A stretch of 24,006 nt of DNA. Origin: a virus. Of the stretch, positions 1 to 24,006 are shown in pieces. Location of the stretch: positions 1 through 24,006 of the IMG/VR virus record IMGVR_UViG_3300025759_000681. The stretch is one strand, 5' to 3'. The position numbers and the translations under genes were made by a program. Position 1 is the stretch's first letter. Each line of letters begins with the position of its first letter. The notes beneath the pieces are model-generated. The model worked only from the letters and a program-made list of their open reading frames with translations, had not been told where the DNA came from and did no database searches.

Positions 1-347
1 CCATCAGCACCAGAAGCAATCAAATCAATATTGACTCCTTCTATTCGAACTCTTCCACTCGGAGCTCTTAGAACTAAATCACCACTAACAGCTTCAACAT
101 ATACACCAGGTATATCTTTACCAACATTATCACCCGATCTTACTTGAAATGATCCAGGAGAACGACAAATAGTTCCATATTTACGAGAATCTGAACCAGA
201 GGAATCCAGTGTAATATAATGATTTTTTACTCTTCCATTTCTGAGTAGAACCGCAGAGAGAGTATTATCCTGAGTAAGGTGACCAAATTTTATTTCACCA
301 TCTGATGTACCATATCTAACAGTATGATAATTTTCCAACTTTGCCAT
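1..347 (-). CDS. Partial beta-rich tail spike/hub-tip protein (gp5 C-terminal-like)
   Basis: The gene runs off the left edge, leaving about 115 N-terminal residues. It starts MAKLENYHTVRYGTSDGE. The visible end has short alternating beta-strand repeats, for example VYVEAVSGDLVLRAPSG followed by RVRIEGVNIDLIASG, a pattern seen in beta-helical or beta-prism spike parts. The ATG overlaps the stop of the gp5-like gene by one base (TAATG), so the two are probably translationally coupled in the hub operon. In T4 the beta-helical needle is the C-terminal part of gp5; here the neighbour has only the OB fold, so this gene may supply the spike. That role is inferred from position and strand periodicity. 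It could also be another baseplate or fibre-associated protein. No signal peptide or membrane segment is seen. Confidence 0.5.
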   Translation of the reverse strand, partial: MAKLENYHTVRYGTSDGEIKFGHLTQDNTLSAVLLRNGRVKNHYITLDSSGSDSRKYGTICRSPGSFQVRSGDNVGKDIPGVYVEAVSGDLVLRAPSGRVRIEGVNIDLIASGAD

Positions 348-2905
348 TAAATCTTACCTACACAATCAATAACAGTTACAATCTTATCCTGCAATGTGGG
401 TTCCTTAAGTTCATCATTGCCAATTCTATCTATACAAAGTTTTGGTCGTAATATTGCATTGTAACCTGTTTCGGACTGAATGTAAAGTTTTGGATACTCA
501 GTAAATCCTTCACCACTTACAGTTACCTTAACCGAAACTACTCTTCCCTGTTGATCAAATTTAGGTTCTGCAACCGCACCAATATCTGGGGTAATAATTA
601 TTTTATCCTCAGGAGAATAATTAATACCACTTTCATCAATAAAGACTTCGCAAAGATATAAAATAACAGGATAAGAACCAGTTGAAGAAGTTGGAAAATC
701 TCCTGAAGATCTTTGATAATCAGGTTTAGGAGTAGTAAAGATACCGGGGGATTTTACAATATAAGGATTTCCACCGAAAATTATTTCGCCACCACCCTGA
801 CCACCATCATCATCAGTAATACCAGGAACAACAGCACCACCAGGACCATCACCCTGACCAGGAGTAGTGATGGTACCTCCAGGTCCAATACCAGGACCAT
901 CACCCGGGCCAGGAGTAATGATAGGTCCAGTACCCGGAATAACTCCAGGTATTAATACTATAATATTTTCAGCATCACTACCTAGTTGTGGTTCTGTTGT
1001 AATGACAGTATTTGGTGGAGTAATTACAGTAATATTTGGTACAACAGAAACTAATTGTCCAGGTGGTATAGGTAACCAAGTACCATCGGGATAATTTATA
1101 ACAGTGTCTTCGGGGTCAGCCCAAGTATATTCATTACCACCTCTACTTCCATCAGGTGCATTAAGATAACCAGTTCCAGATTCTATAATTTCAATATCAA
1201 CAATACCACCAGTTTGTTGATTACCTTGATCATCAACATAGTCACTTATTATGGGTCTAAAGTAAGCTGCTTTACCCTTACCACAATTGTCATATACTTT
1301 ACCGTAAGAGTCATTATCGTATCCAGAACCAAAATTTATCATATCAATTCCAATAACTTCACCCAAAGAACCAATAATCAGATTACCTGCGGCACCAACT
1401 CCAGACCCAAAGAATTGTGCTTCAGGTGGTCCACATAATACGGGTCCAATGTCACAACCAGTCTGATTAAATACATCATCAAAATTAATATCTAAAGCAT
1501 TATCAATATTATTTCCTGCACTATCTATAGAATTTTGAATTGATGCCGAAACATTTTTTGACTTACTGATAATAGACTCAATATCTCCGGTAAATGACTT
1601 ACTAGCACCACTCAAAATATTCCACTCGTCAACAAAAGAACACCGTGGTTTTTCTTCACAACTTAAGAATGAAAGTACATCTTTAATGATACCCAGAATC
1701 TCTCCAACAATACCAACAGTCTGACCGACTAGTGCAGTAACTGTTGACAATGCCCCATTTATGATATCTGATATCCCACCGATAAGGTTTCCTAAAATAT
1801 TACCAATTAAGTTCTCTACTAGACACTCTACACCATTAATAACTTTATTCGCAGCATCTAAAAGAAAATTACCGATCAAAGGTAATAATTCACCAATCAA
1901 CTTTCTAAAGAGACATGCAATCAAATCATTAATATTCTCTACTGCAACTTTAAGTTCAGGTCTTTCATTTGGAAACAAAAGAAAATATGTTTTTTTAAGA
2001 ACATCGTTAGTAGTCTTAATGACAAATTTTTGAATTTCTGTAAAAATCCACTTTATTCCACTAGCAACAAGTTCTGATGCCTTTGTAAGTGCTCTATTAA
2101 TTTTATCTTGAATATCTCCAATTTGATTGTTTACAGCATTACTATAATCATAAATTGATTTTTGAATTTTTTGAATTTCTACAACAATATTTTGTATTTC
2201 TTTTTGTATTCTACCTAAAGGTATTGGTTCACAATCGGATGATACTGCGAGTGGGACAGTTGGTTCATCTGCACAAGCTGTTGAAGATACATCAATAAGA
2301 GAAGAAGAAGTAGAACAAGATTCATTCCAAATAATAGGAGTTCCATTATTATTCTGATCAGAAACAAAAATGTTTCCACCATTCTCTTCAGTTGCAAATG
2401 GATCAACTAATTCACCAATTGGTCCCAACAATTGAGAATAATAAGCTACAAAATCGGGGTTTGTATTAAAATTATATCCACTTATATTGTCATATCTTGC
2501 TGTACCTACTCTATTTTTTACGATTCTCTGGTATTCCGTTCTTCCGAGTACTGCAGAAATAATCGGTATCTGTCCTTCTTCTCCATCAAGAAAATATCCA
2601 CGAACAAAATCACCTTGTGCAAGATTTGCGGATTGTGATGAGGATCTACCCCCACTTCCTGCAGTTACTGGATATTCAACAGAAGCCCAGGCTAATTCTT
2701 CATCTTTAACTTCTTCAGTATCAAAAGGGGTAAATGAAATCATTGCAACACGATATCTTTCACCAACACCTGGTACACCTTCGTTACTTGTTTGTGGATT
2801 GGGTGGTTTATTTTTTTTCCAGGAGTCTTCACGGGCAATGTGGCCTACCCACCAAGCATACCCATCTCTTCCTATCGAATGTGTCTTGATACCAAAATCT
2901 GACAT
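347..2905 (-). CDS. 5: gp5-like baseplate hub protein (OB fold, no lysozyme domain)
   Basis: This 852-residue protein opens with a gp5/VgrG-type OB-fold region, about residues 10-130: WWVGHIARED, RYRVAMISFTPFD, GDFVRGYFLDGEEGQIPIIS and AVLGRTEY. In T4 this domain sits on the gp27 trimer at the tail tip. Residues about 230-500 are long helical and hydrophobic stretches. Residues about 500-620 and 760-840 hold SGTGY/SGEGF beta repeats. Residues about 640-740 are a Pro/Gly-rich linker with GPGDGPG and GQGDGPGG. There is no T4 gp5-type lysozyme insert. The start overlaps the stop of the gp27-like gene by one base, matching a hub operon. T4 gp5 has about 575 residues, so this version is enlarged. 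The gp5 assignment is from the OB region and the neighbour; the rest of the protein is unassigned. Confidence 0.65.
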   Translation of the reverse strand: MSDFGIKTHSIGRDGYAWWVGHIAREDSWKKNKPPNPQTSNEGVPGVGERYRVAMISFTPFDTEEVKDEELAWASVEYPVTAGSGGRSSSQSANLAQGDFVRGYFLDGEEGQIPIISAVLGRTEYQRIVKNRVGTARYDNISGYNFNTNPDFVAYYSQLLGPIGELVDPFATEENGGNIFVSDQNNNGTPIIWNESCSTSSSLIDVSSTACADEPTVPLAVSSDCEPIPLGRIQKEIQNIVVEIQKIQKSIYDYSNAVNNQIGDIQDKINRALTKASELVASGIKWIFTEIQKFVIKTTNDVLKKTYFLLFPNERPELKVAVENINDLIACLFRKLIGELLPLIGNFLLDAANKVINGVECLVENLIGNILGNLIGGISDIINGALSTVTALVGQTVGIVGEILGIIKDVLSFLSCEEKPRCSFVDEWNILSGASKSFTGDIESIISKSKNVSASIQNSIDSAGNNIDNALDINFDDVFNQTGCDIGPVLCGPPEAQFFGSGVGAAGNLIIGSLGEVIGIDMINFGSGYDNDSYGKVYDNCGKGKAAYFRPIISDYVDDQGNQQTGGIVDIEIIESGTGYLNAPDGSRGGNEYTWADPEDTVINYPDGTWLPIPPGQLVSVVPNITVITPPNTVITTEPQLGSDAENIIVLIPGVIPGTGPIITPGPGDGPGIGPGGTITTPGQGDGPGGAVVPGITDDDGGQGGGEIIFGGNPYIVKSPGIFTTPKPDYQRSSGDFPTSSTGSYPVILYLCEVFIDESGINYSPEDKIIITPDIGAVAEPKFDQQGRVVSVKVTVSGEGFTEYPKLYIQSETGYNAILRPKLCIDRIGNDELKEPTLQDKIVTVIDCVGKI

Positions 2906-4218
2906 TAGTTTACACCACCAAAACCTGTAGTTTTACCGAAAGAGTCTCTTACCAAACCCAAACTTGTATATGTTTCTCTTGGAGTCACTTTATGACATAC
3001 ACTTGCTACCATATATTTACCTCCACTTTGTTGGTTCGTTTCTTTATTTAATTTAGTTTCTAACTGGGGAAAATCACACTCAATCATATCACCTGCCTTG
3101 ATTGAGAAATCACCAGCAATCATAATATTTATTTGAACCGTAAACATTTGATTGTATCTCATAAATGTTTGAACAAGAGCCTGTTCAGAATCAAAATTCT
3201 GTTTCATTATGTCACTTTTCCAATTTTCTAATTGTACATCACCTGTCCCATCTGGATTAACACCAATATCTTTAATATAAGAAAAATATCTAGTCGGACT
3301 TTGAATGAATTTTTCATTTACATTTATATAATCTCTACCAGCATTCTTTACACTATCCTTTGCATTATCGATATTAAAATCCATCTGTTTGTAAATCATC
3401 CCGGTTAAATCGAAATAAGTTGTCTTATTATTATAAGCACCAATACTTATATTTCGAGTCATATCAATATCACTTTCAATATTATAAGACAATATATTTG
3501 CGTCATAACCAGCAACTAATTTACCAGTATCATTGAACAAAAATTTCTTTATCGGGTCTTTTGAGAACAGACTATCAATTGATTTAAAACATAAACCATC
3601 TCTTGTCTGAAAGAATAAGTATCCACCCGGTCCAGAATTTTCTCCAGACGATGTTGGAACTGATTTAGATGCCAACCAGGTACAAATATAAAAGGGACTC
3701 CGAGTATTACCCATAAAATTATAGGTATTTGAAGTGTCATCAATATCAATTGGATTTTCTGTACCCAATACGTCGGCTAAAATTACTCCAACATTTGTTC
3801 CAATATTGCCCTCGTATCTTTTAGTAACTCTTGTCTGTTCATTCAAAAAATATTCTTCAGATACAAAATTAAGTTGATATACATCTTTAGTTGTATCAGG
3901 GATTCCATTTTGTACTCGATTGACATACATTCCATTGTCAATCTTTAACTCATTTCCGATAACATCTTCAATAATAATATCGGTCTTTTCACCACCTCTG
4001 ATTGGTAGAGAATCTAATGTACTTGGTGCAGAACCTTCGAGTTGTTCACCAGTCTCTACTACAATTGCACTCGATGTAATATAATTTGACAACACATTTT
4101 CATAATAACGATATTCTACAACACCATTAGACAAATCAATCTGTCTACCACCTTTATTCGAAGTCATGGTAAATTTCTTTATATTACCTGGACCTGTTTG
4201 AGGATTATTTAATACCAT
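2905..4218 (-). CDS. 27: gp27-like baseplate hub protein
   Basis: This 437-residue protein is close in length to T4 gp27 (about 390). Its C-terminal end has the pattern of the gp27/late-control gpD hub fold: IKAGDMIECDFP (a beta-barrel strand pair), then SGGKYMVASVCHKVTPRETY and SLGLVRDS. The N-terminus has short amphipathic strands around an acidic, Ser/Thr-rich core. Its role would be the trimeric hub at the centre of the baseplate, linking the tail tube to the gp5-like spike encoded just downstream (TAATG overlap). The gene upstream, encoding a hydrolase-bearing tail protein, ends one base before this ATG. No membrane segments or signal peptide are seen. The assignment combines C-terminal motif, length and position, and would be firmer with a structure-based comparison. 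Confidence 0.65.
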   Translation of the reverse strand: MVLNNPQTGPGNIKKFTMTSNKGGRQIDLSNGVVEYRYYENVLSNYITSSAIVVETGEQLEGSAPSTLDSLPIRGGEKTDIIIEDVIGNELKIDNGMYVNRVQNGIPDTTKDVYQLNFVSEEYFLNEQTRVTKRYEGNIGTNVGVILADVLGTENPIDIDDTSNTYNFMGNTRSPFYICTWLASKSVPTSSGENSGPGGYLFFQTRDGLCFKSIDSLFSKDPIKKFLFNDTGKLVAGYDANILSYNIESDIDMTRNISIGAYNNKTTYFDLTGMIYKQMDFNIDNAKDSVKNAGRDYINVNEKFIQSPTRYFSYIKDIGVNPDGTGDVQLENWKSDIMKQNFDSEQALVQTFMRYNQMFTVQINIMIAGDFSIKAGDMIECDFPQLETKLNKETNQQSGGKYMVASVCHKVTPRETYTSLGLVRDSFGKTTGFGGVN

Positions 4219-4219
4219 A

Positions 4220-6367
4220 TTATTGTTTAAACAGTTTGTTTTCCATCATAATCTGTAAGTATGTATCTTTGGCTGAACCACTACCAATAACGGTAGGACC
4301 TCCACCACCAGAACCAGAATCACCACCTCCACCAGTAGGTACTGCAATAGGCATGAAAATTGTTCTCATTTTTTCATAATCTGTCTGTTTACTAATCTCT
4401 TCTGCAGTACTTCTTAATGCAGGTGGAGTCACATTAAGACTGTCAAATTGAACTGTACCACTTTTTCTACCATATCTCGTGTCACCATGACCCATTCTAA
4501 AGATAACATTACCACTTTTGTCACGAATTTCTACAAAATTTCCATAATTTCCCCCAGACGAATGAGTTAGCGAACCACCCTCAACAGTTGGTGCAAGAAG
4601 TGGTGCACCTTCTACAGAAGATTGATACCTATTTTGATTTGTAGTTGGAACATAAAAGTCAATACTAGCCCTATCGGAGTATCTTGAATGACCATGTGCA
4701 TCAAATGCTCTACGAAGAAGTTCAGCCTTTTCAGCATAATCTGCACTTGGATTGTACACTTCACCAGAAACAGCACTATTAGAAAATTCCATCTTTCTAC
4801 CACGTGCAGCATATCCTTGGGCCATTTGGTCAGCCAAAGCAACTTTTTCTTCCATAGACATAGTATTCATAAACTGAGCATCGATATGGTATTCAGAACT
4901 ACCACCAATACGTGCGGAGGGACCCGTTTTAAGTCCAGTATCATATGCACCACCAGATGAAGTTCTTTGAGATCTTAGTCTTCTTTGTTCTTGAGCCTTT
5001 TTAATATTTTTTGCAAATGTGTCTGATTTTGTTCCTGCACCATCAGCACCACTATTAGTTCTTCCACGGGATAACCACTCAGCTGCTGATCTCCATCCAA
5101 GGTTATGTGCATAACCAAGAACTTGAAGTTTTTCCTCCTTAGGTAGTTCTTTATATTCAGGACTACGATTCATCAAATACTGATGATTGGCACGAGTATA
5201 TGCAGCAAAGTATCTTTCCTGCATCTGTTTATCTTCTCTAAATGTCTTTCTTGCTGCTTCACTATCCCCTTGATATGTTTCACCTAACAATCTTGCAGCA
5301 TCCTCTCTTGCAGTTGCATCCATTTGATATCTACCGGCATACATACCAACACCAAACTCATCCTTAGAACCACCCTGAATATCATATTTTCCACCAGATT
5401 CAATCTGTGCAACAGTATCTCTATACAAAGTAAATTCAGATTCGCCAAACCCAGCCTGAGATACTTGACTCTTTGCCTTTTCACCTTGCTCTACACCACC
5501 AGATGCAAGTAATCCACCTGAAGATGTATCATATTGAGAACTATCAGAAGAATTGTCAGTACCAATTAAATCTTTTAGTAAACCCATACCGGGTATTTGT
5601 ATATTTTTCAGATCTTCTAAAACCTTTTCGAGTTGTGGAAACTGATCTCCAATAGTTTTAATTAGACTTTCAATTTGAGTTTTTATAAATTGTGCAGGTG
5701 CTGAATTTATAATATCATTTATAATAGGTAGTACAGTATTAATAATAAACTTACCCGCCTCTATCATTGGGTCGAAAAGATATTTTTTAATTAATCCAAA
5801 TACTTCCTTAATTTTCTCTACAACACCCTTTATAACTTCAATAATTGGTTTGATATTGTCAAGTATCATCAATACAAGACCACCAAGTAAGATATTTACA
5901 AAGAAGTTCTTAATTCTATCAAAAAATGGAATCTTACTGAGTAACTTTTTACCTAAAGATAACACCCCACCAACCATTCCAAACCCAACTTCTCTCAGTT
6001 TGGCTAACATTTTATTTTTTCTTTTAGTCTTATCCTGATTATCTTTTCTTTTGAACTTTACAAAATTCTTAATAGTACTTCCTAATTTAGCTATCGATGA
6101 TTGAATCGATTCAAGTACATTATCTAATTGACTATTACCAGTATTTGGTTTTAGTTTCTTTATCTTAGGAGTTGATGACTTACCACCAAAAAACTTTTTA
6201 CCTGATACTTGTGCAGGTGCAAGTTTCTTTTGTGTTGAAGGTTTTTTGGTGTCTTTTTGTTCTTTTCGTTGAACGACCTTTTCTGCAACTTCTTTGCCAG
6301 ACTTTGGTTTCTTTTTACCAGAACCAATTAGACCTTTTGCTGCACCGAGTAATAGTGGTAATGCCAT
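4220..6367 (-). CDS. Tail-associated peptidoglycan hydrolase (lysozyme/SLT-like, possible M23-like domain)
   Basis: The 715-residue protein is modular. Residues 1-80 are Lys-rich and basic. Residues about 130-260 form a hydrophobic helical block with RIKNFFVNILLGGLVLMILD, shared with the gene upstream. Residues about 310-450 look like a lysozyme or lytic transglycosylase domain: TVAQIESGGKYD, with Glu323 as candidate catalytic acid, then YAGRYQMDATAREDAARLLG and NLGWRSAAEWLSRG. Residues about 545-640 (HGHSRYSDRASIDFYVP, GGNYGNFVEIRDKSG, RMGHGD) resemble a degenerate M23 endopeptidase. The C-terminus is Gly/Ser-rich. It probably opens a local hole in the cell wall during DNA injection, replacing the lysozyme missing from the gp5-like protein. 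The start overlaps the previous stop (TAATG). The lysozyme-like call is moderate; the M23-like call is tentative. Confidence 0.6.
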   Translation of the reverse strand: MALPLLLGAAKGLIGSGKKKPKSGKEVAEKVVQRKEQKDTKKPSTQKKLAPAQVSGKKFFGGKSSTPKIKKLKPNTGNSQLDNVLESIQSSIAKLGSTIKNFVKFKRKDNQDKTKRKNKMLAKLREVGFGMVGGVLSLGKKLLSKIPFFDRIKNFFVNILLGGLVLMILDNIKPIIEVIKGVVEKIKEVFGLIKKYLFDPMIEAGKFIINTVLPIINDIINSAPAQFIKTQIESLIKTIGDQFPQLEKVLEDLKNIQIPGMGLLKDLIGTDNSSDSSQYDTSSGGLLASGGVEQGEKAKSQVSQAGFGESEFTLYRDTVAQIESGGKYDIQGGSKDEFGVGMYAGRYQMDATAREDAARLLGETYQGDSEAARKTFREDKQMQERYFAAYTRANHQYLMNRSPEYKELPKEEKLQVLGYAHNLGWRSAAEWLSRGRTNSGADGAGTKSDTFAKNIKKAQEQRRLRSQRTSSGGAYDTGLKTGPSARIGGSSEYHIDAQFMNTMSMEEKVALADQMAQGYAARGRKMEFSNSAVSGEVYNPSADYAEKAELLRRAFDAHGHSRYSDRASIDFYVPTTNQNRYQSSVEGAPLLAPTVEGGSLTHSSGGNYGNFVEIRDKSGNVIFRMGHGDTRYGRKSGTVQFDSLNVTPPALRSTAEEISKQTDYEKMRTIFMPIAVPTGGGGDSGSGGGGPTVIGSGSAKDTYLQIMMENKLFKQ

Positions 6368-9351
6368 TATCCTACCGCCGTAAAGTTAAAAAGTGAACCA
6401 ACTTGTCTTGGGTTTGGGTTATTCCCATCTATTGATGAGAATGATGCAGCTGAAGCTCGACCACCACTAGCACTCGAAAGTTCGTTATCACCAGAACCTC
6501 CTCCACTTAATGGTAATACTACTGGAGCCGGATCAGTATTGGGTGGTGCTGGTGGTTCTATTTTAGGTGTTGGTTTAACTTCAGGTAGACGTAATCCTCT
6601 TATCAATGAATCTTCTAGAGGTTTAGTAAGTATATCTAAATCAGACTTAGGTACATTACCACTTAATGCAGCCTCTTGAAGTCCTGGTGACATATTACCA
6701 AGTTCAATCAAACTTACACCTCGGTTAGTTCCTCCAAGACCACCTCTATGCTCTCTTGGGAATGCACCATAATTTTTTGCAAAGTCTGCCTCAACTGGAT
6801 TGATAGCATCAGTACCAGGCATTGGAAGAATAACACCTCTACCTCCACCTGGTGATGCACCAGATTCTACTGATGCATCCATATGCAATTCAATTACCTC
6901 ATATCCCTGGTCTTCAAGTGCTTTCAGTCTATCTTGTTGTTTAGTAAATGCTTCCTGTGTTAATTCTGTTTCTGCATGCATGTTCATTACTGTAACTGGC
7001 ACATCAGGTCCAACTCGTTTTCTCAGGTTAGCTACTAAATTATCTGCCAATTGTGGAGTGATTTCCATTTCACCTGGCGCACCAAGTCCTGCAGCATGAC
7101 CAGGAACAATAACAAAACCCTTTGGCCCTCCATCTGACCCTGCACCATAGTCTGCTGTTGGTGCAGAACTCTGTTTTCCTAACAATGAAGTTTTAGGTAT
7201 TACAGGTGGAGTTGTTGAAGGTACCGGTGTTGTGGTGCTATCTGTTTCAGTTGACTTATTCAGATATGTATAGGATTGTCCATCTTCTGCAATCTCAACT
7301 AATCCTCTTCGTTGTGCTTCGCGAAGCAGTACATCAACAGGTGTACCTAAGTCTCCTGTAATCAATTCGATTGTGTCAATTGGATCAACCTCATAAGGAT
7401 TTTCTAATGCATACGCTGCCTTTTTCTCAGCTTCTTCAAGTTGTTTTACAATTTCTTCATCAGATTTTGACCTCGGGCCCACTCCAAACATTCCACCCAT
7501 CGCAGTTCCAAAATCTTCTATCTTGTCACCAAAGAAATGTTCCATACCAAGAATAGCAAGAAGGCCCAACAGACCTTTAGCAGCTCCAGTTTTACCACCC
7601 TTGAAACCTGAACCTCCTTTTGGTGCAGTAACAGTTCGTCCACGTTGAATAGTTCTTCCACCACTACCAGTAACTCTTCCCCCTCCAGTATTTCTTCCAC
7701 CACCTTGAGTTATATTCTGACCAGGTTTACCAGTACCCCTACCTGAAGTTCTACCTGCATTCTTACCGGTACCCTGTCTTGGTTTATTCTGATTACCCTT
7801 ATTAGGTGTGTTTTTTGGAGTTGGCTTTGGTTTAGGTTTAAATTTGTTTATTATTTTTGGTATTATACCTAAGAAACCTTTTAATACAAATAGTACACCT
7901 TTTATTAGAGGAGAAAATAGTTTCAAGAAATCAAGTATCTTCATCCCAATATTAAGTCCAACCAGGGCAGCAATACCCAGAAGGATTTTATCCATATGGT
8001 CCGTAATAAATGTAATTACATTCTGAATTTTCTCTTGATTTTCCTCTTTCTGAAACCAATCAAGAGCTTTCATTATAAAACCACCAAGTAAGATATTCTT
8101 AAAGAATCTCTTGATCATATCAAGGAACCCCATCTTCGGAGCTTTGAATCCCTTTAGAGCCTTAGTTGCTTTCGTCTTTGCATTTTTTTCAGACTTCTCT
8201 TCTTCTGCTTTTTGTGCAGCCTTTCTTGCAGTCTTCTCTTCTTGTTCCGATTCTTTCTTCTCTTCACCCAATATATTCTTAAGAAGACTATCAATACCAA
8301 GTAAACTTTGGTTGATATTCTCAAAAGAATCTGTAACCGCTTCTCCCTTTACTTTAACCTTAGTTGATTCTGCTTCTTTAGAACCACTTAAAAGTTTTTG
8401 AGTATTGACTGCAGATTTATTATATTTTTTACCACTTTGAACTACCTTGGAGATATTAACTGACTTTTTCTTTGGTTTAAATCTACCAGTCTTACTCTTT
8501 ACTCTCTTAAATTCATTAGTAAGAAGTTCTGTCTCTTCAGTTGGAATCTGACTTTTAGACATTCTGCCTGCAGCCATCTTCTCACGAAGAAGAGTCTTAT
8601 AAGTATCGTAATCAAGGTCAAATGCATCTTCTAAACCCAACAATCTCAATATTGTTGGATCAATAGTTTCATTAGTAGATTGTTGTTTGGTATCTTCTTT
8701 CTTCTCGGTACTAAACTTCTTGACAATAGCAGTTACAGCCTTCTTGTCTGGTTTTTTCTTAGCAGAGGGCATTGGCATTGGACCCTGCTTTGCATTACTA
8801 TTTTCTTTGGGTTTACCAGTCCAGGTATCTAACCCTCCAGTATTCCATTTTTCTTGTAAAGGATCTGACATCTGACGGGCAAGATCCATCAAATCGCCTG
8901 AACCTTTCACCATTTCACTATCAACCTTACGTTTTTGGTCAGGTGGTAGGGAATTATAATAACTTGATAAATCTTTTATTTGATCCTCATCAAGATCTTT
9001 GAGAATATAATCTGGTAGCTTATATGCAACAGATCTATCCTCATCGTAGACCTTTTTTGGTTTCGCCTTTGGTTTGGGTTTTGGGGCTACCTTTGGTTTT
9101 GGTTTTGCCTTTGGCTTAGGTGGAGTCTTTTTACTTTCATTTTCTTCGACCATACCTATGGCCATTTCATGAAGCTCAGTATTGTTCCTTCCCTGAACAA
9201 TCTGACTATCAATCTCACTAGTCTCTTTATCACTCAGAGAATTATAGTATTGCGAAAGTAAATGTATCTGTTTATCGTCTAATTTTGAGACAAGATCCTT
9301 CCCTAACTTATATTCATAAGCCTTTCTTGTTACTTTAGGATCTCTAGCCAT
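6367..9351 (-). CDS. Large tail protein with C-terminal N-acetylmuramoyl-L-alanine amidase-like domain
   Basis: This 994-residue protein begins with two copies of a helical unit (about residues 14-52 and 110-149; LSQYYNSLSD and LSSYYNSLPP), joined by a Lys/Pro linker at 76-100. Charged coiled-coil-like sequence follows, then a hydrophobic block at about 405-520 (MIKRFFKNILLGGFIMKALD) paralogous to the next gene. A Gly/Thr/Arg-rich linker leads to an Amidase_3-like domain at about 742-910: FVIVPGHAAG, GEMEITPQLADNL, EVIELHMDAS and VSLIELGNMS. These match the usual zinc-amidase order (His, Glu, His, catalytic Glu). It would cleave the stem peptide from muramic acid during infection. The ATG overlaps the gp51 stop by eight bases. 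The paralogous pair could also contribute to tail-length or hub assembly, since no gp29-like tape measure is otherwise seen here; that is speculation. Confidence 0.65.
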   Translation of the reverse strand: MARDPKVTRKAYEYKLGKDLVSKLDDKQIHLLSQYYNSLSDKETSEIDSQIVQGRNNTELHEMAIGMVEENESKKTPPKPKAKPKPKVAPKPKPKAKPKKVYDEDRSVAYKLPDYILKDLDEDQIKDLSSYYNSLPPDQKRKVDSEMVKGSGDLMDLARQMSDPLQEKWNTGGLDTWTGKPKENSNAKQGPMPMPSAKKKPDKKAVTAIVKKFSTEKKEDTKQQSTNETIDPTILRLLGLEDAFDLDYDTYKTLLREKMAAGRMSKSQIPTEETELLTNEFKRVKSKTGRFKPKKKSVNISKVVQSGKKYNKSAVNTQKLLSGSKEAESTKVKVKGEAVTDSFENINQSLLGIDSLLKNILGEEKKESEQEEKTARKAAQKAEEEKSEKNAKTKATKALKGFKAPKMGFLDMIKRFFKNILLGGFIMKALDWFQKEENQEKIQNVITFITDHMDKILLGIAALVGLNIGMKILDFLKLFSPLIKGVLFVLKGFLGIIPKIINKFKPKPKPTPKNTPNKGNQNKPRQGTGKNAGRTSGRGTGKPGQNITQGGGRNTGGGRVTGSGGRTIQRGRTVTAPKGGSGFKGGKTGAAKGLLGLLAILGMEHFFGDKIEDFGTAMGGMFGVGPRSKSDEEIVKQLEEAEKKAAYALENPYEVDPIDTIELITGDLGTPVDVLLREAQRRGLVEIAEDGQSYTYLNKSTETDSTTTPVPSTTPPVIPKTSLLGKQSSAPTADYGAGSDGGPKGFVIVPGHAAGLGAPGEMEITPQLADNLVANLRKRVGPDVPVTVMNMHAETELTQEAFTKQQDRLKALEDQGYEVIELHMDASVESGASPGGGRGVILPMPGTDAINPVEADFAKNYGAFPREHRGGLGGTNRGVSLIELGNMSPGLQEAALSGNVPKSDLDILTKPLEDSLIRGLRLPEVKPTPKIEPPAPPNTDPAPVVLPLSGGGSGDNELSSASGGRASAASFSSIDGNNPNPRQVGSLFNFTAVG
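8081..8143. repeat. Paralogous segment shared with 5881-5943 (NILLGG block)
   Basis: The first 17 bases here (ccaccaagtaagatatt) are identical to 5881-5897. The following roughly 40 bases align with scattered mismatches. Both copies encode the reverse-strand block FF-x-NILLGG. The similarity lies inside two coding regions and marks a duplicated module rather than a mobile repeat. Confidence 0.6.
9048..9126. repeat. Low-complexity Lys/Pro-codon repeat in the amidase-bearing gene
   Basis: The plus strand is an irregular run of ggttttgg/ggctttgg units, encoding alternating Lys-Pro and Ala on the minus strand (residues about 76-100). A smaller cousin lies near 7815-7845 (FKPKPKPTP). Such tracts usually act as extended linkers and are prone to length change. 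Confidence 0.6.
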
Positions 9352-9514
9352 TCTGTCTTGCCTTTTGCTTTTGTTCTTCTTCCTCTAAATGTTGTTGTAA
9401 GAGAGCAACGTAAATGTCTCTTTCAAAGGGCATCATATTTTCAATTTCAGTGAGAGAGTATTTGTGGTATTGCATCATCGCAAAGTTTAATTTAAAATAA
9501 CTCTCTAGATCCAT
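9344..9514 (-). CDS. 51: gp51 baseplate hub assembly catalyst
   Basis: This small protein of 56 residues begins MDLESYFKLNFAMMQYHKYS and continues with MMPFERDIYVALLQQH and a Glu/Gln/Lys-rich tail. I recognise it as the short cyanophage version of T4 gp51, the assembly catalyst for the central baseplate hub; T4 gp51 is about four times longer. It sits directly between gp26 and the amidase-bearing tail gene, as expected for a hub operon. An ATG three codons upstream (9523) is in frame, but an AGG lies at better spacing before 9514, so I chose the shorter form. The stop overlaps the next start by eight bases (ATGGCTAG). Confidence 0.7.
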   Translation of the reverse strand: MDLESYFKLNFAMMQYHKYSLTEIENMMPFERDIYVALLQQHLEEEEQKQKARQNG

Positions 9515-9525
9515 ATGGATCATGC

Positions 9526-10245
9526 CTATGCGAAAAAACTGGTTAAACCCTCCAAAACGATAGTACTTTTGACTTTAGTGCTTGGGTTTGTAATCTCAAT
9601 TGTATGAGATAGTTTTGGCATAGTCTCAAAGAATTGTTCAATTTCTTTAAATTGGGTTGAACTCATCTGTTCCAAGAAGTCAACAACTTCTTTTTTAGTA
9701 CAGTCATCAGTAGACCAAACCTCATCTTCATTGTAAATCTTATCAATACATGATGCAATCAGTTCAAATGATTGATTAATGTCAGTTTCACCTTCAAAAT
9801 CAAAGTTGTTTGAAATGAATTGTTCCAATGAAGGATACTTCATCTCCATCATCAAAGTCTCATCAAGTCTAATCTTATTAGAGTGGTTTTCATCAGTTTG
9901 AACTTGAATGTCCTCAAGGTCAATTGTAACTGTAACATTTGTTTCACCATCATCAGGTGCCACAATGTTTACCTCAACTTCTTCACCAACTGACCTTGCT
10001 CTGATATTCAAGAACAAATATTCAATATCAAAAGTCGGAAGTTTTTCTACCTTGATACCTCTCGTAAGAATACAACTCTTCAGAACAGATTTGATTGCGG
10101 TTGTAATCTGTTTTGTGTTCTCACTTTCAAGGGCAAGAACCAGAAGTTTTTCTTCTTTAACTAGAAAGGGTCTATAAGTAATTTTCTTCTGTGTTGATGG
10201 TAATACCAAGTCATACTCAGGAGTTACAATCTTTGGCAAAGGCAT
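9526..10245 (-). CDS. 26: gp26-like baseplate hub subunit
   Basis: This 239-residue protein matches the T4 baseplate-protein family (T4 gp26, about 208 residues). It has an N-terminal beta region (PEYDLVLPSTQKKITYRPFL, then VKEEKLLVLALES), a helical middle (KSVLKSCILTRGI, FDIEYLFLNIRARSVGEEVE) and an acidic C-terminal half with VVDFLEQMSSTQFKEIEQFF. The family acts in hub assembly at the centre of the baseplate, and gp51 follows immediately. A late-promoter-like AATAAATA lies about 26 bases upstream of the ATG, inside the end of the preceding gene, so this gene may head its own late transcript. No catalytic motif is visible. Confidence 0.75.
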   Translation of the reverse strand: MPLPKIVTPEYDLVLPSTQKKITYRPFLVKEEKLLVLALESENTKQITTAIKSVLKSCILTRGIKVEKLPTFDIEYLFLNIRARSVGEEVEVNIVAPDDGETNVTVTIDLEDIQVQTDENHSNKIRLDETLMMEMKYPSLEQFISNNFDFEGETDINQSFELIASCIDKIYNEDEVWSTDDCTKKEVVDFLEQMSSTQFKEIEQFFETMPKLSHTIEITNPSTKVKSTIVLEGLTSFFA

Positions 10246-10270
10246 AATAAACTACATTAATAAGTGAAAC

Positions 10271-10278
10271 TATTTATT
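10271..10278 (-). promoter_or_regulatory. Late-type promoter element AATAAATA upstream of gp26
   Basis: The minus strand reads AATAAATA, one base off the T4 late consensus TATAAATA. It overlaps the stop codon of the gp54-like gene and stands about 26 bases before the gp26 ATG. No -35 hexamer is evident, as expected for gp55/gp33/gp45-dependent late promoters. gp33 is encoded in this window. Confidence 0.5.
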
Positions 10279-10915
10279 ATGCAAATTTACGTTCTCTAAC
10301 ATATCTGGTGTAGGACATGGAGATATTATATTTCAAAACATCACTTGCTTCGTAACTCACCTGAGTTGGTGCAATACTAATTGGGAATGCATCGATGAAA
10401 GTATATCTTAACTGATAACTATCATTGGCACGTCTTCTTTCTGCTGTTGCACTCTTCTCAAATTTGGTCACATGTATCGGACTTCTGTAACTATTCGGGT
10501 AATTCATCCGATAAGATACTGCCGAATTTTCGTACCCAATATTATTCACATTTTGTCCTGCAATAAAGTCAACCCAACCATCAAATAATTCAATCACATC
10601 ATATCTATTATTGACCATAAATGTTAAATCAAGAGTATTTCCAAAGTCTTTTCGATATGCCATTTTTTCAGACATACCAGCGAAGTCATTTGTTGCTTCG
10701 TGAGTGAAAAGATTTACACCAGGAAGTGATGCGGCAGAACACATCAATTCAACATTTTCACCATCTGCATAATAATTGAAATTTCTTGCATTCAAGAAAG
10801 TTAGTACACTAATTGGTGGTTGAACTTTGACTTGATATACAGATGTCTGGGCAACATGAAGAATTTTACTCTTTAGTGCCGATGTTTTGACTGAATTTGG
10901 AGATGGTCCAGGCAT
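10277..10915 (-). CDS. 54: gp54/gp19-type tail tube initiator-like baseplate protein
   Basis: The 212-residue protein has the look of the tail-tube fold. It includes a strand with SAASLPGVNL, LDLTFMVNNRYDVIELFDGW, the YRMNYPNSY segment, and a C-terminal DAFPISIAPTQVSYEASD followed by YNISMSYTRYV. The 'DAFP-I-I-P..V' element recurs in T4 gp19, gp48 and gp54 homologues. Among these, gp54 fits best because gp48 is encoded divergently nearby and gp26/gp51 lie downstream; a tail tube protein (gp19) would normally neighbour gp18. The role would be nucleating tail tube assembly on the gp48 cap. It is the first gene of the leftward hub operon. T4 gp54 is longer (about 320 residues), so the symbol is less certain than the fold. 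Confidence 0.6.
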   Translation of the reverse strand: MPGPSPNSVKTSALKSKILHVAQTSVYQVKVQPPISVLTFLNARNFNYYADGENVELMCSAASLPGVNLFTHEATNDFAGMSEKMAYRKDFGNTLDLTFMVNNRYDVIELFDGWVDFIAGQNVNNIGYENSAVSYRMNYPNSYRSPIHVTKFEKSATAERRRANDSYQLRYTFIDAFPISIAPTQVSYEASDVLKYNISMSYTRYVRERKFA

Positions 10916-10951
10916 CTAAATATTTCTACATTATAATACTATGTATATTAG
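10916..10951. promoter_or_regulatory. Divergent promoter region between the gp54-like gene and gp4
   Basis: Only 36 bases separate two divergent operons. At 10930-10937 lies the palindrome ATTATAAT, which reads as a -10-like TATAAT on both strands, about 15-20 bases from either ATG. No convincing -35 box exists on either side, so a late, activator-dependent promoter used in both directions is plausible. Confidence 0.4.
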
Positions 10952-11401
10952 ATGGGTCAAAGTATAAAGTCAATTTATAAACCATCACATCCTGAAAAAT
11001 ACCTTGGTAACTCAAGTAATATAATATGTAGAAGTTCTTGGGAAAGAACCTTTTGTAGGTATTGTGACACTAACCCAAATGTAGTGAAATGGGCGAGTGA
11101 AGAACTAGCAATAAGATATATTTCACCAGTTGATGGAAGACCACATAGATACTATCCAGACTTTCTGATTGAAGTGAAAGAAAAGAGTGGTAAATTAAAA
11201 AAGTATATAATTGAAATTAAACCCAAGAAACAAACTCTACCACCAGTCAAAAAGAAAAGAGTAACTAAAGGGTTTATTTTAGAAACAACGACTTATGCAG
11301 TCAATCAGGCAAAATGGAAAGCAGCAATTAATTTTTGTAAGGATAATTTAATTGAATTTAAGATTATTACAGAAGATGAACTCTATCACTGGAAGAAATG
11401 A
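10952..11401 (+). CDS. 4: gp4 head completion protein, TnsA/PD-(D/E)XK nuclease-like
   Basis: The 149-residue protein is near-identical in length to T4 gp4 (gp50/65, about 150). It has the family core RSSWERTFCRYCD, then SEELAIRYISPVDGRPHRYY, PDFLIE and YIIEIKPKKQT. These give the nuclease-type set Glu31, Asp70 and Glu88-x-Lys90. The C-terminus has the conserved NQAKWKAAINFC. gp4 joins capsid completion after packaging, before tail attachment. The gene opens the rightward late operon, and its TGA overlaps the next ATG (ATGA). Whether the intact active-site set has real DNA-cutting activity in the virion is not known from the sequence. Confidence 0.9.
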   Translation: MGQSIKSIYKPSHPEKYLGNSSNIICRSSWERTFCRYCDTNPNVVKWASEELAIRYISPVDGRPHRYYPDFLIEVKEKSGKLKKYIIEIKPKKQTLPPVKKKRVTKGFILETTTYAVNQAKWKAAINFCKDNLIEFKIITEDELYHWKK

Positions 11402-11745
11402 ATAGATTTACAGAAGAGGATGAAAATAGGATCTCAAGTATGACAGATCCTGATGATATGATGTTAGAAATCATGGAAATTCTAACAGATGTAGAAGTCA
11501 TTCCTGATGTTGGTAAGTATTACACATTCATCTATCGGGCAAAAACACCGAGAGTTGAATATGACCAGTTTCCGTTAATTGCTTGTGTTGGTGTCTTTGA
11601 ATGGGGGTTTCGTGGTCTCAATTATCATTGGGGTGATTTTAGGAATTATACTTGGGAAGAAGCTTCAATTCTTCGTGTAGTTGATCCTATGGAACTTAAA
11701 ACACTTCGTGCGATTCCTTATCAGAGTTTTACAATAAATAACTAA
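11398..11745 (+). CDS. Conserved cyanophage protein coupled to gp4, function unknown
   Basis: This 115-residue acidic protein starts MNRFTEEDENRISSMTDPDD and continues with VGKYYTFIYRAKTPRVEYDQ, FEWGFRGLNYHWGDFRNYTW and LRAIPYQSFTIN. The middle is unusually rich in aromatic residues. Its start overlaps the gp4 stop by four bases, so it is probably made in step with gp4, and gp48 follows. I have the impression that T4-like cyanophages keep a protein of this kind between gp4 and the tail genes, but I cannot name a function. It may be a virion or assembly protein. The last codons hold the late-type AATAAATA element that could drive gp48. Confidence 0.75.
   Translation: MNRFTEEDENRISSMTDPDDMMLEIMEILTDVEVIPDVGKYYTFIYRAKTPRVEYDQFPLIACVGVFEWGFRGLNYHWGDFRNYTWEEASILRVVDPMELKTLRAIPYQSFTINN
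11733..11740 (+). promoter_or_regulatory. Late-type promoter element AATAAATA upstream of gp48
   Basis: AATAAATA lies in the last codons of the preceding gene, 40 bases before the gp48 GTG. It is the same octamer as at three sites on the other strand, and it heads the gp48-gp53 pair. Confidence 0.5.
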
Positions 11746-11780
11746 ACGGGTTAGTAACCATTATTAGGAGAAATGAAATA

Positions 11781-13460
11781 GTGGCAAGCAAAAGTACCTC
11801 AGGTTGGGAAAGTTTGGGGGGAAATGATCCAACGAGATATCAAGCAAGCTTTCCTCGTAATAACGGCACTATAGCACCTTCTGGTCAACAAGGTAAAAGT
11901 GATATTGTTGTTATAACCAATATATCAAATGGAAATTATGACGTATATAAAAAAACTTTATTTGGTAACAAGTTAATATATCAATATAATGCTTCAAGTA
12001 ACAAAACCACAATAGTAAATCAAGAAGATTTTAATGATTTTTTTACAGGAGAAAATACTCAACAATATACAAACTTAAACTCAGGTGTAAAACAAGCAAC
12101 TTTAAATTTAGCAGAAGAAAACCTCTCGGGCAGTACCTCAAGAAAGGAATATCAAGAATTACAACAAACACCTGGTTATAAGTCTCTCGCAAATACTGAA
12201 GAACCACCGACACCACCAACAGTTGTTGAACTTGAAGTAGTACCTTCAAGTGATAATGAAGCACCTTTAAGTGGTGGTGAAGAACAAGGATCTGGTAGTA
12301 GTGCTGTAGACAACGGTACTCTTACTGGTGGTGACATTTTTAATGGTAGTGTTGATAGTTTTTTAGCACCTGATGGGTTTTCTAGTGGTTTAACTTTTAC
12401 GGACTTTGGATCGTTAGATGGTGATGCATTTTTAGGAACAGCAGATGATGCACTTCCTTTTGGAACAACTTTTGCTAATGTAGGTGATCCTAAATCAATT
12501 ACTAATCCAATTGATTTAAGCGATCCTTATTATGGTGATAGAAATAGTGGTAAAGATAGTAAATTACTTCTACAATATCCAGAAGCAGACCTTACATCCT
12601 TTGGATATGATTATATTCAAATTGTTGGTCGCAAATATACAACTAACAATGCAGGTATTCTTAGAGATACTAGAGGTTCTAACGGTAAGATCGTTTCACC
12701 AAATTTGAATAGTAGCAATGAAAAAGGTGTTTTTGCTAAATTGGGAGATGTGGTCGGAACAATACAGTTACCGATGCAACCCAATTTAAGTGAATCTAAT
12801 TCAATTGATTGGAATCAAGATGAGATCAATCAAATTCAAATGACAGGAGCCGGTCTTGCAGCTGATGCAATTACTGGTATTAGAAACTCCTCCACCGGGG
12901 GCGATTTCGGAGCCGCGGTGGGTAATCTACTAGGTGGTGGAGGTAGAGCAGCACAAAGACTTCTCAATTCTGACGGATTAGGTCCATTCCTTACTGCATA
13001 TTTTGCCGGTCAGGCAGTTGGAGCCAATGTAGTAGGAAGAGCTACAGGTCAGGTTTTAAATAAGAATCTTGAACTGTTGTTTAAGGGTCCAAGGTTAAGA
13101 CAATTCAAGTTTAATTTTACCTTTACACCAAGATCTGATACTGAAGCAATAATTGTTAAAAACATAATACGATTCTTCAAAAAATCGATGGCACCCCAAA
13201 TAGCACCGCAAAGACTTTTTCTGTATACACCTAATATCTTTCAATTAAAGTATATACATAATAGTGGAGGAGATCATCCCTTTCTGAATCATTTTAAACC
13301 TTGTGCTCTCACCAACTTTGGAGCCGATTACACACCAGGTAATAGTTACATGACATATAAAGATGGTTCAATGACACAATACAAAATTTCTATGACATTT
13401 AGTGAACTTGAGCCAATATATCAACACGAACATGATGGAGTAGGAGGCACTGGTTACTAA
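11781..13460 (+). CDS. 48: gp48 baseplate tail tube cap
   Basis: This 559-residue protein carries the gp48 signature in its C-terminal part (about 430-555): RQFKFNFTFTPRSDTEA, RFFKKSMAPQ, LKYIHNSGGDHPFLNHFKPC and YKISMTFSELEPIYQHEHDG. gp48 caps the baseplate and templates the tail tube with gp54. T4 gp48 has about 364 residues; the extra length lies mostly in an acidic Ser/Gly/Thr-rich region at about residues 100-250. Residues about 355-435 are Ala/Gly-rich and mildly hydrophobic. The start is GTG, chosen because an AGGAG ends ten bases before it. A two-codon ATG-AAA-TAG begins two bases after that Shine-Dalgarno, and its stop overlaps the GTG. gp53 follows with a one-base overlap. Confidence 0.85.
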   Translation: MASKSTSGWESLGGNDPTRYQASFPRNNGTIAPSGQQGKSDIVVITNISNGNYDVYKKTLFGNKLIYQYNASSNKTTIVNQEDFNDFFTGENTQQYTNLNSGVKQATLNLAEENLSGSTSRKEYQELQQTPGYKSLANTEEPPTPPTVVELEVVPSSDNEAPLSGGEEQGSGSSAVDNGTLTGGDIFNGSVDSFLAPDGFSSGLTFTDFGSLDGDAFLGTADDALPFGTTFANVGDPKSITNPIDLSDPYYGDRNSGKDSKLLLQYPEADLTSFGYDYIQIVGRKYTTNNAGILRDTRGSNGKIVSPNLNSSNEKGVFAKLGDVVGTIQLPMQPNLSESNSIDWNQDEINQIQMTGAGLAADAITGIRNSSTGGDFGAAVGNLLGGGGRAAQRLLNSDGLGPFLTAYFAGQAVGANVVGRATGQVLNKNLELLFKGPRLRQFKFNFTFTPRSDTEAIIVKNIIRFFKKSMAPQIAPQRLFLYTPNIFQLKYIHNSGGDHPFLNHFKPCALTNFGADYTPGNSYMTYKDGSMTQYKISMTFSELEPIYQHEHDGVGGTGY

Positions 13461-14128
13461 TGGCCAAACCATATTTTAGATATATTCCAGATTTTGAATA
13501 TGTAGATAGAACTTCTAGTGGTCAGAAAATCTCTGATTACACAGAAGTCAAAAACTTATTCAAAAGGGCCAAAATAAGAGAAGATATCCTAAACAATCTA
13601 GGATTCTTTACCAAATATCAAGTCATTGGTGACGAAAGACCGGATAATGTTGCACAAAAGGTTTATGGTGATGCCAACCTTGATTGGCTGATTATGCTAT
13701 GTAATAATATTATTCATTTTGAAGATGAATGGCCATTATCTCAAGAATCGTTCGATAATTACTTACTTGACAAGTATGGTTCATATGAAAATGCATATGC
13801 CACAAAACACCATATTACGAGTCAAGTAAAAGATAGTCAAAATACAATTATTGTCCCACAGGGTGTTATTGTACCTAGTGACTATAGTGTTACATTTTAT
13901 GATGAGGGTCTAGATCAGACTATTACTCGTCAGGGTGCATATCCTGTATCAAATTATGAATACGAAGTATCAGAACAAAATAAGAAAAGAAATATATTCG
14001 TAATTAAACCATTCTATCTCGCACTAATTATTGACGACCTTGAAGCAGTAATGCCCTATGGTAAGGGTTCTTCGCAGTATGTATCTCCTGGTCTGGTAAG
14101 AGGAGAGAATATTAGACTATTCCAGTAA
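13460..14128 (+). CDS. 53: gp53 baseplate wedge subunit
   Basis: The 222-residue protein is close to T4 gp53 (about 196). It begins with YFRYIPDFEYVDRTSSGQKI and has a LysM-like middle typical of the family: YQVIGDERPDNVAQKVYGDA, then NLDWLIMLCNNIIHFEDEWP and SQESFDNYLLDKYGSYENAY. gp53 is a wedge protein that helps join six wedges around the hub. The C-terminal half is a beta-rich phage-specific domain. Its ATG overlaps the gp48 stop (TAATG), suggesting coupled translation of the two baseplate proteins. It is the last gene of the rightward operon; a terminator hairpin starts inside its final codons. Confidence 0.9.
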   Translation: MAKPYFRYIPDFEYVDRTSSGQKISDYTEVKNLFKRAKIREDILNNLGFFTKYQVIGDERPDNVAQKVYGDANLDWLIMLCNNIIHFEDEWPLSQESFDNYLLDKYGSYENAYATKHHITSQVKDSQNTIIVPQGVIVPSDYSVTFYDEGLDQTITRQGAYPVSNYEYEVSEQNKKRNIFVIKPFYLALIIDDLEAVMPYGKGSSQYVSPGLVRGENIRLFQ

Positions 14129-14167
14129 TAAAAAAGTAATAGGGGCATTTTTTACTGGGATTTTTTT
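14122..14167 (+). terminator. Intrinsic terminator overlapping the gp53 stop codon
   Basis: Plus-strand arms CCAGTAA (14122-14128) and TTACTGG (14152-14158) pair, extended inward by A/T pairs, and TTTTTTT follows at 14161-14167. The left arm contains the gp53 stop codon. It ends the gp4-gp53 operon. Confidence 0.7.
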
Positions 14168-14168
14168 G

Positions 14169-14193
14169 GCGGCCTTTTTGGAATCAAGGCCGC
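14169..14193. terminator. GC-rich hairpin between convergent operons
   Basis: Arms gcggcctt (14169-14176) and aaggccgc (14186-14193) form a perfect 8-bp stem with a 9-base loop. The plus-strand tail is aatttcgtttt, so it may back up the gp53 terminator. Minus-strand use is less likely because the following tract is A-rich in RNA. It may instead block antisense RNA ends. Confidence 0.5.
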
Positions 14194-14209
14194 AATTTCG
14201 TTTTGACAT

Positions 14210-14240
14210 AAAAAAAGGGTCGTAACCAAAGTTACAACCC
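14210..14240 (-). terminator. Intrinsic terminator of the gp32 operon
   Basis: On the minus strand GGGTTGTAAC pairs with GTTACGACCC (10 bp with one U-G wobble) around the loop TTTG, followed by TTTTTTT. It lies 22 bases past the gp32 stop. Confidence 0.85.
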
Positions 14241-14262
14241 CATTAGAATTATATGTTATGAG

Positions 14263-15192
14263 TCAAGACTCAGCCAATTTTGAGAAATAGCTGAGCGGGT
14301 CATCGTCATCAGTAGAGGATGTTGACTCAACATTCTTTGATGCTTGGTAAGAGTCCTCAAGTTTTTGCATGACTTGTTCTTCACTAACAGCGCGTTGTTC
14401 AGTTGCTGCATAGTTGTCATACTCAGTCTCCTGCTCTTCTTGGCGTGCTTGTGCTTTATTGCCAAGAACCATGTCTAGGCGTTTCTTCAGTTCATCATAA
14501 GATTTGAATTGGTCTGGTTCAGTGAATTTAGTCAATGAATACTGCTTTTTCCAGATGGCTTCTAATGCATCATCATCATCTAGTAATGTACTTGGACTAT
14601 CAAACTCAGACTTATCATAATTCCAATAACCTTCAACCTTTCTAAGTTTCATTTTAAAATTTGCACCCTTCCAAAAGTCAAAAGGATTGATTGGGGTCTC
14701 ATCCTCAAACTCTGGTTGCATCACATCCATAATCTTATCAAAGATCTTCTTACCAAACTTATAAAGAAATACTTTACCTTCGTTCTGAGGATTGGCAGGA
14801 TCTTTTACAACGTAGATATTTGCGTAGAATGATAGTTTACGTTTTTGTTTACGTGCAATATCTTTATCAGCATCACTACCACTGTTCCACAACTCACGAT
14901 TGAGTTCACCGATAGGATCTTTACCACCAATAGTAGTTAGAGAATTTTCAATATACCATCCACCAGGACCTTGAAACGCGTGAGAAAACAGTTTCACCCA
15001 TGGCAGATCTTCACCGTCTGGAGCAGGAAGGAAACGAATCACCGCATATCCATTACCACTCTTATCCATTTCTGGTTTCCAAAGACGTTCATCTGCACCA
15101 CCACCTTTACTTTCTAACTTCTCAACCTCTTTCACTAGTTTGGAAGTTAGATTACCAAGTGATGACTGTTTTTTCATTGAAGAAAAACTCAT
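14263..15192 (-). CDS. 32: gp32 single-stranded DNA-binding protein
   Basis: This 309-residue protein matches T4 gp32 (301) in length and layout. The basic N-terminal segment (MKKQSSLGNLTSKLVKEVEK) is for cooperative binding. The OB-fold core has DKSGNGYAVIRFLPAPDGED, WYIENSLTTIG, KLSFYANIYVVKDPANPQNE, GKVFLYKFGKKIFDKIM and NPFDFWKGANFKMKLRKV. The acidic C-terminal tail ends DDDDPLSYFSKL and is where partner proteins dock. gp32 coats single strands in replication and recombination; its loader partner gp59 and gp33 lie upstream in the same operon, as in T4. There is no cysteine in the whole protein, so the T4 zinc site (three Cys and one His) is absent. The gene has its own leader and a strong terminator, which would allow separate high expression. 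Confidence 0.93.
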   Translation of the reverse strand: MSFSSMKKQSSLGNLTSKLVKEVEKLESKGGGADERLWKPEMDKSGNGYAVIRFLPAPDGEDLPWVKLFSHAFQGPGGWYIENSLTTIGGKDPIGELNRELWNSGSDADKDIARKQKRKLSFYANIYVVKDPANPQNEGKVFLYKFGKKIFDKIMDVMQPEFEDETPINPFDFWKGANFKMKLRKVEGYWNYDKSEFDSPSTLLDDDDALEAIWKKQYSLTKFTEPDQFKSYDELKKRLDMVLGNKAQARQEEQETEYDNYAATEQRAVSEEQVMQKLEDSYQASKNVESTSSTDDDDPLSYFSKLAES

Positions 15193-15271
15193 TTTTTATT
15201 ACCCATATTAGTTTTATTTGGTCTGTTAGATGAGTTTATAGACTTCCTAGGTCTCTTTTATTGTAGACTCT
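15193..15271 (-). promoter_or_regulatory. gp32 leader region with candidate promoter or translational operator
   Basis: The 79-base gap before gp32 has a -10-like TATAAA but no good -35 box, small dyads such as GACTgaaGAGTC, and an A/U-rich unstructured stretch next to the ATG. T4 gp32 represses its own mRNA through such an unstructured A/U-rich leader next to a pseudoknot. I cannot show a pseudoknot here, so the operator reading is tentative. Confidence 0.35.
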
Positions 15272-15607
15272 TCAGTCCCTATTGTTAAGTGATTTTTTCA
15301 TGTTATCAATGATGTTAGTCATATTTGAAAACACGTATGTCAGATCTACATCAGGTGGAAACCCAAGTTGAACCGCAGAAGTCATGATGTTATCTTTCAT
15401 ATCTTTTGCTTGTGGGTCATCAGACAAACTCATTCTAGCATAAAGAATTTGTTGTTTCTTCAACAACTCGTCCAACATTTCAATGTGTTCAAGTTTATCC
15501 TGGTCATTCATCGATGCAAAGGTAAAAACTTTCGTATAAATTTTTTCCTGCAGTTCAGCAATTTTTTTCATCTCTTGCTGAACCATTTCTGACTCAAAGA
15601 AACTCAT
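15272..15607 (-). CDS. DUF1825 family protein
   Basis: This 111-residue helical protein starts MSFFESEMVQQEMKKIAELQ and has KLEHIEMLDELLKKQQILYA, RMSLSDDPQAKDMKD and FPPDVDLTYVFSNMTNIIDN. I recognise it as a DUF1825 protein, a family found in cyanobacteria and widely in their T4-like phages; its function is unknown to me. It sits between gp59 and gp32, so it is probably expressed with replication genes and may serve replication or transcription takeover. Its ATG overlaps the previous stop (ATGA). Presence of this family argues for a cyanobacterial host. Confidence 0.8.
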   Translation of the reverse strand: MSFFESEMVQQEMKKIAELQEKIYTKVFTFASMNDQDKLEHIEMLDELLKKQQILYARMSLSDDPQAKDMKDNIMTSAVQLGFPPDVDLTYVFSNMTNIIDNMKKSLNNRD

Positions 15608-15789
15608 TCGCCCTCTACGACTTCAATTTCTGATGTTTCTGTAGAAGCATTTTGCTCTTCAATTTGTTCTAGAACTTCGATTGCACCGACAAGTTTCAGG
15701 TGCATCTCTCTAATAGTTTCAAGTCCTTGTTCTACTTCAACTCGCCGTTTCCGCAGGTTCTCAAGTACGGTTGCATTGTCAAGAGTCAT
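15604..15789 (-). CDS. Small coiled-coil protein, function unknown
   Basis: The 61-residue acidic protein starts MTLDNATVLENLRKRRVEVE and is heptad-rich through GAIEVLEQIEEQNA, ending in a Glu/Ser/Thr tail. It resembles other small helical cyanophage proteins between gp59 and the DUF1825 gene. It overlaps gp59 by 11 bases and the DUF1825 gene by four, so it is firmly embedded in the operon. A role as an adaptor or oligomerisation partner for its neighbours is possible but not shown. Confidence 0.7.
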   Translation of the reverse strand: MTLDNATVLENLRKRRVEVEQGLETIREMHLKLVGAIEVLEQIEEQNASTETSEIEVVEGE

Positions 15790-16390
15790 TAACTATTATC
15801 TCCTTTAAAATTGATTTGAATTTAAATATATCAATATGTATAAAGGAATTATACTTATTGATTCTCATCGATAAGAATTTCCACACAGGGTCAGAAAGTT
15901 TCTTATCAAAATCATCTTTGAAACCGATTATCTTATTCAGAATGATAAACGTTTCAATCGAAATATTCTTTCCCAAATATTCCTTTATGATTTGAGGGTG
16001 TCTCGTTCCCTCAACTCTAAACATACCATCAAAGTCTTTGTTTGTAAAGACATCTTCTATCTCAGTCTTGAATGTATAAGTTAACGATTGAATACGTTTC
16101 TTCCACTCAGTATAATTCTGTTCTCCGTTTCTGACAATCTCCCCAATCCAAAGAGACTGTGGGTCTGTACATGACACAAACGCAGATACGAAAAACTCAA
16201 CAACTTCTGTGTCATTTTTTTGTCGTGACAACTTCTCAAAGAAAAATCTGTCACGCCGTTTGTAAAATGACTGAAGAGATGCTCTAGACTTACCACCATA
16301 ACGATGGTAATCATAATTTTTTTTACAAAAATGGTTCTTCAATCCAAGGTATGTTTTATAACAGTCATATGGTTGCACCTTAGGTATCAT
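15779..16390 (-). CDS. 59: gp59 replicative helicase loader
   Basis: This 203-residue basic, helical protein matches T4 gp59 (217). It has the N-terminal YKTYLGLKNHF segment, the YKRRDRFFFEKLSRQKND motif near residues 43-60 (T4: YQKRRDKYFFQKLSEK), WIGEIV, and the later SIETFIILNKIIGF and WKFLSMRINKYNSFIHID. gp59 recognises forks, binds gp32 and loads the gp41 helicase. As in T4, the gene lies next to gp33 and close to gp32. The ATG overlaps the gp33 stop (ATGA). Confidence 0.9.
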   Translation of the reverse strand: MIPKVQPYDCYKTYLGLKNHFCKKNYDYHRYGGKSRASLQSFYKRRDRFFFEKLSRQKNDTEVVEFFVSAFVSCTDPQSLWIGEIVRNGEQNYTEWKKRIQSLTYTFKTEIEDVFTNKDFDGMFRVEGTRHPQIIKEYLGKNISIETFIILNKIIGFKDDFDKKLSDPVWKFLSMRINKYNSFIHIDIFKFKSILKEIIVNDS

Positions 16391-16656
16391 ATAGGAAGTT
16401 TAGCGTGAGATGTTTTCTTCAGTAGATTCAATTCCATTGCCTCTGCTTTCAATCGTTCCTTAAGAGGTTTCGAAATCAGTTTAGGGATAGATTCAAGATC
16501 TAAACTATTCTTTTCACAAAAATACACAATTGCATCTACGTATTTCATACCATTACAGTTTTTGACGATGGATTCAATCTCTTCAGCAAAAGTTCGACTA
16601 CTATAGAATTTCTTTTCTATAATTTTATCGACACTTAGTTCTTCAGGACTTTGCAT
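16387..16656 (-). CDS. 33: gp33 late transcription coactivator
   Basis: The 89-residue form starts MQSPEELSVDKIIEKKFYSS and contains FAEEIESIVKNCNGMKYVDA, IVYFCEKNSLDLESIP, LKERLKAEAMELNLLKK and ends in LPI. I recognise it as cyanophage gp33, which bridges RNA polymerase to the gp45 sliding clamp for late transcription. It supports reading the (A/T)ATAAATA elements here as late promoters. An in-frame GTG start at 16761 would overlap the exonuclease gene by over 100 bases. The ATG at 16656 gives a 14-base overlap and the normal family length, so I chose it. Confidence 0.85.
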   Translation of the reverse strand: MQSPEELSVDKIIEKKFYSSRTFAEEIESIVKNCNGMKYVDAIVYFCEKNSLDLESIPKLISKPLKERLKAEAMELNLLKKTSHAKLPI

Positions 16657-17341
16657 ATTCTCTGAGTTTAGATTCCACAAATTCGTGGATGTACTGGATA
16701 AGTAACTTAATATATTTGGACTTATCATATTCTTCATAGACTTCAACCTCTCCATTTTCACAGGTCATAATGATTACAAATTTTTTGACTATAAGACCCT
16801 TCATCTCATACAACATACAAGCATATGCTGCACACTGAACAAAGTAGTCTTCAATCCACTCTCTTTTCTTGGGTTTGACCGATGTCTTGAAGTCAATGAT
16901 AGCCAGTTCAGGTTCACCATTTTCTCCAGTATGTTCTGCGATACAGTCAACAGAACCGGCGATACCTAGTTCAGTACTATACAATGCAGTTTCTTGACAT
17001 AGGATGTTATCAATCTTATCCAAGTCAGGTTTAGCCTGTTTGAATAGGAACTGAGACAAAGGAAGAACATCAGAGAAAGTATCTGAGTTGTTCAGATACT
17101 CCTCAATCAATGTATGTGCATCAGTACCACGATGGGTAGCCTTACGAGTAATGTTGTTGGCTTCTTGTTCACCAACTTTCTTTCTCCATGCCTTGAACTT
17201 GTCTTTGTTTCTCCAACTAATCACCGAAGTGATAGATGGCATCCTTACAAGTTCTTCAGTTCCAAATACTTTATAGTAACGAACTCCGTCAATACTCTCT
17301 CGTTCAATAGGAACGAAAGGAACATCCTGATGATTAAACAT
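16643..17341 (-). CDS. RecB/Cas4/MGME1-like PD-(D/E)XK exonuclease
   Basis: This 232-residue protein shows the full RecB-type nuclease order. RGTDAHTLIEEYL (His76 and Glu80) is followed by ELGIAGSVDCIAE (Asp132), ELAIIDFKTS (Asp150-x-Lys152) and YFVQCAAYACM (Gln169 and Tyr173 of the QxxxY motif). The N-terminus has MPSITSVISWRNKD. The family cuts single-stranded DNA ends; in the phage it could serve recombination-dependent replication or host DNA breakdown. The placement between PhoH and gp33 takes the spot where T4 keeps RNase H and dsbA. The start overlaps the PhoH stop (TAATG). No cysteines are arranged as a Cas4 iron-sulphur cluster, so an MGME1-like enzyme is the better match. Confidence 0.85.
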   Translation of the reverse strand: MFNHQDVPFVPIERESIDGVRYYKVFGTEELVRMPSITSVISWRNKDKFKAWRKKVGEQEANNITRKATHRGTDAHTLIEEYLNNSDTFSDVLPLSQFLFKQAKPDLDKIDNILCQETALYSTELGIAGSVDCIAEHTGENGEPELAIIDFKTSVKPKKREWIEDYFVQCAAYACMLYEMKGLIVKKFVIIMTCENGEVEVYEEYDKSKYIKLLIQYIHEFVESKLREYAKS

Positions 17342-18105
17342 TACATACCAAGTTCAAGTTTAGCAATGATGTACTCCTTCACGAGACCACTTCTGCAGAT
17401 ATCCTCTGCGTTAAACTCAATTGTATCAAAAGATGGCATGTTCGTCAAGATTCTCATGAAGTCTGCAATGCCGTTTCGTTCGTTCTGTTTGGTAAGGTCA
17501 GACTGAGTTGCATCACCACAGAACATAATCTTAGAGTGCTCACCAATACGAGTAATCATCGAGTCCAGTTCATGGAAGTTCAGGTTCTGGAACTCATCAA
17601 CAATTACAATCACATTGTCTAGTGTTGTACCACGAATGAATGACGTGGACCAGAAAGAGATAGTGCCTTGTGCTTTCAAGTTGTTATACAACATCTCAAA
17701 AGAAGCATCATCAGGCATCTCAAACATATACTTCACCATATTCTTATATGGTATCTGATACAGAGATGACTTGTCCTCATGGTCACCGGGAAGGAAACCA
17801 ATCTCTCTGGTGGGTACGAGGGACCTGACGATGTAAATCTTCTCGTAGGGTGTCCTAGGGTCTAGAACGTCTAGAAGGGCGTTGTAGAGGGAGATAAAGG
17901 TCTTACCAGTACCAGCACAACCGTATGCAACAAGGTTCTGTTGACTCTTATACTTCTCAAAGAACAGTTCTTGGTTCTCTGTAATCGGTTCCACCTTCTT
18001 GATATAATCAAGATTGATAGGTTTCTTCCTCTTCATTGTCTTGTTGCTCATACCAAATGGTACTGGGTTGGTGTTACCAATACCTGCTTTCTTTTTTACT
18101 GCCAT
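17341..18105 (-). CDS. phoH: PhoH family P-loop ATPase
   Basis: The 254-residue protein has a clear Walker A motif, YGCAGTGKTF at residues 61-70, and Walker B VIVIVDEFQNLN at 165-176. IYIVRSLVPTREIGFLPGDH and SKIMFCGDATQSDL are typical of the PhoH/superfamily 1 helicase-like core. The first 30 residues are basic. PhoH is one of the commonest host-like genes in marine phages. Host PhoH genes are in some bacteria part of the phosphate regulon, but the phage function is unclear; an RNA- or DNA-linked ATPase role is likely. It is coupled to the exonuclease downstream (TAATG), which may hint at joint nucleic-acid processing. No Pho box was seen upstream. Confidence 0.93.
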   Translation of the reverse strand: MAVKKKAGIGNTNPVPFGMSNKTMKRKKPINLDYIKKVEPITENQELFFEKYKSQQNLVAYGCAGTGKTFISLYNALLDVLDPRTPYEKIYIVRSLVPTREIGFLPGDHEDKSSLYQIPYKNMVKYMFEMPDDASFEMLYNNLKAQGTISFWSTSFIRGTTLDNVIVIVDEFQNLNFHELDSMITRIGEHSKIMFCGDATQSDLTKQNERNGIADFMRILTNMPSFDTIEFNAEDICRSGLVKEYIIAKLELGM

Positions 18106-18111
18106 ATGATG

Positions 18112-18363
18112 TTAGTCGTAATGTTTTAGGTTACTACCTGGTTGTTGTTTTGCCTTTCCAATTACATCCTTCCATCCAGGATGTTTAGTATAGATTTTAC
18201 TTAAGGGGTCACCCATTTCAATACCTAAACATGGAGCATTATCTGGAGTATAATACCTTGACCAGTCTGGATTGTCTTTACACCACTGAGACCAGTCATG
18301 AACACTCATCTGCACTTCTTTAGTCTCACCAGTATCTTTATTCTTAATTGGATATGTTGCCAA
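18112..18363 (-). CDS. Small conserved cyanophage protein with TTG start
   Basis: The 83-residue product starts MATYPIKNKDTGETKEVQMS and has VHDWSQWCKDNPDWSRYY and KHPGWKDVIGKAKQQPGSN. I recall cyanophage relatives beginning M-x-TYP-[IV]-KN and ending with an NPGWND/GWKDV segment, of unknown function; the N-terminus is loosely FmdB-like without zinc cysteines. The start was chosen at TTG because the perfect Shine-Dalgarno GGAGGTGA ends five bases before it. The in-frame ATG at 18378 lies one base upstream of that site and has no ribosome site of its own. A TATAAATA element lies 30 bases upstream. The stop is six bases before PhoH. Confidence 0.75.
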   Translation of the reverse strand: MATYPIKNKDTGETKEVQMSVHDWSQWCKDNPDWSRYYTPDNAPCLGIEMGDPLSKIYTKHPGWKDVIGKAKQQPGSNLKHYD

Positions 18364-18387
18364 AATTTTCACCTCCATTATGTTTGT

Positions 18388-18410
18388 GTTGATATTTATA
18401 TTATATCAAC
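18388..18410. repeat. Perfect inverted repeat around a late promoter
   Basis: Arms gttgatat (18388-18395) and atatcaac (18403-18410) are perfect 8-bp complements around ttatatt. The right arm covers the end of ThyX, and the dyad encloses the TATAAATA element. It could form a hairpin at the end of the ThyX transcript, though no U-tract follows, or be an operator. Confidence 0.6.
18393..18400 (-). promoter_or_regulatory. Consensus late promoter TATAAATA
   Basis: The minus strand reads TATAAATA, the exact T4 late promoter. It is 30 bases before the TTG start of the small gene upstream of PhoH. It could drive late synthesis of that gene, PhoH, the exonuclease and the replication genes beyond. 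Confidence 0.6.
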
Positions 18411-19057
18411 CACTCATTATCAATACCTCCAAGTGCTTCTGCTGTTATGGGAAACTCTTTACAAAATATCTCCTTACAAGATTTTGCAATTTCCATATGC
18501 TCTTTCTGTGTTCCATTCTTCTCTCGTAGAGCAATGTAGGTAATCCAGCTCCGTAGACTGCCAGTCATATACATTCTGGTTGGTGTTGCAAGGGGCAATA
18601 CAAAGCGTGCACATTCCTTTGCGACACCAGCCTCCAACATCTGATTATAAAGATTAGATGCAGAACTGAATAAAGTAACCATCTGACGGTTGATTTTATC
18701 GACCATCTCAGGGTCAAGGTCATCAATACTATTCTGACGATTCTTATCATCCTGACGACGGAGTTCAGGAAGTTCAATCTCAGAGTTCAAAAGATTAGTA
18801 CTTGCATACCTCTGTGAAAACTCTTGAAAGGTGAAACTTCTATGACGCAATACTTGTGCTGCAATACCTCTCGTAGTCTCAATCTCCATAGACATAAATG
18901 CCTGTTCAAAAATAGACCAATGTTGATGTTTGATACAGTACTTCAGAAGACCTGCGAACTTCTCACTGTCCTGATTGTTTGGATTACTTACACGTGCACA
19001 ATATGCTATGTGTTTCTCTGCATCAGGTGTTACTGAGATTAGTTTGGCTTGATTCAT
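18401..19057 (-). CDS. thyX: Flavin-dependent thymidylate synthase ThyX
   Basis: This 218-residue enzyme carries the ThyX signature RHRSFTFQEFSQRY at residues 71-84 (RHRx7S with Ser81). Supporting motifs are AYCARVSNPNNQDS, HWSIFEQAFMSMEIETTRGI, RFVLPLATPTRMYMTGSLRS and FPITAEALGG. It methylates dUMP to dTMP using methylenetetrahydrofolate and FAD/NADPH, feeding DNA synthesis. The length matches the family. ThyX is a common auxiliary gene of cyanophages, and the nearby glutaredoxin could serve the same nucleotide supply. Its first 35 bases overlap the end of a small upstream gene. The transcript end holds the 18388-18410 dyad. Confidence 0.95.
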   Translation of the reverse strand: MNQAKLISVTPDAEKHIAYCARVSNPNNQDSEKFAGLLKYCIKHQHWSIFEQAFMSMEIETTRGIAAQVLRHRSFTFQEFSQRYASTNLLNSEIELPELRRQDDKNRQNSIDDLDPEMVDKINRQMVTLFSSASNLYNQMLEAGVAKECARFVLPLATPTRMYMTGSLRSWITYIALREKNGTQKEHMEIAKSCKEIFCKEFPITAEALGGIDNEWLI

Positions 19058-19178
19058 ATGTTTTACTAGACTTTAATTGTTTACGTTCTCGTTTAACTCT
19101 TTCGACATAGAGCCTTTCACCTTCACTAAAGAGTTCAGGATGTTTGAGGATGTACTTAATTGCTTTTTTTGTTTTCAT
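19023..19178 (-). CDS. Small basic protein overlapping ThyX
   Basis: The 51-residue product begins MKTKKAIKYILKHPELFSEG and continues with ERLYVERVKRERKQ. The KHPELF...YV..V segment looks like short cyanophage proteins I have seen near ThyX, without known function. The last 12 codons lie inside the ThyX coding start (35-base overlap), and the first 23 bases overlap the end of the gene upstream. The double overlap leaves some doubt, but the protein is helical, charged and plausible. Confidence 0.6.
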   Translation of the reverse strand: MKTKKAIKYILKHPELFSEGERLYVERVKRERKQLKSSKTYESSQTNLSNT

Positions 19179-19383
19179 GATTGAAATACGTATCGAAATA
19201 AGAAACTATTCCATTACTTAATTGGTTACCCTGAGAAACCCAAGTGTCTACACATTCATAGATGTCTTGAGTACTATATGATTCTTCTTCTATCTTAGTT
19301 CTTCCATACTTATTTAACAGAATACTGAGACACTGTTGACGAAGTTTCATTCGGTTTTCAGAGTATCTCCAATCATCACTCAT
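19156..19383 (-). CDS. Small conserved protein upstream of ThyX, function unknown
   Basis: The 75-residue form starts MSDDWRYSENRMKLRQQCLS and continues with TQDIYECVDTWVSQGNQLSN and GIVSYFDTYFNH. In-frame ATGs also occur at 19386, 19401 and 19404. I prefer 19383 because GAGG stands about 12 bases upstream and the ATGAGTGA overlap with the previous stop is of the kind common here. It is probably a soluble helical protein. No domain is recognised. Confidence 0.7.
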   Translation of the reverse strand: MSDDWRYSENRMKLRQQCLSILLNKYGRTKIEEESYSTQDIYECVDTWVSQGNQLSNGIVSYFDTYFNHENKKSN

Positions 19384-19537
19384 CATCTTCGTAAACCTCA
19401 TCATAATCTGGAAGGGGAGGTAGAGTTTCTTCTAACCTACTGGTGTATGACTCAACATCAGAATAGACTTCTGATTCCAATGCATCAACTAAGAGTCTAA
19501 GATTTCTTGTGATCAGTTTAAGTTTATCTTTTTCCAT
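19376..19537 (-). CDS. Small acidic protein (MEKDKLKL family), start abuts a terminator
   Basis: The 53-residue protein begins MEKDKLKLITRNLRLLVDAL and ends with PPLPDYDEVYEDDE. I recognise it as a recurring small cyanophage protein of unknown role. Its ATG follows immediately after the U-tract of an intrinsic terminator, with no room for a normal ribosome site; the nearest purine-rich GGGAG is in the hairpin's own 5' arm, about 25 bases upstream. Expression would therefore need read-through of that hairpin or an unseen start. It overlaps the next gene by eight bases. Confidence 0.75.
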   Translation of the reverse strand: MEKDKLKLITRNLRLLVDALESEVYSDVESYTSRLEETLPPLPDYDEVYEDDE

Positions 19538-19563
19538 AAAAAAAAGGGAGACTTGTGTCTCCC
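19538..19563 (-). terminator. Intrinsic terminator closing the riboswitch mini-operon
   Basis: On the minus strand GGGAGAC pairs with GTCTCCC (19546-19563) around the loop ACAA, followed directly by eight T. It lies 33 bases past the stop of the DUF4278-like peptide and touches the ATG of the next gene, so it may work as an attenuator for the ThyX operon. Confidence 0.88.
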
Positions 19564-19596
19564 TAGTCTATCAGATAACTGAACATGTGACAAGTG

Positions 19597-19764
19597 TCAC
19601 TTATTGTAAGTACGACCACGGTAACAAAATGTACCATGGGTTTCACTTGACTTCATACAACGGGTATCATACTCAACACCACGATATGCAGTGTGTGTAA
19701 TCTGTGCGTCGTGAAGAGCAGATGCTTTGTTGATCTGCTTCTTGATCATTTGAAGTGTGTTCAT
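19597..19764 (-). CDS. DUF4278-like small peptide
   Basis: The 55-residue peptide begins MNTLQMIKKQINKASALHDA and has two YRG elements, TAYRGVEYDTR and FCYRGRTY. The paired YRG-x-x-Y pattern resembles DUF4278, a cyanobacterial and cyanophage family of unknown function. A Shine-Dalgarno (TAGGAG) lies nine bases upstream. It is the second gene of a riboswitch-controlled mini-operon and ends 33 bases before a strong terminator. Two cysteines frame the C-terminal YRG, but no metal motif is evident. Confidence 0.8.
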   Translation of the reverse strand: MNTLQMIKKQINKASALHDAQITHTAYRGVEYDTRCMKSSETHGTFCYRGRTYNK

Positions 19765-19806
19765 GAGTTTACTCCTAAAGAAATGGGATGTTTAATCGCC
19801 GTTCCT

Positions 19807-19974
19807 TCAGTCGTGTGCGTCCCAATACCAATCACATTGTGGTGCTGAGTCCTTAAGGGTCTCAACCAACTCAACCTTAACTACATTGCTAAGGTTATTA
19901 TTGTTCTCGATCTTCAGCATGATAGCATCAGTTTGAGTACAGGTGAGTGTTGTATAGAATAATACTTCTAGCAT
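19807..19974 (-). CDS. Small peptide directly under a glutamine-type riboswitch
   Basis: The 55-residue product begins MLEVLFYTTLTCTQTDAIML and ends with ETLKDSAPQCDWYWDAHD. I recognise it as a short conserved cyanophage peptide, which fits the short proteins that give the Downstream-peptide RNA its name. An N-terminal strand, a helix and a C-terminal DWYW-DAHD end are seen; Cys12 and Cys47 could form a disulfide or bind metal. There is no usual ribosome site before the ATG, so initiation may depend on how the leader folds. The next peptide starts 42 bases downstream. The function is not known to me; the riboswitch suggests a link to nitrogen or glutamine status. Confidence 0.8.
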   Translation of the reverse strand: MLEVLFYTTLTCTQTDAIMLKIENNNNLSNVVKVELVETLKDSAPQCDWYWDAHD

Positions 19975-19979
19975 GGGAT

Positions 19980-20063
19980 CAACGGAACCGTTGCGCGACT
20001 TACTTGCGTCCTGCGGTGTCTTTTTAGGCTGTGTGCCTAACGACTACCGTTTGGATGAACGAT
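19980..20063 (-). ncRNA. Glutamine-type riboswitch (Downstream-peptide / glnA RNA motif)
   Basis: On the minus strand the leader starts ATCGTTCATCC (from 20063) and later holds GGACGCAAGTA (20011-20001), the two conserved blocks of the glnA/Downstream-peptide RNAs. Between them a long imperfect hairpin forms: CGGT with ACCG, GTC with GAC, and TTAGGC with GCCTAA around ACACA. Downstream, CAACGG-TT-CCGTTG (19993-19980) is a perfect inverted repeat. Its AACG could alternatively pair with the 5' CGTT to make a pseudoknot. The ATG of the peptide is only five bases past this element. These RNAs are known from marine cyanobacteria and cyanophages and bind L-glutamine. The match is from memory of the consensus, not from a covariance search. 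Confidence 0.8.
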
Positions 20064-20069
20064 AGGTCT

Positions 20070-20098
20070 ATTATAGACCACTATCTCTATTTAGTCAA
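20070..20098 (-). promoter_or_regulatory. Strong sigma-70 promoter for the riboswitch operon
   Basis: The minus strand reads TTGACT (20098-20093), a 17-base spacer, then TATAAT (20075-20070): one mismatch from consensus with ideal spacing. The start point would be near 20063, so the transcript begins with the riboswitch itself. The -35 box touches the stop codon of the upstream gene. A host-type promoter implies early expression. Confidence 0.88.
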
Positions 20099-20285
20099 GT
20101 GTGCCGTATTCTTCACCTTCCTTAATCAGTTCAGAGACATAATCCTCTGTTCCATCGATGGTCTTAACCGCAAACAAATTAGACTTCTGATATTTTTTTA
20201 TTTTCTTATACTGTTTAAGTAATGTTTGAACTTGATCAGGCTTCATATTGATACCCTCAAACTCAATCGAGAACCCGTTACTCAT
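20091..20285 (-). CDS. Small protein of unknown function
   Basis: The 64-residue protein starts MSNGFSIEFEGINMKPDQVQ and continues with TLLKQYKKIKKYQKSNLFAV and EDYVSELIKEGEEYGTLD. It is highly charged with a basic helical middle. I recognise no domain. The start overlaps the previous stop (ATGA), and the stop codon touches the -35 box of the riboswitch operon promoter. That makes it the last gene of the tightly coupled set starting near 21030. Confidence 0.7.
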   Translation of the reverse strand: MSNGFSIEFEGINMKPDQVQTLLKQYKKIKKYQKSNLFAVKTIDGTEDYVSELIKEGEEYGTLD

Positions 20286-20554
20286 TTTTTCTTCTTCTCT
20301 TTTTCTTTTGGTGGAGTATTACCCCACAGTTTAGGATTGATTCTTCCTTGTGCCTGAGTTATATTTTTAAAATCACTACGATAGTTGTCCCAATAGTGAT
20401 CAAAGATATCAACTTGTTTTGTAGCGACTACAATATCAAAATGAGTATTTCCATCTTGAAGATACTCAATTAGATATGCACTAGTAGGTAGACTTTTATC
20501 TTGTGCTAGTGTTGGATCACAATCAGTATGGATAAATTTTATCTTATCACTCAA
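20282..20554 (-). CDS. Conserved small protein with TTG start
   Basis: The 90-residue protein begins MSDKIKFIHTDCDPTLAQDK and has LPTSAYLIEYLQDGNTHFDI, VVATKQVDIFDHYWDNY and ITQAQGRINPKLWG before a Lys-rich tail. The start codon is TTG, overlapping the previous stop (TTGA). A GGAGG six bases upstream makes this start convincing, and no nearby in-frame ATG competes. It appears to be a T4-like cyanophage conserved protein, but I know no function. Confidence 0.75.
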   Translation of the reverse strand: MSDKIKFIHTDCDPTLAQDKSLPTSAYLIEYLQDGNTHFDIVVATKQVDIFDHYWDNYRSDFKNITQAQGRINPKLWGNTPPKEKEKKKK

Positions 20555-21030
20555 GACCTACCTCCCCATTGAATATCTGGGTATGCAGATTCAACTACTC
20601 CCTTAGTAATTTTATATTGATTTCCCAGAAGTTTATCCTTCACAAGACAAAGGAGATTTGCTTCTGTTGGATGAAGAACCTCAAGAATCTGAATGAACAT
20701 AGACTCTCTACGAGTTTTAGAAAGACTGTCATTACCACCTTTCACAAAATGATAAAGGTTTCTATATTCTTTACGAAGAGAACTATGATCTGTTCCTATA
20801 GGAACATCATTCTTCTCAAATGGAACTTCACCTTCTGGAAGCATAGACACTACAGTGTCATCAAAATTCCAAATCAAAAGTGTAGTTACTGCGTCACAAC
20901 GATATTCTTTGAGAGCCTCTACCTTTTTTGCTACGGTTCTTTGTGTAGAAACGTATTCAAAAATTTCATGAATGAATGGATTGGGTGGAAGTTTCTTTGG
21001 TGTAGTAACTTTTTTTGTTGATGTAGCCAT
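20551..21030 (-). CDS. Conserved T4-like cyanophage protein (DUF6433-like)
   Basis: The 159-residue protein starts with a basic Lys/Thr/Pro stretch, then PPNPFIHEIFEYVSTQRTVA, KKVEALKEYRCDAVTTLLIW, NFDDTVVSMLPEGEVPFEKN, SLRKEYRNLYHFVKGGND and MFIQILEVLHPTEANLLCLV. I recall closely similar proteins in many marine T4-like phages, annotated as a DUF (6433 from memory); the function is unknown. The helical core followed by 'LHP.EA.LL..VKDK' suggests an oligomeric or nucleic-acid-associated protein. A late-type AATAAATA lies about 30 bases before the ATG. It overlaps the next gene's TTG start. Confidence 0.75.
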   Translation of the reverse strand: MATSTKKVTTPKKLPPNPFIHEIFEYVSTQRTVAKKVEALKEYRCDAVTTLLIWNFDDTVVSMLPEGEVPFEKNDVPIGTDHSSLRKEYRNLYHFVKGGNDSLSKTRRESMFIQILEVLHPTEANLLCLVKDKLLGNQYKITKGVVESAYPDIQWGGRS

Positions 21031-21059
21031 GGTTATTAATAATTTTATTCAGTGTACAG

Positions 21060-21067
21060 TATTTATT
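21060..21067 (-). promoter_or_regulatory. Late-type promoter element AATAAATA
   Basis: The minus-strand octamer AATAAATA lies 30 bases before the ATG of the DUF6433-like gene, in the only sizeable gap of this gene block (45 bases). The same octamer occurs at 10271, 11733 and 22195. Confidence 0.5.
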
Positions 21068-21075
21068 TTATGATG

Positions 21076-21300
21076 TCAATGTTCTTCAGTACCAAAATCT
21101 TCTGGAGTATTGTCGAACCTTACTGCAAGAATGTCGTCTGCGATAATCTGTCCATTCTCATCAAACATTTCTGGATGAGTTGGAATGTATGTAGAATTCC
21201 TCTCGATAACATATTCTTTAAGTAGATAACCTATTACTCCACCGACCAGTAAAAACATTACTGAAATCACTGTGGATAGGGTCAATGTGACTGCTAACAT
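21076..21300 (-). CDS. Small single-pass membrane protein
   Basis: The 74-residue form starts MLAVTLTLSTVISVMFLLVG and continues GVIGYLLKEYV, giving one N-terminal transmembrane helix at residues 3-26. A polar tail follows with IPTHPEMFDENGQIIADDIL and AVRFDNTPEDFG. The ATG at 21300 is chosen because GGAGGA lies about seven bases upstream; an in-frame TTG at 21327 lacks such a site. The HPEMFDENG segment looks conserved among cyanophage membrane peptides I recall, function unknown. It would sit in the host inner membrane with the acidic tail on one face. Confidence 0.78.
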   Translation of the reverse strand: MLAVTLTLSTVISVMFLLVGGVIGYLLKEYVIERNSTYIPTHPEMFDENGQIIADDILAVRFDNTPEDFGTEEH

Positions 21301-21301
21301 T

Positions 21302-21517
21302 TTAGTCCTCCGTTTTCCTTGTATCAAAGGAGATATCTAAGAAAAAATGGAATTCTCGTTTACAAAGAGAAACCATCTTTCCAAACTTGAATTGAAAAGT
21401 TTTTGGTTGTTCCCTCCTGTTTTTATTTCTGAGAAGAAGTTCAAATCCCCGATTTATTTTCGGAGATGACTCATCGTTATTTAGAGGTTCTTCCTTTCCT
21501 TCCTGGTCTTTTGTCAT
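21302..21517 (-). CDS. Small basic protein, function unknown
   Basis: The 71-residue protein starts MTKDQEGKEEPLNNDESSPK and becomes basic and aromatic: INRGFELLLRNKNRREQPKT, FQFKFGKMVSLCKREFHFFL, DISFDTRKTED. Its first 41 bases overlap the end of the gene upstream, and it ends one base before the next ATG. The second half looks like an ordered beta-strand domain. No family is recognised. The first 18 residues may be a non-structured tail, or the true start may lie later, though no other early ATG exists. Confidence 0.65.
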   Translation of the reverse strand: MTKDQEGKEEPLNNDESSPKINRGFELLLRNKNRREQPKTFQFKFGKMVSLCKREFHFFLDISFDTRKTED

Positions 21518-21827
21518 TCATATACCTACCTGCACCATTAATGATACTCTCAAGATAATTTTTTATTTTACGGGCCTCTGGTTTTCCAAGGTGACCATAA
21601 CCCTCTCGTAATTGTTTGTGAGTATCATCACCACCACCTTCTAGGTAACCTTCGAGATCTAAGATAAGAGATTTTATTTCTGCTGCAGTACAACTCATTA
21701 AGAAATCTTCTACAGTAGTTCTGGTAGATTTATTACTCTTCAGATACTCATACATATCCAACATAAACTTACCTTGAAAGGCATAGTCTATCGTATGTTC
21801 AACAGTATCGTAGAGATCTAAATCCAT
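21477..21827 (-). CDS. Conserved cyanophage protein, function unknown
   Basis: The 116-residue protein starts MDLDLYDTVEHTIDYAFQGK and continues FMLDMYEYLKSNKSTRTTVE, DFLMSCTAAEIKSLILDLEG, KQLREGYGHLGKPEARKIKN and YLESIINGAGRYMNDKRPGR. It is mainly helical with a basic C-terminus. The start is ATG at 21827, one codon inside a TTG, and it overlaps the glutaredoxin stop by one base (TGATG). I believe similar proteins occur in other marine T4-like phages but know no role. Coupling to glutaredoxin does not by itself imply a redox function. Confidence 0.72.
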   Translation of the reverse strand: MDLDLYDTVEHTIDYAFQGKFMLDMYEYLKSNKSTRTTVEDFLMSCTAAEIKSLILDLEGYLEGGGDDTHKQLREGYGHLGKPEARKIKNYLESIINGAGRYMNDKRPGRKGRTSK

Positions 21828-22072
21828 CAAACCAAATTATTTTCTCTCAGATATTTAACAGTTTCTGTGCATCCACCAAGGTTTTTACCATCTACTGTAA
21901 TCTGTGGAAAGGTAGAACCCTCACCAAACTCGGCATAAAATTTATTCTTTTCAAAGTCTCTACCCAATTTATATTCAACGTATTGTTGTTCCGCTAACTG
22001 TAATGCTCCTATTACTTTAGTACAATATGGGCATCCAATTTTAGTATAGACTGCGAAATTATTTGTCGTCAT
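21827..22072 (-). CDS. grx: Glutaredoxin
   Basis: The 81-residue protein has the dithiol active site CPYC (Cys14-Cys17) after a beta strand (NFAVYTKIG). The cis-proline is in STFPQITVDG (Pro56) and the glutathione-binding GGCTET follows. This is a complete minimal glutaredoxin of the NrdC type. In phages it recycles reducing power for ribonucleotide reductase, fitting the ThyX gene elsewhere in the window; no reductase gene is visible here. It is coupled by ATGA to the small membrane peptide before it and by TGATG to the gene after. Confidence 0.92.
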   Translation of the reverse strand: MTTNNFAVYTKIGCPYCTKVIGALQLAEQQYVEYKLGRDFEKNKFYAEFGEGSTFPQITVDGKNLGGCTETVKYLRENNLV

Positions 22073-22173
22073 GATAGTATCAAGAATGGAATTGATAGAA
22101 GTAAAATTGAAATAACAACACCCCCTACTATAATGATAAGCAGAGGGCGTAGACTGAAAGGTTCTTCAGACAT
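22069..22173 (-). CDS. 34-residue single-pass membrane peptide
   Basis: The product starts MSEEPFSLRPLLIIIVGGVV and continues ISILLLSIPFLILS, essentially one transmembrane helix after a short polar N-terminus. The TGA overlaps the glutaredoxin ATG (ATGA), which supports its being real. An in-frame ATG at 22182 would add three residues. Upstream, AATAAATA stands about 20 bases away. The function is unknown; small membrane peptides of this kind may alter the host envelope or anchor a partner. Confidence 0.7.
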   Translation of the reverse strand: MSEEPFSLRPLLIIIVGGVVISILLLSIPFLILS

Positions 22174-22194
22174 GGTCAACATAATCTGTATGAA

Positions 22195-22202
22195 TATTTA
22201 TT
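22195..22202 (-). promoter_or_regulatory. Late-type promoter element AATAAATA upstream of the membrane peptide and glutaredoxin
   Basis: The minus strand reads AATAAATA, overlapping the stop codon of the preceding gene and about 20 bases before the ATG of the 34-residue peptide. It is the fourth exact copy of this octamer located just upstream of a gene. Confidence 0.5.
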
Positions 22203-22545
22203 AGCCTTTAGATTTTTCATACAGAGAAAACTCAGCCTGTTCAGGACTCAGAAATCCCAGTTCCTTTCTCTTCTTATTGGTGTTACTAATGATAAGTGCG
22301 GCAGAAGTAATAGGGGGTGCAACAGAAAGAGTAAATCCAAAATCAACCACACTCAAAGGAATAGCACCAAGTGCAACCGCAGATGCAATCAATGTGGGTT
22401 TCCAATACTTAGTCTTTGCACCATAGTATACTGATGCTGCTGGTGCCAAAAGAAAGTGTGTAACACATACTCCCCAACCACGTACAGATGCCTGACGGAT
22501 TTCATTCAACTCTTTTTGAGCCTTGAGATAGTCAGTGTATTCCAT
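22201..22545 (-). CDS. Small membrane protein, function unknown
   Basis: The 114-residue protein begins MEYTDYLKAQKELNEIRQAS, a charged helix, then has three likely hydrophobic segments: WGVCVTHFLLAPAASVYYGA, PTLIASAVALGAIPLSV and DFGFTLSVAPPITSAALIIS. The tail NKKRKELGFLSPEQAEFSLY is polar. This is a small integral membrane protein with cytoplasmic ends rich in Lys, or possibly a hairpin. It starts after the candidate terminator at 22579-22605, so it heads its own unit. I recognise similar cyanophage ORFs but no function. Confidence 0.75.
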   Translation of the reverse strand: MEYTDYLKAQKELNEIRQASVRGWGVCVTHFLLAPAASVYYGAKTKYWKPTLIASAVALGAIPLSVVDFGFTLSVAPPITSAALIISNTNKKRKELGFLSPEQAEFSLYEKSKG

Positions 22546-22578
22546 AAAAGTTTTGTTTACCTGTGTATATCATACAAT

Positions 22579-22605
22579 AAAAAAGCACCACAGTCAAGGA
22601 GTGCT
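22579..22605 (-). terminator. Candidate intrinsic terminator
   Basis: On the minus strand AGCACT pairs with GGTGCT (one U-G wobble) around a loop of about 15 bases, followed by T6. It lies about 50 bases past the stop of the 105-residue gene. The stem is short, and a competing CACAG/CTGTG pairing exists, so strength is uncertain. Confidence 0.5.
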
Positions 22606-22653
22606 GTGACGGTTGTGGAAGTGGTCAGTTGTCCTCTGGTATAAAGTTGTTCA

Positions 22654-22971
22654 TTATTCATCATAATATTTTTGTGCGTCTTCTGACCATATTTCAAGAA
22701 CATCATCCAAAGGATATGTCTTCTCTTTACCACTCCCAATATCAGATATCCTTCGATAGAGTTCTTCAAGAAACTCTTTGGTGTACATATCATCCATATT
22801 GAGTGACGCCCAGAACCATTCACGACATTCTCTTTCTGGACTTTCACTCCAAGGATCTGAATATCGTTTGTAGTTACTAGTCATCAAGTCTGCCCATATC
22901 CTGAAGTTATAAGTCCAAGACTCAACCCAACCGGGAAGCATATATTTTGTAATGTAATCAAAGTGAGTCAT
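22654..22971 (-). CDS. Trp/Tyr-rich phage protein, function unknown
   Basis: The 105-residue acidic protein starts MTHFDYITKYMLPGWVESWT and continues YNFRIWADLMTSNYKRYSDP, WSESPERECREWFWASLNMD, DMYTKEFLEELYRRISDIGS and YPLDDVLEIWSEDAQKYYDE. It contains about seven tryptophans, unusual for its size. It overlaps the upstream gene by 14 bases and is the last of a coupled run ending at the candidate terminator. No domain is recognised. Confidence 0.72.
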   Translation of the reverse strand: MTHFDYITKYMLPGWVESWTYNFRIWADLMTSNYKRYSDPWSESPERECREWFWASLNMDDMYTKEFLEELYRRISDIGSGKEKTYPLDDVLEIWSEDAQKYYDE

Positions 22972-23293
22972 TGTTCTGATGACTCTCCAATGCCTCTTTG
23001 AGTGCTTCTGTTACATTCTCTTTGAAAGAACGATAGGGAATGAACATTTCATCATCCTCAGTCTTATAGTCCTGGTGTGTCTCTTTGAACTGACGATCTA
23101 CATCATACAACATAGATTGCACCATGTCATTGATCACTTCCAGTGTTTGTGGTTGAAGTTGATCCCAGTTGTATCCAGGGAACATATCATCCTTGACACG
23201 ATTTAGCAGTGCTAACTTACACTGCCATTGGTCATCAAAGATGTTGAGATACTCCTGCCAATCGTCTTGAGATTTGAAATTAGGAATACTCAT
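22958..23293 (-). CDS. Conserved helical protein, function unknown
   Basis: The 111-residue protein begins MSIPNFKSQDDWQEYLNIFD and continues DQWQCKLALLNRVKDDMFPG, YNWDQLQPQTLEVINDMVQS, MLYDVDRQFKETHQDYKTED and YRSFKENVTEALKEALES. It is acidic and helical. The start overlaps the stop of the small gene upstream (ATGA). I can give no function; its company suggests an early or middle host-interaction block. Confidence 0.72.
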   Translation of the reverse strand: MSIPNFKSQDDWQEYLNIFDDQWQCKLALLNRVKDDMFPGYNWDQLQPQTLEVINDMVQSMLYDVDRQFKETHQDYKTEDDEMFIPYRSFKENVTEALKEALESHQNNDSL

Positions 23294-23424
23294 TTGTTTT
23301 TCCGCTCAATAATAGAATTAACTAAATCAATAATACAGGCAGACCGACCTTTGGTGGTCTCAATGAAGATTTTATCCCACCAGTCAGATACAATGTCATA
23401 CAGTTCTTGTTGTTCTTCAGTCAT
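23290..23424 (-). CDS. 44-residue helical peptide
   Basis: The product begins MTEEQQELYDIVSDWWDKIF and ends IETTKGRSACIIDLVNSIIE-RKNK. It looks like two amphipathic helices. The ATG overlaps the previous gene by eight bases (ATGACTGA) and the stop overlaps the next by four, which is the main support for expression. No family is recognised. Confidence 0.65.
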   Translation of the reverse strand: MTEEQQELYDIVSDWWDKIFIETTKGRSACIIDLVNSIIERKNK

Positions 23425-23596
23425 AATAAGTGTTAGTGTTGCCGTAATTCAAGTAATGCCAGAAAAGTGTTTTCATCATACCTTTATCTGCGTATCCATC
23501 TAGATGGGGCCACATGTGATTTCTCCAAGAGAACACACAATAATCAAAAACATAAATGGAAGTCCAGATAGTCCATTTTTTCCAGGTGTCAGTCAT
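23417..23596 (-). CDS. 59-residue aromatic small protein
   Basis: The product begins MTDTWKKWTIWTSIYVFDYC and continues VFSWRNHMWPHLDGYADKGM, MKTLFWHYLNYGNTNTYYD. It has six tryptophans and many tyrosines, like its neighbour at 22654-22971. Both ends overlap adjacent genes by the same eight-base ATGACTGA. The N-terminal half might associate with membranes but lacks a clean transmembrane helix. The function is unknown. Confidence 0.65.
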   Translation of the reverse strand: MTDTWKKWTIWTSIYVFDYCVFSWRNHMWPHLDGYADKGMMKTLFWHYLNYGNTNTYYD

Positions 23597-23867
23597 TTTT
23601 CACTACCTCATTCCATGCTTTCTTGAAGTTACGATCCCAGTTGTCAGTATAAACTGGTAAAAAAGCATTTAGAGCATGTGCTATGTCATGTGCAGCATCC
23701 ATACGGTTGTTGTCCATTGCTTCAGTCAGTTCTTCCAACATAAAACTGATTGTGGTAATGTTGGAGAATGACTCTTCCAACTTGTTCATTACATCCCAGT
23801 GTTTGTTCATGGTTTCTCTCTCTTGTGCAAGATCAAACATTTCGTCAGGATAAGATTCACAGTCCAT
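23589..23867 (-). CDS. Small acidic helical protein, function unknown
   Basis: The 92-residue form begins MDCESYPDEMFDLAQERETM and continues NKHWDVMNKLEESFSNITTI, SFMLEELTEAMDNNRMDAAH, DIAHALNAFLPVYTDNWDRN and FKKAWNEVVKND. The ATG at 23867 overlaps the previous stop by 11 bases; an in-frame TTG two codons earlier is less likely. It is helical throughout, perhaps a bundle. No family is recognised. Confidence 0.7.
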   Translation of the reverse strand: MDCESYPDEMFDLAQERETMNKHWDVMNKLEESFSNITTISFMLEELTEAMDNNRMDAAHDIAHALNAFLPVYTDNWDRNFKKAWNEVVKND

Positions 23868-24006
23868 TTTCAAGATTCATTTGGTTGACTTCTTCTTCAG
23901 TATATTCTACAGTTCCCATAGGACGTTTTTTACTATTCATCAGACGCTCAACCTCAGCATCACGAATCTTCCACTCTTCAAACTTATCTTGAAGATCTTC
24001 ATCCAT
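23857..24006 (-). CDS. Small charged protein, possibly partial at the window edge
   Basis: The visible 49 residues begin MDEDLQDKFEEWKIRDAEVE and continue with MNSKKRPMGTVEYTEEEVNQ. The first visible codon is an ATG exactly at the window edge, so the gene may start there or continue beyond. It is strongly charged and helical. The stop overlaps the next gene's ATG by 11 bases (ATGGACTGTGA). Confidence 0.6.
   Translation of the reverse strand: MDEDLQDKFEEWKIRDAEVERLMNSKKRPMGTVEYTEEEVNQMNLENGL

Follow-up and report, generated by a model that had tools for sequence, protein, structure and literature searches.

Background

The main targets reported for glutamine riboswitches in cyanobacteria are DUF4278 genes, which are switched on, and the N-terminus of IF17, an inactivating factor of glutamine synthetase, is likewise covered by DUF4278 (PMC6316151). 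The crystallised aptamer of the glutamine-I (glnA) class, RF01739, reads CGUUGA-P2-CGGAAGUAAGGCCC...GGGCCUGAAGCAACG (PMC5393176), the glutamine-II (Downstream-peptide) class, RF01704, is a pseudoknot (PMC6698751), and tandem glutamine riboswitches are frequent, with 157 doublets reported (PMC9481103). Our search of the open-licence literature turned up no account of genes within a riboswitch aptamer.

Here we analyse a small locus in a virus record of 24,006 bases, the whole of which is called the window in the following. The window also carries genes for tail, baseplate, single-strand DNA-binding, exonuclease, PhoH-like and thymidylate synthase proteins, and 410 cyanophage records match the locus at the DNA level. 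We consider it likely that the element at this locus is a split riboswitch of the glutamine-I (glnA) class, enclosing a single gene here and two in some relatives.

Results and discussion

Locus layout

Promoter, leader, ORF1, ORF2 and terminator all lie on the minus strand. They are given below together with the strands of the proposed aptamer.

20070..20098, minus strand: sigma-70-type promoter, TTGACT-17-TATAAT, agreeing with the consensus at 11 of 12 positions
20079-20065, minus strand: inverted repeat GGTCTATAATAGACC around the -10 box
20057..20061, minus strand: S1, CGTTC, 5' strand of P1; CGTTC in 145 of 146 relatives
20009..20055, minus strand: P2 hairpin, TCC...GGA, enclosing a structured insert here and ORF0 in 42 relatives
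20001..20008, minus strand: CGCAAGTA, junction and 5' strand of loop E
19996..20000, minus strand: AGTCG, 5' strand of P3
19980..19993, minus strand: inner hairpin S2:S3, CAACGG-TT-CCGTTG, compensatory relative to the GAACG..CGTTC of most relatives
19974..19978, minus strand: TCCCA, 5' strand of H5, ending at the A of the ORF1 start codon
19807..19974, minus strand: ORF1, 55 aa, MLEVLF..., phrog_504, nested in the proposed P3 loop
19820..19824, minus strand: TGGGA, 3' strand of H5, within the last codons of ORF1 (Trp-Asp)
19809..19813, minus strand: CGACT, 3' strand of P3, whose final T opens the ORF1 stop codon TGA
19806..19808, minus strand: GAA, 3' strand of loop E, overlapping the ORF1 stop codon
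19800..19805, minus strand: S4, GGAACG, 3' strand of P1
19772..19780, minus strand: CTTTAGGAG, ORF2 ribosome-binding site, where CTTTAG could tentatively pair with the CTGAAG of the loop-E strand
19597..19764, minus strand: ORF2, 55 aa, phrog_545, DUF4278-like YRG peptide, the probable regulated gene
19538..19564, minus strand: intrinsic terminator, stem-loop followed by T8

These parts agree with an earlier, sequence-only reading of the same DNA, which had named a near-perfect sigma-70 promoter (found at 20098-20070), a leader with two conserved blocks (CGTTCATCC from 20061 and GGACGCAAGTA from 20011), a peptide of the MLEVLF type (ORF1, 19974-19807), a DUF4278-like peptide (ORF2, of the YRG type) and a strong terminator (19564-19538). 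The number of promoter-like sites in the region is by count alone not above chance (11 against 10.0 expected); the arrangement TTGnnn-15..19-TAnnnT, with its end 5-16 nt upstream of the aptamer, is conserved in 88 of 101 distinct relatives, compared with 2.7% after mononucleotide shuffling. A terminator-like site is found 3' of ORF2 in 72 of 143 relatives as against 0.3% in shuffles.

The inverted repeat around the -10 box occurs with varying sequence in most relatives, where a perfect stem of at least 5 is seen in 87% of 100 upstream regions and in 21.5% of shuffled ones. A TAAATA-like motif of the T4-type late promoter was present in 99 of 101 upstream regions, which is a raw count with no shuffle baseline. 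Early and late starts may both be possible at the locus.

Two proposed aptamer halves on either side of ORF1

For the comparison we collected 153 distinct loci, 146 of them with S1, by a pattern that asked for part of the block behind ORF1; loci gathered by protein similarity show this block too. Across them both halves of the proposed aptamer are conserved in position. The 5' half (CGTTCATCC...GACGCAAGTA-AGTCG) lies upstream of ORF1, and the 3' half, CGACT-GAA-GGAACG at 19813-19800, includes the TGA stop codon of ORF1 and runs on past it, leaving about 190 nt and ORF1 in between. When joined, the halves read CGUUCA-P2-CGCAAGUAAGUCG...CGACUGAAGGAACG and match the core of the crystal construct feature by feature (PMC5393176). 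The CGUUCA 5' block and the P2 hairpin are present at 20061-20009 of the window and the junction block GACG-N-AAGUA is present as GACGCAAGTA, while the loop-E GAA, P3 and GGAACG are present only across ORF1; P1 is invariant and P3 is mismatched in one subtype. The junction block reads GACGCAAGTA in 116 of the 153 loci and GACGGAAGTA in the other 37, and it should be noted that the collecting pattern itself required this block.

The sequence-only reading took the 5' leader alone to be the sensor controlling both peptides, and overlooked the 3' block of the motif, GACTGAAGGAACG at 19812-19800. This part of it is not supported, as the leader has neither the loop-E GAA strand nor a partner for P3, its apparent P1 partner S2 covaries with S3, and the lacking half is found where ORF1 ends and just beyond. 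Its statement that all parts of a glutamine switch are present is right in that the parts exist and the RNA appears to be of the glutamine-riboswitch class, and wrong as to the layout, which we read as an aptamer split around ORF1.

Rfam searches

The same reading had suggested the Rfam covariance models as a check and a missing hit as ground for rejection, and our search of the window, at the gathering threshold and at E<=10, indeed returned no glutamine riboswitch. We offer the split as the explanation: there is apparently no match in the window because the aptamer is split beyond what the model can align. In five relatives the leaders scored exactly at the locus, with 24-30 bits against the glutamine-I model (cut-off 35) and 20-30 bits against that of glutamine-II (cut-off 33), so that the gathering cut-off of RF01739 (35 bits) is reached neither in the window nor in these relatives. 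For RF01704 the scores below 33 bits in relatives and the lack of a match in the window go along with non-standard pairs in the second helix of the model. Because the Rfam cut-off is not reached and glutamine binding is something that we infer, we regard the element as a variant of the glutamine-I riboswitch whose membership of RF01739 is provisional. The sub-threshold score is a limit on detection rather than on function.

Comparison across relatives

The helix H5 links the bases before the ORF1 start codon, joined in the second subtype by the A of that codon, to the last codons of ORF1. All four pairs are made in every one of the 146 loci (UCCC:GGGA, UCUA:UAGA, CCCC:GGGG and others), compared with 83.7% for shuffled partners, and in 8 loci the CCCC:GGGG form turns the WDA of ORF1 into WGA. 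The inner hairpin S2:S3 changes jointly from GAACG:CGTTC to CAACG:CGTTG in 8 loci, the window included, which are scattered over the tree; the swap takes 8 parsimony steps with no single changes, and S1 and S4 are unaltered. That S2 and S3 change together and are not followed by S1 and S4 argues against pairing of S1 with S2 and of S3 with S4. Shuffles and parsimony remove relatedness or recombination incompletely; the conserved split layout, H5 and S2:S3 are strongly supported.

These data also bear on the layout of the sequence-only reading, in which an ordinary short glutamine riboswitch wholly in the leader, with S1:S2 as its P1, controls ORF1 and ORF2 together and the block behind ORF1 is incidental. 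The glutamine-I scores of the five leaders would agree with such a switch, as would the S1:S2 probability above 0.5 in 17 of 146 full-length foldings. On the other hand, no GAA loop-E strand and no P3 come before S2 (the sequence there is e.g. CGC or CTC, and never GAA in the collected loci), and the change of S2 along with S3 leaves a C.C mismatch to S1 in the 8 loci, including the window. Further, the block behind ORF1 consists of exactly the missing parts at every collected locus; part of it was asked for by the pattern, and the loci found by protein similarity agree. We regard a switch confined to the leader as unlikely.

In the split aptamer, positions 1, 2, 4 and 5 of P3 remain paired and show some covariation. 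The second subtype has a C.A or A.A mismatch at position 3 and, in 35 of its 44 loci, A.C at position 6. S1 and S4 are nearly invariant and hence leave no covariation signal for P1. In 20 loci with a TAA stop the loop-E GAA becomes AAA. At this strand CT[GA]AAG could pair with CTT[CT]AG at the ORF2 ribosome site, where TTTAG stands in each of the 19 TAA loci whose arm can be recognised; most loci of the second subtype lack the pairing, and many changes are seen along the tree. We suggest that it might be the expression platform.

A second gene in the P2 loop

Of 155 distinct loci, 49 seemed to be without a nearby S1. If the aptamer is able to enclose genes, S1 would be expected upstream of another ORF, and in 42 of 42 loci with enough upstream sequence CGTTCA[TC]C (CGTTCATC) was found approximately 205-230 nt upstream, with the ORF0 start codon behind it; simple arithmetic gives a chance expectation of about 0.04 for such distant matches. 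ORF0 is a small ORF in the P2 loop (phrog_6471 in its marine form) and mostly ends at or near GACG. The P2 helix closes around it with pairs that covary and often include its start codon (UCUCAUG:CAUGAGA, UCUUAUG:CAUAAGA, UCCUAUG:CAUAGGA and UCUCAC:GUGAGA). Three isolates, Syn9, P-HM2 and S-TIM5, have both ORF0 and ORF1 along with the RNA elements, and in Syn9 the full form corresponds to gp196, gp197 and gp198. A form with ORF0 only, having a long P2 and a compact P3, was sought and not found, where the gap range of one search (185-215) covers only marine ORF0 lengths.

ORF0 has two cysteines and ORF1 has two invariant ones, and a weak profile alignment of the two covers 40 columns and matches both cysteines (hhalign E 1.6e-4, probability only 50%). 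Such a resemblance could point to two tandem aptamers with an ORF in each P2 loop (S1-[P2/ORF0]-S2 and S3-[ORF1]-S4) that act as a cooperative pair, the present layout being descended from a duplication. The block order does repeat (CGTTCATCC, ORF, GGACGCAA, GGAACG), and doublets of this riboswitch are as frequent as mentioned above. Against a tandem pair, both units are incomplete, with no GAA before S2 and no AGUA before S4, and the mismatches in S1:S2 and S3:S4 are uncompensated in 8 loci; the foldings below speak against it as well. We find a functional tandem quite unlikely, and a tandem duplication may be the evolutionary origin of the element.

Folding predictions

We applied RNAalifold to cores from which the ORFs had been cut out and to which short loops had been added. 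The nested outer layout of the split aptamer, with S1:S4, P2 and S2:S3, was returned unprompted. In the marine set S1:S4 had a probability of 0.98-1.0 and both S1:S2 and S3:S4 had 0.0, with energies of -17.2 kcal/mol for the nested and -9.2 kcal/mol for the tandem arrangement. P3 reached about 0.5 in the marine set and was not predicted in the second subtype.

In full-length RNA with the ORFs in place and without ligand, H5 (0.74) and S2:S3 (0.65) are predicted, and P1 has a mean probability of 0.02 and exceeds 0.5 in 2 of 146 loci. The rare occurrence of P1 in these ligand-free models fits a ligand-dependent helix, without demonstrating one. The same foldings would also be obtained if start-stop pairing alone regulated the translation of ORF1 and ORF0 and the glutamine aptamer were a relic that no longer binds its ligand, as H5 and S2:S3 are predicted there and S1:S4 is not; the sub-threshold Rfam scores point the same way. 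A relic is hard to reconcile with the ligand-core blocks CGUUCA, GACG-N-AAGUA and GGAACG, which are almost invariant even across 200 nt of ORF0, or with an ORF2 that remains in a family controlled by glutamine riboswitches, and we hold it to be very improbable.

The peptides

Purifying selection acts on ORF1 (median dN/dS 0.19), whose predicted fold, helical with a mean pLDDT of 80, gave no informative structural match (best E 3.0). ORF2 of the window scores 22.8 bits against DUF4278 (PF14105), below the gathering score of 25.3, and 23 of 23 relatives match this family at E<=0.1 (best E 3e-6); the structure model of ORF2 is weak (pTM 0.33). A YRG peptide of this kind stands behind S4 in 145 of 147 loci, and in the viral contigs L187, L190, L200 and L214 compact aptamers without ORF1 directly precede ORF2 homologues of 60-64% identity. 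We suggest that ORF2 is probably the regulated gene.

The roles of the two peptides had earlier been called undescribed, which is partly out of date, as DUF4278 genes are the main glutamine-riboswitch targets and the domain covers the N-terminus of IF17 (PMC6316151). Given this target class and the link to IF17, the accompanying guess that the phage takes over host nitrogen control seems a reasonable one.

Proposed mechanism

We propose that the host polymerase would start close to S1 and make the 5' half of the aptamer, then ORF1 and then the 3' half, whose loop-E strand shares part of the ORF1 stop codon. With glutamine present and ribosomes off ORF1, the pairs S1:S4 (P1), AGUCG:CGACU (P3) and AGUA:GAA (loop E) would form and make ORF1 the loop of P3, within which the S2:S3 hairpin and the start-stop helix H5 would cover the region of the ORF1 start codon. 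Aptamer folding would free the ribosome-binding site of ORF2, with ORF1 (and ORF0 in the P2 loop, where present) staying closed, and ribosomes finishing ORF1 would cover S4 and thereby prevent the folding. S1, the GACGCAAGTA block and the GAAGGAACG block of the full-length RNA would be the parts expected to be protected by glutamine. We infer the long-range closure of P1 and P3, the binding of glutamine, the direction of the regulation and a reciprocal control of ORF1 and ORF2.

Further, we speculate that the loops of the aptamer might serve as gene sockets, P2 taking ORF0, P3 taking ORF1 and the inner hairpin an endonuclease gene. The start regions of the nested genes would pair with their own ends, and glutamine binding would close the nested genes and open the downstream one, toggling two sets of peptides oppositely. 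We put this forward tentatively, as a possibility somewhat less likely than not.

Insertions and occurrence

In phage RN05-S (contig L369, 747-1319) a gene for a 191-aa endonuclease lies exactly in the S2:S3 loop, where contig L058 (approximately 2325-2490) has a C-terminal endonuclease remnant. In L071 (2709-3280) a gene that we class as HNH-type on its sequence, rather than by a family search, lies in an extra CGTTCATCCCATCAG...CTGAATGGGACGCAAGTAGAGC unit.

The hairpin inside P2, GGTAGTCGTTAGGCACACAGCCTAAAAAGACACC (20049-20012 of the window, minus strand), recurs in 24 viral contigs, among them L345, L351, L353, L358, L360, L361, L364, L365, L366 and L368. Outside P2 it is found directly behind apparent tRNA 3' ends and also elsewhere. 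Its inner stem TAGGC:GCCTA changes to TATGC:GCATA, and it has no Rfam match in the window.

Compact aptamers of the glutamine-I type are common in the viral contigs L095-L214. For 110 of them that are followed by an ORF of at least 30 codons, the ORF is a YRG peptide in 42 cases, and many of the others are different short peptides of unknown function.

Scanning species genomes of bacteria and archaea, about 85,000 in all, for the split pattern gave three contigs. One of these, L335 (3102-3305, from a Saprospiraceae MAG), has a complete element of the phage type and is probably a misbinned cyanophage contig. The two other contigs look like chance matches inside coding sequence.

Significance and comparison with known systems

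Riboswitches are usually described in front of the gene that they control, and a sensor that encloses genes would change the strategy by which they are searched for; standard models miss the element in a lineage where the locus, judged by the 410 phage records, is common. The element ties the amino-acid sequence of a protein C-terminus to RNA pairing, and suggests how a phage might read the nitrogen status of its host through a switch with two outputs. As the full form is present in an isolate, Syn9, direct laboratory tests are feasible.

The element resembles the glutamine-I riboswitch (RF01739) in CGUUCA, P2, GACG-N-AAGUA, the loop-E strands AGUA/GAA and GGAACG, and in its position upstream of a DUF4278 gene, a target that the class switches on in cyanobacteria (PMC6316151). 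It differs in having its halves about 190 nt apart around ORF1, in some relatives also around ORF0, and in scoring below the cut-off. With glutamine-II (RF01704) it shares sequence blocks of the ligand site, small-peptide targets and the 20-30 bits scored in relatives, whereas the loop-E strands and P3 found here are those of glutamine-I. Repeated CGTTCATCC and GGAACG blocks in one transcript are reminiscent of tandem glutamine riboswitches, but neither repeat is complete alone here and the inner strands pair mutually. ORF2 has the YRG-type DUF4278 motif in common with IF17 and other DUF4278 proteins; unlike these it has only 55 aa and a sub-cut-off score of 22.8 bits.

Group I introns can carry endonuclease genes in peripheral loops. 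The present element likewise has genes in the loops of a structured RNA, including endonuclease genes within the element in phage RN05-S and L071. In contrast to such introns, the element resembles a metabolite sensor, Rfam found no intron core in the window, and the genes usually nested in it have only 50-73 codons.
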